In this document: piece by piece, positions 1 through 57,398 of the stretch
Position numbering within the stretch: the stretch's first letter is position 1
How the letters are laid out: each line of letters begins with the position of its first letter
Source: Actinomycetes bacterium
GTDB lineage: Bacteria; Actinomycetota; Thermoleophilia; RBG-16-64-13
Length of the DNA: 57,398 nucleotides
Direction: 5' to 3'
Assembly: GCA_021372435.1 (NCBI GenBank)
Contig: JAJFUK010000031.1
Location: forward strand, 1-57,398
The notes under the pieces: model-generated
Told to the model about the DNA's origin: nothing
The model's database searches: none
The model's input: the letters and a program-made list of their open reading frames with translations, nothing else
Position numbers and translations under genes: made by a program

Positions 1-223
1 CAGCACCTGCGGCCACTGCCGCAACACCAAGAAGCTGCTCGATTCCCATAACGTGCAATATGATTTTGTCGATGTCGATCTCCTCCCCAGAGAAGAAATG
101 AAGAAGACTTTGGAAGAAGTACGCAAGGTGAACCCGCAGGCTGCATTCCCTACTCTCCTAGTCGGTGACAAGGTCATAGTCGGTTACCGGGAAGCGGACA
201 TATTGGAGGCCCTCGGACTATGA
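1..223 (+). CDS. Glutaredoxin-family protein (5' end outside window)
   Basis: Only the last 73 codons are present, read from base 2. The fragment opens on a C-G-H-C redox motif and continues through a thioredoxin-fold pattern: a helix with paired lysines, a VDVD strand, then the cis-proline segment FPTLLVGDKV and a GY motif typical of NrdH/Grx proteins. The visible length fits an 80-90 residue glutaredoxin missing only its first strand. The stop TGA overlaps the next start (ATGA at 220-223), so it is translationally coupled to the ferredoxin:thioredoxin reductase-like gene. By inference it is a redox partner of that protein, passing or receiving electrons through dithiol exchange in the cytoplasm. 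Confidence 0.85.
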   Translation, partial: STCGHCRNTKKLLDSHNVQYDFVDVDLLPREEMKKTLEEVRKVNPQAAFPTLLVGDKVIVGYREADILEALGL

Positions 224-579
224 GCGATATCGACGAAATGTATGAGCGCCTCAAGAGGGCGAACGAGGCCAAAGGCTACTATTTCAACAAGAACGACCAA
301 CTCGTGAGGGAGCTGATCGCCGGTCTTCTCACCAACAAGGAGCGATACGGATACATGTCGTGCCCCTGCCGGTTAGCCTCAGGAGACCGCGAGAACGACA
401 AGGACATCCTCTGCCCCTGTGACTACCGCGAGGCAGACATCAAAGAGTACGGGAGTTGCTACTGCAACCTGTACGTCTCCAAGGAGTGGAACGAGGGGAC
501 TATCCCCAACGTGCCGGTACCCGAGCGTCGTCCGGTGGAGAAGGCCGGCTGGATGACGTGGCCTGACTTGGACGCCTGA
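220..579 (+). CDS. Ferredoxin:thioredoxin reductase catalytic beta-type subunit
   Basis: A 119-residue protein with the six-cysteine signature of the FTR catalytic chain: C48-P-C50-R, C65-P-C67 and C80-Y-C82. In the family four of these hold a 4Fe-4S cluster and the other two form the adjacent redox-active disulfide that is reduced by ferredoxin and then reduces thioredoxin-like proteins. The last motif is CYC instead of the plant CHC, and the spacing differs slightly from the plant enzyme. No variable (alpha) subunit is visible nearby, as is usual in non-photosynthetic bacteria. The ATGA overlap with the upstream glutaredoxin suggests the two form one electron-transfer module. Fold assignment is firm; the physiological partner is inferred. 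Confidence 0.9.
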   Translation: MSDIDEMYERLKRANEAKGYYFNKNDQLVRELIAGLLTNKERYGYMSCPCRLASGDRENDKDILCPCDYREADIKEYGSCYCNLYVSKEWNEGTIPNVPVPERRPVEKAGWMTWPDLDA

Positions 580-658
580 TCGGGGCCGCCCGCGGATGCC
601 GGGCGCTGCCGGCGGAGCACGGTGCCCGCGACGCTCGGCGGTCCCGACCTGACCTCCA

Positions 659-729
659 GAGGGGCTGTGCTCTCCGCGACAGTATCGTGAGTACTCGAAC
701 GTGAACTGGAGCGGAGAGCACAGCCCCTC
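659..729. repeat. Palindromic repeat family 1, copy A
   Basis: A 19-bp perfect inverted repeat (659-677 with 711-729) encloses a 33-nt loop that contains the palindrome GAGTACTC. The 41-nt stretch 674-714 is identical, as reverse complement, to 23319-23359, and related to 49858-49904. No T-run follows either arm, so it is not a standard terminator. It resembles a REP-like dispersed palindromic element. Confidence 0.85.
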
Positions 730-762
730 CCCCGTGTGTTAGCCTAGAGACCCGTTGTAATC

Positions 763-835
763 CGCTTCAGAACGAAGCAGCGTCGTATCGTCCCGTCCGG
801 TGAGGGCCGGGCGGCCGCGGCTTCATTCTGGAGCG
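763..835. repeat. Palindromic repeat family 2, copy 1
   Basis: Arms at 763-778 and 820-835 are complementary at 14 of 16 positions. The inner end of the right arm carries GGGCGGCCGCGG; bases 807-827 are the exact reverse complement of 49033-49053 in the second full copy. It lies just upstream of serA. Confidence 0.7.
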
Positions 836-889
836 AGTGATCAAGCGACCTCGGCGCGCCGGCGACGCGCCGTTCATCATGGAGGACGG

Positions 890-2503
890 GTGGAACGGCT
901 CGAGAATACCAAGGTCCTGGTAGCTGAGCTCATGGACGACGAAGCCATCAGCCTGCTCGAATCTGCATGCCAGGTCGATGTGAGGTACAAGCTGAGCCGT
1001 GACGAGATCCTTGCGATCATCCCGGAATACGACGGCATCATCGTCCGCAGCGAGACGCTCGTGGACAAGACCCTCCTGGATGCAGCGGTCAGACTGCGCA
1101 TCGTGGGACGCGCCGGCTCGGGGCTGGACAACATCGACGTGGCCGCCGCCACCCGCAGGGGCGTCATCGTGTGCAATACACCCGAGAGTAACGTCATCTC
1201 CGCCGCCGAGCACACCATGGGCCTCCTCCTCGCCAGCAGCCGCAACATCTCCTGGGCAGACCGCTTTATCAAGAGCGGCCGGTGGGGCCGAAAGCAGTTC
1301 GAGGGCAGCGAGTTGTACGGCAAGACCCTCGGCATCATCGGCCTGGGACGTATCGGCGGTCTGGTCTCCCAGCGGGCCCGCGGTTTCGCCATGCGGGTCA
1401 TCGCGTACGACCCATACATCCCCGATTCCCGTTTCGAGAACCTGAAGATCGAGAAGAAGGCAACCCTGGACGAACTGCTCCAGGAGTCGGATTTCATCAC
1501 CATCCACACGCCGCGGACCAAGGAAACCATGAACATGGTCAGCGACGAGCAGATCGCGCTCATGAAACCGGGGGTGCGCCTGGTCAACTGCGCTCGAGGA
1601 GGACTGTACAACGAAGACGCCCTCGTGCGTGGTCTCCAGGCGGGCAAGATCGCGTCGGTGGGGATCGACACGTGGGTGAACGAGCCCCAGTCCGCTCATC
1701 CCCTCTACCAGTTCGACACGGTGGTCGGCACGCCCCACTTGGGAGCATCGACCTTCGAGGCATCCAAGCGTGTGGGGGAGGAAGTGGTGGCGGAGGTCAT
1801 CGCCGGCCTGCGCGGCGAGATCGTCAAGAATGCCGTCAACATGCCCAGTCTTTCCGAGGAGTCGTTCGCAAAACTCCAGACCTTCATCCAGTTGGCCGAG
1901 AAGATAGGCGTCCTCTACCGGCAGATACGGCGGCACAATGTCAAGAAGGTCGAGATCGTCTTCGCCGGCAGGGAGATCGACGTGCCGGCCGACGCTCGGA
2001 TCCTGTCGCTGGTCGCCCTTAAAGGGATCCTCGAGGGCAGCAGGGTGCCCGGCAGCGTCAATTTCGTCAACGCCGGCCTGCTCGCCGAGCAGCTCGGAAT
2101 AGAGGTGCACGAGACCATCTCGTTGGATAGTGGGGACTACCGGAATCTCATCCGCATGATCGTGACCGAGGATGATGGCACTGAGTTCGCCGTTGCGGGA
2201 ACGGTGCTCGAGCACAGATATCCGCGCATCATCCAAATAGGAGAGTTCCCGATCAGCTTCGTCCCCGAGGGAAGGCTGGCCTATGTGCCGCACAAGAACG
2301 TCCCGGGCGTCATCGGGCGGGTGGCGACCATCATGGGCGAGTACGGCGTAAACATCTCGCGGATGGTCACGTCGAGCGGGATCAACAACCTCCTGAGTGA
2401 CTCCATCATGATCCTCGGGCTTGACAACGAAGTCCCGGAGGAGGCCATCGAGCGCTGCCTCGAGATCGACGAGATCTACGAGATGAAGATCATCGATCTC
2501 TGA
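890..2503 (+). CDS. serA: D-3-phosphoglycerate dehydrogenase, long form
   Basis: Oxidises 3-phosphoglycerate to 3-phosphohydroxypyruvate with NAD, the first step of serine synthesis. The 537-residue length from GTG 890 matches the long SerA class. Visible parts: substrate domain, Rossmann motif GLGRIGG near residues 148-154, catalytic Arg in NCARGG (about 233-238), Glu in VNEPQ (about 264) and His in TPHLGAS (about 282), then the intervening domain and a C-terminal ACT domain (last 75 residues, motif VPGVIGR). Start: GTG 890 is preceded by GGAGG at 881-885; a longer frame from 800 would run through the family-2 palindrome and encode a non-conserved Arg-rich leader, so it is rejected. The ACT domain implies possible serine feedback. 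It stands alone, between the FTR gene and the ABC importer. Confidence 0.95.
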   Translation: MERLENTKVLVAELMDDEAISLLESACQVDVRYKLSRDEILAIIPEYDGIIVRSETLVDKTLLDAAVRLRIVGRAGSGLDNIDVAAATRRGVIVCNTPESNVISAAEHTMGLLLASSRNISWADRFIKSGRWGRKQFEGSELYGKTLGIIGLGRIGGLVSQRARGFAMRVIAYDPYIPDSRFENLKIEKKATLDELLQESDFITIHTPRTKETMNMVSDEQIALMKPGVRLVNCARGGLYNEDALVRGLQAGKIASVGIDTWVNEPQSAHPLYQFDTVVGTPHLGASTFEASKRVGEEVVAEVIAGLRGEIVKNAVNMPSLSEESFAKLQTFIQLAEKIGVLYRQIRRHNVKKVEIVFAGREIDVPADARILSLVALKGILEGSRVPGSVNFVNAGLLAEQLGIEVHETISLDSGDYRNLIRMIVTEDDGTEFAVAGTVLEHRYPRIIQIGEFPISFVPEGRLAYVPHKNVPGVIGRVATIMGEYGVNISRMVTSSGINNLLSDSIMILGLDNEVPEEAIERCLEIDEIYEMKIIDL

Positions 2504-2743
2504 TCGCGAGGGATCCGGCAAAACCTCTGGAAGAGGGCGGCCCTCAGTGGTTAGAATGGCCCTGTGTTCCTGCGCGTCGTCCTACGGTGGCGGCTGCGCC
2601 AGAAGAGGAGACGAAAGGAGGTCGTCCCGCCGAGCGTCAGACGGCGGTATTCGCATATCGGGCCTGCCAAGGCCGTTTCCGGGTCGTCGCCGGACGGGTC
2701 CCAGGGGTCAGTCAACAACAAGAAGTGTGAGGTGCTCTCAGCA

Positions 2744-4072
2744 ATGCCCGCATCCCGATCACGCCATGTCCTGATCTGCGGCGCGCTGGTGGTCGTGCTC
2801 GTGCTCATAGGAGCCTTCGCTGCCGCGTGTGGCGAGGCGGAGGAAGAGACCACTACCACCGCGGCGCCCGTCTCCTCTACTACTACACAGACCACTACAG
2901 AAGCGGCGGTCACCACTACGACCGCCGGTGAGACAACCACCACGGCAGCCCCCACTCCTGAGGAGTTCATCTTCGGGATGGTGCTCGTCGGTCCCTACAA
3001 CGACAACGGTTGGAGCCAGGCCAACTACGAGGGCGGCCTCTACGTCGAGAAGAAACTGCCCGGCGCCAAGATGGTCTACGTCGACAAGGCGAACACCGCC
3101 GACCGGCCGGGGACCACTGTGGAGCAACTCGCTGAGGAGCTGGTCGCCCAGGGCGCCCAGATGATCTTTTTCACCTCCGACGACATGAAAGACGGAGCCA
3201 TCGCCTTCGCGCGGGCGAATCCGGACATCCCGGTGGTCCATTCCTCCGGCGACGGCGCGTGGGTGGACGGCAAGGACTACAAGAACCTGCCCAACCTGAG
3301 CAATATCATGGGCCGGATGGAGTACGGCAAGATGATCGCCGGCGTGGCGGCCGCCCTCACGACCAAGACCGGCAAGATCGGCTACCTTGGACCGCTGATC
3401 AACGACGAGACCCGCCGTCTGGCCGCATCCGCCTATCTGGGAGCCAAGTACGCGTGGACCGAGTATCTGGGGAAAGACCCCGCGGAGTTGAAGTTCCGGG
3501 TCGACTGGATCGGCTTCTGGTTCAACATCCCGGGTGTCACCTCCGACCCGACCCAGGTTGCCGACAACTTCTTCAACCAGGGGTTCGACGTGGTCATCTC
3601 GGGCATCGACACCACCGAGGCTCTGGTGGAGGCGGGCAAGCTCTCCCAGGCGGGCAAGGAGGTCTGGGCGATCCCGTACGATTACGTCGGCTCTCTCGAG
3701 GAAGCCCCGGCCGTCGCGCTGGGCGTCCCCTACTTCAACTGGGGTCCTGAGTATCTGAAAGCCGTCACCGCCGCCCGTGAGGGGAATTGGTCGAGCTTCT
3801 TCACCTGGGTGGGACCCGATTGGGCCGACATCAACAATCCCGACACTTCCATGATCGGCTTCGCCAAGGGTGAAGGCCTTTCCGCCGACGCCGCCGCCAA
3901 GGTCGACGAGTTCATCGCGGCCCTCGCCGGTGGCCTGAACCTCTGGACCGGCCCACTCAACCTCCAGGACGGCACTCCCTATCTCGCCGACGGCGAAGTG
4001 GCCACCGACCAGCAGGTGTGGTACCTGCCTCAATTGCTGGAGGGGATGGAAGGCCAGAGCGTATCCGAGTAG
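2744..4072 (+). CDS. BMP-family substrate-binding lipoprotein of an ABC importer
   Basis: A 442-residue precursor. Residues 1-28 form a lipoprotein signal with hydrophobic core and the lipobox AFAAAC, making Cys29 the lipidated residue. A Thr-rich linker (about 34-70) follows, then a periplasmic-binding-protein type I fold of the BMP/Med family, recognised by GMVLVGPYNDNGW, the FFTSDD strand and IPVVHSSGD. Family members bind purine nucleosides, or in some cases other ligands such as riboflavin, so the substrate is not fixed by sequence. ATG 2744 was chosen because the signal peptide starts there; a possible GAGG lies about 10 bases upstream. It is the first gene of a four-gene importer set, separated from the ATPase gene by a strong hairpin. 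Confidence 0.92.
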   Translation: MPASRSRHVLICGALVVVLVLIGAFAAACGEAEEETTTTAAPVSSTTTQTTTEAAVTTTTAGETTTTAAPTPEEFIFGMVLVGPYNDNGWSQANYEGGLYVEKKLPGAKMVYVDKANTADRPGTTVEQLAEELVAQGAQMIFFTSDDMKDGAIAFARANPDIPVVHSSGDGAWVDGKDYKNLPNLSNIMGRMEYGKMIAGVAAALTTKTGKIGYLGPLINDETRRLAASAYLGAKYAWTEYLGKDPAELKFRVDWIGFWFNIPGVTSDPTQVADNFFNQGFDVVISGIDTTEALVEAGKLSQAGKEVWAIPYDYVGSLEEAPAVALGVPYFNWGPEYLKAVTAAREGNWSSFFTWVGPDWADINNPDTSMIGFAKGEGLSADAAAKVDEFIAALAGGLNLWTGPLNLQDGTPYLADGEVATDQQVWYLPQLLEGMEGQSVSE

Positions 4073-4100
4073 ACCGAGGACATCGACGAAACATGCATCC

Positions 4101-4136
4101 GCAGAAAGGGGAGACCTCAAGGTCTCCCCTTTCTGC
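4101..4136 (+). terminator. Strong hairpin between binding-protein and ATPase genes
   Basis: A 16-bp perfect stem (4101-4116 with 4121-4136) with loop TCAA sits 28 bases after the lipoprotein stop. Only a weak pyrimidine tail (TTCC) follows. It probably stabilises the lipoprotein mRNA 3' end or partly terminates, giving more binding protein than membrane components. Confidence 0.7.
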
Positions 4137-4182
4137 TTCCCGACGACCGAAAGCCTGAGATCCTGGTAGATCAGAGAGGCCG

Positions 4183-5751
4183 GTGGAAATCCGACTCATC
4201 GACATCCGCAAGCACTTCGGCCCGGTCAAGGCCAACGACGGTATCACGTTGACCGTGCCCGCCGGCACCATCCAGGGGATCCTGGGCGAGAACGGGGCCG
4301 GCAAGAGCACTCTCATGAAGATACTGTCGGGGTATCAGCATGCGGACGCCGGCCGCATCGAGCTGGACGGGCGGCCCGTGCACATGCGCTCTCCCGCCGA
4401 TGCCATCAGACACGGGGTGGGCATGCTGCACCAAGACCCCTTGGACTTCCCCCCCATGCGGGTGGTCGACAATCTCCTCATAGGAGCACCCGGGCGTCTC
4501 ATCCCGCAACGGCGGGAAGCCGTCTCGGCCGTCGCCGGGCTGGCCGGATCCCTAGGACTCTCCATCGACCTCAAGGCCGAAGTCGGATCGCTGACGGTAG
4601 GCGAGCGGCAGCAGTTGGAATTGCTCCGCCTTCTTTGGCTGGGGGCGAGGGTGCTCATCCTGGATGAGCCGACCACCGGTATCAGCGCCCGCCAGCGGCA
4701 GGAGCTCTTCGACACACTGCGCCGGCTCGCCGCGCAGGGCAAGACGATCCTCTTCGTGTCGCACAAGCTTGAAGAGGTGGAGGAGCTGTGTACCCGGGTC
4801 GCGGTGCTCCGCCAGGGCCGGCTGGTGGGTGAGGCGCTGCCGCCTTTCAGAGTCGAACGGCTGGTCGGCATGATGTTCGAACGCGAGGTCACTCCAGGTG
4901 AACGGTTCGCGTGCACCCCGGGCAAGACCCTGCTGAGGCTGGCCGGGCTGGGAGCAGAGCACGGCCGCATACGGCTCGAAGGTCTCGACCTCGAGGTGAA
5001 GGCGGGCGAGACCATCGGCCTGGCCGGCATGGAGGGAAGCGGGCAGAGCCTGCTCCTTCAGACCTGCGCCGGACTTAGGCCGGTCACCCACGGCCGTATC
5101 TACCTCGACGGCGCCGACCTCACCGGCAAGACATACCGCCAGTTCAAGAAGCGCGGGGTAGCGTACGTACCCGCCACCCGTCTCGAGGAGGGTCTCATTC
5201 CCGGGCTGTCTCTCGCCGACCACTTCTTACTCACGGAGAACAAGCCCGGCTTCTTCATCAACAGGGAGCGAGGGCGCCGGACCGCTGAAGAGCGTATCGC
5301 CCGGTTCAACATCAAGGGGACTCCCACCAGCCCCGTCGAATCGCTCTCCGGCGGCAACCAGCAGCGGGCCTTGCTCGCCCTGGTCGAGCCTGGCTCCAAG
5401 TTGATGCTCCTCGAACACCCCACCAGGGGCCTCGACGTCGAGTCGGTCATCTACTTGTGGAGCAAGCTGAAGGAGCGCTGCGGCCGGGGCGAGGCCATCA
5501 TCTTCACCTCCAGCGATCTCGACGAGTTGCTGCGGTACAGCGACCGCATCCTGGTCTTCTTCGCGGGCAGGGTATCCGAGCCGCTGGACGCCGCCACCAC
5601 CACCGTCGACGAACTGGGTGAGCTCATAGGGGGCGCCTCGCGAAGCGGCGATCCCGTCGACGCCGTGAGCGCGTGGCCGGGTGGCGACGGCCGTGCTCCT
5701 GACGACGCAGGATGCCACGCGAGCGGCGCTCCGGAGAACGGCGATGCCTGA
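4183..5751 (+). CDS. Double ABC ATPase of sugar/nucleoside importer (RbsA/YufO type)
   Basis: Energises the BMP-type importer. It has 522 residues and two fused nucleotide-binding domains. Domain 1 is intact: Walker A GENGAGKS (about 37-44), signature LTVGERQQ, Walker B LILDEP, switch His in FVSHK. Domain 2 is degenerate at both key motifs: Walker A reads GMEGSGQS (Lys to Gln), and the Walker B Asp-Glu pair reads Glu-His (LLEHPTRG), while the signature SLSGGNQQ is intact. It thus likely has one hydrolytic and one structural site. Start is GTG 4183 with a purine-rich GAGAGG about 5 bases upstream. The C-terminal tail (about 35 residues) is low complexity. Its end overlaps the next gene by 8 bases. 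Confidence 0.93.
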   Translation: MEIRLIDIRKHFGPVKANDGITLTVPAGTIQGILGENGAGKSTLMKILSGYQHADAGRIELDGRPVHMRSPADAIRHGVGMLHQDPLDFPPMRVVDNLLIGAPGRLIPQRREAVSAVAGLAGSLGLSIDLKAEVGSLTVGERQQLELLRLLWLGARVLILDEPTTGISARQRQELFDTLRRLAAQGKTILFVSHKLEEVEELCTRVAVLRQGRLVGEALPPFRVERLVGMMFEREVTPGERFACTPGKTLLRLAGLGAEHGRIRLEGLDLEVKAGETIGLAGMEGSGQSLLLQTCAGLRPVTHGRIYLDGADLTGKTYRQFKKRGVAYVPATRLEEGLIPGLSLADHFLLTENKPGFFINRERGRRTAEERIARFNIKGTPTSPVESLSGGNQQRALLALVEPGSKLMLLEHPTRGLDVESVIYLWSKLKERCGRGEAIIFTSSDLDELLRYSDRILVFFAGRVSEPLDAATTTVDELGELIGGASRSGDPVDAVSAWPGGDGRAPDDAGCHASGAPENGDA

Positions 5752-6898
5752 GCGGCAGCCTCTCCCGAGTCGGCCGGCCCCCAGCTCGCGCCGGCGTTTC
5801 GGACGGCGGACCTGGACCGACCTCGGGCTCCAGTCGGGCGCGCTCGTCCTCGCCTTCTTGCTCACCAGTGTCATCCTGCTGGTGGCCGGGGCTCCCCCGT
5901 TCCAGGCCTATGTCGAGATCGCCAAAGGGGCCGCCGCCTCGTTCACGGACATCTCGAACGTGCTGGTCGCCTGGGTACCGCTGCTCTTGGCTTCCGCCGG
6001 AGTGCTGGTGACCTTCGCCGCCGGCCTGTGGAACATCGGCGTCGAAGGACAGATCGTCTTGGGAGCGGTCCTCACCACGTGGGTCCTCCGCCTGTTGCAG
6101 GACACGTCCCTGCCGCCGGCCTTCATCGTCGTGCTCGCCATCATCGCCGGCATAGTGGGTGGGGCGCTGTGGGCTGCGCTGGCGGGTATCCTCAAGACCT
6201 TCGGCGGGGTCAACGAGATCTTCGGAGGTCTGGGCCTCAACTTCGTAGCCACGGCGCTCACGCTCTGGCTCATCTTCGGCCCCTGGAAGCGTCCCGGCAT
6301 CGGATCGATGAGCGGCACCGAGCCGTTCCCCGAACAACTGGGGCTGCCCACGGTGGGCGGCGAACGCCTCAGCCTCTGGTCACTCGGTCTCGGCATCGTG
6401 GCGGTCATCGCCGTCTACGTCCTCCTGGAGAGGACCCACGTCGGCCTACGGCTCAAAGCAGTCGGGCTGAATCAGCGAGCCGCCTTCCTGCTGGGCGTGC
6501 CGACCTGGCAATACGCGCTGCTGGCCTTCCTCCTGTGCGGCGGTCTGGCCGGGCTGGCCGGCGCCGTTCAGGTCACCGGGGTCTACCACCGCCTCATACC
6601 ATCCATCTCCAGCGGCTACGGGTTCCTCGGCCTGATGATCGGGATGCTCATCGCCTACAAGGCCATCTGGGTCGCGCCGGTGGCCCTCTTCTTCGCCGCT
6701 CTCAACATCGGGAGCATCCAGTTGCCGATCGTCCTCAAGCTGGACTCCACCCTGTCGGGGGTGTTGCAGGGCGCCTTGGTGCTCTTCGTCCTCCTGGTCG
6801 AGGGGGCGCGGCAGCGCTATTCACGCCGGGCCCCCTCGACCATGGTCGCCGGCCCGGTCCCGGGGACGTCGCCGCCCGATGACGTCGGAGCCGTCTGA
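5744..6898 (+). CDS. ABC importer permease, BPD_transp_2 family (YufP-like)
   Basis: A 384-residue integral membrane subunit. After a short Arg/Pro-rich cytoplasmic N-terminus there are about eight to ten hydrophobic segments; GLWNIGVEGQI and FGGVNEIFGG are characteristic of BMP-linked nucleoside permeases (COG4603 type). ATG 5744 was preferred over an upstream GTG at 5681 because GGAGA lies just before it and the upstream extension merely reads through the ATPase tail. It overlaps the ATPase stop by 8 bases and shares one base with the next gene (TGATG at 6896-6900), indicating tight co-translation. Confidence 0.92.
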   Translation: MPERQPLPSRPAPSSRRRFGRRTWTDLGLQSGALVLAFLLTSVILLVAGAPPFQAYVEIAKGAAASFTDISNVLVAWVPLLLASAGVLVTFAAGLWNIGVEGQIVLGAVLTTWVLRLLQDTSLPPAFIVVLAIIAGIVGGALWAALAGILKTFGGVNEIFGGLGLNFVATALTLWLIFGPWKRPGIGSMSGTEPFPEQLGLPTVGGERLSLWSLGLGIVAVIAVYVLLERTHVGLRLKAVGLNQRAAFLLGVPTWQYALLAFLLCGGLAGLAGAVQVTGVYHRLIPSISSGYGFLGLMIGMLIAYKAIWVAPVALFFAALNIGSIQLPIVLKLDSTLSGVLQGALVLFVLLVEGARQRYSRRAPSTMVAGPVPGTSPPDDVGAV

Positions 6899-7896
6899 TG
6901 GACGGCGCCACGCTCGTCATCGGGCTGGCCGGCGTGCTGACCGCAGCCGCTCCCCTCGTGGTCGCCACGATCGGTGAGACGTTTGCGGAACGGGCCGGCG
7001 TGATCAACCTGTCGGTCAACGGTACGATCCTGCTCTCGGCCATGGGCAGCTTCGTGGTGGCGGTCAGTACCGGCAGCCTGGTGCTCGCGTTCATAGCGGG
7101 CGCCCTGATCGGAGCGCTGGTGGCGCTGATCGTGGCCTTCGGCAGCATCACCCTGCGACAGTCCCAGGTCGCCATCGGCTTCGTCCTCACTCTGTTCTGC
7201 CGTGACCTTTCCTACTTCCTCGGCAACCCGTTCATGGGTGAGAAAGGCCCCATGCTCTCGGTCCACCCCATCCCCCTGCTGGAGGACATCCCCGTTCTGG
7301 GCACGATGTTCTTCAAACAGGACGTCATGACCTACTTCAGCTTCGTGCTCATCGCCGGGGCCTGGTGGTGGATATTCCGCACCCGCCCCGGCCTGGTGTT
7401 GCGGGCGGTGGGCGAACGCCCCGAAGCGGCGTTCGCCCGGGGAGCCAGGGTCAAGCTAGTCCGGTACGCCTACACCACCCTCGGCGGAGCGTTGGTCGGC
7501 TTGGCCGGTCCCATGTACTCCTTGAGCGTCAAAGCGGGGTGGAAGGGCACGATATCCGGGCTCGACGGCCTTGGCTGGATCGTCCTCGCCATCGTCATCT
7601 TCGGAGCCTGGAACCCCGTACGGGTCGCGCTGGGCGCCTACCTCTTCGGATTGCTTCAGTGGCTGAGCGTCGTGCTGCAGCCCCACCTGCAGGGCATCCC
7701 GTCCCAGGTGCTGCAGGTCGCGCCTTTCCCCTTGATGATCCTGACCCTCCTCTTCGTCAACATCGGCAACGCCGAGTGGGTGGAGCGGGTACTGGCTGCT
7801 TTGCCCGAACGTCCGAGAAAAGCGGTCGCCCGGGCGATCCGGGCGCTTAGAGTGGTGCAACCCCGCAGCCTGGGCGTTCCTTTCGAGCAGGACTGA
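6898..7896 (+). CDS. ABC importer permease, BPD_transp_2 family (YufQ-like)
   Basis: The second permease, 332 residues with about eight to nine membrane spans. Motifs PLVVATIGETFAERAGVINL and LRAVGERPEAA are diagnostic of the COG1079-type partner that pairs with the previous gene. The start codon overlaps the previous stop by one base. Together with the lipoprotein and ATPase it completes an importer; a purine nucleoside substrate is the family default but is not proven here. No terminator with a T-run is visible after the stop. Confidence 0.92.
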   Translation: MDGATLVIGLAGVLTAAAPLVVATIGETFAERAGVINLSVNGTILLSAMGSFVVAVSTGSLVLAFIAGALIGALVALIVAFGSITLRQSQVAIGFVLTLFCRDLSYFLGNPFMGEKGPMLSVHPIPLLEDIPVLGTMFFKQDVMTYFSFVLIAGAWWWIFRTRPGLVLRAVGERPEAAFARGARVKLVRYAYTTLGGALVGLAGPMYSLSVKAGWKGTISGLDGLGWIVLAIVIFGAWNPVRVALGAYLFGLLQWLSVVLQPHLQGIPSQVLQVAPFPLMILTLLFVNIGNAEWVERVLAALPERPRKAVARAIRALRVVQPRSLGVPFEQD

Positions 7897-7931
7897 CGGT
7901 CGCGTTCGTGCTTGCTTGTCCATTTGTACAT

Positions 7932-7960
7932 TTGACGCGCCTCGATCCTAGCCATATGGA
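7932..7960 (+). promoter_or_regulatory. Candidate sigma70 promoter of gltB
   Basis: TTGACG (7932-7937) and TATGGA (7955-7960) are separated by exactly 17 bases, 112 bases before the gltB start. The octamer TTGTACAT (7924-7931) abuts the -35 box and also occurs, on the other strand, upstream of amtB (21481-21488), so it may be an operator. Confidence 0.5.
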
Positions 7961-8072
7961 CGGACCCAGCTGAACCTCGCGCTGCTAGCCTAGGGTAGTC
8001 CCGGCGGAGCACCGGCGGGAAGACGACCGGCCGGCAGCAGGGGTGGTGTTCGGACGATGAGGGTTTGGATCG

Positions 8073-11000
8073 ATGAGCGCTGAGCGCGCGACTGATGGCG
8101 CAGCATCGCGCCGCCCGGTGGGCTCCGACGGCCCCCCCTCTGGTGTTCCGCAGCTCCCGGCCCGACGTTCCGGGCGGGGGTTCCCTGAGCCCCAGGGTCT
8201 TTACAACCCACGTCATGAGAAGGACGCATGTGGCGTCGGCTTCGTCTGCGACGTAGGCGGCCGGCCGTCGCACGACATCATCGACCGCGGTATCGAGGTG
8301 TTGAAGAACCTGCTCCATCGCGGCGCCGCAGGCGCCGATGCCGGGACGGGCGATGGAGCAGGAATGCTGTCGCAACTGCCGCACCGCTTTCTCGCCGAGG
8401 CGTGCCGGGGGTCGGGCCTCACACTCCCCCCACCCGGCGAATACGGCGTCGCGATGATGTTCCTGCCGCTCGACCCGGAACTGCAGACCACCTGCCGTAC
8501 GGTCGTCGAGGAGACGCTGGCCGGGGAAGGCCTGCGCACCCTCGGCTGGCGGGAGGTGCCGACGGTGGAGGAGGCCCTGGGCGAGTCGGCCCGCGAACTG
8601 CGGCCCTCAGTCTGGCAGTGCTTCACCGACACGGCCGGGTTGGACGGCGACGCCCTCGAGCGCAGACTGTACGTGGCCCGCAGACAGTGTGAGAAGGCCG
8701 TCGCCCGCGTGTTGGACCGGGAAGAAGGCTTCTACATCCCGAGCTTCTCTTCGCGGACCATCGTCTACAAGGGTCTGATGATGGCCACCGAGATCCCGGC
8801 GTTCTATCAGGATCTCAGCGATCCTCTGTTCGAGAGCGCCCTCGCCGTCGTGCACCAGCGCTACAGCACCAACACCGTCCCCTCCTGGGAACTGGCCCAG
8901 CCGTTCCGCTATCTCGCGCACAACGGCGAGATCAACACCCTGCGCGGCAATCTACACTGGATGCGCTCCCGGCGGCCCGATCTACAGTCCGACCTCTTCG
9001 GCGACGACCTCGCCAAGCTGTTGCCGGTGACCGACGAGACGGCCAGCGACTCCGCCTGCCTCGACAACGTGCTCGAGCTTCTTACGACGGGCGGCCGGGA
9101 CATCGACCACGCGCTCCTGATGTTGATCCCACAGGCCTGGGGCCCGAAATACCCGATGGGACCCGACCTGCGCGGTTTTTTCGAATACCACGCCGGCTTG
9201 ATGGAGCCGTGGGACGGCCCCGCCGCCGTCGCCTTCAGCGACGGGCGGACCGTCGGTGCCCTGCTTGACCGGAACGGACTGCGTCCGGCCCGCTATACCA
9301 TCACCAAGGACGGCTTCATGGTCCTCGCCTCCGAGACGGGGGTCCTCGACCTCCCCGCGAAGCAGATCAAGGAGAAAGGATCGCTCCGGCCGGGGCAGAT
9401 CATCCTCGCCGACTTGGCCGCGTGCCGGGTCCAGAAAGACGTGGAGATCAAGACCAGGTTGGCGCGGCGTCGGCCTTACCGACGTTGGGTGGAGGAGAAC
9501 CGCATCGCCATCCACGGCTTCTTCGGAGCCGTAGCTCCGCCGGCACCCGAGACCGGCGATCTCGTCAAGCGACAGAAGCTCTTCGGATACACGCGCGAGG
9601 ACATAGACCTCGTCCTGGACCCCATGGCCGTGAGCGGCAACGAGCCGGTGGGCTCGATGGGCGCCGACGAACCCCCGGCCGTGCTCTCGGAGCAGCCCCA
9701 ACTCCTCTACTGGTATTTCAAACAGCTCTTCGCCCAGGTGACCAACCCACCTATCGACTCCATCCGCGAAGAGCTGGTCATGTCGATGATGACCTTCATC
9801 GGTTCCCCGGGGAACATCCTGGCCGAGACCCCCCAACAGGCGCGCCTGCTCAAGCTCAGCCATCCGATCCTTTCCAACGAGGACCTGGCGCGCATCCGGG
9901 ACCTGAACATCCCGGGCTTCGCAGGCTGCACCCTGCCGGCCGGCTTTCCGGCCGACGGGACCGGGCGCGAACTGGCGCAGGCGCTCGACGAGCTGTGCCG
10001 CCGGGCCGAAGAGGCCGTCGAAAGCGGCCGGAGGATCCTGATCCTGAGCGACCGGGAGCTACCCGAGGGCGTCATGGCGATACCCGCCCTGCTGGCGGTC
10101 TCCGCCGTCAACCAGCATCTCCTGGGCTGCACCCGGCGGACGGGCGTGGACATCATCGTCGAGACCGGCGAGGCCCGCGAGGTCATGCACATGGCGCTTC
10201 TCTTGGGCTACGGCGCCTCTGCCGTAAACCCCTACCTCGCCTTCGAGACTCTGGTCGACCTGGCACTGAGAGACAGGCTGAGCAAGGACGTCGGATCGAC
10301 CGCCGCCCTCGACCACTACATCAAGGCTCTCTGCAAGGGCCTGCTGAAGGTCATATCCAAGATGGGGATCTCGACCCTCCGTAGCTACCGAAGCGCCCAG
10401 GTGTTCGAGGCCGTGGGCCTGAACAGTGAGGTCGTCTCCACCTACTTCGGCGGAACCGCCTCGCGGATCGAAGGGATCGGCCTGGACGAGATCGCAGCCG
10501 AGGCCAGGGCACGCCATGAGGCGGCTTGTGGACCGGCCGGCGCTACCTCTACGCTCCTCCCGAGTGGAGGTCACTACGCCTACCGCAAAGACGGCGAGCG
10601 CCATTTGTGGAACCCGGAAACGATCCACTACCTGCAGCAGGCGGTCCGCACCGACGACTACAGCCTATACCAACAGTATGCGGCTCTGATCAACGACCAG
10701 GAGCGCCGGCAAAGCACCCTGCGGGGTCTTCTCCGCTTCAAGGAAGCAAAAGCTATACCTCTAGATGAGGTCGAGCCTGAGTCCGAGATCGTTAAGCGCT
10801 TCGTCACCGGCGCCATGTCGTTCGGCTCCATCAGCCAAGAGGCCCACGAGGCTCTCGCGATCGCGATGAACCGCCTGGGCGGGATGAGCAACAGCGGCGA
10901 AGGGGGCGAAGACCCGGCGCGTTACGTCCCTCTGCCCAACGGCGATAGCCGCTGCAGCGCGGTCAAGCAGATCGCGAGCGGCCGGTTCGGCGTGACCGCT

Positions 11001-12701
11001 GAGTATCTGGCCGGCGCGCGCGAGCTCCAGATCAAGATCTCTCAGGGAGCCAAACCCGGCGAGGGCGGCCAACTCCCCGGGGCCAAGGTCTATCCGTGGA
11101 TCGCGAAGACCAGGCACTCTACGCCGTACGTCACCCTGATCTCTCCCCCGCCCCACCACGACATCTACTCGATCGAGGACATCAAGCAGCTCATCTACGA
11201 TCTGCGCTGCGCCAACCCCGACGCACGCATCTCGGTCAAACTGGTGTCGGAGGTCGGCGTGGGCACGGTCGCAGCCGGCGTGGTCAAAGCAGAAGCGGAC
11301 GCGATCCTCATCAGCGGCTATGACGGCGGGACCGGGGCTGCGCCCCTGTCGTCGGTCCGCCACGTAGGCGTACCATGGGAGCTGGGCCTGGCCGAGACCC
11401 AGCAGACCCTGGTGCTTAACGGCCTCCGCAAGCGGGTACGCCTCCAAACCGACGGCCAACTCAAGACCGGGCGTGACGTAGTGATCGCGGCGATGCTCGG
11501 CGCCGAGGAGTTCGGGTTCGCGACGACCGCCTTGGTCGCGCTCGGTTGCGTCATGATGCGGGCCTGCCACCAGAACACCTGTCCGGTGGGGATAGGCACC
11601 CAGGATCCTGAGCTGCGCCGGCATTTCACCGGCAAACCCGAGTACGTGGTCAATTTCTTCCGGATGGTGGCGCGCGAAGCGCGCGGGCTCATGGCGCAGT
11701 TGGGGATCCGGCGCGTGGAGGACCTGGTGGGACGGGCAGACCTCTTGGAGGTCAACGAAGCCATCACTTTCTGGAAGGCGAAGGGTCTGGACTTCTCCAA
11801 GATCCTCTACCTGCCGCAGCCAGGGGACGGCGACATGCGCGGCTCCTCCATCCTGCCCACACGTAGTCTCGACGCAGCGCTCGACCACCGGCTGATGCCG
11901 TCGGTCGAGAAGGCCATCGAGACTCAGGAGCCCGTCACCGTCACCTCGCCGGTACGCAACGTGCACCGAGCGGCCGGGACCCTGATCTCGGGCCGCATCG
12001 CGAAGAAACACGGCGGCAAAGGCCTGCCGGACGACACCATCACGTTGCGGTTCCAGGGCTCGGCCGGCCAGAGCTTCGCGGCCTTCTGCTCGCGGGGCAT
12101 GACCTTCGTCCTCGAGGGAGAGGCGAACGACTACCTCGGCAAGGGACTCTCCGGCGCTAAGATCGTGGTCAAGCCACCTGAGGATTCTGACTTCGAGCCG
12201 GCCGAGAACATCATCATCGGCAACGTGGCTCTGTACGGCGCCACGGCCGGTGAAGCCTACATCTGCGGCCGGGCCGGCGAGCGCTTCGCCATCCGCAACA
12301 GCGGCGTCTACGCCGTCGTCGAAGGCATCGGCGACCACGGCTGCGAGTACATGACGGGTGGCCGCGTGGCCATACTGGGCCGTACAGGCGTCAACTTCGC
12401 CGCCGGGATGAGCGGAGGCATCGCCTACGTCTATGACGAGACGGGCCTTTTCGACGAGCGCTGCAACCTGGACATGGTCGACCTGGAGCTCATGACCGAC
12501 CCGCAAGACCAGGAGGAGCTCAAGAGCATGATCGAGCGGCACGTGCGCTACACAGGCAGCCACCGCGGCGCCCGTATCCTGGCCGACTGGGATTCATGCA
12601 TGCCCCACTTCGTCAAAGTCTTCCCGACCGATTACAAGCGGGCCCTGGGCGTGCTGAGCCGGGAGGACGAGGCGGTCGACCGCGAGCAGGTAAGGGACTA
12701 G
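8073..12701 (+). CDS. gltB: Glutamate synthase large (alpha) subunit
   Basis: Transfers the amide of glutamine to 2-oxoglutarate. The 1542 residues contain: class II glutamine amidotransferase domain starting at Cys53 (KDACGVGF), which should become the N-terminal nucleophile after propeptide removal; a central domain; an FMN-binding synthase domain from about residue 900; a 3Fe-4S motif C1159-x5-C1165-x4-C1170; and the C-terminal GXGXG beta-helix (GRAGERFAIRNSG onwards). The 52-residue propeptide is long and Arg/Pro/Ser-rich, so a shorter true start cannot be excluded. gltD follows after 4 bases. A good promoter (TTGACG-17-TATGGA) precedes it. Confidence 0.96.
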   Translation: MSAERATDGAASRRPVGSDGPPSGVPQLPARRSGRGFPEPQGLYNPRHEKDACGVGFVCDVGGRPSHDIIDRGIEVLKNLLHRGAAGADAGTGDGAGMLSQLPHRFLAEACRGSGLTLPPPGEYGVAMMFLPLDPELQTTCRTVVEETLAGEGLRTLGWREVPTVEEALGESARELRPSVWQCFTDTAGLDGDALERRLYVARRQCEKAVARVLDREEGFYIPSFSSRTIVYKGLMMATEIPAFYQDLSDPLFESALAVVHQRYSTNTVPSWELAQPFRYLAHNGEINTLRGNLHWMRSRRPDLQSDLFGDDLAKLLPVTDETASDSACLDNVLELLTTGGRDIDHALLMLIPQAWGPKYPMGPDLRGFFEYHAGLMEPWDGPAAVAFSDGRTVGALLDRNGLRPARYTITKDGFMVLASETGVLDLPAKQIKEKGSLRPGQIILADLAACRVQKDVEIKTRLARRRPYRRWVEENRIAIHGFFGAVAPPAPETGDLVKRQKLFGYTREDIDLVLDPMAVSGNEPVGSMGADEPPAVLSEQPQLLYWYFKQLFAQVTNPPIDSIREELVMSMMTFIGSPGNILAETPQQARLLKLSHPILSNEDLARIRDLNIPGFAGCTLPAGFPADGTGRELAQALDELCRRAEEAVESGRRILILSDRELPEGVMAIPALLAVSAVNQHLLGCTRRTGVDIIVETGEAREVMHMALLLGYGASAVNPYLAFETLVDLALRDRLSKDVGSTAALDHYIKALCKGLLKVISKMGISTLRSYRSAQVFEAVGLNSEVVSTYFGGTASRIEGIGLDEIAAEARARHEAACGPAGATSTLLPSGGHYAYRKDGERHLWNPETIHYLQQAVRTDDYSLYQQYAALINDQERRQSTLRGLLRFKEAKAIPLDEVEPESEIVKRFVTGAMSFGSISQEAHEALAIAMNRLGGMSNSGEGGEDPARYVPLPNGDSRCSAVKQIASGRFGVTAEYLAGARELQIKISQGAKPGEGGQLPGAKVYPWIAKTRHSTPYVTLISPPPHHDIYSIEDIKQLIYDLRCANPDARISVKLVSEVGVGTVAAGVVKAEADAILISGYDGGTGAAPLSSVRHVGVPWELGLAETQQTLVLNGLRKRVRLQTDGQLKTGRDVVIAAMLGAEEFGFATTALVALGCVMMRACHQNTCPVGIGTQDPELRRHFTGKPEYVVNFFRMVAREARGLMAQLGIRRVEDLVGRADLLEVNEAITFWKAKGLDFSKILYLPQPGDGDMRGSSILPTRSLDAALDHRLMPSVEKAIETQEPVTVTSPVRNVHRAAGTLISGRIAKKHGGKGLPDDTITLRFQGSAGQSFAAFCSRGMTFVLEGEANDYLGKGLSGAKIVVKPPEDSDFEPAENIIIGNVALYGATAGEAYICGRAGERFAIRNSGVYAVVEGIGDHGCEYMTGGRVAILGRTGVNFAAGMSGGIAYVYDETGLFDERCNLDMVDLELMTDPQDQEELKSMIERHVRYTGSHRGARILADWDSCMPHFVKVFPTDYKRALGVLSREDEAVDREQVRD

Positions 12702-12705
12702 AACC

Positions 12706-14160
12706 ATGCCTGAACAAAGAAGGTTCTTGGAAATCGAGCGCCGGGAGGTGGCCTACCGGCCGGTCGCGGAGCGGATCAAGGACTTCCGGTCGGTGGAGGT
12801 GCCTCTTACCGACGCCGAGATCAACGCCCAGGCCGCCCGCTGCATGGAGTGCGGCACCCCCTTCTGCCACGCCGCGCCGAGCGGTTGCCCGCTGAGCAAC
12901 CTCATCCCGGAGTTCAATCGTCAGGTGTACCGGGGATGGTGGAAGGAGGCGCTCGATACCCTGCTCCACACAAACTGCTTCCCGGAATTCACCGGGCGCG
13001 TCTGTCCGGCGCTTTGCGAGGGCGCCTGCGTCCTCGGCCTGATCAGGCCGCCGGTGAACATCTGCAAGATCGAACTCGCCATCATCGAGCAAGGCTTCCA
13101 GCGGGGCTACGTCAAGGCCCGCCCCCCGAGCGCGCGACGCACGGAGCGGGTGGCGGTGATCGGGTCGGGTCCCGCCGGGCTGGCCGTGGCACACGCTCTC
13201 AACCGCGCCGGCTTCAACGTCACGGTCTACGAGAAGGACGCCAAGCCGGGCGGCATCTTACGTTACGGCATCCCCGACTTCAAGCTGGAGAAGTGGGTGG
13301 TCGACCAACGCCTCGATCTGCTGAGACAGGAGGGTGTGGTCTTCGAGTGCGGGGTCGACGCCGGCACCGACGTCTCACACCGCTTCCTCCGCGACCGGTT
13401 CGAGGCGATTGTGCTGGCCGGAGGCGCGGGAGTCCCGCGCGACCTCCCCGTACCGGGACGGGAGTTGGACGGGATCCACTTCGCCATGGATTTCCTGGCC
13501 CAACAGAACCGGATCGTGGGAGGCGAGCCGGTCCCGGCGCAGGGGCAGATCTCGGCGGCGGGCAAGAACGTGGCCGTTATCGGCGGCGGCGACACCGGCT
13601 CCGACTGCATAGGCACCGCGTGGCGGCAGGGCGCCCGGCACGTGGTGCAACTCGAGATACTGCCCGAGCCGCCCCCCACGCGCGCCGAGTCGACACCGTG
13701 GCCGCAGTGGCCTTTGATGCGGCGCGACTCCAGCAGCCATAAGGAAGGCGGCACCCGCCTGTGGGGAGCGAACACGACGGCCTTCGCGGGAGAGCAGGGC
13801 CGCGTGACACAGGTGCATGGAGTACAGGTCGAGTGGGTGGCCGAAGAAGACCACGGGCCGGTCCGTCCCCGCGAGATCCCAGGTTCCGCCTTCACCCTCC
13901 ACGCGGAACTGGTCCTCATAGCCATGGGCTTCGTAGGACCGAGCCCAACCTCTCTTGTCGAGGGCCTCGGGATCGCTAAGGATGCCCGTGGCTTTGTGGG
14001 GTGCGACGAGCGTCATATGACGAACATCGCGCGAGTATTCGTGGCCGGCGATATGCGCCGAGGAGCCTCCCTGGTCGTTCACGCGATGGCCGACGGCCTG
14101 CAGACGGCCCGGGACGTGATGGAGTACCTGGACTCCAAGGGAGGGGGGCACCATGCATGA
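12706..14160 (+). CDS. gltD: Glutamate synthase small (beta) subunit
   Basis: NADPH-oxidising, FAD-containing partner of GltB, 484 residues. The N-terminal Fe-S domain carries RCMECGTPFCH, GCPLSN and GRVCPALCEGAC cysteine groups; the FAD dinucleotide motif is VIGSGPAGLA (about 150) and the NADPH motif VIGGGDTGSD (about 290). Length and order match bacterial GltD. It begins 4 bases after gltB, and its TGA lies inside the start of the next gene (8-base overlap), so the third gene is co-translated with GOGAT. Confidence 0.96.
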   Translation: MPEQRRFLEIERREVAYRPVAERIKDFRSVEVPLTDAEINAQAARCMECGTPFCHAAPSGCPLSNLIPEFNRQVYRGWWKEALDTLLHTNCFPEFTGRVCPALCEGACVLGLIRPPVNICKIELAIIEQGFQRGYVKARPPSARRTERVAVIGSGPAGLAVAHALNRAGFNVTVYEKDAKPGGILRYGIPDFKLEKWVVDQRLDLLRQEGVVFECGVDAGTDVSHRFLRDRFEAIVLAGGAGVPRDLPVPGRELDGIHFAMDFLAQQNRIVGGEPVPAQGQISAAGKNVAVIGGGDTGSDCIGTAWRQGARHVVQLEILPEPPPTRAESTPWPQWPLMRRDSSSHKEGGTRLWGANTTAFAGEQGRVTQVHGVQVEWVAEEDHGPVRPREIPGSAFTLHAELVLIAMGFVGPSPTSLVEGLGIAKDARGFVGCDERHMTNIARVFVAGDMRRGASLVVHAMADGLQTARDVMEYLDSKGGGHHA

Positions 14161-16768
14161 CCCTGCCCTGACGACCGGGCTACCGGGCCTGGACCAGGTG
14201 CTAAGAGGACTCCTGCCGGGAGACAACGTCGTCTGGCAGGTCGATGCGGTGGAGGAGTACCAGGCGATGGTCGAGCCCTACTGCCGGGCGGCCGTCGCCA
14301 ACGGGAAGAGATTGATCTACTTCCGGTTCGCCCGCCACGAGCCGCTTGTCTCGGCCGACGAAGGCGCTGAGGTCCACGAGCTCAGCTCTGAACAGGGTTT
14401 CGAGAGATTCATCGCCTCCATCCACGCCGTCATCCAGGAGGCCGGGGCGGGGGTCTTCTATGTCTTCGACTGTCTCTCGAAGCTGACCGCAGACTGGTAT
14501 TCCGACCAGATGCTGGCGAACTTCTTCATGCTCACCTGTCCGTACCTCTACGACCTGGAGACGGTAGCCTACTTCGCGCTGTACCGGAACTATCACACGA
14601 CCCACGCTCTTGAACCCATCCAGGAGACCACGCAGCTCTTCTTGGACGTCTACAGGCACAAGGGAGAGATGTACATACGGCCGGTCAAGGTCCAGCATCG
14701 TTACTCTCCCACCATGAACATGCTCCATGTCCGGCGGGGCGATGAGTTCCTCACGGTGACTTCCAGCGCCGTCATCTCGGAGATCCTGACCTCGGCACAG
14801 TGGTCGGGCCTGGCGTACGACAGCAGCGTGGGCTTCTGGGAGACGACCTTCCAGCGCGCGCGTGACTTACTCCGATCGGGCGAATACCGGCCCGACCTGC
14901 CCGGCCGCGGCCGGGACGTCTACGATACCCTGGTCAAGATGATCATCTCGCGCGACGCGGACATGCAGCCGCTCATCGCGCGCTACCTCAGTCTGCAGGA
15001 CATCCTGGACGTGCGCAAGCGCATAGTCGGCACAGGACTGATCGGCGGCAAGGCCCTGGGCATGCTGCTCGCCCGGGCGATCCTCCGCAAGCACGGATCT
15101 CACTTGGCCGGCCGCCTCGAAGAGCACGATTCTTTCTACATCGGCTCCGATGTCTTCTACGACTTCCTGGTGCGGAGCGGTGTCTGGTGGGTACGTCAGA
15201 AGCAACGTGATCCCCAGCACTTCCTGGAAGGAGCGGAACAGGCGCGCCAGCGCATGCTTACCGGCGAGTTCCAGCCCCACATCCTCCGCCGCCTCGAGGA
15301 GATGATCGACTACTTCGGCCAGTCTCCCTTCATCGTGCGTTCGAGCTCTCTGCTCGAGGACAGCTACGGCAACTCGTTCGCCGACAAGTACGAGAGCATC
15401 TTCTGCGCCAACCAGGGACCCCGCGAACAGCGTGTGCAGGATCTCCTAGCAGCCATCCGCCGGATCTATGCGAGCTCCATGAGCGAGGAGGCGTTGCGCT
15501 ACCGGTTCGACCGCGGAGTCCTCGACCGGGACGAGCAGATGGCGCTGCTTATCATGCGGGTCTCCGGCGCCATGTACGATCGCCGTTTCTACCCGCAGGT
15601 CGCCGGCGTCGGCTTCTCGTTCAACCCCTATGTCTGGGACCGCACCATCGACCCTAAGGCCGGGGTCGTACGCCTGGTGTTCGGACTGGGCACCCGGGCG
15701 GTGAACCGTTCCGATGATGACTACACCCGTATCATCGCCCTCAACGCCCCCGAGAAGCGGCCGGAAGCCAACTTCGACGAGGTCGCGCAGTTCGCCCAGC
15801 GGCGTGTGGACTATCTCGATCTCGAGGCGAACCAACTCGTATCGAGCCACTTCCTCGATCTGGTCCAGGACAAGCCCGACCTACCTCTGCATCTCTTCGC
15901 GTCGACGGGCCGGATGTACGCCCCGGAAGACCCCGATGCGTTGGTCTTGACCTTCGACCGTCTGCTCAGAGAGACGGACCTGGTGCAGACCTTGCGCGAG
16001 ATGTTACAGATCCTGCAGGCGGCCTACGAGTACCCGGTGGACCTGGAGTTCACAGCCAATTTCGGCGCCGACGGCCGCTACAAGATCAATCTGCTCCAGT
16101 GCCGCCCGCTGCAGGTGCAGGGCGCCGCCCTCGTCGAGTTGCCGCGTGTGAGCGTCGATCCGCAGGACCTCATCATCAGTGCGCACGGCGCGGTCGTCGG
16201 CCGGAGTCTCATGACTTCCATCGACCGCTTCGTGTACGTCTCGCCCGGTCTATACGGACGGCTCTCGACACAGGCCCGTCACGAGGTCGCCCGTTTGCTC
16301 GGCCGCATTAACTACACCCGTCCCGAGGGGATCCGCACGGTGATGATGATCGGGCCGGGCCGTTGGGGAAGCACGAGCCCGCATCTCGGCCTGCCGGTGA
16401 GGTTCAGGGACATCAACCACGTCTCGGTCCTTTGCGAGATAGTCGCCATGCATGAGAACCTGGTGCCCGACGTCTCGCTCGGTACGCATTTCTTGAACGA
16501 GATCGTCGAGCGGGACATCCTCTATCTCGCCTTGTTCCCCCAGCAGGGCGACAACTTCTTCAGGGAGGACTTCTTCATGGGTTCGCCCAACCGCCTGCTG
16601 GAGATCGTGCCCGACGCAGAGGGTTTCGAGGGTGTGATCAGGGTCATCGATGCGGGCGCCCTGCCGGAAGACGTACCCGTCCGGCTCACGGCCGACGCCA
16701 TCCAACAGCGGGTCCTCTGCTACTTCGAACACGCGCCCGAACATTACGCTGAGCAGGCCGGCAGCTGA
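14153..16768 (+). CDS. PEP/pyruvate-binding (PPDK N-terminal) protein with degenerate KaiC-like head
   Basis: 871 residues. Residues 1 to about 230 look like a KaiC/RadA core: GLPGLDQVLRGLLPGD matches the start of that fold, but where the P-loop should be the sequence reads VDAVEEYQ, so ATP binding there is unlikely. Residues about 290-670 match the ATP-grasp domain of PEP synthase/PPDK, with GGKALGM and the block RSSSLLEDSYGNSFADKYES (about 391-410). No phosphohistidine swivel (GG-TSH) or PEP-binding barrel is recognisable, so it cannot be a complete PEP synthase. The last 200 residues are unassigned. Overlap with gltD and position before glnA suggest a role tied to nitrogen assimilation. 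Family is known as uncharacterised PEP/pyruvate-binding proteins; the function is unknown. Confidence 0.8.
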   Translation: MHDPALTTGLPGLDQVLRGLLPGDNVVWQVDAVEEYQAMVEPYCRAAVANGKRLIYFRFARHEPLVSADEGAEVHELSSEQGFERFIASIHAVIQEAGAGVFYVFDCLSKLTADWYSDQMLANFFMLTCPYLYDLETVAYFALYRNYHTTHALEPIQETTQLFLDVYRHKGEMYIRPVKVQHRYSPTMNMLHVRRGDEFLTVTSSAVISEILTSAQWSGLAYDSSVGFWETTFQRARDLLRSGEYRPDLPGRGRDVYDTLVKMIISRDADMQPLIARYLSLQDILDVRKRIVGTGLIGGKALGMLLARAILRKHGSHLAGRLEEHDSFYIGSDVFYDFLVRSGVWWVRQKQRDPQHFLEGAEQARQRMLTGEFQPHILRRLEEMIDYFGQSPFIVRSSSLLEDSYGNSFADKYESIFCANQGPREQRVQDLLAAIRRIYASSMSEEALRYRFDRGVLDRDEQMALLIMRVSGAMYDRRFYPQVAGVGFSFNPYVWDRTIDPKAGVVRLVFGLGTRAVNRSDDDYTRIIALNAPEKRPEANFDEVAQFAQRRVDYLDLEANQLVSSHFLDLVQDKPDLPLHLFASTGRMYAPEDPDALVLTFDRLLRETDLVQTLREMLQILQAAYEYPVDLEFTANFGADGRYKINLLQCRPLQVQGAALVELPRVSVDPQDLIISAHGAVVGRSLMTSIDRFVYVSPGLYGRLSTQARHEVARLLGRINYTRPEGIRTVMMIGPGRWGSTSPHLGLPVRFRDINHVSVLCEIVAMHENLVPDVSLGTHFLNEIVERDILYLALFPQQGDNFFREDFFMGSPNRLLEIVPDAEGFEGVIRVIDAGALPEDVPVRLTADAIQQRVLCYFEHAPEHYAEQAGS

Positions 16769-16983
16769 TAGGCCCGGCCTTGTGGTTGGACCCGTTAGAC
16801 CTATGTATAGCGGAACAGCCTAATGGTAGGCCACATGGAGAGACAAAGAGTAGGGCGAGAACGATATGCTGACTGCAGCCGCCGATGCTCTCGGCCCGGC
16901 GACCTCACCCCAGTCGATGTCGCGGTGTCCGGCCGGCCTTTGCGCTCGGAAGGCTCGCGCTCTCTACGAGAAAGGAGCAGGGT

Positions 16984-18315
16984 ATGGCCGACAAATTGAC
17001 CAAGGAGGACGTCCTTCGTATCGTCGAGGACAAGCAGATCAAGTTCATCCGCTTCTGGTTTACCGATGTACTCGGCAGCCTTAAGAGTTTCGCAGTCACC
17101 CCCGCTGAGCTGGAGGCCGCCTTCGAAGAGGGCATGGGCTTCGATGGGTCCTCGATCGAGGGCTTCACGCGGATCGAAGAGTCCGACATGGTGGCCTATC
17201 CCGATCCGAGTACCTTCGCGGTCCTGCCGTGGCGCGCGGGTGCCGGTGGCGCGGCCCGCATGTTCTGCGATATCCGCACCCCCGACTGTAAGCCCTTCCC
17301 TGGGGACCCTAGAAACGTCCTCCAGAAGGTGGCCGCGAAGGCCGAAGCTCTGGGCTTCACCATGTACGTAGGCCCCGAATTGGAGTTCTTCTACTTTAAG
17401 GACAGCTGCGGCACCGAGGTGCTCGACCAGGGCGGATACTTCGACCTGACCACTCTGGACGCGGGTAGCGACCTGCGCCGGGACACGATCAACGCCCTGC
17501 ACGCCTTCGGCATCCAGGTCGAGTACTCCCACCACGAGGTCGCCCCGTCGCAGCACGAGATCGACCTCCGCTTCAAGGATGTGCTGACGATGGCCGACCA
17601 GGTGATGACCTACCGCCTCACCGTCAAGGAGATCGCGGCGCAGAAGGGCCTCTACGCCAGCTTCATGCCCAAGCCCATCTTCGGTGTGAACGGCTCGGGG
17701 ATGCACGTGCATCAATCGCTCTTCAAGGGAGAGCGCAACGCCTTCTTCGACCCGGCCGATGAGACCAATCTATCCGCGGTAGGCAAGTCATACGTAGCCG
17801 GTCTGCTGGCCCATGTCAAGGAGATCGCCCTGGTGACCAACCAGTGGGTCAACTCCTACAAGCGTCTGGTGCCCGGCTACGAAGCACCGGTCTACATCTG
17901 CTGGTCGCGGCGTAACCGTTCGGCCATGGTCCGGGTGCCTCTCTACAAGCCGGGCAAAGAGAATGCCACCCGCGTCGAACTGCGCAACCCCGACCCGGCC
18001 TGCAATCCCTATCTGGCCTTCGCAGCCATGTTGGCGGCCGGGCTCGACGGCATAGAGAAAGGCATGGAACTCCGCCCGGAGGCCAGCAACAACATCTACG
18101 AGATGACCCCGCTGGAACGCGCGCAGGCCGGCATCGACTCGTTGCCCGAGGACCTGTACCAGGCCATCCGGGAGTTCGAGAAATCGAGCTTCGTACGCGA
18201 GGCTCTTGGTGATCACGTGTGCGACTATCTGATCCGCAACAAGTGGGCCGAGTGGAACGACTACAAGATGCTGGTCACGCCGTTCGAGCTCTCGCGCTAC
18301 CTGCCGATCCTCTAG
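16984..18315 (+). CDS. glnA: Glutamine synthetase type I (alpha subclass)
   Basis: ATP-dependent amidation of glutamate. It has 443 residues, the length of the GSI-alpha class. Motifs: latch GFDGSSIEGF (about 50-59), metal/glutamate site GPELEFF, HHEVAPSQHEID, ammonium/glutamate loop NGSGMHVHQSL, and ATP/Arg site NRSAMVRVP. The region where GSI-beta enzymes carry the adenylylated tyrosine reads NIYEMTPLE, the alpha-type pattern, so adenylylation control is not expected. ATG 16984 is preceded by AAGGAG with good spacing. It lies 215 bases after the PEP-binding protein gene; the gap has no gene but includes a weak promoter-like stretch near 16780-16810. A terminator hairpin follows. Confidence 0.97.
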   Translation: MADKLTKEDVLRIVEDKQIKFIRFWFTDVLGSLKSFAVTPAELEAAFEEGMGFDGSSIEGFTRIEESDMVAYPDPSTFAVLPWRAGAGGAARMFCDIRTPDCKPFPGDPRNVLQKVAAKAEALGFTMYVGPELEFFYFKDSCGTEVLDQGGYFDLTTLDAGSDLRRDTINALHAFGIQVEYSHHEVAPSQHEIDLRFKDVLTMADQVMTYRLTVKEIAAQKGLYASFMPKPIFGVNGSGMHVHQSLFKGERNAFFDPADETNLSAVGKSYVAGLLAHVKEIALVTNQWVNSYKRLVPGYEAPVYICWSRRNRSAMVRVPLYKPGKENATRVELRNPDPACNPYLAFAAMLAAGLDGIEKGMELRPEASNNIYEMTPLERAQAGIDSLPEDLYQAIREFEKSSFVREALGDHVCDYLIRNKWAEWNDYKMLVTPFELSRYLPIL

Positions 18316-18343
18316 CAACTGGCGTCGACAGCCACCCTGCTGT

Positions 18344-18380
18344 CCCCCGGCGGCCCCCGGCCGCTGGGGGGTTTTCTCTT
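18344..18380 (+). terminator. Rho-independent terminator after glnA
   Basis: An 11-bp GC-rich stem (18344-18354 with 18360-18370, one wobble pair) is followed by GTTTTCTCTT. It ends 65 bases after the glnA stop and probably closes the GOGAT-GS transcription unit. Confidence 0.85.
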
Positions 18381-18536
18381 CACCGGGTCGCGCGAGGCGA
18401 CGCGCACAGAGTCCCATTGTGTCCACATGAAGGTGTAGGCTGTGAGGATGCGTGCCGGCTGGAGAATCACAGTGCGTCCGCCGCGCAGCCGGAGCCGGAA
18501 CGCGCAGGCACCGTCTCAGACGTAAAGGAGACTTAC

Positions 18537-18866
18537 GTGGACCATCGACTCACCACTACGGCCCTGACCATCCCCGGGTACCGCGTGGTGCACACCCTGG
18601 GGGTGGTACGTGGGGTGACCGTGCGGGCCCGTTGGATAGGGAGCCAGATCACGGCTTCACTGCGTACGCTGGGGGGCGGCCAGATCCCCGAGTATATCGA
18701 GCTCTGCGAGCAGGCCCGGGCCGAGGCCTTCGCTTGGATGGTGCAGCACGCCGAAGAGATGGGGGCGAATGCCGTCATCTCCGTCAGGTACGACGCCACC
18801 GACCTTGGCAACAACATGACCGAGGTGCTTGCCTACGGAACGGCCGCCATAGTCGAGACGGAGTAG
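18537..18866 (+). CDS. YbjQ/UPF0145 family protein
   Basis: A 109-residue protein matching the YbjQ (UPF0145) family: a GYRVVHTLGVVRGVTVRAR start, a conserved helix with EARAEAF-type residues (QARAEAFAWM) and the pattern MGANAVISVRYD. The family forms small pentameric beta-barrel-like proteins of unknown function, sometimes labelled heavy-metal binding without firm evidence. GTG 18537 is supported by AAAGGAG at 18524-18530, six bases upstream. A longer frame would extend back into glnA and is not real. A small hairpin (18871-18877 with 18881-18887) separates it from the methyltransferase gene. Confidence 0.88.
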   Translation: MDHRLTTTALTIPGYRVVHTLGVVRGVTVRARWIGSQITASLRTLGGGQIPEYIELCEQARAEAFAWMVQHAEEMGANAVISVRYDATDLGNNMTEVLAYGTAAIVETE

Positions 18867-18912
18867 AGACGCGCGTGGTACACGCGCGGGGGACACGCTA
18901 CCGGAGGCGACG

Positions 18913-19692
18913 ATGATCGACGACCGGGCCTACCGGGGTTTCAAGTCGGCCGAAGCCTACGATGCGTGCCGCCCCAGCTACCCGCCGGCCGCCGTGACGT
19001 TCATCCGCGAGGCCGCCGGGATCGACGAGCGCTCGACGGTCGTCGACCTGGCGGCCGGTACGGGCCTGATGACCCGGCTTCTCTCGCCGGCCGGCCGCCT
19101 GGTCGCCATCGAACCTGTGGCCGAGATGCGCGCTCTGCTGCAGGACCGCGTGCCTGAAGCGGAGGTCCTGGAGGGTACCGCGGAACGGATGCCCCTTCCC
19201 GCCGCGGTGGCGGATGCCGTCATCGTGGCCCAGGCATTCCATTGGTTCGCCAATCTCCAGGCCGTACGGGAGATCTCCCGGGTGTTGAAGCCCGAGGGAG
19301 CGCTGGCACTGGTTTGGAACGAGAGTGATCCTCGGGATCCGCTACTGGCGGCGATCGACAAGGCCCTCGCTCCATACCGGCTCGACAGTCCCCGGTCTTC
19401 GAACACGCCGTGGCGTGATGTACTCAGCACGGACGATTCGCCACTCGTGATCACCCGGCACATGACCGTCGCCTCTGAAGAAGAGCTCACGTTCGGCCTT
19501 CTGAAAGGCAGAGTGCGTTCGTACAGCTACATCGCGGTGCTCGGCGGACCCGCGCAGGCCACGGTCATGGATGTGCTGGACGCAGCGGCGCGCTCGGTCC
19601 ACCGCGCCGCGATGGCCGACGACGCAAAGCTGGTCGTGAGGCATCTGACCGAGGTATACATCGCACGGCATAGATACGCACGGCAGATATAG
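18913..19692 (+). CDS. Class I SAM-dependent methyltransferase
   Basis: A 259-residue protein with a Rossmann-type methyltransferase core: motif I VVDLAAGTGLMT (about 43-54), acidic motif II AIEP, motif with AERMPLPAAVADAV, and the FHWF segment after motif IV, a pattern of the Methyltransf_11 group. The substrate cannot be predicted. ATG 18913 follows GGAGGCG. It is convergent with glnB; the 70-base gap between them contains a repeat copy (19731-19784). Confidence 0.85.
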   Translation: MIDDRAYRGFKSAEAYDACRPSYPPAAVTFIREAAGIDERSTVVDLAAGTGLMTRLLSPAGRLVAIEPVAEMRALLQDRVPEAEVLEGTAERMPLPAAVADAVIVAQAFHWFANLQAVREISRVLKPEGALALVWNESDPRDPLLAAIDKALAPYRLDSPRSSNTPWRDVLSTDDSPLVITRHMTVASEEELTFGLLKGRVRSYSYIAVLGGPAQATVMDVLDAAARSVHRAAMADDAKLVVRHLTEVYIARHRYARQI

Positions 19693-19730
19693 GAAGAAAG
19701 AGGAAGGAAGAGGCCCCGGTCCCGAGAGGG

Positions 19731-19784
19731 GCGTCCCGGACCGCGGCCGCCCAGGCACTCATCTACGCCAGCGCGGAAACCCCC
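19731..19784. repeat. Direct repeat copy 1 flanking glnB-amtB (repeat family 3)
   Basis: About 54 bases closely matching 21529-21583 in the same orientation, with only a handful of differences including one indel. It contains CCGCGGCCGCCC (19741-19752) and overlaps the last seven codons and the stop of glnB. Confidence 0.8.
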
Positions 19785-20104
19785 GTTTCGCCGGTGCGTA
19801 TGCGCAGGCACTCCATGAGATCCAGCACGAAGATCTTGCCGTCGCCGATGTTGCCGGTCCGGGCGCCTCTGGCGATCGCGTCCACCGCCTGCCACACGTT
19901 GTTGTTGCTCACCGCCACTTCCACCTTGAGCTTATGCAGGAGACCGCCCTTCTCCACGTGGCTGCGATACACCTCGGCCACGCCTTTCTGCCGGCCCCTG
20001 CCCATCACATCCGACACCGTCATCAGGTTGATCTCCTCCTCCTCCAAGGCGGCGATCACTTCGTCCAGACGGTCAGGCTGGATGATGGCGACTATGTACT
20101 TCAT
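19763..20104 (-). CDS. glnB: PII nitrogen regulatory protein
   Basis: A 113-residue PII signal protein that binds ATP/ADP and 2-oxoglutarate and controls AmtB and other targets. Conserved parts: GRGRQKG at the T-loop base (35-41), B-loop TGNIGDGKIFV (83-93), and C-loop RIRTGE. The T-loop aligns without gaps to E. coli GlnB, keeping Tyr46 but having Glu at 51, where the uridylylated Tyr normally sits. Start ATG 20104 is preceded by AAGGAG; the longer frame reaching into amtB is not real. It starts 26 bases after the amtB stop on the same strand, the classic amtB-glnK pairing, so a GlnK-type role in gating AmtB is likely. Confidence 0.95.
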   Translation of the reverse strand: MKYIVAIIQPDRLDEVIAALEEEEINLMTVSDVMGRGRQKGVAEVYRSHVEKGGLLHKLKVEVAVSNNNVWQAVDAIARGARTGNIGDGKIFVLDLMECLRIRTGETGVSALA

Positions 20105-20130
20105 GACCAGACTCCTTGTTCTCGCGCCGT

Positions 20131-21366
20131 CTACCCGATCAAGGTGTAGGCCGATTCGCTGTGCTGGGTGAGGTCTAGGCCGATGCTCTCCTTGTCCTCG
20201 CCGACCCGCAGGCCGACGAGTCCGTCGACCAGCTTGAGAAGCCCGTAGGAGACGATGAACGAATACGCAGCGCATACCGCGAGAGCAACCAACTGCCGCA
20301 AGAGCAGCCCGGCGTTACCGTGCAAGAGACCATCCGCCCCCGCCGCGTTGACCGTGGTCGTCGCCCATAGTCCGGTGAGGAGGGCGCCGAGCGTCCCGCC
20401 CACCCCATGCACACCGAAGGCGTCCAACGAGTCATCGTAGCCGAGTCTGCGCTTCATCACGACCACGCAGAAATAGCACCCCGGGCCTGACAGGGCGCCG
20501 ATAGCCATTGCTCCGACCGGCGTCACGAACCCGGCGGCCGGAGTGATGGCTACCAGACCCGCGACCGCGCCCGAGATCGTGCCCAAGGCGGTCGCATGTC
20601 TCCCCTTGCCCCATTCCATCACGGCCCAGGCCACAGCCGCCGTGGCCGCACCTAGTTGCGTGGCGACGAGCGCCGACACCGAAAGCCCGTTCGCTCCCAA
20701 AGCGCTCCCTGCATTGAAGCCGAACCAGCCAAACCAAAGCAGAGCGGCACCCAGAATGACAAAAGGCAGATTATGTGGAGGCGACGTGTCCGGATAGCCC
20801 TTCCGCCTGCCGATCACCAGAGCGGCTGCCAGTGCGGCCATGCCCGCATTGATATGCACGACCGTTCCTCCGGCGAAGTCGAGCGCGCCCAGGTCCCTGA
20901 GCCACCCGCCCATGCCCCAGACCCAGTGGGCCATGGGATCGTACACAACGGTCGCCCAGAGGACGGAGAACAGCAGGAAGGCGCCGAATTTCATCCTTTC
21001 AGCGAAGGCCCCGACGATGAGCGCCGGAGTGAGGACCGCGAACATCATCTGGAAAACCATGAAGAGCTGATGCGGGATGGTCGGTGCGTAGTCAGCGTTG
21101 GGCTCCGCGCCCACTCCCCTCAGACCCGCCCAGGAGAAGTCCCCGATGACCCCGCCGTGGTCGGGACCGAAGGCCAGACTGTAGCCGAACAGCACCCACT
21201 GGATGCTGATGACGGCCAAGAGCATGAAGCACTGCATCATGATCGAAAGCACATTCTTCCGCCGGACGAGTCCTCCGTAGAAGAAGGCCAGCCCCGGGGT
21301 CATCAGCATGACCAGGGCGGTGCTGACGATCACCCACGCGGTATCGCCGGTATCGATCTCCGCCAT
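20131..21366 (-). CDS. amtB: Ammonium transporter
   Basis: Ammonium channel of the Amt/Rh family, 411 residues and about 11 membrane spans. Key residues are visible: Phe-gate region FQMMFAVLTPALIVG, Asp and first pore His in VYDPMAHWVWG, FGWFGFNAGSAL, and second pore His in FGVHGVGGTLG. There is no cleaved signal peptide; the protein starts MAEIDTGDTAWVI directly before span 1. ATG 21366 is chosen because AAGGAGGG lies at ideal distance; a GTG six bases earlier is too close to that site. It forms an operon with glnB. Upstream, a TATAAA box and the TTGTACAT octamer (21481-21488, reverse orientation) are promoter candidates. Confidence 0.96.
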   Translation of the reverse strand: MAEIDTGDTAWVIVSTALVMLMTPGLAFFYGGLVRRKNVLSIMMQCFMLLAVISIQWVLFGYSLAFGPDHGGVIGDFSWAGLRGVGAEPNADYAPTIPHQLFMVFQMMFAVLTPALIVGAFAERMKFGAFLLFSVLWATVVYDPMAHWVWGMGGWLRDLGALDFAGGTVVHINAGMAALAAALVIGRRKGYPDTSPPHNLPFVILGAALLWFGWFGFNAGSALGANGLSVSALVATQLGAATAAVAWAVMEWGKGRHATALGTISGAVAGLVAITPAAGFVTPVGAMAIGALSGPGCYFCVVVMKRRLGYDDSLDAFGVHGVGGTLGALLTGLWATTTVNAAGADGLLHGNAGLLLRQLVALAVCAAYSFIVSYGLLKLVDGLVGLRVGEDKESIGLDLTQHSESAYTLIG

Positions 21367-21528
21367 CTTCACCCTCCTTCGCTTCCGTCGACCCAGCGGA
21401 TGCGTTCAGCGGCCACCCGGGCACCCACCGGGGGCGCTGGATCAATTACAGCGAAGATGGCCTTGGAGCTTTATAGCCAGATGTACAAGGATATGGCACC
21501 CCGTTGAGCCATTTGGCAAAGAGGGGGC

Positions 21529-21583
21529 GCGTCCGGGACCGCGGCCGCCCAGGTACTCATCCTACGCCGGCGCGGGGACCCCC
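21529..21583. repeat. Direct repeat copy 2 flanking glnB-amtB (repeat family 3)
   Basis: Matches 19731-19784 over 55 bases. On the minus strand it still encodes GGVPAPA-stop, resembling the GlnB tail TGVSALA-stop, as if it were a leftover glnB 3' end. It lies between the amtB start and the pucR-like stop. Confidence 0.75.
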
Positions 21584-21623
21584 CCCGCAAGACGGCCGGC
21601 TCAGACACTCAGAACGGAGGCGG

Positions 21624-23276
21624 TCAACTCATCAGCAGGCTGCGGGCCTTAAGACCAAGACCCAGACGCTCTTTGTGCTCGGTCTCGAAGACGCTGAGCC
21701 CGCTTATCTCGGCGACCTTCTCCAACCGGTAGCGGATGGTGTGCCGGTGGGCATAGAGCTCGGCTGCGGTCTTGGTGAGGTTCTCGTTGTTGCGCAAGAA
21801 GACCGCCAGGGTCCTTGTCAACTGAGTCCCGTTCACTTCGTCATACCGATCGATCGGTCCGATGGTTTCTTCGTAGAGCGAGCGGATCTCATCGGGATCC
21901 CTCTCCCAGATGTCCAAGAGAAGCCGGTACGTCCCGACTTCGTCGAAGGGGAGCACACTCGCCGGCCCGTGCAGCTTACGTCCGACCTTCAGGGCCACCA
22001 GGGCCTCGCTGTAGGCCCTGTCCATCTGCGATGCCTCCGGAGTGAACCCGCCGATCCCCGCCGAGATGCTCAGACCGCCGGCCGCCTCCCCTAGATTCTG
22101 TAGGGCGGTGGTCAGTCGCCGCAGCGTGGCCGGGTCGTGAGCACTTTTGCCGCATACGAAGATGACGATGCGACCCGATTTGAGACTGACGAGCGACGAG
22201 GCCTCCGACGACGAGACGAGGCGTGAGCACAGAGAAAAGAGGAGTTCTACCCTCCTATCCAACTCCTCCTGGTCGAGACCTTTCCGAGACACCAGCCCGT
22301 CGAACTCGTCGACGCCGAGCAGGATCACCGCGGCGCCCTGGCTGAGGTCGCAGCCCAGAAACGCGCCCCGGCGAAGGAGAGAATCAGCCCCATGCTCCGC
22401 GCCGCTGATGAGGTCGTCGACGAAGTCGCCCTTCAGGCGCACTTCGGTCTCGAACCGCACCCGGTCCTGAGCCATCTCCAGGGCTGCGATCGTAGCCGTG
22501 TGCTCGAGGATGAGAACCTCGTTGGCCGTCAAGTCAGACGCTGCGCTGAAGACGCACACATAGCCCAGCTTCACGTGGCTGGCCACGATCGGGAGAACGA
22601 ACATGGCCGGCAGCCCCTCTTCTTCCACCCTGAAATGCTTCTGACCGCCACCCATGCCGGCAAGACGCCGGCGTGTCTCGGCACGGTTCAAACGGTCCCT
22701 AAGCTCGGCGGGCGATACGGAGAGGTCCGTGGAGGCCGCCAGTATCTCATGGGAAGTATCGATGATGAGGAGAGGGCCGCCCAGGAGACGGGCGGCCTCA
22801 TCGGCAAGTTGCTGCCAGCCGCCCCCGCGGATGACGATGCCGAGTAGACTGCGATGGATGGACTGGGATTGCTCCAAGAGGGAGGCCTGCCGATTGATGA
22901 TGAGCTCGGTGGCGTCCTGCATGAGCCGTGTCCAGCGGAGACCCTGAGGCACCTCCACGATGGGGAACCTGCGCTTATCGGCCAACTCGATGATGTCGGC
23001 CGGGATACTTTCGACGAACCGGGTGGTCTTGACGAAGAGGGCCGCGGCATCGGCCATCATGACGCGGCGGCAGAACTCCCGCTGTCGTTCCAGATCACCC
23101 TTGACCGCGAACATCGTCGAAAGGACCATCTCGCCTCCCGACAGCCAATCGGCGATGTCGGGGACCTCTCCGACGGTGACCGAGGTGACCCTCCGGTCGA
23201 GGCCTTTGGCGCCGGCCAGCAGCCGCGCCTCCTTCAACGACGCGAGGGAGAGTATCTGTCTCACAGTCACAGGCAT
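21624..23276 (-). CDS. PucR/CdaR-type transcriptional regulator
   Basis: 550 residues. The N-terminal PucR domain (about 5-125) is clear from VTVRQILSL, GEVPDIADWLSGGEMVLSTM and the later FPIVEVP. A central GAF-like/GGDEF-like region follows (about 150-450), and the C-terminal PucR helix-turn-helix domain ends the protein: AVFLRNNENLTKTAAELYAHRHTIRYRLEKV. Such proteins activate purine, allantoin or other nitrogen-compound catabolism genes in response to a small molecule. Its target is unknown; the BMP importer, the RidA gene and the hut operon in this window are candidates by context only. Start ATG 23276 has no strong ribosome binding site. A palindromic repeat (copy B) lies 27 bases upstream of it. 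Confidence 0.9.
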   Translation of the reverse strand: MPVTVRQILSLASLKEARLLAGAKGLDRRVTSVTVGEVPDIADWLSGGEMVLSTMFAVKGDLERQREFCRRVMMADAAALFVKTTRFVESIPADIIELADKRRFPIVEVPQGLRWTRLMQDATELIINRQASLLEQSQSIHRSLLGIVIRGGGWQQLADEAARLLGGPLLIIDTSHEILAASTDLSVSPAELRDRLNRAETRRRLAGMGGGQKHFRVEEEGLPAMFVLPIVASHVKLGYVCVFSAASDLTANEVLILEHTATIAALEMAQDRVRFETEVRLKGDFVDDLISGAEHGADSLLRRGAFLGCDLSQGAAVILLGVDEFDGLVSRKGLDQEELDRRVELLFSLCSRLVSSSEASSLVSLKSGRIVIFVCGKSAHDPATLRRLTTALQNLGEAAGGLSISAGIGGFTPEASQMDRAYSEALVALKVGRKLHGPASVLPFDEVGTYRLLLDIWERDPDEIRSLYEETIGPIDRYDEVNGTQLTRTLAVFLRNNENLTKTAAELYAHRHTIRYRLEKVAEISGLSVFETEHKERLGLGLKARSLLMS

Positions 23277-23302
23277 GGCCCGGCGAACGATACCAGAGTG
23301 AG

Positions 23303-23375
23303 GAACGGCCTGTACCCCCCGCTCCAGTTCACGTTCGAGTACTCACGATACTGTCGCGGAGGGCACAGGCCGTTC
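23303..23375. repeat. Palindromic repeat family 1, copy B
   Basis: Arms 23303-23322 and 23356-23375 are complementary over 20 bases with two G-T wobble positions. The inner 41 bases (23319-23359) are the exact reverse complement of 674-714. It lies in the leader of the PucR-type regulator gene. Confidence 0.85.
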
Positions 23376-23392
23376 GTGAGATGTGGAATCGG

Positions 23393-23430
23393 TTACTCAC
23401 GAATGCTGTCGCAGACAGCACAGGCTGCGT
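23393..23430. repeat. Palindromic repeat family 1, half copy
   Basis: A diverged copy of the right half of the preceding element: ACTCACGAATGCTGTCGC followed by ACAGCACAGGCTGC compares with 23341-23375. No left arm is present, suggesting a truncated or decayed element. Confidence 0.55.
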
Positions 23431-23493
23431 ATGGGGGCTGGGGATGCACTGCGAGCGAGACTGCCGGGGCTGCGCCGCGGCGGCGACGGGTCT

Positions 23494-23937
23494 CTAGTCC
23501 CGGGAGACGACTCCTATCACATCGATCTCGACCAGGAACTCCGGCTTGGCCAGGCCCACCACCATGAAGGTACTGGCCGGGGGCTCCTCGACGAGTCGCG
23601 GCGCATACTTCTGGTAGTACTCCAACTCCGTCCTTCGCATCCTCGGATAGTCTTCGAGGTTCTTGAGAAGGATCATGGTCTTGATGACGTTGTCCATGGA
23701 ACTACCTGCCTCTTCCATGGCCCGCCGCACCTTGTCGAGCGCGATGACCATCTGCTCCTCGAACACGTCGGTCTCGACACGTACGGTCTCGTCGTTCTGG
23801 CCTTGGCAGCCGGAGACGAATATCAAGTTGCCCGCCACCACCGAGTCGGCGAATTTCGGGGATTCCGGGGGGACGTAGGGATAAGCAAGCTTCTTGCCGC
23901 CCCAATAGGCCGGGTAGTACTTGACGCTGTCACTCAT
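23494..23937 (-). CDS. RidA (YjgF/YER057c/UK114) family protein
   Basis: A 147-residue Rid-family protein; members hydrolyse reactive enamine/imine intermediates made by PLP enzymes. Typical segments are visible: FVSGCQGQND, QMVIALDKVRRAMEEAGSS, VIKTMILLKNLEDYP and the C-terminal strand VEIDVIGVV. The usual catalytic-site Arg near the C-terminus (as in RSC/CxRVEVA motifs) is not obvious; the segment reads PPASTFMVVGLAKPEFLVEID, so it may belong to a Rid subfamily without imine deaminase activity. ATG 23937 is set by AAGGAGG seven bases upstream. It is divergent from the activase gene. Confidence 0.87.
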   Translation of the reverse strand: MSDSVKYYPAYWGGKKLAYPYVPPESPKFADSVVAGNLIFVSGCQGQNDETVRVETDVFEEQMVIALDKVRRAMEEAGSSMDNVIKTMILLKNLEDYPRMRRTELEYYQKYAPRLVEEPPASTFMVVGLAKPEFLVEIDVIGVVSRD

Positions 23938-24195
23938 GGGGAACCTCCTTGGCTCAGTCGGCATCGTGCCGTGTCCGACCACTACATCAAATCTACACCG
24001 GGGACCGCGCCTGCGAGACGCCGCGCCGGAGGTCGCCCGCCACCAGGCCGGGGCGACCCGGCGCGTGGTAATCTATGCGCGCTGAATAGTAGAGCGAATA
24101 TCCGCGGTCGTCCAAGCCGGGGGTGCTGTGGGGCACCTTCCCTCCATAGCGGGGCGGCGACCGCTCGGTCTAAGTGTGGAGGGTCCGCATCGGCG

Positions 24196-27100
24196 ATGGC
24201 GACGCTTGGGATCGATATAGGCTGCATCAGCGTGAAGATCGCTGTTGTCGGCAGACCCGAAGACCGCGAGTCGTTCCGGCTGTTGGCCTCCGATCCTGAG
24301 CTCTTCTATGACCCTGCGGGCAGCGATCGGGCCCTCCCCCATCCCGACGCGCCGCCCGTCCTCGCTACCGTGTACCGGCGCATCAAAGGCAGCCCCACCG
24401 AGGCCGCCCGGGGGTTGCTCAGCCAGGTACTGGCCGCCCTGCCCGAGGGCACCATCACCCAGGTAGGGGTCACCGGCACAGGCGGCCGTCTGGTGGGGGC
24501 GATGCTCGATGTGCCCTATGAGAACGAGTTCAAGGCCATCGCCCGCGCCATCGGCGCGCTCCACCCCGACGTGACCACCGTGTTCGAGATGGGCGGAGAA
24601 ACATCGAAGTTCATCCGCCTAGAGACCGATGAGCAGTCCGGCCGGGTAGGGATCGCCGACTACGGCACCAACGGCGACTGCGCTGCCGGCACCGGCTCGT
24701 TCATGGACCAGCAGGCCAACCGCCTACTCTACGACATCGAAGAAGTCGGCGACATCGTGCGAAGCGCCGGCAAGGCCGCCTCGATCGCCGGACGTTGTTC
24801 AGTGTTCGCCAAATCCGACATGATCCACGCGCAGCAGAAAGGCTACCGCCCCCCTGAGGTGCTCAAGGGCCTCTGCAACGCGGTCGTGCGCAACTACCGG
24901 GGAACGATCGCTAAAGGCAAGGAGGTCGGCGAGCGGGTGGCCTTCATCGGCGGGGTGGCGGCCAACAAGGGCGCCGTCGCCGCGATGCGCGAGGCCTTCG
25001 AGATGGACGAGGAGCACCTGATCGTTCCCGCCTACTACGCCTGGATGGGAGCCATCGGCTGCGCGCTCATGGCCGCCGAGGAGCGGGGCGATCAGAAGGT
25101 CGTCACCCTCGACCCCGGCCGGCTGACCAGGACCCAGGCCGCTGAGTTCGAGACCAGCCAAGCCCTTTCCATGGAGAAGGTCATCCTACTCCGTGACAGG
25201 GTGAAGCCCTACCGGCTTCCTCCGGGGGACGGCAAGATTGGCGTTTATCTTGGCATAGACGTGGGTTCGGTCTCGACCAACTTGGCGGTGCTTGACGAGG
25301 CGGGCGAGGTGGTCAAGGAGATCTACGTCAAGACCGACGGCCGTCCCGTCGAGGTCGTCAATAAAGGACTGGCCGACATCTGGAACGAGATGGGCCCCCG
25401 CCTGGACATCCGGGGCGTCGCCACCACCGGTTCGGGCCGGGAGTTGATAGGCGAGCTGATAGGAGCCGACACCGTCAACGACGAGATCACAGCCCATAAG
25501 ACCGGGGCCACCTTCATCGGGCGCAAGCTCATCGACCGGGTGCCCGACACCATCTTCGAGATCGGCGGGCAGGATTCCAAGTTCATAAGCCTGCAGGACG
25601 GCGTCGTCGTCGACTTCGCGATGAACGAGGCCTGCGCGGCCGGGACCGGCTCCTTCCTCGAAGAACAAGCGGAGAAGATGGGCATCAATATCATCGGCGA
25701 GTTCGCCGAGCTGGCCCTGTCTTCGAGATCCCCGGTCCGCCTGGGCGAGCGCTGCACCGTGTTCATGGAGCGGGACGTCAACTCTTACCTCCAAAGGGGC
25801 GCGGATAAGAAGGACCTCGTGGCCGGACTCGCGTACTCCATAGCTTTCAACTACCTCAACCGCTTGGTCGGCCGGCGACATATCGGCGACACCATCTATT
25901 TCCAGGGCGGGACCGCCTACAACGACTCGGTGGCGGCGGCGTTCAGCATGATCCTAGACAAGGAGATCATCGTGCCGCCGTACAACGGGGTGGTCGGAGC
26001 CATCGGAGCGGCGCTACTGGCCCGGGAGAAGATGGCGGCCACCGGGGCGCCTTCCCGCTTCCGCGGTTGGGACTTGGAGAAGGTCGACTACACCATCCGC
26101 GAGTTTACCTGCAAAGGTTGCAGCAACGAGTGCGACATCCGCCAGTTCACCATCGGCGAGGAGAAGACCTACTGGGGCGACAAGTGCTCCGACCGCTACC
26201 GTAAGCGCGCGAAGGTCGACAAGGAACCTCTCGTCCGCGACCTCCTCGAATACCGGAGCGCCCTCTTGTATTCGTACGTGACGGAGGCCGAGGACACCTC
26301 TCCACTCCTTCGCAGCGGCACGGGATCACCACGGGGGACCATCGGGATCCCTCGAGCCATGTATACCTACGAGCGTCTGCCCTTCTGGGCGACTTTCTTC
26401 AAAGCATGCGGATTCGACGTCATGCTCTCGCGCCAGACCGACAAGAAGATCCGCGAGCTGGGCATCGAGGGCGCCGTGGCCGAGCCGTGCTTCCCCATAC
26501 GCGTCGCTCACGGCCATGTGGCTGAACTGATCGAAGAAGGCGCCGACCACATCTTGATCCCCAACATGCTCAACGAAGAGACCGACCATCCGGAGATCGA
26601 GTCTCATGCCTGTCCGTGGGGACAGACGCTTCCCCACATCATCCGGCTGACCCCGCGTTTCGAAGCGCATGCCGGCCGATTACTCACCCCCACCGTACAC
26701 TTCCGGCGGGGGCCGGCCTCGGTGCGGCGGTCCCTCCACGCGGCGTTGAAGCCCCTCGGCGTTCCCAACCGCGTCGTGGACGAAGCGCTTGACGCCGCCT
26801 ACGAGGCTCAGACCGAGTTCCGCGGACGCCTGGTCCTTGCGGGCGCCGACGCACTGGCCACGCTCGCCGAGCACGACGAATTGGGCATCGTCCTGGTAGG
26901 GCGCCCGTACAACATCTACGATCCCGGGGTCAACATGGACATACCGGCAAAACTGCGCCGCTACTACGGGGTCGACCTCATCCCGTTCGACTTCCTGCCG
27001 CTCTGGGGCAAAGACACCAGGGCGGTCACGCCCAACATGTACTGGGGCTATGGACGCAAGATCCTCCAAGCCGCCGAAGTGGTGGCGGAGCATCCCAACC

Positions 27101-27321
27101 TCCACATCATCTACATGACCAACTTCAAGTGCGGCCCCGACTCGTATGTGAAGCACTACATCGGTGCGGCGTCGCCCGATCCCTTCCTGGTGCTGCAGTT
27201 CGACGAGCACACGAACGACGCCGGGGCCATGACCCGCTGCGAGGCCTACCTCGACAGCAAAGGGTTCCTGCGCTGGTGGGCGCGCGAGGACAAGGTCAGA
27301 CAGACGGTGGGCAAGACCTAG
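24196..27321 (+). CDS. 2-hydroxyacyl-CoA dehydratase activase-type protein, double ASKHA domain plus DUF2229
   Basis: 1041 residues. Two BcrAD/BadFG/HgdC-type ASKHA ATPase domains are fused (about 1-315 and 345-620), each starting with a GIDIG/GIDVGS phosphate-binding motif. Each carries the cysteine pair that in HgdC dimers ligates one 4Fe-4S cluster: Cys162 and Cys201 in the first, Cys480 and Cys520 in the second, with 39-40 residue spacing as in HgdC. A third cysteine set, C639-x2-C642-x3-C646 plus a nearby DKCSD, starts the DUF2229 region (about 630-1041). In characterised systems such ATPases inject low-potential electrons into dehydratases or benzoyl-CoA reductase; here the acceptor is unknown, presumably the next gene product. 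ATG 24196 has no strong SD; it was chosen because the domain starts there. Confidence 0.9.
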   Translation: MATLGIDIGCISVKIAVVGRPEDRESFRLLASDPELFYDPAGSDRALPHPDAPPVLATVYRRIKGSPTEAARGLLSQVLAALPEGTITQVGVTGTGGRLVGAMLDVPYENEFKAIARAIGALHPDVTTVFEMGGETSKFIRLETDEQSGRVGIADYGTNGDCAAGTGSFMDQQANRLLYDIEEVGDIVRSAGKAASIAGRCSVFAKSDMIHAQQKGYRPPEVLKGLCNAVVRNYRGTIAKGKEVGERVAFIGGVAANKGAVAAMREAFEMDEEHLIVPAYYAWMGAIGCALMAAEERGDQKVVTLDPGRLTRTQAAEFETSQALSMEKVILLRDRVKPYRLPPGDGKIGVYLGIDVGSVSTNLAVLDEAGEVVKEIYVKTDGRPVEVVNKGLADIWNEMGPRLDIRGVATTGSGRELIGELIGADTVNDEITAHKTGATFIGRKLIDRVPDTIFEIGGQDSKFISLQDGVVVDFAMNEACAAGTGSFLEEQAEKMGINIIGEFAELALSSRSPVRLGERCTVFMERDVNSYLQRGADKKDLVAGLAYSIAFNYLNRLVGRRHIGDTIYFQGGTAYNDSVAAAFSMILDKEIIVPPYNGVVGAIGAALLAREKMAATGAPSRFRGWDLEKVDYTIREFTCKGCSNECDIRQFTIGEEKTYWGDKCSDRYRKRAKVDKEPLVRDLLEYRSALLYSYVTEAEDTSPLLRSGTGSPRGTIGIPRAMYTYERLPFWATFFKACGFDVMLSRQTDKKIRELGIEGAVAEPCFPIRVAHGHVAELIEEGADHILIPNMLNEETDHPEIESHACPWGQTLPHIIRLTPRFEAHAGRLLTPTVHFRRGPASVRRSLHAALKPLGVPNRVVDEALDAAYEAQTEFRGRLVLAGADALATLAEHDELGIVLVGRPYNIYDPGVNMDIPAKLRRYYGVDLIPFDFLPLWGKDTRAVTPNMYWGYGRKILQAAEVVAEHPNLHIIYMTNFKCGPDSYVKHYIGAASPDPFLVLQFDEHTNDAGAMTRCEAYLDSKGFLRWWAREDKVRQTVGKT

Positions 27322-28688
27322 TGAGCACCGAGACCACGACCAAGGACGGCAACGGCAAGGCTACCCGGAAGGCCGCCGAGACGGCCCTTGCCGCATTACC
27401 GAAGCCGGCGGCCGCTCACGGAGCCGAGACCAGCCCCGTCAAGACCGACATCGACATCCGGGATCGTACCCTCTGGCTGTGCCGGATGCCCTATGGGGGT
27501 TCGCGCATGCTGGCCGCCGCCTTCTGCTCGATCGGTCTGGATGCCCGGGTCACTCCCGACGAAGACGCCCGTACGCTCGAACTGGGCGGCAAGTACACGT
27601 CGGGAGACGAGTGCTATCCCCAGCGGATCGTGCTGGGCGACTACATGAAGCTCCTCGAAGACCGGAAACTCGACCCGGCCAAGACGGCCTTCCTGCTTCC
27701 CACAGCCAACGGCCCCTGCCGCTTCGGACAGTACATCGCCTTGCTGCGCCGCATCCTCGACGACCAAGGCTACGACGATGTGGCCATCTTGTCGTTCACG
27801 TCGGCCGACGGGTACGCGGGCATCGGCGACCAGGCCACCGCCATGATCCGCACCGCTTGGCGGGCCGTGTTGATCCAGGACATCTTGCTCAAGCTGCTGC
27901 TGATGACCCGGCCCTACGAGGTCCACCCCGGCCGGACCGACAAGGTGTACCTGGAAAGTCTCGACCTCATGGCCGGCATCGTCGCCCGGCAGGATCTCAC
28001 CAGCAAGGAGCGCCTGGCCGCCATCAAGACCGGGCTGCGCAAGGTCAAGGAGGAGTTCCTGGCCATCCCGGTCAGGCAGGAAGACCGTCCGCTCATCGGG
28101 GTAGTGGGCGAGATCTTCTGCAGGCTCAACACCTTCTCCAACAACGAGCTGATCCGCCACATCGAGGCTCAGGGCGGCGAATGTTGGCTGGCCGGGGTGG
28201 GTGAGTGGGTCTGGTATACGAACGCAGAGGCATTCCGCCGGCACCGGGAGGAGAGAAAGCGTTTTACCAAGCCTTGGCTCACGACCTTCGTCACCTCCCG
28301 CATCATGCGAAGCGACGAGGAAGCCCTCTATGAGGACTTCAGGGACGTCTTCGGGCACAGGCCCGAGGCGCATGTGGACGAGGTACTCGAATGCGCCGGT
28401 CCCTACCTGCCTCAGTGGGGAGCGATGGGCGAGATGGTGCTTTCCACCGGCGGCGCCATCGCCCTCTACCGCCGGGGAGCCGACGGCATCGTCGACATCA
28501 GCCCCTTCACCTGCATGAACGGCATCGTCACCGAAGCGGTCTATCCACGAGTGAGCAGGGACCACGACCACATCCCCATCCGCGTCTTCTACTTCGACGG
28601 CACTCAGATCGACTTGGAACGCGACGTGGGCATCTTCCTCGAGCTGGCGAAGACCTACAAGCGGCGCAAGAAGATGACCGGGGCATAG
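27321..28688 (+). CDS. 2-hydroxyacyl-CoA dehydratase D-component-like protein
   Basis: 455 residues, GTG start sharing one base with the previous stop, so it is translationally coupled. After a low-complexity head (about 35 residues) comes a fold resembling HgdB/HgdA dehydratase subunits: GGKYTSGDECYPQ, LPTANGPCRFGQY and the later SPFTCMNGIVTE. Cysteines in these three motifs are candidates for Fe-S ligands. In databases such proteins accompany double-domain activases as CoA-protein activase/DUF2229-related partners without known substrate. The pair likely forms an ATP-driven, oxygen-sensitive electron-transfer enzyme; the reaction cannot be named from sequence. Confidence 0.82.
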   Translation: MSTETTTKDGNGKATRKAAETALAALPKPAAAHGAETSPVKTDIDIRDRTLWLCRMPYGGSRMLAAAFCSIGLDARVTPDEDARTLELGGKYTSGDECYPQRIVLGDYMKLLEDRKLDPAKTAFLLPTANGPCRFGQYIALLRRILDDQGYDDVAILSFTSADGYAGIGDQATAMIRTAWRAVLIQDILLKLLLMTRPYEVHPGRTDKVYLESLDLMAGIVARQDLTSKERLAAIKTGLRKVKEEFLAIPVRQEDRPLIGVVGEIFCRLNTFSNNELIRHIEAQGGECWLAGVGEWVWYTNAEAFRRHREERKRFTKPWLTTFVTSRIMRSDEEALYEDFRDVFGHRPEAHVDEVLECAGPYLPQWGAMGEMVLSTGGAIALYRRGADGIVDISPFTCMNGIVTEAVYPRVSRDHDHIPIRVFYFDGTQIDLERDVGIFLELAKTYKRRKKMTGA

Positions 28689-28752
28689 TAGGCCCGGCTC
28701 CAGGCGCTCCGGCAGAGGCGACTTCGATGGCGGCCGCGGCAAGGATACCGGC

Positions 28753-31368
28753 ATGTTCGCCCGCTTAGGCGCCTTCGCCGTCCGCTTCCGGTGGCTCATC
28801 ATCGCGGCTTGGGTCATGGTCGCGGCGGTCCTCACCGTGGTGGCACCTGACATCGACGAGGTCGCCGTGAGCGACCAGCGGGCCTTCGTCCCCGACGAGG
28901 CGGCCGGTCTCGAGGCGCACGAGCTCGTCGCGAAGTACTTCCCCGACCGCGTCTCGCCTTCGACCGCGGTCCTAGTGATCGACGCCGGCGAGGGCGGGCG
29001 GGTCGATGAAGGGGCCGCGGCGGCCTTCGTGCGGAGCCTCACCACCTGGTTGACCGGGCCGGAAGCTCCGGCGGCCGTCGCCGAGGTCTGGTCGCCCATC
29101 CTAGGAGACGAGCAGACCCGGGCCGGGCTGATCAGCAAGGATAAGCAGATAGCTCTCCTCCTCGTGAGCTTCAACGCCATCGGTACCGAGCCTCCCACGG
29201 GGGAGGCGATGGAGGCCCTGGAGAAGCGCCTACGACAAGCACCGGCGGGCATCCAGGCCTACATGACCGGCGACGGGCCCATCCTGGGGGCCTACGGGAC
29301 CAGTACCAAGAGCAGCGTCGATTCCACTACGTGGATCACCATCGTGCTCGTCGTGGTCATCCTGCTTGTCATCTACCGGTCGCCGGTCAGCCCCATCATC
29401 CCCCTGCTCACGATCGGACTCGCCTATCTGATCTCGCGAGGAGTGGTGGCCTTCCTGGGGGCCGGGGTGTTTACCATCTCCATGTACACCAATGTCTTTC
29501 TGATCGTGGTGCTGTTCGGCGCCGGCACCGACTACTGCCTCTTTCTCATCAGCCGCTTCAGAGAAGAGATGGCGGGTGTGAGCGACCCCGCTCCCGCCGT
29601 GAAGACCACGGTGCGCGCCGTCGGCGAGACCATCGCCTCCAGCGCCGGGACGGTCATCGTGGGACTGGCCTTGATGGCGGCCACTGAACTCGGCCTATAC
29701 AACACCAGCGGACCGAGCATCGCCATAGGGGTGGCGATCGCCTTGTCGGCCGGACTGACGTTCACCCCGGCTACGCTCAGCATCCTCGGCGACCGCGCGT
29801 TCTGGCCGCGCAAGGCGCGGCACCTGAACCAGACGGGCTTCTGGCCCCGGTGGGCAGCGCGCGTGGTCAGACGCCCGCTCATCGCTTTGGTCGTGCCGGT
29901 CATCGTCCTGGTGCCGCTCGCCGTGTACGGCAACGGTCTTCAGCGGGACTTCGACATGCTGAGCGACCTCCCCCGCGATGACGAGTCGCGCGTCGGCTTC
30001 GAGGTGCTGGCCGAGCACTTCGGCCCCGGGACCATGCAGCCGCTCAACGTGGTGGTCGTCGATAGTGCCGGGTATGACGCCCCTGCGGGCCTCGCCCGTC
30101 TCGAGCAACTGCACGGCATTCTATCGACCCTCGACCACGTGGCTCAGGTACGGAGCTTCACCGGTTCTCTGCCCGACAGAAGCACGCTCAGCGTCGCCGC
30201 TCAACTAGAAACGCAGCTCGCCCTGGTACGCAACATCGCGGCCCGCCTGGAGACGGTAGCGACCGCTGGAAGCGCGGATGCCGCGGCGGCCCTCGACGAC
30301 GCCGGCGCCGCGGCATCCCCATCCCCGGAGCAGTCAGAGACGGCCGCCTCCGGCCTGACGGGTCTCTTCGGCTATCTTACCCAGCTCGCGCAGGCCTACC
30401 CCGAGGTCCTCCACCACACCGGGTATATCGAAGCGACCCGGGCTTTGGCGGACTTGGCCGGTCTGGCCGCCGGCGGGAACGGCCCGGTTTCGTCGCCGAC
30501 AGAAGCGCTCCTGCAAGAAGCGCTCGCCCGGCTGGACGCCCTTGCCGGGGGCTTGGAATCCCTGCGGGCCTCGTTCGCAGCCCGCTCCGAGGCCGTCCTT
30601 CTGCCGGACTTGTACGTCGAGAGCAGCGAAGGTCTCGGGGCCCTCCGCGACGCCTATTTCTCCGCCGACCGCACCGCCGCCCGTCTGCAGGTGGTGCTCG
30701 ACACGGGACCCTACAGCCCCGAGGCGCTGGACACGGTCGAGACCATCCGCAGGGTTCTAGATGACAATGGCTACCGGGGCGCCGTCGAAGGGATCACGGC
30801 CATCATGCTGGACCTGCGCGACGCCTCCGACCGGGATATGACCCGGGCCATCGTGTTCGTGCTGAGCGGCGTCTTCGTGATCCTCGTCCTACTGTTACGG
30901 GCCCTGGTGGCCCCCATCTATTTGATACTCACGATCCTGCTCTCCTACACGGCCACCCTGGGTGTGGTGCGGCTGATCTTCGTCGACCTCCTGGGAGCTG
31001 CGGGCATCGTGTGGTGGGTGCCCCTTTTCATGTTCGTCATGCTTGTGGCATTGGGGATGGACTACAACATCTTCCTCATCGGGAGAGTCAAGGAAGAGGC
31101 GGCCACGACCGACACCCCGACGGGGACCCGGGCCGCTCTTGCCCGAACCGGCGGCATCATCACCTCAGCCGGGATCATCATGGCCGGCACGTTTGCCAGC
31201 ATGCTCAGTTCCAGCCTTCTAGGCCTGCTTCAGATCGGCTTCGCGGTCGCCTTCGGCGTACTGCTCGACACCTTCGTCGTCCGCACCACCCTGGTGCCGG
31301 CGCTGACCGTCCTCTTCGGCAGGTGGAACTGGTGGCCGCGGCGCGAGAAGAGACGCCCTCCTGCCTAG
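28753..31368 (+). CDS. MmpL/RND-family transporter
   Basis: 871 residues with the two-fold MMPL architecture: N-terminal span (about 12-32), first extracytoplasmic domain, five or six spans (about 190-385), second large extracytoplasmic domain (about 390-690), and another five spans to the end. The proton-relay motifs are present in both halves: FGAGTDYCLFLISRFREE and ALGMDYNIFLIGRVKEE, where the Asp-Tyr pairs match MmpL3. The second periplasmic domain includes an Ala-rich low-complexity stretch (about 495-530). Substrate unknown; relatives export lipids, hopanoids or small hydrophobic compounds. It is 64 bases after the dehydratase-like gene and may be a separate unit. Confidence 0.9.
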   Translation: MFARLGAFAVRFRWLIIAAWVMVAAVLTVVAPDIDEVAVSDQRAFVPDEAAGLEAHELVAKYFPDRVSPSTAVLVIDAGEGGRVDEGAAAAFVRSLTTWLTGPEAPAAVAEVWSPILGDEQTRAGLISKDKQIALLLVSFNAIGTEPPTGEAMEALEKRLRQAPAGIQAYMTGDGPILGAYGTSTKSSVDSTTWITIVLVVVILLVIYRSPVSPIIPLLTIGLAYLISRGVVAFLGAGVFTISMYTNVFLIVVLFGAGTDYCLFLISRFREEMAGVSDPAPAVKTTVRAVGETIASSAGTVIVGLALMAATELGLYNTSGPSIAIGVAIALSAGLTFTPATLSILGDRAFWPRKARHLNQTGFWPRWAARVVRRPLIALVVPVIVLVPLAVYGNGLQRDFDMLSDLPRDDESRVGFEVLAEHFGPGTMQPLNVVVVDSAGYDAPAGLARLEQLHGILSTLDHVAQVRSFTGSLPDRSTLSVAAQLETQLALVRNIAARLETVATAGSADAAAALDDAGAAASPSPEQSETAASGLTGLFGYLTQLAQAYPEVLHHTGYIEATRALADLAGLAAGGNGPVSSPTEALLQEALARLDALAGGLESLRASFAARSEAVLLPDLYVESSEGLGALRDAYFSADRTAARLQVVLDTGPYSPEALDTVETIRRVLDDNGYRGAVEGITAIMLDLRDASDRDMTRAIVFVLSGVFVILVLLLRALVAPIYLILTILLSYTATLGVVRLIFVDLLGAAGIVWWVPLFMFVMLVALGMDYNIFLIGRVKEEAATTDTPTGTRAALARTGGIITSAGIIMAGTFASMLSSSLLGLLQIGFAVAFGVLLDTFVVRTTLVPALTVLFGRWNWWPRREKRRPPA

Positions 31369-31555
31369 AGTCTGCTTCGGGATGAGCTTCTTGGTGTGGA
31401 CCCGGGCCTTCTCCGAGAGGTTGAACAGGCGCGGCGGAAGTGATGGCGGCGGGTGTGGATCGTCTCATGGCCGGACCTCCGCGACACGCGGCAGATACCG
31501 GTGTATGGTGTAGGTAGCGCGGGGCGGGACACGGCCGCCTCGCCGGGAGGTGATC

Positions 31556-32026
31556 ATGGAAGGGATCGAGCAGACTCGAAGGTTGGTCGAAGAACTCCTC
31601 CGCTCACAGCGCTTCGCCGTTCTTGCCACCGAGTCGGAGACAGGACCCTATTGCAGTCTGATCGCGTTCTGGGCGGCCGATGATCTCAGCCACGCGGTGT
31701 TCGCGACGCTACGCTCCACCCGCAAGTTCAATTATCTGATCACGCATCCCCGGGTGGCTTTGCTTTTCGACGACCGCTCCAACCAGGACATCGACATCAC
31801 GCAGGGCATGGCGGTGACCGCCACCGGCACCGCTCGGGAGATCACCAGCGATGAGGCGCGTGTCGCCGCCTCAGACGGCCTCGTGGCGAAGCACCCTTCT
31901 TTGGCGTCGTTCGTAGCCTCGCCGAAATGCGCGTTCGTCCGAGTGGATATCGATGCCTTTCACGTAGTCACCCACTTCCAGGAGCTGGTGGAGCTGCGCC
32001 TCCACGGCACCACCGGGGCAGGGTAA
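31556..32026 (+). CDS. Pyridoxamine 5'-phosphate oxidase-related flavin split-barrel protein
   Basis: A 156-residue protein of the FMN-binding split-barrel (PNPOx-like) superfamily. The opening RRLVEELLRSQRFAVLATE, the strand YCSLIAFWA, and the STRKFNYLITHPRVALLFD block (RStrK..nl..np.v.l) are typical. It could bind FMN, F420 or heme; the sequence does not decide. ATG 31556 is chosen since GGGAGG ends about six bases before it; a GTG at 31550 is too close. It is convergent with the hut operon. Confidence 0.85.
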   Translation: MEGIEQTRRLVEELLRSQRFAVLATESETGPYCSLIAFWAADDLSHAVFATLRSTRKFNYLITHPRVALLFDDRSNQDIDITQGMAVTATGTAREITSDEARVAASDGLVAKHPSLASFVASPKCAFVRVDIDAFHVVTHFQELVELRLHGTTGAG

Positions 32027-32098
32027 GCCGTCGAAGGGGGCCGCGAAGACACCAGGTAGGGCGCACCTCGAAGGTGGTGTGTCTTTGGGTCGATGGCC

Positions 32099-32848
32099 CT
32101 AGACGTAGGCCGGGGTGACCACCCGCAACCAGTCGTCGGTGGGTCGTTCCAGGATGAACATGCTCGCGAAGTCGACGCCCGGCGCGAAGAACGGGTAGCG
32201 GTCGTACCTCGCCCAGTCCGGCTTGGTGTAGGCAGGAGGCGCCGTGACGACCGACTCGACCCAGCCGTTGCCGTTTTCATACCAGAGCTCCGAGACGCGA
32301 TGCCAGTCGGACGACACCAGCGACCGCGGATGGAGGAAGCTGGCAGCCCCCTCACGCACGGGTACCGGCGAGGCAAGGACCCGGTAGCTGAAGAAGCGGG
32401 TCAGGCCGGGTTGCCGCACGACCTCCGGAGCGTGGACGTTGACGTACCAGTCGTCGCCCTCGTCCATACCGACCCCGTCCGGATACCTGAACACCGTCAC
32501 CCAGCGGAGGATGTTCGTGTCGCCCATCGAGAGCCCCGCGCCCTTGAAGTCTTCGGTAGGCGCAGGCGGCACGTTCACCATGATCACTTTGAGCGGTACC
32601 ACTTCCGGCGTCATGGCGGTGAGCGCCGGCGACGCCTCGGCGTCGCGCAGGCTGACGTTCTCGTGGATCTTGTAGTTGAAGCAACCGTAGTCCTCCGCCC
32701 CAGGAGGTGGGGGCACGGCTCGGAAACTGACGTAGCTCACGGGGCGGTTCCGCATGACCTCAGGGATGTGGTAGCGGTAGAACCACCGCTCCGCCGCCGG
32801 GAGGTCGTCCATGTCCAGAAGATGGTGGAAGATGATGGTCTTGATCAT
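32099..32848 (-). CDS. Unknown protein, two EthD-like dimeric alpha/beta-barrel repeats
   Basis: 249 residues, last gene of the hut operon. It is not a known hut enzyme. It contains an internal duplication: WFYRYHIPEVMR...SYVSFRAV near residue 20-45 and WYVNVHAPEVVR...RFFSYRVL near 130-160 share a W-aromatic-x3-H-x-P-E-V-x-R pattern, which resembles EthD-type ferredoxin-like barrels. The paired His-Pro-Glu motifs could form an active or ligand site. An alternative GTG start at 32878 overlaps the hutU stop (GTGA) and would add ten residues; ATG 32848 is preferred because the first strand (IKTIIFHHLL) starts there. No function can be assigned. Confidence 0.75.
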   Translation of the reverse strand: MIKTIIFHHLLDMDDLPAAERWFYRYHIPEVMRNRPVSYVSFRAVPPPPGAEDYGCFNYKIHENVSLRDAEASPALTAMTPEVVPLKVIMVNVPPAPTEDFKGAGLSMGDTNILRWVTVFRYPDGVGMDEGDDWYVNVHAPEVVRQPGLTRFFSYRVLASPVPVREGAASFLHPRSLVSSDWHRVSELWYENGNGWVESVVTAPPAYTKPDWARYDRYPFFAPGVDFASMFILERPTDDWLRVVTPAYV

Positions 32849-32874
32849 GCCCCGGGATCCGTTCCTACGCCGAC

Positions 32875-34989
32875 TCACCCGGCCACCATATCAGAGTCCC
32901 GCGGTGTGCGCTCCACCAGGTCCTCGATCAGCCCGTCCTCGACCAGATGAGGGAGGGTGATGTGCCCGGGCGCGGCCGGCCTGCGCTCCGCATTCCAGGC
33001 CGCCGCGACCTCCAGCGCGGCGTCGTTGCGGGCCCAGGCCCTGCGGGCCACCCCGCCCATGACGTCCCACTCCACGGCCGACCGGATGATGCGGTCGACC
33101 CGCTCAGAGCCGTCCAGTACCAAGCCGAACCCGGTGCTGATGGACCTGCCGACGCCCACGCCCCCGCCGTTGGACGCCACCACCAGGGTCATGCCCCGGG
33201 CCGCGTTGCCGGCCCAGCAGTGGAAGGCCATGTCGGCCATCACGTTGGAACCGTCCCTGACGTTGCTGGTCTCCCGGTACGGCGAATCGGCTCCCGCGAC
33301 ATCGTGATGGTCACGGCCGATGATGACCGGCCCGATCTTGCCACGGCGCACCAGGTCGTTGAAGGCCAGACCGAGGCGCACCCGGCCCTCCGCGTCCGCG
33401 TACAGGATGCGGGCCTGCGACCCTACCACCAGATCGTTGCGGCCGGCGTCACGCACCCAACAGTAGTTGTCATGGTCCTGCCAACAACGCAGGGGATCGA
33501 TGCAGTTCATGGCCGCGGCATCAGTGGTCGCCAGGTCGGCCGGATCGAGGCTGCAGCATACCCAACGGAACGGTCCATAACCCCGGTCGAAGCAAAGCGG
33601 ACCCATGATGTGCTCCACGTACGACGGATAGATGAATCCTTCCTTGGTGTCGGTCCCGTTGGCGGCGACCGCGGTGACCCCCGCCTCGAACACCGCCTTC
33701 AGGAAGCTGTTGCCGTAGTCCCAGAAATAGGTGCCCCGCCCGGCCATGATCCCGATCAGATCGAATTGACGGCGCAGAGACACGTCCACCCGGCGGCGGT
33801 ACTCGGCCGGGTCACTGGAGAGTAGCTCCCGGGCGGCAGAGAAGTCGAGGCCTTGAGGCACGTATCCCCCCTCGTAGGCCGCATGGCACGACGTCTGGTC
33901 GGAGGCCAACTCCACCGGTATCTCATGGTCCACCACGTATTGCCACAGGTCCACCACGTTGCCGTGATATGCGATGGAGAGCGGGGTGCGGGCCGAGCGC
34001 GCGTCTCCCGCCCAGGAGAAGGCCTGGTCGAGATCGGCGGTGACCCGCTGCACCCAGCCCTGCTCATGACGGGTCTCGATGCGCGACAGGTCGACCTCGG
34101 CAACGACACTCACCGCCCCGGCGATATCCGCCGCCTTCGCCTGGGCCCCGCTCATCCCACCCAGGCCGGAGCTCAAATAGAGAACTCCGGCAAGATCTTG
34201 GCCCGGCGGGATCCCGAGATACAGGCGCCCCGCGTTCAGCAGCGTCAGGTATGTGCCGTGCACGATCCCTTGGGGCCCAATGTACATCCACCCCCCGGCG
34301 GTCATCTGACCGTAGTTGGCGACGCCGAGTTGGGCGGCTTCGTGAAAGCCCTCCTGGTCGTCGAACTCCCCTACCATCAGACCGTTGGTGATGATGACCC
34401 GCGGAGCATCGCGATGGCTGGGGAAGAGACCGACCGGATGACCGGACGCGACCACCAGGGTCAGCTCCTCGGTCATCTGCTCCAGATACTGTTTGACCAG
34501 CCGGTACTGCATCCAGTTCTGGAACACCTGGCCCGTCTCGCCGTAGGTGACCAGTTCGTACGGATAGAGGGCCACGGCGAAATCGAGGTTGTTGTCGATG
34601 TTGAGCTGCAGGGCCCGCGCTTCGAGGATCCCTTGGTACTCGTCGATGGGCCGGGCCTTGATGTTGCCGTCAGGGCCGGCCGTGGGCACCCCGCCCCCGC
34701 CGGCGCGGGCACCCGCTTTCCCCGCCGCGCCCGGCCGCGCCGGCGCCGGCCGGAACCGGTAGCCATAGATGCGTCCTCGTTGGCGCAACTCCGCCAAGAA
34801 CTCAGGCGCCACGGCTTCGTGCAGCGCCGGGGGCACGTAGCGCAGGGCGTTCTTAAGAGCAAGGACCGTCTGGCGAGGCGTCAATGTGTACCCGCGATCC
34901 GGCGCCCGGCGGATCCCCGGCGCGAACGTAGCCGGTGGCGGCAGCTCTTCAGGAAGACCGATGATCAACGGCCGGTCGCTTCGAAACAT
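32875..34989 (-). CDS. hutU: Urocanate hydratase, long form
   Basis: Converts urocanate to imidazolonepropionate with tightly bound NAD, second step of histidine degradation. It has 704 residues, longer than the usual bacterial form of about 550 and of the size class of the eukaryotic-type enzyme; RIYGYRFRP, QNWMQYRLVKQYL, MTAGGWMYIGPQG and GLGGMSGAQ are characteristic. Residues 81-109 are an Ala/Gly/Pro insert between RFRP and KARPI, probably a surface loop. ATG 34989 is about 11 bases after GGAG. It follows the formiminotransferase gene by about 155 bases of GC-rich, gene-free DNA. Confidence 0.95.
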   Translation of the reverse strand: MFRSDRPLIIGLPEELPPPATFAPGIRRAPDRGYTLTPRQTVLALKNALRYVPPALHEAVAPEFLAELRQRGRIYGYRFRPAPARPGAAGKAGARAGGGGVPTAGPDGNIKARPIDEYQGILEARALQLNIDNNLDFAVALYPYELVTYGETGQVFQNWMQYRLVKQYLEQMTEELTLVVASGHPVGLFPSHRDAPRVIITNGLMVGEFDDQEGFHEAAQLGVANYGQMTAGGWMYIGPQGIVHGTYLTLLNAGRLYLGIPPGQDLAGVLYLSSGLGGMSGAQAKAADIAGAVSVVAEVDLSRIETRHEQGWVQRVTADLDQAFSWAGDARSARTPLSIAYHGNVVDLWQYVVDHEIPVELASDQTSCHAAYEGGYVPQGLDFSAARELLSSDPAEYRRRVDVSLRRQFDLIGIMAGRGTYFWDYGNSFLKAVFEAGVTAVAANGTDTKEGFIYPSYVEHIMGPLCFDRGYGPFRWVCCSLDPADLATTDAAAMNCIDPLRCWQDHDNYCWVRDAGRNDLVVGSQARILYADAEGRVRLGLAFNDLVRRGKIGPVIIGRDHHDVAGADSPYRETSNVRDGSNVMADMAFHCWAGNAARGMTLVVASNGGGVGVGRSISTGFGLVLDGSERVDRIIRSAVEWDVMGGVARRAWARNDAALEVAAAWNAERRPAAPGHITLPHLVEDGLIEDLVERTPRDSDMVAG

Positions 34990-35144
34990 GATGCTCAGCG
35001 CTCCTTCCTTCTCGGTCACGTTCGCTCCGCGCCCGGGCGGGGTACCTGTGTCGGGGCGGCTCCGGGCGACGCCGCGAAGCGTCGCGACCCGCGAAGCGGG
35101 CAAAGAGCGTGAGCGTAGCGGCGCCATCCGGAGCCGCCCGCCGC

Positions 35145-36038
35145 TCACTCCCCGAGCAACCGGTTCTCTATGACCTGGGCGATAGAGAAATCATGCAACT
35201 GCAGGTAGTAGCGGATGGTCTCCTCGAAGGCCGCCAGCGGGGCCAGTCCGACAAGTTCGCAGCCCGCCACCACCACCCCATAACGGGCCGCTTCAGACCT
35301 GATAGTCTCCAACACCCGGTGGATGGGGGTCTTCTCATACCGGGTGATGTCGGTGGAGACCTGGACCTGTCCCTTGTCCTCCAGGGCGACTCCCATGGCG
35401 CGCACGTACCGGTATCCGCCGCCCGAGAAGCGCACTGCCTGGGCGATGCGCTTCGCGACGGAGAGGTCGGTCGTGGCCAGGTTGACGTTGAAGGCGATGA
35501 GCGGGGGGCGCACACCCACGATCGACGCGCCCGACCGCGCGTTGAAGACCGCCGGGCCGACATCCGGAGCGCCTTCAGGACTGGCGAGCCGGGTCGCCAA
35601 GCCTTCATACTCCCCTCTGCGCACATCGGGCAGTGACTCCCGCTCGGGCCGGACGGCCGCGTCTTCGTAGTAGTAGACGGGGACCCCCTGCCCGCCGATC
35701 CACTCCCCCAGCTTCCGAGCCAGGGCGACCGCGCTCTCGGTGGTGACTCCGCGCAGCGGTACGAGCGGGATCACATCGACCGCCCCCAGCCGCGGATGTG
35801 CGCCTTCGTGCTTCCGCATGTCGATCAGGGCGAAGGCCTCCCGGCAAAGAGCCTGGGTGCCGGCCACCACCGCCTCCGGCTCCCCGACGTAGGTGAGGAC
35901 GGCCCGGTTGTGGTCGCGGTCGGCGCTCCAATCGAGCAGCTCGACCCCCGGCGTCTGTCTGACCGCGCGGACGAGCCGCTCGAGCACCTCCGCATCCCTA
36001 CCCTCGCTGACGTTGGGCACGCACTCGAGCAGCTGCAC
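35145..36038 (-). CDS. ftcD: Glutamate formiminotransferase
   Basis: Transfers the formimino group of N-formiminoglutamate to tetrahydrofolate, giving glutamate. The 297-residue protein comprises the two formiminotransferase subdomains only; the cyclodeaminase part of the fused animal enzyme is absent and is not encoded elsewhere in the window. Motifs: ECVPNVSEGRD at the start, DRDHNRAVLTYVG with the catalytic His region, HEGAHPRLGAVDVIPLVPL, and FNVNLATTDL. GTG 36038 is used, with GGGAGG seven bases upstream. It begins 2 bases after the hutI stop, so the two are coupled. This defines the hut branch as formiminotransferase-type rather than HutF/HutG. Confidence 0.93.
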   Translation of the reverse strand: MQLLECVPNVSEGRDAEVLERLVRAVRQTPGVELLDWSADRDHNRAVLTYVGEPEAVVAGTQALCREAFALIDMRKHEGAHPRLGAVDVIPLVPLRGVTTESAVALARKLGEWIGGQGVPVYYYEDAAVRPERESLPDVRRGEYEGLATRLASPEGAPDVGPAVFNARSGASIVGVRPPLIAFNVNLATTDLSVAKRIAQAVRFSGGGYRYVRAMGVALEDKGQVQVSTDITRYEKTPIHRVLETIRSEAARYGVVVAGCELVGLAPLAAFEETIRYYLQLHDFSIAQVIENRLLGE

Positions 36039-36040
36039 GG

Positions 36041-37348
36041 CTAGACCTCCCCGAGAAGATCCCTCTTGACCACCAGCCTGCCTTCTTTGTACACCCGCCA
36101 CACCGGATTCATGCCGTAACGATAGGGGATCTCGACATGGCGCGTCTCTTCGAGGATGAGGATGTCGGCCTTCTTCCCTACCTCCAGGCTGCCGACCTCG
36201 TCGTCCAGGGCCAACGCGGCCGCCGCCTCGATGGTGATGGCCCGGATCACCTCCTCCGCCGACATGCGGAGTTGCGAGCAGCCCATGGTGGCCATCAACC
36301 AGAGGTTCGACGTAGGGCTCGAGCCGGGATTGAGATCGGTGCTCAAGGCCACCCGCGCACCTGCCTCGAGCAACCGGCGGGCAGGCGCATAGCCGCCCTC
36401 ACCGAGGAAGAAGGTGGCGCCGGGCAGGAGTACCGCCACCGGCACCCGCTTCGGACCCTCCGCCGCCGCCAGCGCGGCGATGCCGGCCTCGCTGATGTGA
36501 TCGAGGTGATCGACGGAGACGGCCCCCAGCGCGGCCGCCATCTCGGTGCCTCCGGTGTAGGTGAGCTGGTCCGCGTGCAATTTAGGCAGCAGGCCATGTT
36601 CCGCACCGGCCTCCAATACCCGGCGGCACTGATCGACGGTGAAGGCGCCCTTCTCGCAGAAGGCGTCGCAGAACTTAGCCAGGTGGTGCTTGGCCGCAGC
36701 GGGGATCATCTTCTTCGTGATGATCTTGACGTAGTCGTCAGGCCGGTCGAGGTACTCCACCGGCACAACATGAGCCGCCAACAGCGTGGGCACCACGTCC
36801 ACGGCATGGGCGGCGCCGACGTCCCGATACACCTCGAGGAGACGCAACTCCTGCTCTTGAGAGAGTCCGTACCCACTCTTTGCCTCCACGGTGGTCACGC
36901 CGAAGCGAAGGAAATAGTCCAAGCGCTTGCGCGTGAGAGCGCGGAGCACTTCGTCGGAGGCGGCTCGGGTGGCGTGGACGGTGCTCATGATCCCGCCCCC
37001 GGCCTCCGCCACCTCCTGGTAGCTCGTCCCCGCCACCCGGAGTTGGAACTCGTCGGACCTGTCGCCAGCGTAGGCCAGATGGGCATGGCATTCGACGAGC
37101 CCGGGCATGACCACCCGCCCGTCGGCATCGACGACCTGGCCGCCCCGCGCCAAACGCACCTCTTCTCGCAAATCACTGGTACGGCCCACCCACACTACGC
37201 GCCCCTCGTGTGCAGCCACCGCTCCCTCCGGGATGACCCCCAACGTCGACCGGGCGCCCGAAGCGGCCTTGGTGCGGGCGCAGGTCAGGAGCTCTCCCGC
37301 CCCGCTCACGATGAGATCGGCCTCTATCCAGGCCCGCGATTCGTTCAC
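36041..37348 (-). CDS. hutI: Imidazolonepropionase
   Basis: Hydrolyses imidazolonepropionate to N-formiminoglutamate; an amidohydrolase-superfamily metalloenzyme. It has 435 residues. Metal and substrate motifs: VECHAHLAYAGDRSDEF (HxH), VEAKSGYG, LHADQ, VDHLDH and STDLNPGSSPTSN with the catalytic Asp. It lies between hutH (10-base gap) and the formiminotransferase gene (2-base gap), on the same strand. Confidence 0.96.
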   Translation of the reverse strand: MNESRAWIEADLIVSGAGELLTCARTKAASGARSTLGVIPEGAVAAHEGRVVWVGRTSDLREEVRLARGGQVVDADGRVVMPGLVECHAHLAYAGDRSDEFQLRVAGTSYQEVAEAGGGIMSTVHATRAASDEVLRALTRKRLDYFLRFGVTTVEAKSGYGLSQEQELRLLEVYRDVGAAHAVDVVPTLLAAHVVPVEYLDRPDDYVKIITKKMIPAAAKHHLAKFCDAFCEKGAFTVDQCRRVLEAGAEHGLLPKLHADQLTYTGGTEMAAALGAVSVDHLDHISEAGIAALAAAEGPKRVPVAVLLPGATFFLGEGGYAPARRLLEAGARVALSTDLNPGSSPTSNLWLMATMGCSQLRMSAEEVIRAITIEAAAALALDDEVGSLEVGKKADILILEETRHVEIPYRYGMNPVWRVYKEGRLVVKRDLLGEV

Positions 37349-37358
37349 CTTCAGCCTC

Positions 37359-38906
37359 CTATCCCGCGTAGGCCGGCTCCAACGGGCCTACCACCCCTTC
37401 TACGCTCTCTATCAGCGAACCGTCCCTGACCATCTCCGCGAGCGCCTCGATGTCAGGCGCCTGCGGGCGGTCTTCCTCCAGCGGCGGTATAGCCCCGCGG
37501 ATGAAATCGTGGGCCGCAGCCACTCCCCGCCCGGGGCGCAGCCCCTCACGGAACTCCAGCCCCTGCGCCCCGCATAGTAGCTCTATCGCGACCACGCGGA
37601 GCACGTTCCCGACGACTTCCCGGCTTTTGAGCGCCGCGAACGCCCCCATGCTGACGAAGTCCTCCTTGTTGGCCGACGTCGGGATACTGTCCACGCAGGC
37701 CGGATGCGCCAGAGTCTTGTTCTCGGAGACGAGCGCGGCCGCCGTCACCTGGGCGATCATGAGCCCGCTGTTGAGCCCGCCGTGAGCGGTCAGGAACGCA
37801 GGGAGATGGTCCGAGGTGCTGGGGTCCATCATGCATTCCACCCTCCGCTCAGAGATGTTGGCCAATTGCGCCAGCGCGATCGCCAGGATGTCCATACCCT
37901 GGGATATGGCCTGTCCGTGGAAGTTCCCTCCCGAGACGACCTTACCCTCCGCCGCGAAGACCAACGGGTTGTCGGTGGCGGCGTTGACCTCGACCTCCAG
38001 CACGCGCCGTACGAAGGCCAGGGCGTCCTTGGCCGCTCCGTGGACCTGGGGGGCGCAGCGCAGGGAGTACGCATCCTGCACCTTGCCACAACCCTCGTGC
38101 GAAGCCATGATCTCGCTGTCCTCCAACAGACGGAGCAGGTTCCGGGCGCTCGCCATCTGCCCGGGGTGGGGTCGCACTCTGTGGGTGATGCCCAGATAGG
38201 GCGTCCGGGTGCCCCTCAGAGCCTCGACCGCCTGCGCCGCCGCGATGTCGGCGGCCTTGCTGATGTTCTCCGCCTCGAGCAGGCTGAGCACCCCTATGGC
38301 CGTCATCATCTGCGTGCCGTTGATGAGGGCCAGGCCTTCCTTCGCCTGCAGCACGACCGGCCGGATACCGGCCTGCCGTAGAGCCTCGCCGCCGGGCATG
38401 CGTCTGCCCCGATAGACCGCCTCGCCCTCGCCGATCAAGACCGCGGTGAGATGAGCCAACGGCGCCAGGTCGCCGCAGGCGCCCACAGAGCCCTAGCTGG
38501 GGATGACGGGGAGGACCCCTGCGTTCACCACGGCAAGAAGGGTCTCGAGGACCGTAAGTCGCGCCCCCGAGTACCCTTTGGCGAGCACGTTCGCCCGCAG
38601 GAGCATCATGGCTCGGGTCTCTTCAGGGCCGAGCGGTTCGCCCACCCCGCAGCAGTGGCTGAAGACCAGGTTGCGCTGCAAAGCGAGGGCTTCGGACCCG
38701 GCGACGGGTACGTCGGCGAACTTGCCGAACCCGGTCGTCACGCCATAGACGACGGCACCTTGGGCGAGCAGCTGCTCGATGTACTCACGGGAGGCCATGA
38801 TCCGGGGGACGGCGGCGGGGGAAAGAGCCACGGCGCGCCCTCCACGAGACACCGAGAGCACATCTTCGAGCCGTAAGGATTCGCCATCTATCAACAGATC
38901 AGCCAT
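37359..38906 (-). pseudogene. hutH: Histidine ammonia-lyase interrupted by one in-frame TAG; MIO triad Ala-Cys-Gly
   Basis: Deaminates histidine to urocanate; full frame 515 codons, normal length. The reading frame is continuous and conserved on both sides of a TAG codon at 38493-38495 (minus strand). The family reads VIP-x-Q-GSVGASGDLAP here; this gene reads VIPS[15 protein letters not shown], so CAG has become TAG, and the MIO Ser codon is TGC (38475-38477). Other catalytic residues are intact: [34 protein letters not shown] at 38486 could reinitiate and give a 375-residue C-terminal part starting two residues before the triad. TAG is used as a normal stop by neighbours (glnA, glnB, the BMP gene). 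It may be a true nonsense allele, a read error, or a suppressed codon. Confidence 0.85.
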
Positions 38907-39006
38907 GAACCGCCGACCGTCCTCTACGCTGTTGTTGGAGCCCGTCTTCTCGCCTCGCGCCTGCCTATCGCGTCCCTGCCGGCAGACTCCGCTGTAAAAC
39001 GAGTCC

Positions 39007-40881
39007 TTAGCCGACGCCGCCGGTGCCCTCCGGGGCGGTGTCCGCGGCCGCTCCGATGTGGAAGGGGATGTTGATCACCACCACCCAGGGTACTCCAAGC
39101 AGCGCAGCCTTCAAGCGCAGGGCATCCTGGTTGTGAAGGAAATTCTCCCACCAGTGCTCCACCACGAACTCCGGGATGATCACCGTGACCGTGTGCTTCG
39201 CGCTCGGCCGGAGGGAGCGGATGTATTCCGTGGCAGGTCGGGTGAACTCGCGATAGGGAGAATCGACGACCAAAAGGGGCACGTCTATCCCCATCTCCTC
39301 CCAGGTCCGCTGCAGAGCCAGGACCCTCTCCGGGTCGTTCGCGATGGTGACGGCGTGGAAGTCGTCAGGGGACAGCCCGCGGCCCAGGGCGAGAGCGCGG
39401 GCGGTCAGCTCGTTGACCTGGGAAACAAAGAGCACGACGGTCGTCCGCGGCCGCGAGACCGCCACCCGCCCCAGCCGCGCCAACTGCTCGGGGTCTTGTG
39501 GCATCAGGAAGCGCGCCACCCGCAGATAGTGCCGGCGCACCGCGTAGAACCCGGCTATCAGGACCGCCACCGCGATAAGCACGATGTAGGCCCCGTGGGT
39601 GAACTTCGTCACCAGCACGACGACGGTGACGATGCCGGTGAGCAGGGCGCCGAAGCCGTTCATCAGAGCCCGCCGTTGCCAGCCCTGGGTGCGCAGCCTG
39701 AACCACCGGACCACCATCCCCGACTGGGACAGGGTGAAACTGGTGAACACCCCCACGGCGTAGAGGGGGATCAGGCTGTGGACCCGGGCCTTGTAGATCA
39801 CCAAGATGGCGATGGCGGCCACCATCAGGCCGATTATCCCGTTGGAGAAGACCAGCTTATCGCCCCGGTTCATGAACTGGCGGGGCATGAGACCGTCCCG
39901 GGCGAGCACCGAGGCCAGCCGGGGGAAGCCGGTGAAGCTGGTGTTGGCCGCCAGAATGAGGATGGCCATCGTGGCGATCTGCAACGCGTAGTAGAAGAAA
40001 CCACCACCGTAGACCACGTGCCCGATCTCCCCCAGGACGGTGGTCCCGTCCTGGGGAACGATGTGGAGGATCTGGGAGAGGGCCGTGACCCCCAGGAGGA
40101 GGAAGGCCAGGATCGCCGCCATGACGCCGAGAGTGATCGAGGCGTTCTTGCTCTCCGGCGGTTTGAAGGCCGGGACCGCGTTCGAGATGGCCTCGGTGCC
40201 GGTCATGGCCGAGCAGCCGCCGGAGAACGCGCGAAGAACGATCCAGAGAAGAGCCGCGCCCTCCAGAGCCGTGGTGCCGGCCGGCACAGGCCGCAGCTCC
40301 AGGTCGCCCATCCTCCAGCGGATCAATCCCACGATCACCAGACCCCCGCAGAGAAGGACGAAGGCATACGTGGGGATGGAAAAGAACCGGCCTGATTCTC
40401 GGACCCCCCGTAGATTGGCGATCGTCACCAGGACGATGAGTCCGATGCAGATCCAGACTCGGTGTGCTTCCAAGGCCGGGAACGCGGCGTCGATGGCCGC
40501 CACCCCGGAGGCCACGCTCACGGCCACCGTCATCACGTAGTCGACCATCAGCGAGCCAGCGGCGAGCATCCCCGGGAACAGACCCAGGTTCTCCCGGCTC
40601 ACGACGTACGACCCGCCCCCGTTGGGATAAGCATGGACGGTCTGCTGGTACGACAGGGCAACAAAGACCAGCAGCACCACCACTGCTATCGCGACATAGA
40701 TCGAGAAAGACGCGGCTGCGCTGCCGGCCAGCACCAGCGCCAACAAGATCTCTTCGGTGGCGTAGGCGGTGGAGGAGATGGCGTCGGAGGCGAAGACCGG
40801 CAGCGCCAACTTCTTGGGCAGGCGCTCCTCCATCTCCTCGGCCGTAGCCACCGGACGGCCCAACAGAGCCCGCTTTATCAT
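39007..40881 (-). CDS. KimA-like APC-superfamily potassium/amino-acid permease
   Basis: 624 residues with about 12 membrane spans (35-450) and a cytoplasmic C-terminal domain of about 170 residues. The start LPVFASDAISSTAYATEEILLALV and the block SYQQTVHAYPNGGGSYVVSRENLG closely resemble KimA (YdaO) high-affinity potassium/proton symporters, rather than typical amino acid permeases. In Bacillus that gene is controlled by a c-di-AMP riboswitch; no recognisable ydaO-type aptamer is seen in the 244 bases upstream. ATG 40881 is preferred over a TTG at 40896; neither has a strong SD. It follows hppA on the same strand after a strong hairpin. Confidence 0.85.
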   Translation of the reverse strand: MIKRALLGRPVATAEEMEERLPKKLALPVFASDAISSTAYATEEILLALVLAGSAAASFSIYVAIAVVVLLVFVALSYQQTVHAYPNGGGSYVVSRENLGLFPGMLAAGSLMVDYVMTVAVSVASGVAAIDAAFPALEAHRVWICIGLIVLVTIANLRGVRESGRFFSIPTYAFVLLCGGLVIVGLIRWRMGDLELRPVPAGTTALEGAALLWIVLRAFSGGCSAMTGTEAISNAVPAFKPPESKNASITLGVMAAILAFLLLGVTALSQILHIVPQDGTTVLGEIGHVVYGGGFFYYALQIATMAILILAANTSFTGFPRLASVLARDGLMPRQFMNRGDKLVFSNGIIGLMVAAIAILVIYKARVHSLIPLYAVGVFTSFTLSQSGMVVRWFRLRTQGWQRRALMNGFGALLTGIVTVVVLVTKFTHGAYIVLIAVAVLIAGFYAVRRHYLRVARFLMPQDPEQLARLGRVAVSRPRTTVVLFVSQVNELTARALALGRGLSPDDFHAVTIANDPERVLALQRTWEEMGIDVPLLVVDSPYREFTRPATEYIRSLRPSAKHTVTVIIPEFVVEHWWENFLHNQDALRLKAALLGVPWVVVINIPFHIGAAADTAPEGTGGVG

Positions 40882-41005
40882 CGCTGCCGCGCCCAACCCG
40901 GCCGTCTCACTCGTCGGATTCGCTCATCAGAGCCTTCGCAAATCGTGTATGGAACGGCCCCATATACACCCCCGCCGCCCGTCGCGTCAAGACGCCGTAT
41001 GACAC

Positions 41006-41037
41006 GCCGCCCGCCGCGCCGACGCGCGGCGGGCGGC
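41006..41037. terminator. 14-bp perfect GC hairpin downstream of hppA
   Basis: GCCGCCCGCCGCGC (41006-41019) pairs perfectly with 41024-41037 around a 4-base loop. There is no T-run on the minus strand, so it may act as an mRNA end stabiliser or Rho-type terminator between hppA and the kimA-like gene. Confidence 0.5.
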
Positions 41038-41125
41038 TCCCCCCGCACCATCGTTGCTCAAGAGTCCGCCGCTGGGCTACCGATACCCCGCGGTACCCTG
41101 GGCGGGCTCCTGCGCTCTGGGTTCG

Positions 41126-43600
41126 CTACGCTTCTTCTTTCTTGATGCGCATGCCGTAGAAGGAACGGATCACGAAGCTCAGCGAGATCAGGAAGAACAC
41201 GGCGGCCAAGATCCAGGTCAACACGTGGCTGCCCATATCGTTGACGATGCTCACGGCCAGCTCGACCGCCAGTAGGCCGAAGAGCGTACTGAACTTGATG
41301 ACGGGGTTCATGGACACCGAGGACGTGTCTTTGAAGGGATCTCCCACCGTGTCGCCCACCACGGTGGCCGCATGCAGGTCGGTACCCTTCTCCTTCAGGT
41401 CCACTTCGACGATCTTCTTGGCGTTGTCCCAGGCGCCCCCGGCGTTGGCCATGAAGACGGCCTGGAACAGCCCGAAGACGGCGATGGAGATCAAGTAACC
41501 GATGAAGAAGAACGGCTCCAAGAACGAGAAGGCCAGGGTCCCGAAGAACACCGCCAGGAAGATGTTGATCATGCCTCTCTGCGCGTACGTGGTGCAGATG
41601 CCCACGACCTTCTTGCTGTCTTCGACACTGGCGCTGCCCGTCTCGACGTCGAGCCTGATGTGGCGTTTGATGAACTCCACGGCCCGGTAGGCGCCGGTGG
41701 TCACGGCCTGGGTGGCCGCCCCGGTGAACCAGTAGATCATGGCGCCGCCCATGACGATGCCCAGCAGGAACGGCGGATACAGAAGCGACAGCTTGTCCAC
41801 GTTGCTGGTGAGTTCGTCGGTGAGCATCATGATGATGGAGAAGATCATCGTGGTCGCGCCTACCACCGCGGTGCCGATGAGCACGGGTTTGGCCGTCGCC
41901 TTGAACGTGTTACCCGCCCCGTCGTTCTCCTCCAGGTTCAGCTTAGCCACGTCCCAGTCGGGCTTGAAACCGAAGTCGCGCTGGATCTCGGCGTCGACCC
42001 CTTCGATCTGCTCGATGGTCGAGAGCTCGTACACCGACTGGGCATTGTCGGTGACCGGGCCGTACGAGTCGACGGCGATGGTCACCGGGCCCATGCCCAA
42101 GAAGCCGAAGGCAACGAGTCCAAAGGCGAAGACGGCCGGAGCAAGCATGATATCGCCCAGGCCCTGGGTGCTCACGATGTAGCCGATGCCCATGAGGACC
42201 ATGATGGCGAAACCGATGTAGTAGGCACTGTAGTTGCCGGCCACGAAACCCGAGAGTATGTCGAGCGAGGGTCCCCCCTCTCTGGCGGACGTGGTCACTT
42301 CTCGTACGTGGGCCGACTTGGTCGAGGTAAAGACCTTCACCAGTTCGGGGATCACGGCGCCGGCCAGAGTACCCATGCTGATGATGATGGAGAGCATCCA
42401 CCAGTAATCCGGATGCGCCTCGCCCACCAGTGTGCTGCCCCCGATCAGCAGGTAAGACACGACAAAGGTAAGGATGATGGAGACGATCGAGGTGGTCCAT
42501 ACCAGCGACGTGAGTGGACCTTCGAAGTTCATCTTCCTTGCGTCCTTGTAACGGGCTTTGGTGACGGCGGCGTTGAGAAAGTAAGAGCCGCCGCTGGAGA
42601 TGATCATCATGACGCGCATGGCGAAGATCCACACTAGGAGGGCTACCTGGATGAGAGGATCGGCCACCGCCAAGGTGATGAAGGTGATGAGGGCCACACC
42701 GGTGACACCGTAGGTCTCGAAGCCGTCGGCGCTGGGGCCGACCGAATCGCCCGCGTTGTCGCCTGTGCAGTCGGCGATGACGCCCGGGTTGCGGGCATCG
42801 TCTTCTTTGATATTGAAGACGATCTTCATCAGGTCGGAGCCGATATCGGCGATCTTGGTGAAGATGCCGCCGGCGATCCTCAGGGCGGCGGCGCCCAGGG
42901 ACTCGCCGATGGCGAACCCGATGAAACACTGGCCGGCGTAGTCGCGCGGGATCCAAATCAGGATGATCAGCATGATGATGAGCTCGACGCTGATCAGCAT
43001 CATGCCCACGCTCATGCCGGAGCGCATCGGGATGCTGTGGACGCCGTACGGCCTGCCCTTGAGACTCTCGAAAGCGGTCCGGGAGTTGGCGTAGGTGTTG
43101 ACCCTGATGCCAAACCAGGCGACACCGTAACTACCCAGGATCCCGATGACGCTGAAGAGAAGGATGATGAGCACCCTTCCCGCCGAGAAATCGCTGAGCA
43201 GGCCGAAGTAGACTCCGATCACGATGGCGATGAACACCCACAGCAGGATCAGGAACTGCCCCTGCTTCAGCAAGTAGGTCTTGCAGGTCTGCCAGATCAG
43301 CTCGGAGATCTGCTTCATCGACCGGTGCGCGGGAAGACTGCGGAGCTGATAGAAGATGGTGAGGCCGAACAAGAGGCCAAGGACACAGATGATCAGTCCG
43401 AGGGACAGAAGCAGGCTGCCGGAGATCCCGTGGAAATCGACCTGGTCCAACTCTGGTAGTACCAGGCTGGCTTCCCCGCCGCCACCTTCCACCGCCAGCG
43501 CAGCCGGCGCGAAGGCCAGCAGGCAGACCGCCGTGACGGCGAGGAAGAGTGCGAGCCTCCTCCAACCCCGCGCCGGCATTCTTGATGGTTTGACTTCCAT
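41126..43600 (-). CDS. hppA: Membrane-bound ion-pumping pyrophosphatase
   Basis: Couples pyrophosphate hydrolysis to proton (or sodium) export. 824 residues with an N-terminal signal-like segment (about 13-35) and some 16 spans. Active-site motifs are a divergent type: DIGSDLMKIVFNIKEDDARNP, ADCTGDNAGDSVGPSADGFE, and the C-terminal NAGGAWDNAKK and GDTVGDPFKDTSS. The potassium-dependence position lies in GNTFKATAK and is Lys, the potassium-independent type, which suggests a proton pump. ATG 43600 is set by AAGGAGG eight bases upstream; the longer frame adds no recognisable signal. A sigma70-like promoter lies upstream (43749-43778). Confidence 0.94.
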   Translation of the reverse strand: MEVKPSRMPARGWRRLALFLAVTAVCLLAFAPAALAVEGGGGEASLVLPELDQVDFHGISGSLLLSLGLIICVLGLLFGLTIFYQLRSLPAHRSMKQISELIWQTCKTYLLKQGQFLILLWVFIAIVIGVYFGLLSDFSAGRVLIILLFSVIGILGSYGVAWFGIRVNTYANSRTAFESLKGRPYGVHSIPMRSGMSVGMMLISVELIIMLIILIWIPRDYAGQCFIGFAIGESLGAAALRIAGGIFTKIADIGSDLMKIVFNIKEDDARNPGVIADCTGDNAGDSVGPSADGFETYGVTGVALITFITLAVADPLIQVALLVWIFAMRVMMIISSGGSYFLNAAVTKARYKDARKMNFEGPLTSLVWTTSIVSIILTFVVSYLLIGGSTLVGEAHPDYWWMLSIIISMGTLAGAVIPELVKVFTSTKSAHVREVTTSAREGGPSLDILSGFVAGNYSAYYIGFAIMVLMGIGYIVSTQGLGDIMLAPAVFAFGLVAFGFLGMGPVTIAVDSYGPVTDNAQSVYELSTIEQIEGVDAEIQRDFGFKPDWDVAKLNLEENDGAGNTFKATAKPVLIGTAVVGATTMIFSIIMMLTDELTSNVDKLSLLYPPFLLGIVMGGAMIYWFTGAATQAVTTGAYRAVEFIKRHIRLDVETGSASVEDSKKVVGICTTYAQRGMINIFLAVFFGTLAFSFLEPFFFIGYLISIAVFGLFQAVFMANAGGAWDNAKKIVEVDLKEKGTDLHAATVVGDTVGDPFKDTSSVSMNPVIKFSTLFGLLAVELAVSIVNDMGSHVLTWILAAVFFLISLSFVIRSFYGMRIKKEEA

Positions 43601-43942
43601 GCAGCATGCCTCCTTGTCAGCCCCTAACGGCACTTTACCAACGGAGTTGCACCCCAGGAACGAGGGTGGCCCGACTCCTCTCGCGGACTCTTGGAGCGTC
43701 CCCCGCCCGCGCCAAAACGGCCTCCCAACAGGCCTGATCCAACGCCTCATCCTACAGAACCGGCTGCGCTCTCGTCAAGGATTAGGCGATCCGTCTTTAG
43801 CCGCCGGGTCCGCCGGCCGGACGCCACGTTCGACCGGTCTCATGCCTCCGCGCGCCGCCGGGATTGAATCCCCCGGCAAATGGAGATAACAGGCCCTGGT
43901 GGGCCGAGCCCACCGACCGGCCCACTGGAGAAAGGACACCCG
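43601..43942. other. Intergenic region between divergent hppA and rubredoxin genes
   Basis: 342 bases with no convincing gene. On the minus side it holds the putative hppA promoter; on the plus side the rubredoxin ribosome binding site GAGAAAGGA (about 43928-43936). Short GC palindromes near 43855-43875 and 43893-43925 were seen but do not match the repeat families described elsewhere. Confidence 0.6.
43749..43778 (-). promoter_or_regulatory. Candidate sigma70 promoter of hppA
   Basis: On the minus strand TTGACG (43778-43773) and TAGGAT (43754-43749) are 18 bases apart, giving a leader of about 140 nt to hppA. Confidence 0.45.
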
Positions 43943-44104
43943 ATGGACAAGTGGCAGTGCTTGTTGTGCGGTTATATATACGATCCCGAGGTAGGAGACC
44001 CGACCCAGGGCATACCGGCGGGAACGAGTTTCGAAGACCTCCCCGATGACTGGGAGTGTCCGGATTGCGGAGCCGGCAAGGAAGAGTTCGAGAAGATGGC
44101 GTAG
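43943..44104 (+). CDS. Rubredoxin
   Basis: A 53-residue one-iron electron carrier. It begins [20 protein letters not shown] and ends with the second pair CPDCGAGK, the canonical CxxCG...CPxCG arrangement with about 30 residues between, plus the acidic surface. ATG 43943 follows GAGAAAGGA. It has no co-directional neighbour. Rubredoxins serve superoxide/peroxide reduction or flavoprotein electron transfer in anaerobes; the partner here is unknown. Confidence 0.96.
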
Positions 44105-44175
44105 CCGGGTCTGAGGGCGCCACCGTCCCGGTCGCCTGGGTCCATGCACTCATCCGGCGCGGGCTGAGCGGCGCT

Positions 44176-44190
44176 GCTTCATCTTGAGCG
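44176..44190. repeat. Palindromic repeat family 2, solitary half
   Basis: GCTTCATCTTGAGCG resembles the right arm of the copy at 820-835 with one base deleted. It covers the stop codon of the phosphoglycerate mutase gene. Just upstream, 44124-44163 is a weak relative of the 54-bp repeat near glnB. Confidence 0.4.
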
Positions 44191-45489
44191 AAGTCCCAGG
44201 AAGAGAGACATCAACAGGTGGCCCGGCGCCACGGCGAAGCCCGTGGCCCGGGCCTCCGACTCACTGAAGGCCTCGGCCCCGTTGGCCGCGAAACCGGGCC
44301 CCCACATCACGAAGGGCACAGGTTCGGCCACGTGGGTCTTGAGTTCCACCGGCGTCGGGTGATCGGACATCACCAACAGCCTCAGGCCTTCGGAACCGTC
44401 GTCCGGGGCGCCGCCGGGCGCCTCCACGGGCGCGGGAGACCGGTCCCGCCCTGGGCCCGCGGAGGCGCCTCCCGGTCGCTCACCCATCGCGATCGCCTGG
44501 GGGATCATCAAGGCGTCGATCCGCTCGAGCGCCCTGAGTTTGCCCGCGATGTCGCCGGCGTGGGACGCCTCGTCGGGAGCTTCGACGTGCACGAAGACCA
44601 CGTCGTGATCGTCGAGGGCCTCCAAAGCGCCGGCCATCTGCGCTTCATAATCATTGTCCCCCCCGTCCGTGACCCCGGGGATGACAAGACAGTCCACGCC
44701 GGTCTGCAGCGCCAGGCCTCTTAGCAGGTCGACCGACGAGGTCAGTGCCGCCCTTCGGCCGCCGTAGCTTTCGGCGAAGCTGGGCATGCCGGCCGGCTTC
44801 ATGCCCGGCCAGAAGAGCCAGATCTGTGTGGCCGGCAGTAGCCCGCGCGCGACCCGGTCCTCGTTGACCGGGTGCCCTGCGAGCACGCCTTTCGACCATT
44901 CCATAAGGTCATTGGCCAGCCCGGCGCCCGGTCCGACCGGTTCCGAACCGGCCACGGGGCGGCCGGTGATGTCATGAGGCGGCGTGAAGGAAGTGGCGAG
45001 CAGGTCGGCTCCCTCCCGGACCGTCAGGATGTGACGGAAACCCACGCCCGGGTACAGGTTCAGACGATCACGCCCGGGTCCGCCGCCCCCGACCTCGCCT
45101 AGACGTTCACGCAACGAGGCGATCAGCCGTGCAGACTCCTCAGAGGTGATGTTCCCAGCCGAGTAGCTGACCAGGCGACCATCCAACACGGTGACCAGAT
45201 TGCAGCGCATCGCCACCTGGCCGGGCTCCAGCTCGATGCCCATCGCGGTGGCTTCGATCGGCCCCCGCCCCGCATAGTACACTGCAGGGTCGAAGCCCAT
45301 GACGCTCATGCAGGCCACCGCGCTCGAGGCTTCCATCCCTTCGGGCACGTTGTCGGCCAGCCCGACGGTGCCTTCGCGCGCCAACCGGTCGAGGTTGGGC
45401 GTGCGGGCCGCTTCCAAGGACGTCAGCCCTCCCAGAGCGGCCGCCGGCCAGCCTGATGCTCCATCGATGATCAAGACCACGTACCTCAC
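44179..45489 (-). CDS. Cofactor-independent phosphoglycerate mutase, ApgM type
   Basis: Interconverts 2- and 3-phosphoglycerate; alkaline-phosphatase superfamily. 436 residues. It starts MRYVVLIIDGASGWP (first metal Asp) with later metal motifs ASSAVACMSVMGFDP (nucleophile Ser region), HVEAPDEASHAGD (Asp and His), and MSDHPTPV. The order matches the archaeal-type enzyme rather than GpmI. An insert (about 345-380) rich in Gly, Ala and Pro precedes the MSDHPTPV strand. GTG 45489 lies in a 15-bp direct duplication that also supplies an upstream GAGG. Gene order aminotransferase then mutase on the same strand, with serA far upstream, is compatible with serine/threonine-related metabolism; some ApgM homologues instead act as homoserine kinases. 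Confidence 0.85.
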   Translation of the reverse strand: MRYVVLIIDGASGWPAAALGGLTSLEAARTPNLDRLAREGTVGLADNVPEGMEASSAVACMSVMGFDPAVYYAGRGPIEATAMGIELEPGQVAMRCNLVTVLDGRLVSYSAGNITSEESARLIASLRERLGEVGGGGPGRDRLNLYPGVGFRHILTVREGADLLATSFTPPHDITGRPVAGSEPVGPGAGLANDLMEWSKGVLAGHPVNEDRVARGLLPATQIWLFWPGMKPAGMPSFAESYGGRRAALTSSVDLLRGLALQTGVDCLVIPGVTDGGDNDYEAQMAGALEALDDHDVVFVHVEAPDEASHAGDIAGKLRALERIDALMIPQAIAMGERPGGASAGPGRDRSPAPVEAPGGAPDDGSEGLRLLVMSDHPTPVELKTHVAEPVPFVMWGPGFAANGAEAFSESEARATGFAVAPGHLLMSLFLGLRSR

Positions 45490-45542
45490 TGACCTACGTA
45501 CCTCACTGACGCTCCCATGCTCCGCAGCTCCGGCGTGTCACA

Positions 45543-46730
45543 TCACGTCTTGAAGTACTTCGCCCCCACCTCGCGAAACGCAGGGAGGGCCCCGTCGACC
45601 ACTTCGGGCGCCACGCAGAACGCCACGCGGAAGTGACCGGCCAAGCCGAAACCGCTCCCCGGCACCACGAGCACCAGGTGTTCCAACATCTCGCGGCAGA
45701 ACGCCACATCGTCGTCGACCGGTGTGCGGGGGAAGACGTAGAACGCTCCCTGCGGCTTGAAGAAGTCGAACCCCGCCTCCGCCAATCCCCGGCAGATCGC
45801 GTCCCGGTTGCGCTGATAGGGAGCCACATCCACGCCGACCCCCTGAAGCCGGCCGACCGCCCGCTGCATGAGGGCTGGGGCGTTCACGAAACCCAGGATG
45901 CGGTTGGCCATTACCAGCCCCTCCATCAGTTCCTCGATGCCGGGGATGGCCGGATCGGCCGCCACATACCCTATCCGTTCACCCGCCAGAGACAACTCTT
46001 TCGAGTAGCTGGAGGCGATGATCGTACCGCTGTAGGCCGCCATCACCGGCGGGACCTGAGCTCCGTCGAACACGATCCGCCTGTAGGGCTCGTCCGATAC
46101 GAGGTAGATCATGCGCCCGTTTTCCTCCGACTTGCGCTTCAAGAGGGCTCCCAGACCCTCCAAACTGCCGCCGGGATAGATGCGCCCGGTGGGGTTGTTC
46201 GGCGAGTTGATGAGGATCGCGCGGGTCTTGCTGCTCATGGCCGCCTCGGTCCGCTCCAGGTCCAGATCGAAGTCGGGCAGGGTCGGGACCGGCCTCAGGA
46301 CGCCCCCGTGGTTATCTACATACGACTCGTACTCCATGAAGTAGGGCAGCGGTACGATGACCTCGTCGCCGGGGTCGAGGATGGCCTTGAAGATGACGTT
46401 GAGAGCGCCTCCGGCGCCACAGGTCATGACGACGTTCTCGGGGCCCAGTGACACTCCCTGTTCCCCGGCAAGGTGGCAGGCGACGGCCGCGCGCGTCTCT
46501 GGATACCCGGCGTTGGACATATATCCGTGGAGGCCGGGTCCGGGATCGCGTACCAGTTCTTCGATGACCCGCTGGAACTCACCCGGCGGCTCCAGGTTAG
46601 GATTACCTATGCTGAAGTCGAAGACCCTGTCACGCCCGTGAACCTGAGCCAGGCGGGTTCCCTCTTCGAACATTTGTCTGATCCAGGACGAGTGTCTCGA
46701 TGCTTCAGCGATCTTCTTGGCGACGGGCAC
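45543..46730 (-). CDS. Class I/II pyridoxal-phosphate aminotransferase (AspC-like)
   Basis: 395 residues, fold type I. Visible: FSIGNPNLEPP at the substrate entrance, AGGALNVIFKAIL, LINSPNNPTGRIYP (PLP phosphate/pyridine contacts), VSDEPYRRIVF with the Asp to the PLP ring nitrogen, and the Lys-containing SSYSKELSLAGERIGY. The C-terminal Arg for the substrate carboxylate is in HFRVAFCV. Likely aspartate- or alanine-type; the amino donor cannot be fixed. GTG 46730 has GGAGG seven bases upstream. It precedes the phosphoglycerate mutase gene by 53 bases on the same strand. Confidence 0.9.
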   Translation of the reverse strand: MPVAKKIAEASRHSSWIRQMFEEGTRLAQVHGRDRVFDFSIGNPNLEPPGEFQRVIEELVRDPGPGLHGYMSNAGYPETRAAVACHLAGEQGVSLGPENVVMTCGAGGALNVIFKAILDPGDEVIVPLPYFMEYESYVDNHGGVLRPVPTLPDFDLDLERTEAAMSSKTRAILINSPNNPTGRIYPGGSLEGLGALLKRKSEENGRMIYLVSDEPYRRIVFDGAQVPPVMAAYSGTIIASSYSKELSLAGERIGYVAADPAIPGIEELMEGLVMANRILGFVNAPALMQRAVGRLQGVGVDVAPYQRNRDAICRGLAEAGFDFFKPQGAFYVFPRTPVDDDVAFCREMLEHLVLVVPGSGFGLAGHFRVAFCVAPEVVDGALPAFREVGAKYFKT

Positions 46731-46917
46731 GGGAGGCCTCCGGTCGAGGAGAGGATTTGGGTCCGATAGCGCAAGAGTCTAGCATGCGGCCGTGCCCCCG
46801 CCCGTCACTCGGCGTTCACCTGCCGCCGCGCTCCACTTTGCCCTGCTGGTATACTATGCGGGCCATCACCCGCTCTCCCGGGTCCCATCGGGCACATCTG
46901 GCAAGGAGGCGTCAAGA

Positions 46918-48312
46918 ATGGATTCCCCTGATGATGTCTTCCCCGCGGAGAACCGCTGCGAGGTCTGTGGCGGCGAGCTCGGGGACGAGATCGTGATCCA
47001 GGAGTTCGCCGACGGCAGTCTGGCCCGTTTGTGTCGGGAGTGCGCCGCCGGAGCGGCGCTGGACGACCGCGAACGACCCGACCATCCCCAAGACCGTTCC
47101 CGCGGTTTTGCCTGGCCGAAGGAGCCCGCAGAGACTCCTGCCGGGGGGTCTGCGGAGTTCGATCCTCTCGAGAAGACCCGGGAACTGCTCATGCCGGTGA
47201 CCGATCTGATCGCCCTACAGGCGGAGATGCAGAGCGCCCTGGAGCGGTTGGCCGCATCTTTGGAGCGCTTTGCGACCGAGATGCTGACTGAATCACAGGG
47301 CAGGACCGACGTCGAGACCCGCCTGCAGACGCTCGAACGCGAGCTGGACAAGACCCGGGCCCGACTCCAAGAAACCGAGTTCATCCTCGCCAACACGCTC
47401 GAAACCGAGCCGGGCATCCTGGCCGGCGTCATCGACTCGGCGCCCGTCACTGCACCCATCATCGCGCCTGAAGTACCTGAAGCCCCGGAGGGGAGCGCGG
47501 CGACCGCCGGCGAGGCTTCGGGGGCAGAAACCGGGCAGGAACCCGTACCGGCGTCCCTCGAGCTCCCCGAAGATCTCTGGAGCCGGTTGGAAGCGAAGAC
47601 AGACCGGCCGGCACCGGCGACAGAGTCCCCTGCCACAGAGTCTTTTGCAGTTCCCGAGAGCGCGACACGCCTGCCCAAGGAGGCGACCTCTGCTGAAGCT
47701 CCGGCTCGGCCGGCGGCTCCCCTCGCTTCCGAAGGCACGCCGTCCGGCAAGGCCACACCCGCAGCCGAAGTCCCGATCACTGGAGAGCCGCCCACCGTTT
47801 CCGAGCCGGCTGCTGAACCCGCTCCTACCCGGCGCGAAGAGCCGCAGGGGACCGGCTTCCGCATCGACGAGGTCCAGGCCGCCCAGCGTTACTACAACGA
47901 GAGCCCGTTCACCAACCGGATCCGTGAAGTACAGAGCAGCTTGGGCAAACCCAAAGCAAGCCTCACGCGCGTCCCGGGAGACGAGCCGCGCGCCATCGTC
48001 ACCATCGCCTGGGACATCGTGTGGTACCAGTACCTTGTCGACCTGCGCCGCGACCTTCCGAGCAGCCACGAACGGGTCGTCCTCCATCGGGAAGGGATGG
48101 ACTTGGACGAGCTTGCCTACTACTTCAAAGAGCCGAACGCCGTCATCAACGACGATGGCAGATTGGATGCCTCCGAGTTGGAAGTACGCCTCCTCAGCGA
48201 TCCATCCGCCCTCATCACCGAGATGACCCCGACCGAGATGCAGGCGCTCGAGGACGCGACCGAGGAGATCTGGGACCAGCGCGTAGCTCCCGAATTCAAA
48301 TGGGACGATTGA
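46918..48312 (+). CDS. Unknown protein: Cys motif, coiled coil, Pro/Ala-rich linker, conserved C-terminal domain
   Basis: 464 residues, no family recognised. Residues 12-45 hold two CxxC pairs (CEVCGGEL and LCREC), suggesting a zinc ribbon. Residues about 95-165 are a predicted coiled coil (TRLQTLERELDKTRARLQET). Residues about 170-345 are low-complexity Pro, Ala, Glu, Thr and probably disordered. The last 110 residues return to normal composition with FTNRIREVQSSLGKP, ITIAWDIVWYQYLVDLRRDL and a Trp/Asp-rich end, a likely globular domain. ATG 46918 has AAGGAGG at ideal spacing. The Cys motif plus coiled coil and long linker suggests a scaffold or regulatory protein, but this is inference. Confidence 0.8.
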   Translation: MDSPDDVFPAENRCEVCGGELGDEIVIQEFADGSLARLCRECAAGAALDDRERPDHPQDRSRGFAWPKEPAETPAGGSAEFDPLEKTRELLMPVTDLIALQAEMQSALERLAASLERFATEMLTESQGRTDVETRLQTLERELDKTRARLQETEFILANTLETEPGILAGVIDSAPVTAPIIAPEVPEAPEGSAATAGEASGAETGQEPVPASLELPEDLWSRLEAKTDRPAPATESPATESFAVPESATRLPKEATSAEAPARPAAPLASEGTPSGKATPAAEVPITGEPPTVSEPAAEPAPTRREEPQGTGFRIDEVQAAQRYYNESPFTNRIREVQSSLGKPKASLTRVPGDEPRAIVTIAWDIVWYQYLVDLRRDLPSSHERVVLHREGMDLDELAYYFKEPNAVINDDGRLDASELEVRLLSDPSALITEMTPTEMQALEDATEEIWDQRVAPEFKWDD

Positions 48313-48434
48313 TAACCGGCTGCAGGATGAAGTCGCCGCCGCCCGCTCCGCCCCGTCGGTCGTGGCCCTGCCGGCGGGACTCCACTCCAAGACGAGTTCC
48401 AGGCAACGCCGACGGCCACGCGAGGTGATGGGTG

Positions 48435-48860
48435 ATGTTCGACGTACAGGCATCGATAGGTCCTGTCCACATTCTCAAGCCTGACTACGGAAGCGATCTT
48501 CTCAAGGGACTCCAGAGCTACGTCAGGACGAACGGCATTAACCTGGCCTGGCTCTCCGGAGTGGGGGCCGTGTCCCGGGCCAACATCCGCTACTACGATC
48601 AGCCCCAGCAGAAATGGATCGACCTCGCGCTCGATCGGAATCTCGAGGTAGCGGGCATGTGGGGCAACGTCTCCCTCTTGAACGGCGAGCCGATCGTGCA
48701 CGTGCACATCGTCTTGGCCGACCAGGAAGGCCGTTGCTACGGCGGCCATCTCGCCGACGGGACCGTGGTCTTCAATCTGGAGATCATGCTGACCACTCTG
48801 ACCGGGCCCAATGTCATCCGGAAGATGGATCCCCAGACAGGACTGACCCTCTGGCATTGA
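48435..48860 (+). CDS. PPC/DUF296-domain protein
   Basis: A 141-residue single-domain protein of the PPC family, found fused to AT-hooks in plants and alone in bacteria. The metal-binding pattern is clear: WLSGVGAVSRANIRYYD and VHVHIVLADQEGRCYGGHL with three His that in solved homologues bind zinc. Bacterial PPC proteins are trimers of unknown role. ATG 48435 follows GAGGTG at seven bases. It lies 122 bases after the Cys-motif coiled-coil gene and may be co-transcribed. Confidence 0.9.
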   Translation: MFDVQASIGPVHILKPDYGSDLLKGLQSYVRTNGINLAWLSGVGAVSRANIRYYDQPQQKWIDLALDRNLEVAGMWGNVSLLNGEPIVHVHIVLADQEGRCYGGHLADGTVVFNLEIMLTTLTGPNVIRKMDPQTGLTLWH

Positions 48861-49020
48861 CTATGACCGCGAGGCCGGCCCCGAGAGGTCGCTCGGCCTT
48901 GCGCGACGCGATCCCAAGGGCCCGTTGGTGAGCCGGGGTAGGAAGCGCAGGTAGCGCGGGCGCGCTGCACGGGAAGACCGGCGGTCGGGAGTCTCGATCT
49001 CAGAGGGCGTTTGCGCTAAT

Positions 49021-49180
49021 GACCCGTTTCAAAATGAAGCCGCGGCCGCCCGGTGCGCGCCGGACGGCGCGATAGCGCGTCCTCGGTCGCGCCAATAGCG
49101 CCGCTATTCACGCTCCCTGCGTCCTTCTCTCGCATCCGCCCGGCTCGTCCCTTACGGCGGAGCTTCATTTCGAAACGAGT
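49021..49180. repeat. Palindromic repeat family 2, copy 2
   Basis: Arms 49022-49040 and 49162-49180 match as inverted repeats at 17 of 19 bases (ACYCGTTTCRAAATGAAGC). The left arm continues into CCGCGGCCGCCC (49040-49051). The 21 bases 49033-49053 are the exact reverse complement of 807-827. The spacer holds an ATAGCGC-rich palindromic stretch. Confidence 0.7.
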
Positions 49181-49290
49181 TCTAAGGGATTCTTTGCACT
49201 CTGCCGACAAATAAAGATGGTGCTTCTATGGACGCCTCCACAGCGACGAAGGGACCGGAAGGCAGAGAAGCACAGCTGAGTAGACCAACT

Positions 49291-49380
49291 GCTCCGACAA
49301 GGGCTAACCGCGGGAAACCGTGGGGCGCAAAGCCACGGGTCTAAAGCGCGCGAACGCTATGATAGCCGGGCTACCGAAGG
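49291..49380 (+). ncRNA. Cyclic di-GMP-I (GEMM-I) riboswitch aptamer
   Basis: The sequence reproduces the GEMM-I core: AGGGCTAACC with the G20 equivalent (middle G), GGAAAC tetraloop-type hairpin, GGGCGCAAAGCCACGGG with the A47-equivalent first A, CTAA, a variable hairpin, and ATGATAGCCGGGCTACCG at the 3' side. G20 indicates c-di-GMP rather than cyclic GMP-AMP. A hairpin (49388-49394 with 49415-49421) that may be the expression platform follows, then AGAAGGGG and a GTG at 49443. Confidence 0.88.
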
Positions 49381-49442
49381 CAAGAGCGACTCCTGCCTGC
49401 GCTCCGCCGGCGCGAGGAGTCTGCAGAAGGGGTAGTTGAAGC

Positions 49443-49691
49443 GTGATAACAGGCGAACCGTGTCCGCCACATGGTCTGGACTCCGAACAGACCGAGATCT
49501 CCCGGCGCGACGATGACGGCGACGAGGGTAGTGGAGGGTCCCCCGGTGTTGGCGACCTGTCCGGCGCCCTGGCCATGGCCGTCTCCATCGGCCCCGTTTC
49601 GCACGGCCGTCCGTTCTTCTGGAGCCACTTGGCCCGGGCGCGTGCGTCTCTACGTCGCTCTTCCAAAGGCACAGACCCGGACGCGCCTTGA
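49443..49691 (+). CDS. Possible small riboswitch-controlled protein, unknown
   Basis: An 82-codon frame from GTG 49443, preceded by AGAAGGGG (49425-49432) and situated 60 bases after the c-di-GMP riboswitch. The protein is acidic and Gly-rich at first, then has a mild hydrophobic stretch (LSGALAMAVSIG) and an Arg-rich tail. Third-position GC in this frame looks like coding, but an overlapping frame from 49471 is also open. No homology recognised. It may be the regulated gene or a remnant. Confidence 0.3.
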   Translation: MITGEPCPPHGLDSEQTEISRRDDDGDEGSGGSPGVGDLSGALAMAVSIGPVSHGRPFFWSHLARARASLRRSSKGTDPDAP

Positions 49692-49702
49692 GGCCCGTCC
49701 CG

Positions 49703-49859
49703 CACCACCACGGCCGCGCCGGTTCTCGGAGGGCCTGTGCTCTATGCGACAGGCTCGCCGGTTATCGAAGGGCCTGTGCTCACCACCACGGCCTCGCCGG
49801 TTATCGGAGGGCCTGTGCTCACCACGACGGCCTCGCCGGTTCTCGGAGGGCCTGTGCTC
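49703..49859. repeat. 39-bp tandem repeat array
   Basis: Three complete 39-bp units start at 49721, 49760 and 49799, each beginning GGTTMTCGRAGGGCCTGTGC and ending CTCGCC. A partial unit precedes (49703-49720) and a fourth starts at 49838, where it becomes the left arm of repeat copy C. Not a CRISPR: there are no unique spacers. Confidence 0.85.
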
Positions 49860-49916
49860 ACCGAGACAGCATCCCGAGTACTCGAGGGTAAGCTGGAGCG
49901 GAGGGCACAGGCCCTC
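49846..49916. repeat. Palindromic repeat family 1, copy C
   Basis: A 12-bp perfect inverted repeat (49846-49857 with 49905-49916). The interior aligns with the 41-base core of copies A and B at roughly 34 of 43 bases, including GAGTACTCGA and CTGGAGCGG. The left arm is also part of the fourth 39-bp unit. Its end touches the stop of the next gene. Confidence 0.75.
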
Positions 49917-52013
49917 CTACCTGACGACCAGGATCGGCCTATGGCACCTTAAACAGCGATCCGCCTCGGTGGTCACCTGTTCCAAGGTGTATCCCAGTTC
50001 CACAGCATCAAAGTCATCGATGCGCTCCTCCACCGCGCGCACCGGCATCTTCTGACGGGTGCCGTAGTCGACGGTCTCCGCCGGTTTCTCCCAGCTCTTC
50101 TGAGCTCCCAGATAGACGGCGAGGCGCCGGGTCTTATCCTCGATGTCTTCCACCACCGGCTCGCCGCGCAGGTACTTGTCGATATAGTTAGCCGCCACCT
50201 TGCCTGCGTTGATCGCCTCGATGACCGTGCCGCCCCCGCTCACCGCGTCGCCGCCGACGAACACTCCCGGCTTGGTGGTCATGAGGGTGTGGGGATCGAC
50301 CTCCATGTAGCCGTACTTGTTGAGCTCGATCTGCTGATCTCCCTTGAAGGGCTCGAAATCCGGCTTCTGACCCACCGCGTAGATGATGCTGGAAGCGGTG
50401 AGCACGAACGGGGCCATGTCGGTCGGGACGGGTCTCCGTCTGCCGCTCTCGTCGGGTTCCCCCAGCTCCATCTGCTGGCAGACCAGCCCTGAGACTCCCT
50501 CCTCACCCTTGCACGCCACCGGAGCCGCCAAGTAGTGGAACACGACACCTTCTTCTTCGGCTTCTTCGATCTCCCAAGGGTTGGCCGGCATCTCGTTCTT
50601 CGTGCGACGGTAGACCACCTGTACGTTCTTGGCCCCCAGACGGATAGCGGTACGAGCCGCGTCCATAGCTGAGTTGCCTCCACCCAGCACGAGCACGTCG
50701 TCGCCGATGTCCACCGGTTCGTGCAGCGCGACCTTGCGCAGGAAGTCGATGGCGTCCATGGCTCCGGGAAGATCCTCGCCCGGGATACCCAGGGGCCGGC
50801 CCAAGTGAGCGCCGACGGCTACGAACGTCGCGTCGAACTCACTCTCCAGCTCTTCCCAGGTGAGGTCGCGGCCGACGCGCGTGTTGTAGCGGATCTCGAC
50901 CCCTTCCTGCTGGATGAGCTCCGCCTCGCGGTAGATCACATGACGGGGCAGCCGGTACTCGGGGATACCCACGTGCACCATGCCGCCCGGAACAGGGAGA
51001 TCTTCGAAGATGACCGCCTTGTAGCCCCGCCGCGCCAGGTAGTAACCGGCGGAGAGCCCGGCCGGCCCTGCGCCGATGATGGCGACCTTCCTGCCGCATG
51101 CGGCCTGCTTTTCGTCCAGACGGCAGGTGACCTCGACGGGTCTCTGGCTCAGCTGGGCCGTTGTGAGCTCGCCCACCTCATGCGGACCGCCCGCGATGAG
51201 CGCCGGTCCCCCGGCCGCCTCGACGACGTCGGGCGGGGCGCCGGCGATGGGATCGGCAAGGCAACCCGACACACAGCGGTCGTCGACCAACCCCTCCGCC
51301 CGGTCGGCACACCAGCGTTTGATGTTGTTGATCGCGATCGGCTGGCCGGTCTGGGCCAGGGTGCAGTTGGCCTCGCAGGGATGCGGACAGGTCCGCCCGA
51401 TGATGGCCGGTAGCGGGTTGTCGCGCTTGACGATGGTGGTGGCCAGATGCGGATGCTCTTCGAGCGCCTGGAATATGTACGAAGCGCAATCGACCGTCGA
51501 CGGGCAGGTAGAGCGGCATGGAGCCGCGACCCAGCCGTGGGCGGTCACGGGTTCGCAGACCAGCCCCGCGGCATGAGCGGCAAAATGCTCCGCTCCCACG
51601 TCGAGGATCGCCAGGATGGGGTCACGGATGGTATTGGCGATGCCGCACCAGGCCGAGTCTTCGATCGATTCTGCCAGGTAGCGGATCTTCCCGACCAGAT
51701 CCTCCGAGCCCTTATCACCCACATCACCGGCGGCCAGCTTCTCGAGCTGCTCGCGCATCACGTCCACACCGATGCGGCACGGCCCGCAGCGGCCACAGGA
51801 CTCTTCTTGAACAAGCCGGATATACCGCAGTGCCAGATCCACCAGGCAGACGTCACCGTTCACGACCACGCCCCGCCAGCAGACCACGGCTTTGACGCCG
51901 GCCATGTCGGGCTGCTGGAGGCGGGCCAACACTTCGGCGGGTTCTGGGCCCCCGTACCTATCGGTGAGAGCCGCGACGGGCTCGCTGGTGGTGATTTCCG
52001 GCGCCTGGGGCAT
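49917..52013 (-). CDS. NuoF-type Fe-S domain fused to GltD-like NAD(P)H oxidoreductase
   Basis: 698 residues. Residues about 45-135 resemble the C-terminal 4Fe-4S part of NuoF: C73-x2-C76-x2-C79 followed by Cys123, with GPCRIG. The FMN/NADH Rossmann part and SLBB domain of NuoF are missing. Residues about 150-250 match the GltD/PreT Fe-S domain (CPSTVDCASYIF, CPHPCEANC), then FAD motif IIGAGPAGLS and NAD(P) motif VLGGGNSAMD, ending with CLRCH. It therefore links an NADH-dehydrogenase-like cluster to a flavoprotein of glutamate-synthase beta type; similar fusions feed ferredoxin or hydrogenase modules in anaerobes. No 2-oxoglutarate/glutamine domain is present, so it is not GOGAT. ATG 52013 is preceded by GGGAGG. 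Partner unknown. Confidence 0.87.
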   Translation of the reverse strand: MPQAPEITTSEPVAALTDRYGGPEPAEVLARLQQPDMAGVKAVVCWRGVVVNGDVCLVDLALRYIRLVQEESCGRCGPCRIGVDVMREQLEKLAAGDVGDKGSEDLVGKIRYLAESIEDSAWCGIANTIRDPILAILDVGAEHFAAHAAGLVCEPVTAHGWVAAPCRSTCPSTVDCASYIFQALEEHPHLATTIVKRDNPLPAIIGRTCPHPCEANCTLAQTGQPIAINNIKRWCADRAEGLVDDRCVSGCLADPIAGAPPDVVEAAGGPALIAGGPHEVGELTTAQLSQRPVEVTCRLDEKQAACGRKVAIIGAGPAGLSAGYYLARRGYKAVIFEDLPVPGGMVHVGIPEYRLPRHVIYREAELIQQEGVEIRYNTRVGRDLTWEELESEFDATFVAVGAHLGRPLGIPGEDLPGAMDAIDFLRKVALHEPVDIGDDVLVLGGGNSAMDAARTAIRLGAKNVQVVYRRTKNEMPANPWEIEEAEEEGVVFHYLAAPVACKGEEGVSGLVCQQMELGEPDESGRRRPVPTDMAPFVLTASSIIYAVGQKPDFEPFKGDQQIELNKYGYMEVDPHTLMTTKPGVFVGGDAVSGGGTVIEAINAGKVAANYIDKYLRGEPVVEDIEDKTRRLAVYLGAQKSWEKPAETVDYGTRQKMPVRAVEERIDDFDAVELGYTLEQVTTEADRCLRCHRPILVVR

Positions 52014-52057
52014 GGCCTCGAAACCTCCCTGGATGAACACATCGACTGACCGACCGT

Positions 52058-52117
52058 GAACCCGTGGATCACGAACCCGCGGCTCACGACCCGGCGGATC
52101 ATGAACCCGTGGCTCAC
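52058..52117. repeat. Four 15-bp tandem repeats upstream of the NuoF/GltD-like gene
   Basis: Units at 52058-52072, 52073-52087, 52088-52102 and 52103-52117 follow GAMCCGNGGMTCAY, 45-105 bases before the start at 52013. On the minus strand they also form an open frame of five-residue repeats (EPRVH/DPRVH type) running into the gene. Confidence 0.8.
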
Positions 52118-52316
52118 GTTTTCTGATGATAACCCATCGTCCGCACGCGGGGCCAGGTCGCGGAGTCTCTACCCAAGCGGGGGGCGGATGACCGCGTCTC
52201 GCGGCGGCGCCCCTTGAGACGGATTTCGTGCCCGTACGTCCTGGTCGCACGCGGGCGGACATGCCCGCCGCCGGGCGATACAATCGGGTCACGACCGCCC
52301 CACGAAAGGAGAGGGC

Positions 52317-52805
52317 ATGGAACGGCTATGGGCACCGTGGCGGCTGCAATACATCACCCAAGAGAAGCCCGGCGGCTGCATCTTCTGCGAAAAGCCCCAC
52401 CTAGGGGACGACCGCGCAGCCCATATCGTCTACCGCGGAGACCTTGCCTACGTGATCCTCAATGCCTTCCCCTATAACAACGGCCATCTCATGGTCGCGC
52501 CGTTCGCCCACCTTTCTGAGTTCGAGGGACTCCCGTCCGCGACCCTGCAGGAGATGATGAAGCTCGCCCAGCGATCGACCCGCGCCCTGAAGCTGATGTT
52601 CCATCCGGATGGTCTCAACCTCGGCTTCAACCTAGGGGCGGCCGCCGGAGCGGGCATCAAGGATCATGTCCACCTCCATCTGGTGCCGCGCTGGGTAGGC
52701 GATACCAACTTCATGCCCGTCCTCGCCGACGTGCGGGTCATCCCCCAGTCGCTCGACCAGGCCTACGAGCAACTCAGGGAGGGGTTCGCACGCCTGGAGA
52801 CCTAG
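52317..52805 (+). CDS. HIT-family nucleotide hydrolase/phosphorylase
   Basis: 162 residues. The HIT motif is H117-V-H119-L-H121-LVP. The start MERLWAPWRLQYI and CIFC are typical of the branch that includes mycobacterial Ap4A phosphorylase Rv2613c; another pair motif NAFPYNNGHLMVAP is the conserved nucleotide-binding strand. It likely acts on dinucleoside polyphosphates or AMP derivatives. ATG 52317 follows AAAGGAGAGG. It is convergent with the metallo-hydrolase gene. Confidence 0.93.
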   Translation: MERLWAPWRLQYITQEKPGGCIFCEKPHLGDDRAAHIVYRGDLAYVILNAFPYNNGHLMVAPFAHLSEFEGLPSATLQEMMKLAQRSTRALKLMFHPDGLNLGFNLGAAAGAGIKDHVHLHLVPRWVGDTNFMPVLADVRVIPQSLDQAYEQLREGFARLET

Positions 52806-52857
52806 GCTTGGGGGGCTGCCCTGCCTGGAAGCTGCCGGATCGGGAGGCCGCCGGAGG

Positions 52858-52899
52858 GCGAAGCCCCGGCCTTCCGGGCTCGGAAGGCCGGGGCTTCGC
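52858..52899. terminator. 18-bp perfect hairpin between convergent genes
   Basis: Bases 52858-52875 pair perfectly with 52882-52899 around GGGCTC. It lies between the HIT stop (52805) and the stop of the lactonase-like gene (52920), so it can serve both strands, although no T-run is present. Confidence 0.6.
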
Positions 52900-52919
52900 C
52901 TGGACCGCGTCGCCGGATT

Positions 52920-53663
52920 CTAGTCGTAGTAGGCGGGTGCGATCTTCAGACTCTCCAGCAGCGACAGCTCATGCCCGAAGATGAGGAGCGCGCCGGTTTC
53001 CTGAAGGTGTCGCAGCTTCGCGATGGCCTGCACCGCCATCTGGCTGTTCCAGCACATGCCCGGAGGCACGCTGTCGGTGAGGTTCTCCGCCACCTGGACG
53101 GCGTCGCCGGTCAGAACGATCTTCCCCGACCTGGGCAGGTCCACCAAGACGGACTGGTGCCCCTCGGTGTGCCCTTTGGTGTCGAAGCAGACCACCGATC
53201 CATCCTCAAAGACGTCGAAAGCCTCATCGCCGGGCGGCTGCAGGTATCTGAAGCCGCGCGCCGCCAGCAGGTTGTCGAAGTCGTACCCGCGTTCGTAGGC
53301 GTCCGGCCACCAAGCGGCCCGTAGCTCCGACCGCCTGACAATGAAGGTCGCGTCCGGGAAGAGGGTCATGCCCCCCGTGTGGTCAAGGTGCAGATGGGTG
53401 AGCACCACGTACTTGACATCCCCGGGAGCGTAGCCCAGCCGCTGCATCTGCCTGTCGATCCGGTGCGCCGGTTCCACTTCCAGAACCGGATCGCGCGCAT
53501 CGTCGGTATCCACCCCGGTATCGACCACCACCAGCCCCCTCGGGTGGTCGATCAGGAACGAGAAGAGGGGGATCGTGACCGGCCTCCCGAAGTTCCGATC
53601 GGGAGTCAGATGGCTCAGGTCGGGCAGGTGCGCCCGGCCGCCGTCGAAGACATAGAGTTTCAT
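52920..53663 (-). CDS. N-acyl homoserine lactonase-like metallo-beta-lactamase fold hydrolase
   Basis: 247 residues. The two-metal motif is LTHLHLDHTGG (HxHxDH) with third His in KGHTEGHQ, Asp in VLTGDAV and final His in IFGHE, the order of AiiA/AttM-type AHL lactonases; YVFDGG and FSFLIDHPRGLVVVDTG match that subfamily too. Whether the real substrate is an acyl homoserine lactone is unknown; no LuxI/LuxR gene is present in this window. ATG 53663. The gene is last of a minus-strand set with the aldolase and dehydrogenase, 85 bases after the aldolase stop. Confidence 0.85.
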   Translation of the reverse strand: MKLYVFDGGRAHLPDLSHLTPDRNFGRPVTIPLFSFLIDHPRGLVVVDTGVDTDDARDPVLEVEPAHRIDRQMQRLGYAPGDVKYVVLTHLHLDHTGGMTLFPDATFIVRRSELRAAWWPDAYERGYDFDNLLAARGFRYLQPPGDEAFDVFEDGSVVCFDTKGHTEGHQSVLVDLPRSGKIVLTGDAVQVAENLTDSVPPGMCWNSQMAVQAIAKLRHLQETGALLIFGHELSLLESLKIAPAYYD

Positions 53664-53748
53664 GGGCCCTTCACCCCCTGGGCCGCGCGGCCCCGTCGCG
53701 CCGTTCTCCCCCGGCCGGGTGCGACGCTCATCTCCTGACCCGTTCGAT

Positions 53749-54558
53749 TCAACCCCTGACCTCTTCGATGATCTTGCGGCAGGCCTGCATCCAGATGTGG
53801 CTGTCAGGATAGAAGATGACGATCTTCACCCCATTGGCCCGGGCCGTTTCGACTCCGGCGCGATCCGAGGTGGGGAACGCCATGCCCATGATGGGGATAC
53901 CCTTGGCCTCGCAGATGGCCTTCACCTTCTCATTGGCTTCCTTCAGGTAGGGATGGGCCCATTGGACCCTCTCCCCCGGCTCCTTGAGCATGGCGTTGGC
54001 GATGTCGGCTCCCCCTACCCCGACGGCATCCCGGCCCGGTTTGAGCACGGAGATGATCTCCTCGGCATTGTCGATGGCCTCCACGTCCTCCAGGAGCGGG
54101 ATGAACATGATCTGCCGGTTGGAGGCGGCCATATACTCCTCCCAGTTGTCCTGCGAGTATCCGGAGGCGCGGATGGCCGGGCAGATGCCGCACTTGCCCT
54201 CCGGGGGATAATGGCCGGCCACCAGGCCGGCTCTGGCTTCCTCGGCCGTCTTCACATGCGGTACCACGATCCCCTGGGCGCCTGATTCCACAGCCGAACG
54301 GATGAGGAACGCGTCGTTCGCCCCCACCCTGACTAGCGGGCTCAACCCCGAGACCTCGGCGGCCCGGATCAACTGGACCATAGTCTCTGGATTGGTGCGG
54401 TTGTGTTCCATGTCGAGCATGACGAAGTCGAAACCCGCATAGCCCACGATCTCCACCAGGTCGGGGTCGTGGGTGTACATCTGCATGCCCAGTGGGGTCT
54501 CGCCTCCGGCGAGGGCCTCAAGGACCCTGTTAGGTCTGAGGTATGGCTTGAACGTCAT
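53749..54558 (-). CDS. HpcH/HpaI-type aldolase (class II, 2-oxoacid-forming)
   Basis: 269 residues. The fold motifs of the HpaI/GarL branch are seen: GFDFVMLDMEHNRTNPETM (general-base His and metal region), PLVRVGANDAFLIRSAVESGAQGIVVPHV (Arg and barrel strand), FIPLLEDVEAIDNAEEII (Glu metal ligand) and VGVGGADIANAM (Asp). It would cleave or form a 4-hydroxy-2-oxo acid giving pyruvate. The true start is ATG 54558 with AAGGAG; the longer frame crosses the dehydrogenase gene and is not real. It follows the dehydrogenase gene by 71 bases, which include a 10-bp GC hairpin (54587-54596 with 54601-54610), so a short catabolic operon is likely. Confidence 0.9.
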   Translation of the reverse strand: MTFKPYLRPNRVLEALAGGETPLGMQMYTHDPDLVEIVGYAGFDFVMLDMEHNRTNPETMVQLIRAAEVSGLSPLVRVGANDAFLIRSAVESGAQGIVVPHVKTAEEARAGLVAGHYPPEGKCGICPAIRASGYSQDNWEEYMAASNRQIMFIPLLEDVEAIDNAEEIISVLKPGRDAVGVGGADIANAMLKEPGERVQWAHPYLKEANEKVKAICEAKGIPIMGMAFPTSDRAGVETARANGVKIVIFYPDSHIWMQACRKIIEEVRG

Positions 54559-54629
54559 CTTCCTCTCCTTATAATCCACGGGAGCCGGCCGCCGGCCTGC
54601 GCCGGCGGCCGCCCGCATCCGCCGCGCGT

Positions 54630-55739
54630 CTACCTTTCCCGATTGTCGATGGCAGGCTTGATCTCCTTCGCCGACGCCATGTTCGCGAGAGCCTCGTTGA
54701 TGTCTTCGAGCCGGTAGGTACCACTGATGATCTCGCCGAACGGATACTTCTCGCGTTTGGCCTTGAGAAACTGCAGCGCCCGATAGAAATGCACGATGTG
54801 GGCCGACACGCTGCCGACAATGGTGAGCCCCTTCTCGTTGATGCGGCTGGGCATGATGGGGGTGGTGGCGGCCGAGGTCTGACCGAGGATCAGGTACTTC
54901 CCCCCCTTCATGATCATCTCGAGACCTTCCGCGACGGCCGGCGGATAGCCCGAGGCTTCGACCACGTTCTCCGGACCTCTTCCGTGAGTGAGTTCGAGGA
55001 TCATCTGCCGGCGCTCCTCGGCATCCTGGTACTCGTCTATGTCGATGACGTGGTCCGCGCCCCACTTCTTCGCGAGCTCCAGGCGATTCGCCGGCGCCCC
55101 CACCACGATGACGGTACGGGCGCCGCTCTCCCTAGCCACGACCGTGGAGTACAGACCTACGGGACCACAGCCCTGGATGACGAAGTCCTCCATCAGGCCT
55201 ACCTTGCCGAAGCGCTCGTAGCCGGCGATCGCCGTCCGAAAGGCGCAGCCGACCCCGACCGCTTCCTCTTCGGCGAGTTCGTCGGGGACTTTCACGACAT
55301 TGGTCTTGGGGGTCACGTACTCATATTCGGCGAACCCGCCCCGCAGCGCACTCGGCGGGGCCCAGCCATAGCCGGACCTCTTAGCGCACAACACCGGATC
55401 GCGTTCGATCTGACACCAGTAGCATTCTCCGCAATCGGCATGCGCCCACATGATGCGGTCGCCCACCTTGAGCGGTTCACCCGCGGCATCGATGACCCGG
55501 CCCTCACCGAGCCTGACGATGCGCCCTATGGTCTCGTGGCCCTGGATATTCGGGAGCGGGCTCTTGATGGTGAGCTCGCCCCTCTGCTGATGCACGTCGG
55601 TGCCGCAGATGCCGGCCATCTCCACCTTGACAAGGATCCCTCCACGCTCCACCTCGGGCACCGCGACTTCCTGGATCTCCAGAGGCCTGCCGTACTCCAC
55701 CAGCACCGCGGCCCTGCATGTCTTCGGGATCTCGACCAT
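54630..55739 (-). CDS. Zinc-dependent medium-chain alcohol/polyol dehydrogenase
   Basis: 369 residues. Catalytic zinc site GICGTDVH and GHETIGR, structural zinc cysteines in CGECYWCQIERDPVLC, Rossmann region VIQGCGPVGLYSTV. Likely oxidises a secondary alcohol or sugar alcohol with NAD(P). ATG 55739 is chosen with GGAG eight bases before; an in-frame GTG 55748 lies too close to that site. It heads the minus-strand dehydrogenase-aldolase-lactonase set; a joint catabolic function is plausible but unproved. Confidence 0.93.
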   Translation of the reverse strand: MVEIPKTCRAAVLVEYGRPLEIQEVAVPEVERGGILVKVEMAGICGTDVHQQRGELTIKSPLPNIQGHETIGRIVRLGEGRVIDAAGEPLKVGDRIMWAHADCGECYWCQIERDPVLCAKRSGYGWAPPSALRGGFAEYEYVTPKTNVVKVPDELAEEEAVGVGCAFRTAIAGYERFGKVGLMEDFVIQGCGPVGLYSTVVARESGARTVIVVGAPANRLELAKKWGADHVIDIDEYQDAEERRQMILELTHGRGPENVVEASGYPPAVAEGLEMIMKGGKYLILGQTSAATTPIMPSRINEKGLTIVGSVSAHIVHFYRALQFLKAKREKYPFGEIISGTYRLEDINEALANMASAKEIKPAIDNRER

Positions 55740-55983
55740 CGATACCACTCCTCTGTAGGTGGGCCCCGCATTATCCCGCGGCGGCCTCGTTTGACCACGA
55801 CAAGATTACCCGCAGACCCGTCGGAAGTGGGGCTGCAAGTCCGCGGCCGGCCGTTTCTGCATTTACTGTTGCTAAACCGGGACTGCGAAATACATGTTGC
55901 ACTCCACCGCGGCAACCTGCAGCTTTGTACCTAAGCGGCCTCTTCGGGGTATCCTCGCCCTCATCCGACACCGGGAGGAAAGC

Positions 55984-56640
55984 ATGGGCAGGCGGTCCCT
56001 GATCGTGTACTCGTCGTTCACCGGCAACACCGAGAAGATCGCCGGGCAGTTCGAAAGAACGTTCGAGAAGAACGGCTGGACATGCGACAGCGTGAGGATA
56101 CGCAAGAAAGCAGAGGATATCCTGAACCCTCCGTTTGCCATCGATGAGTACGACTTTCTCTGCGTAGGCTCCGGGATCAGGTCCCACCTCCCCTACAACG
56201 AGACCCTTAACGTGCTTCGCAGGTTAAGACTTGGAACAGACCCAAGGGTCGCCCTCCAGTGGAGAGGCGAGACCATCCCCTATATCACCGCCCCGCTGCC
56301 CGAGAGTCCGCCACCCTTCAGGGACCCCAAGCTCATCGACCGTCACCGGAAGATGGTCCTCAGCCCGGAGTCCCCGAAAGCCATAGTCTTCGTCACCTAT
56401 AGCGGGTACGAGTTCGGCCCCAAGGAAGCGGAGCCCAGCCTCATGCTGCTGGCGCTGGAAGTCGAACATCTCGGTTTCGAATGCCTCGGGAGCTTCTGCT
56501 GCCCGGGCAGGTTCCTCGACGACCCGACGCCGCGCGCCTATCACGGCGACATACGGGATCGGCCCAACGAGAAGGACCTGCTGAAGGCCGAGCTGTTCAT
56601 CGAGGAGAAGCTCGAGCAGATCGCCGACCGCGCAGGGTAG
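55984..56640 (+). CDS. Flavodoxin-family protein
   Basis: 218 residues. The FMN phosphate loop is at the start: IVYSSFTGNTEKIA, a classic flavodoxin T/S-x-T-G-x-T pattern. The middle (about 70-130) is an insertion with FRDPKLIDRHRKMV, and later VFVTYSGYEFGP corresponds to the second flavin-contacting strand. It is longer than the 140-170 residue carriers, so it may be an enzyme of the flavodoxin fold rather than a plain carrier. ATG 55984 follows GGGAGG. Divergent from the dehydrogenase gene. Confidence 0.88.
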   Translation: MGRRSLIVYSSFTGNTEKIAGQFERTFEKNGWTCDSVRIRKKAEDILNPPFAIDEYDFLCVGSGIRSHLPYNETLNVLRRLRLGTDPRVALQWRGETIPYITAPLPESPPPFRDPKLIDRHRKMVLSPESPKAIVFVTYSGYEFGPKEAEPSLMLLALEVEHLGFECLGSFCCPGRFLDDPTPRAYHGDIRDRPNEKDLLKAELFIEEKLEQIADRAG

Positions 56641-56750
56641 ACGAGCCCCGCAGACCGCGCACGTGGCCCAGCCGGAGGGTCGCCCACGATATGAGGACGT
56701 ACGAGGGAGACCAAGCTCAGCGCGGGCCTGCAGCGGCCGGGTGCTGTGTC

Positions 56751-57398
56751 CTACCCCTTGACCTGCACTATCAGCTTGTAGGCGCCGCCCAGATCCCGCT
56801 CGTCCAGCAGATTCCTAAGCACGGTCGCCTGCCGGTCGGCCTCCAGTGTATCCGAGGCGGTCTCCGCCGTGCCGTCGTCGAGCGCCAGTAACTCATCCTC
56901 TGCCCCTCCCCCGCGCAAGAACGCGGCCAGGTTGGTGAAGAGGACGGTCTCGAAACCCTCAAGCCGCCCATGAAGGTCAAGGGCGGCCAAGTCGACGTCG
57001 GCGGTGAGGTCCTGCCGCCCCGCGCGGGCAAGAGGATCTGTCCCCATCTGATGCTTGAAGTAGCCACGGACGGTCCGCCGCCGCAACGTACAGGCCGCGG
57101 GACCCCCGGCCCGGCAAATCCCCGTCGAGACCGCGTCCACGCCTGGGAACCACTCTCCGTAGTCGATGTTGACGAAGCTCCCGGAGGGCATCAGACGGGC
57201 CGCCTGCCGGGTCAGATCGCCGAGAGCCGGGAAGATCTCCAGGAAGCCGTCCGCGGTGAAGGTCCCCAAGCGCCGCGGGTCGAGTGTGCCGAAGAGAAGC
57301 TCGGTCTCAGCCGCCGCCTCGTCCGACACGTTGCCCCAGGTCTGCGCGAGGCTCTGACACGCGACCTGTACGTAGACCTCGCGCAGGACCCCTCCTTC
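56751..57398 (-). CDS. MidA/COG1565 SAM-dependent methyltransferase, C-terminal part
   Basis: The reading frame enters at the window edge, so the N-terminal half with the SAM-binding motif is outside. Visible 215 residues include GVLREVYVQV, SFVNIDYGEWF and the GYFKHQMGTDPLARAGRQDLTADVDLAAL block that closely resembles the MidA family end (HDPL..PG.QDLTAHVDF). The human homologue NDUFAF7 methylates an arginine of complex I; the bacterial target is unknown. GTG at 57329 is only an internal start candidate, not the true one. Confidence 0.8.
   Translation of the reverse strand, partial: EGGVLREVYVQVACQSLAQTWGNVSDEAAAETELLFGTLDPRRLGTFTADGFLEIFPALGDLTRQAARLMPSGSFVNIDYGEWFPGVDAVSTGICRAGGPAACTLRRRTVRGYFKHQMGTDPLARAGRQDLTADVDLAALDLHGRLEGFETVLFTNLAAFLRGGGAEDELLALDDGTAETASDTLEADRQATVLRNLLDERDLGGAYKLIVQVKG

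Follow-up and report, generated by a model that had tools for sequence, protein, structure and literature searches.

A private in-frame TAG in a hutH gene with an Ala-Cys-Gly triad: a probable recent nonsense mutation in an actinobacterial hut cluster

Histidine ammonia-lyases (HutH/HAL; TIGR01225, PF00221) include the P. putida (1gkm) and T. cruzi (6v6h) enzymes. The hutH gene described here has full-length homology, a hut neighbourhood and the catalytic motifs in common with them. However, it differs in two respects: the triad expected to form MIO is Ala-Cys-Gly rather than Ala-Ser-Gly, and codon 138 is TAG. A serine to cysteine change at the same triad position is carried by the P. putida HAL mutant S143C of Langer, Lieber and Retey (1994), which is reportedly processed to active enzyme. 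That mutant is engineered, whereas the cysteine discussed below is natural and inherited within a clade, and MIO formation from it is predicted only. With regard to the stop, the gene resembles nonsense pseudogenes and gene losses under way (a lone stop in a gene that is otherwise whole, sister species having either a relic or no copy at all) and shows no special difference from them.

The interrupted gene and its cluster

The window (the whole stretch of 57,398 nucleotides that was analysed) carries hutH on its minus strand (38906-37359). The gene has 515 codons and a single in-frame stop, TAG at codon 138 (38495-38493), as had been stated in the preliminary description. It thus does not have the one open frame expected of a predicted active enzyme. 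The codons around the stop are GTC ATC CCC AGC TAG GGC TCT GTG GGC GCC TGC GGC GAC, the residues that follow it being GSVGACGD, and the gene's own terminator, codon 516, is also TAG. The triad is Ala143-Cys144-Gly145 (GCC TGC GGC, 38472-38480). Its cysteine had been correctly noted, while its distance from the stop is five codons and not three.

When read through the TAG, the protein scores 684.9 bits with the TIGR01225 equivalog profile (cut-off 539.15); the C-terminal part alone reaches 510.9 bits, below this cut-off. Both fragments match successive stretches of PF00221, positions 1-127 corresponding to the N-terminal open frame of 137 codons (38493-38906). The catalytic residues are kept, namely the Tyr, His, Asn, Gln-Tyr-Arg, Phe and Glu motifs together with the Ser-His switch. 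The source genome, a 2.8 Mb draft in 197 contigs that is 96% complete, includes no second copy which could compensate: hutH is its sole PF00221 match and sole aromatic ammonia-lyase gene.

The operon context is that of a hut gene. Downstream on the same strand lie three intact genes: hutI (imidazolonepropionase, 36041-37348, TIGR01224 450 bits), ftcD (glutamate formimidoyltransferase, 35145-36101, TIGR02024 394.7 bits) and a long, divergent form of hutU (urocanate hydratase, 32875-35148, TIGR01228 407.7 bits for a cut-off of 375). Upstream, also on the minus strand, an amino-acid-permease-like gene (39007-40896) serves as a synteny anchor in the neighbourhood comparison. The divergent hutU form is about 660-750 AA long, and its score of 408 bits compares with about 900 for canonical hutU. 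Both forms are present in one relative (G006), where each shares a contig with a different hutH.

Origin of the stop

The stop is private to the source genome. It occurs in no aligned relative and is therefore missing from the functional orthologues. The preliminary description took the replaced residue for a conserved Gln, but the position is variable: over 128 aligned loci, some of them from the same genome twice, it is occupied by Q (68), K (28), R (25) and a few other residues, and the codons of the nearest relatives are CAA, AAG and AAG. Pairwise dN/dS between hutH and its three closest genes is 0.07-0.30 for the N-terminal and 0.075-0.12 for the C-terminal part. The corresponding values among the intact genes, 0.12-0.34 and 0.11-0.13, overlap these ranges, with synonymous sites near saturation in all these comparisons. 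Neither half shows any trace of relaxed selection by this measure, nor does the gene carry further lesions. Since both halves appear to be under normal purifying selection, the stop is either very young or a sequence error.

The distribution of hutH in the genus and its vicinity bears on this choice. Whole-genome searches find no hutH in three other genomes of the genus (G001, G002 and G003) or in G004, G005, G007 and G012. In G003 a relic (blastn E 7e-24) is found at precisely the corresponding place, with hutI on one side and the permease gene on the other. It consists of about 24 5' codons followed, after a deletion of about 1 kb, by two C-terminal blocks in different frames, and these pieces carry internal deletions and frame changes. 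G001 exhibits a clean loss, without hutH trace in the interval between hutI and a pyrophosphatase gene, and in G012 hutI directly adjoins the permease gene. In G001, G004 and G012, hutI is syntenic, the neighbourhood examined contains neither hutH nor ftcD, and hutU is absent from the whole genome. In the hutI tree, some forks of which are weak, G001 is paired with G000, both lie close to G003 and G012, and the genomes with intact hutH (G009, G010 and G011) are on other branches. This pattern of presence and absence implies several separate losses, if descent was vertical.

Orphan hutI genes are intact in relatives lacking hutH and hutU (L213 5631-6935, L214 2469-3776, L215 8954-10246, L217 9587-10852 and L216); their identity is 77-85%, except for L216 (about 50%). 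At the expected place of hutU in G003 there is a run of N (L214 1511-1556), so that the hutU loss in this genome may partly correspond to an assembly gap.

The main argument for a biologically real TAG is the decay or absence of hutH in the genus. The stop is probably a recent nonsense mutation, an early step of a loss of hutH which has been completed in sister species. A young nonsense allele in an intact hut operon was among the options raised in the preliminary description, and it is the best supported of them in view of the private stop, the intact remainder and the losses in the genus. We infer that the organism itself carries the stop and has lost the enzyme activity through it. RF1 would terminate translation at codon 138, giving a 137-residue fragment devoid of the MIO triad, and the cell would make no histidase or merely trace amounts.

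A lone lesion accompanied by intact hutU, ftcD and hutI also fits a one-base error in a metagenome-assembled genome. The true codon would then be CAG, AAG or another sense codon, the TAG resulting from an assembly or consensus error or from the consensus having taken up a minority nonsense variant. This explanation, which we consider possible but rather unlikely, agrees with the single changed base, with the normal purifying selection seen on the gene and with the fragmentation of the draft into 197 contigs. Against it, a real stop becomes more likely a priori given the decay of the gene in sister species, and few internal stops seem to occur in a 409 kb sample from the source genome. This sample, which includes the window, contains seven other same-frame stops flanked by coding sequence. 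Most of these appear to be ordinary gene junctions. Widespread error-made stops, considered as a general property of the source genome, were not seen in the sample.

Translation past the stop

The preliminary description also envisaged a split ammonia-lyase. Reinitiation at a GTG (38486, codon 141) would generate a second chain of 375 AA, beginning Met-Gly-Ala-Cys-Gly and encoded by the C-terminal open frame (37359-38486). This putative product is compatible with an open GTG three codons past the stop, an AGGG a few bases upstream and the conservation of both halves. However, a very young stop predicts this conservation equally well, the weak SD-like AGGG, the only such signal, overlaps the stop, and the gene is split in no relative. 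Moreover, relatives have the GTG too, as the ordinary conserved Val codon of this motif, and it thus provides no evidence for a split enzyme. Reinitiation appears improbable.

Decoding of the TAG as an amino acid (by a suppressor tRNA, as pyrrolysine or by programmed readthrough) is extremely improbable, the intact and selected downstream frame notwithstanding. The preliminary description had suggested looking for a tRNA-CUA or PylS, which would characterise a pyrrolysine or amber-suppressed gene, and the draft genome (96% complete) yields neither: none of its 44 tRNA genes has a CUA anticodon, and the only match to the PylS model scores 26 bits for a cut-off of 178, a level typical of class II synthetases in control genomes. 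RF1 is present (477 bits). TAG is a common terminator, hutH's own included, and closes 49 of 125 coding frames (about 39%) in the 409 kb sample. RNA folding around the stop is unremarkable (z 0.96 and -0.16), no credible Rfam element is present there, and no relative carries the TAG. Recoding was rejected on the tRNA, PylS, RF1 and stop-usage data, and the readthrough or suppression first proposed finds no support here.

Taken together with the triad, a histidase working despite the stop, as two chains or through amber decoding and with MIO derived from cysteine, is very improbable. If true, it would be an enzyme whose chains are split just before MIO or whose amber codon is decoded, with MIO built from cysteine.

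The cysteine of the MIO triad

The closest hutH genes are those of G011, G010 and G009 (83, 79 and 75% identical), genomes placed in the same family but in other genera. They are uninterrupted, located in hut clusters, and all three encode Ala-Cys-Gly. The next relatives (G008, G014, G006 and G015) have Ala-Ser-Gly. The interrupted gene therefore departs from the Ala-Ser-Gly of HutH in the same way as its intact relatives, and the cysteine they have in common indicates that the triad change is unrelated to the TAG. Ala-Cys-Gly is thus ancestral to this clade of hutH genes, older than the stop and separate from it. The two changes had been considered an unusual co-occurrence. They do not constitute one event, the cysteine being inherited, and a two-step inactivation by cysteine and stop was rejected because the cysteine is older.

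Of 299 surveyed genomes from the class, 124 have a Ser-or-Cys motif, among them 9 with the Cys motif. It also occurs in a paralogous group from another family of this class and in a Bacteroidetes gene (L095), while an Ignavibacteriae gene (L081) has Ser-Cys-Gly. MIO-type lyases with a mid-triad cysteine (L081, L095, L190-L194 and L003-L005; Ala-Cys-Gly and once Ser-Cys-Gly) form at least three separate groups. Cysteine is chemically plausible as a MIO precursor. In the intact Ala-Cys-Gly relatives, MIO would presumably form from it with loss of H2S in place of water.

The stop itself would represent ordinary gene loss or error. Natural MIO-type enzymes with cysteine for the 'invariant' serine are a useful by-product of modest interest. 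Their genes are found in hut clusters within one actinobacterial family, where four genera have them, as paralogues in another family of this class and as isolated Bacteroidetes and Ignavibacteriae genes, and they would provide direct material to test whether MIO can form from cysteine in nature.
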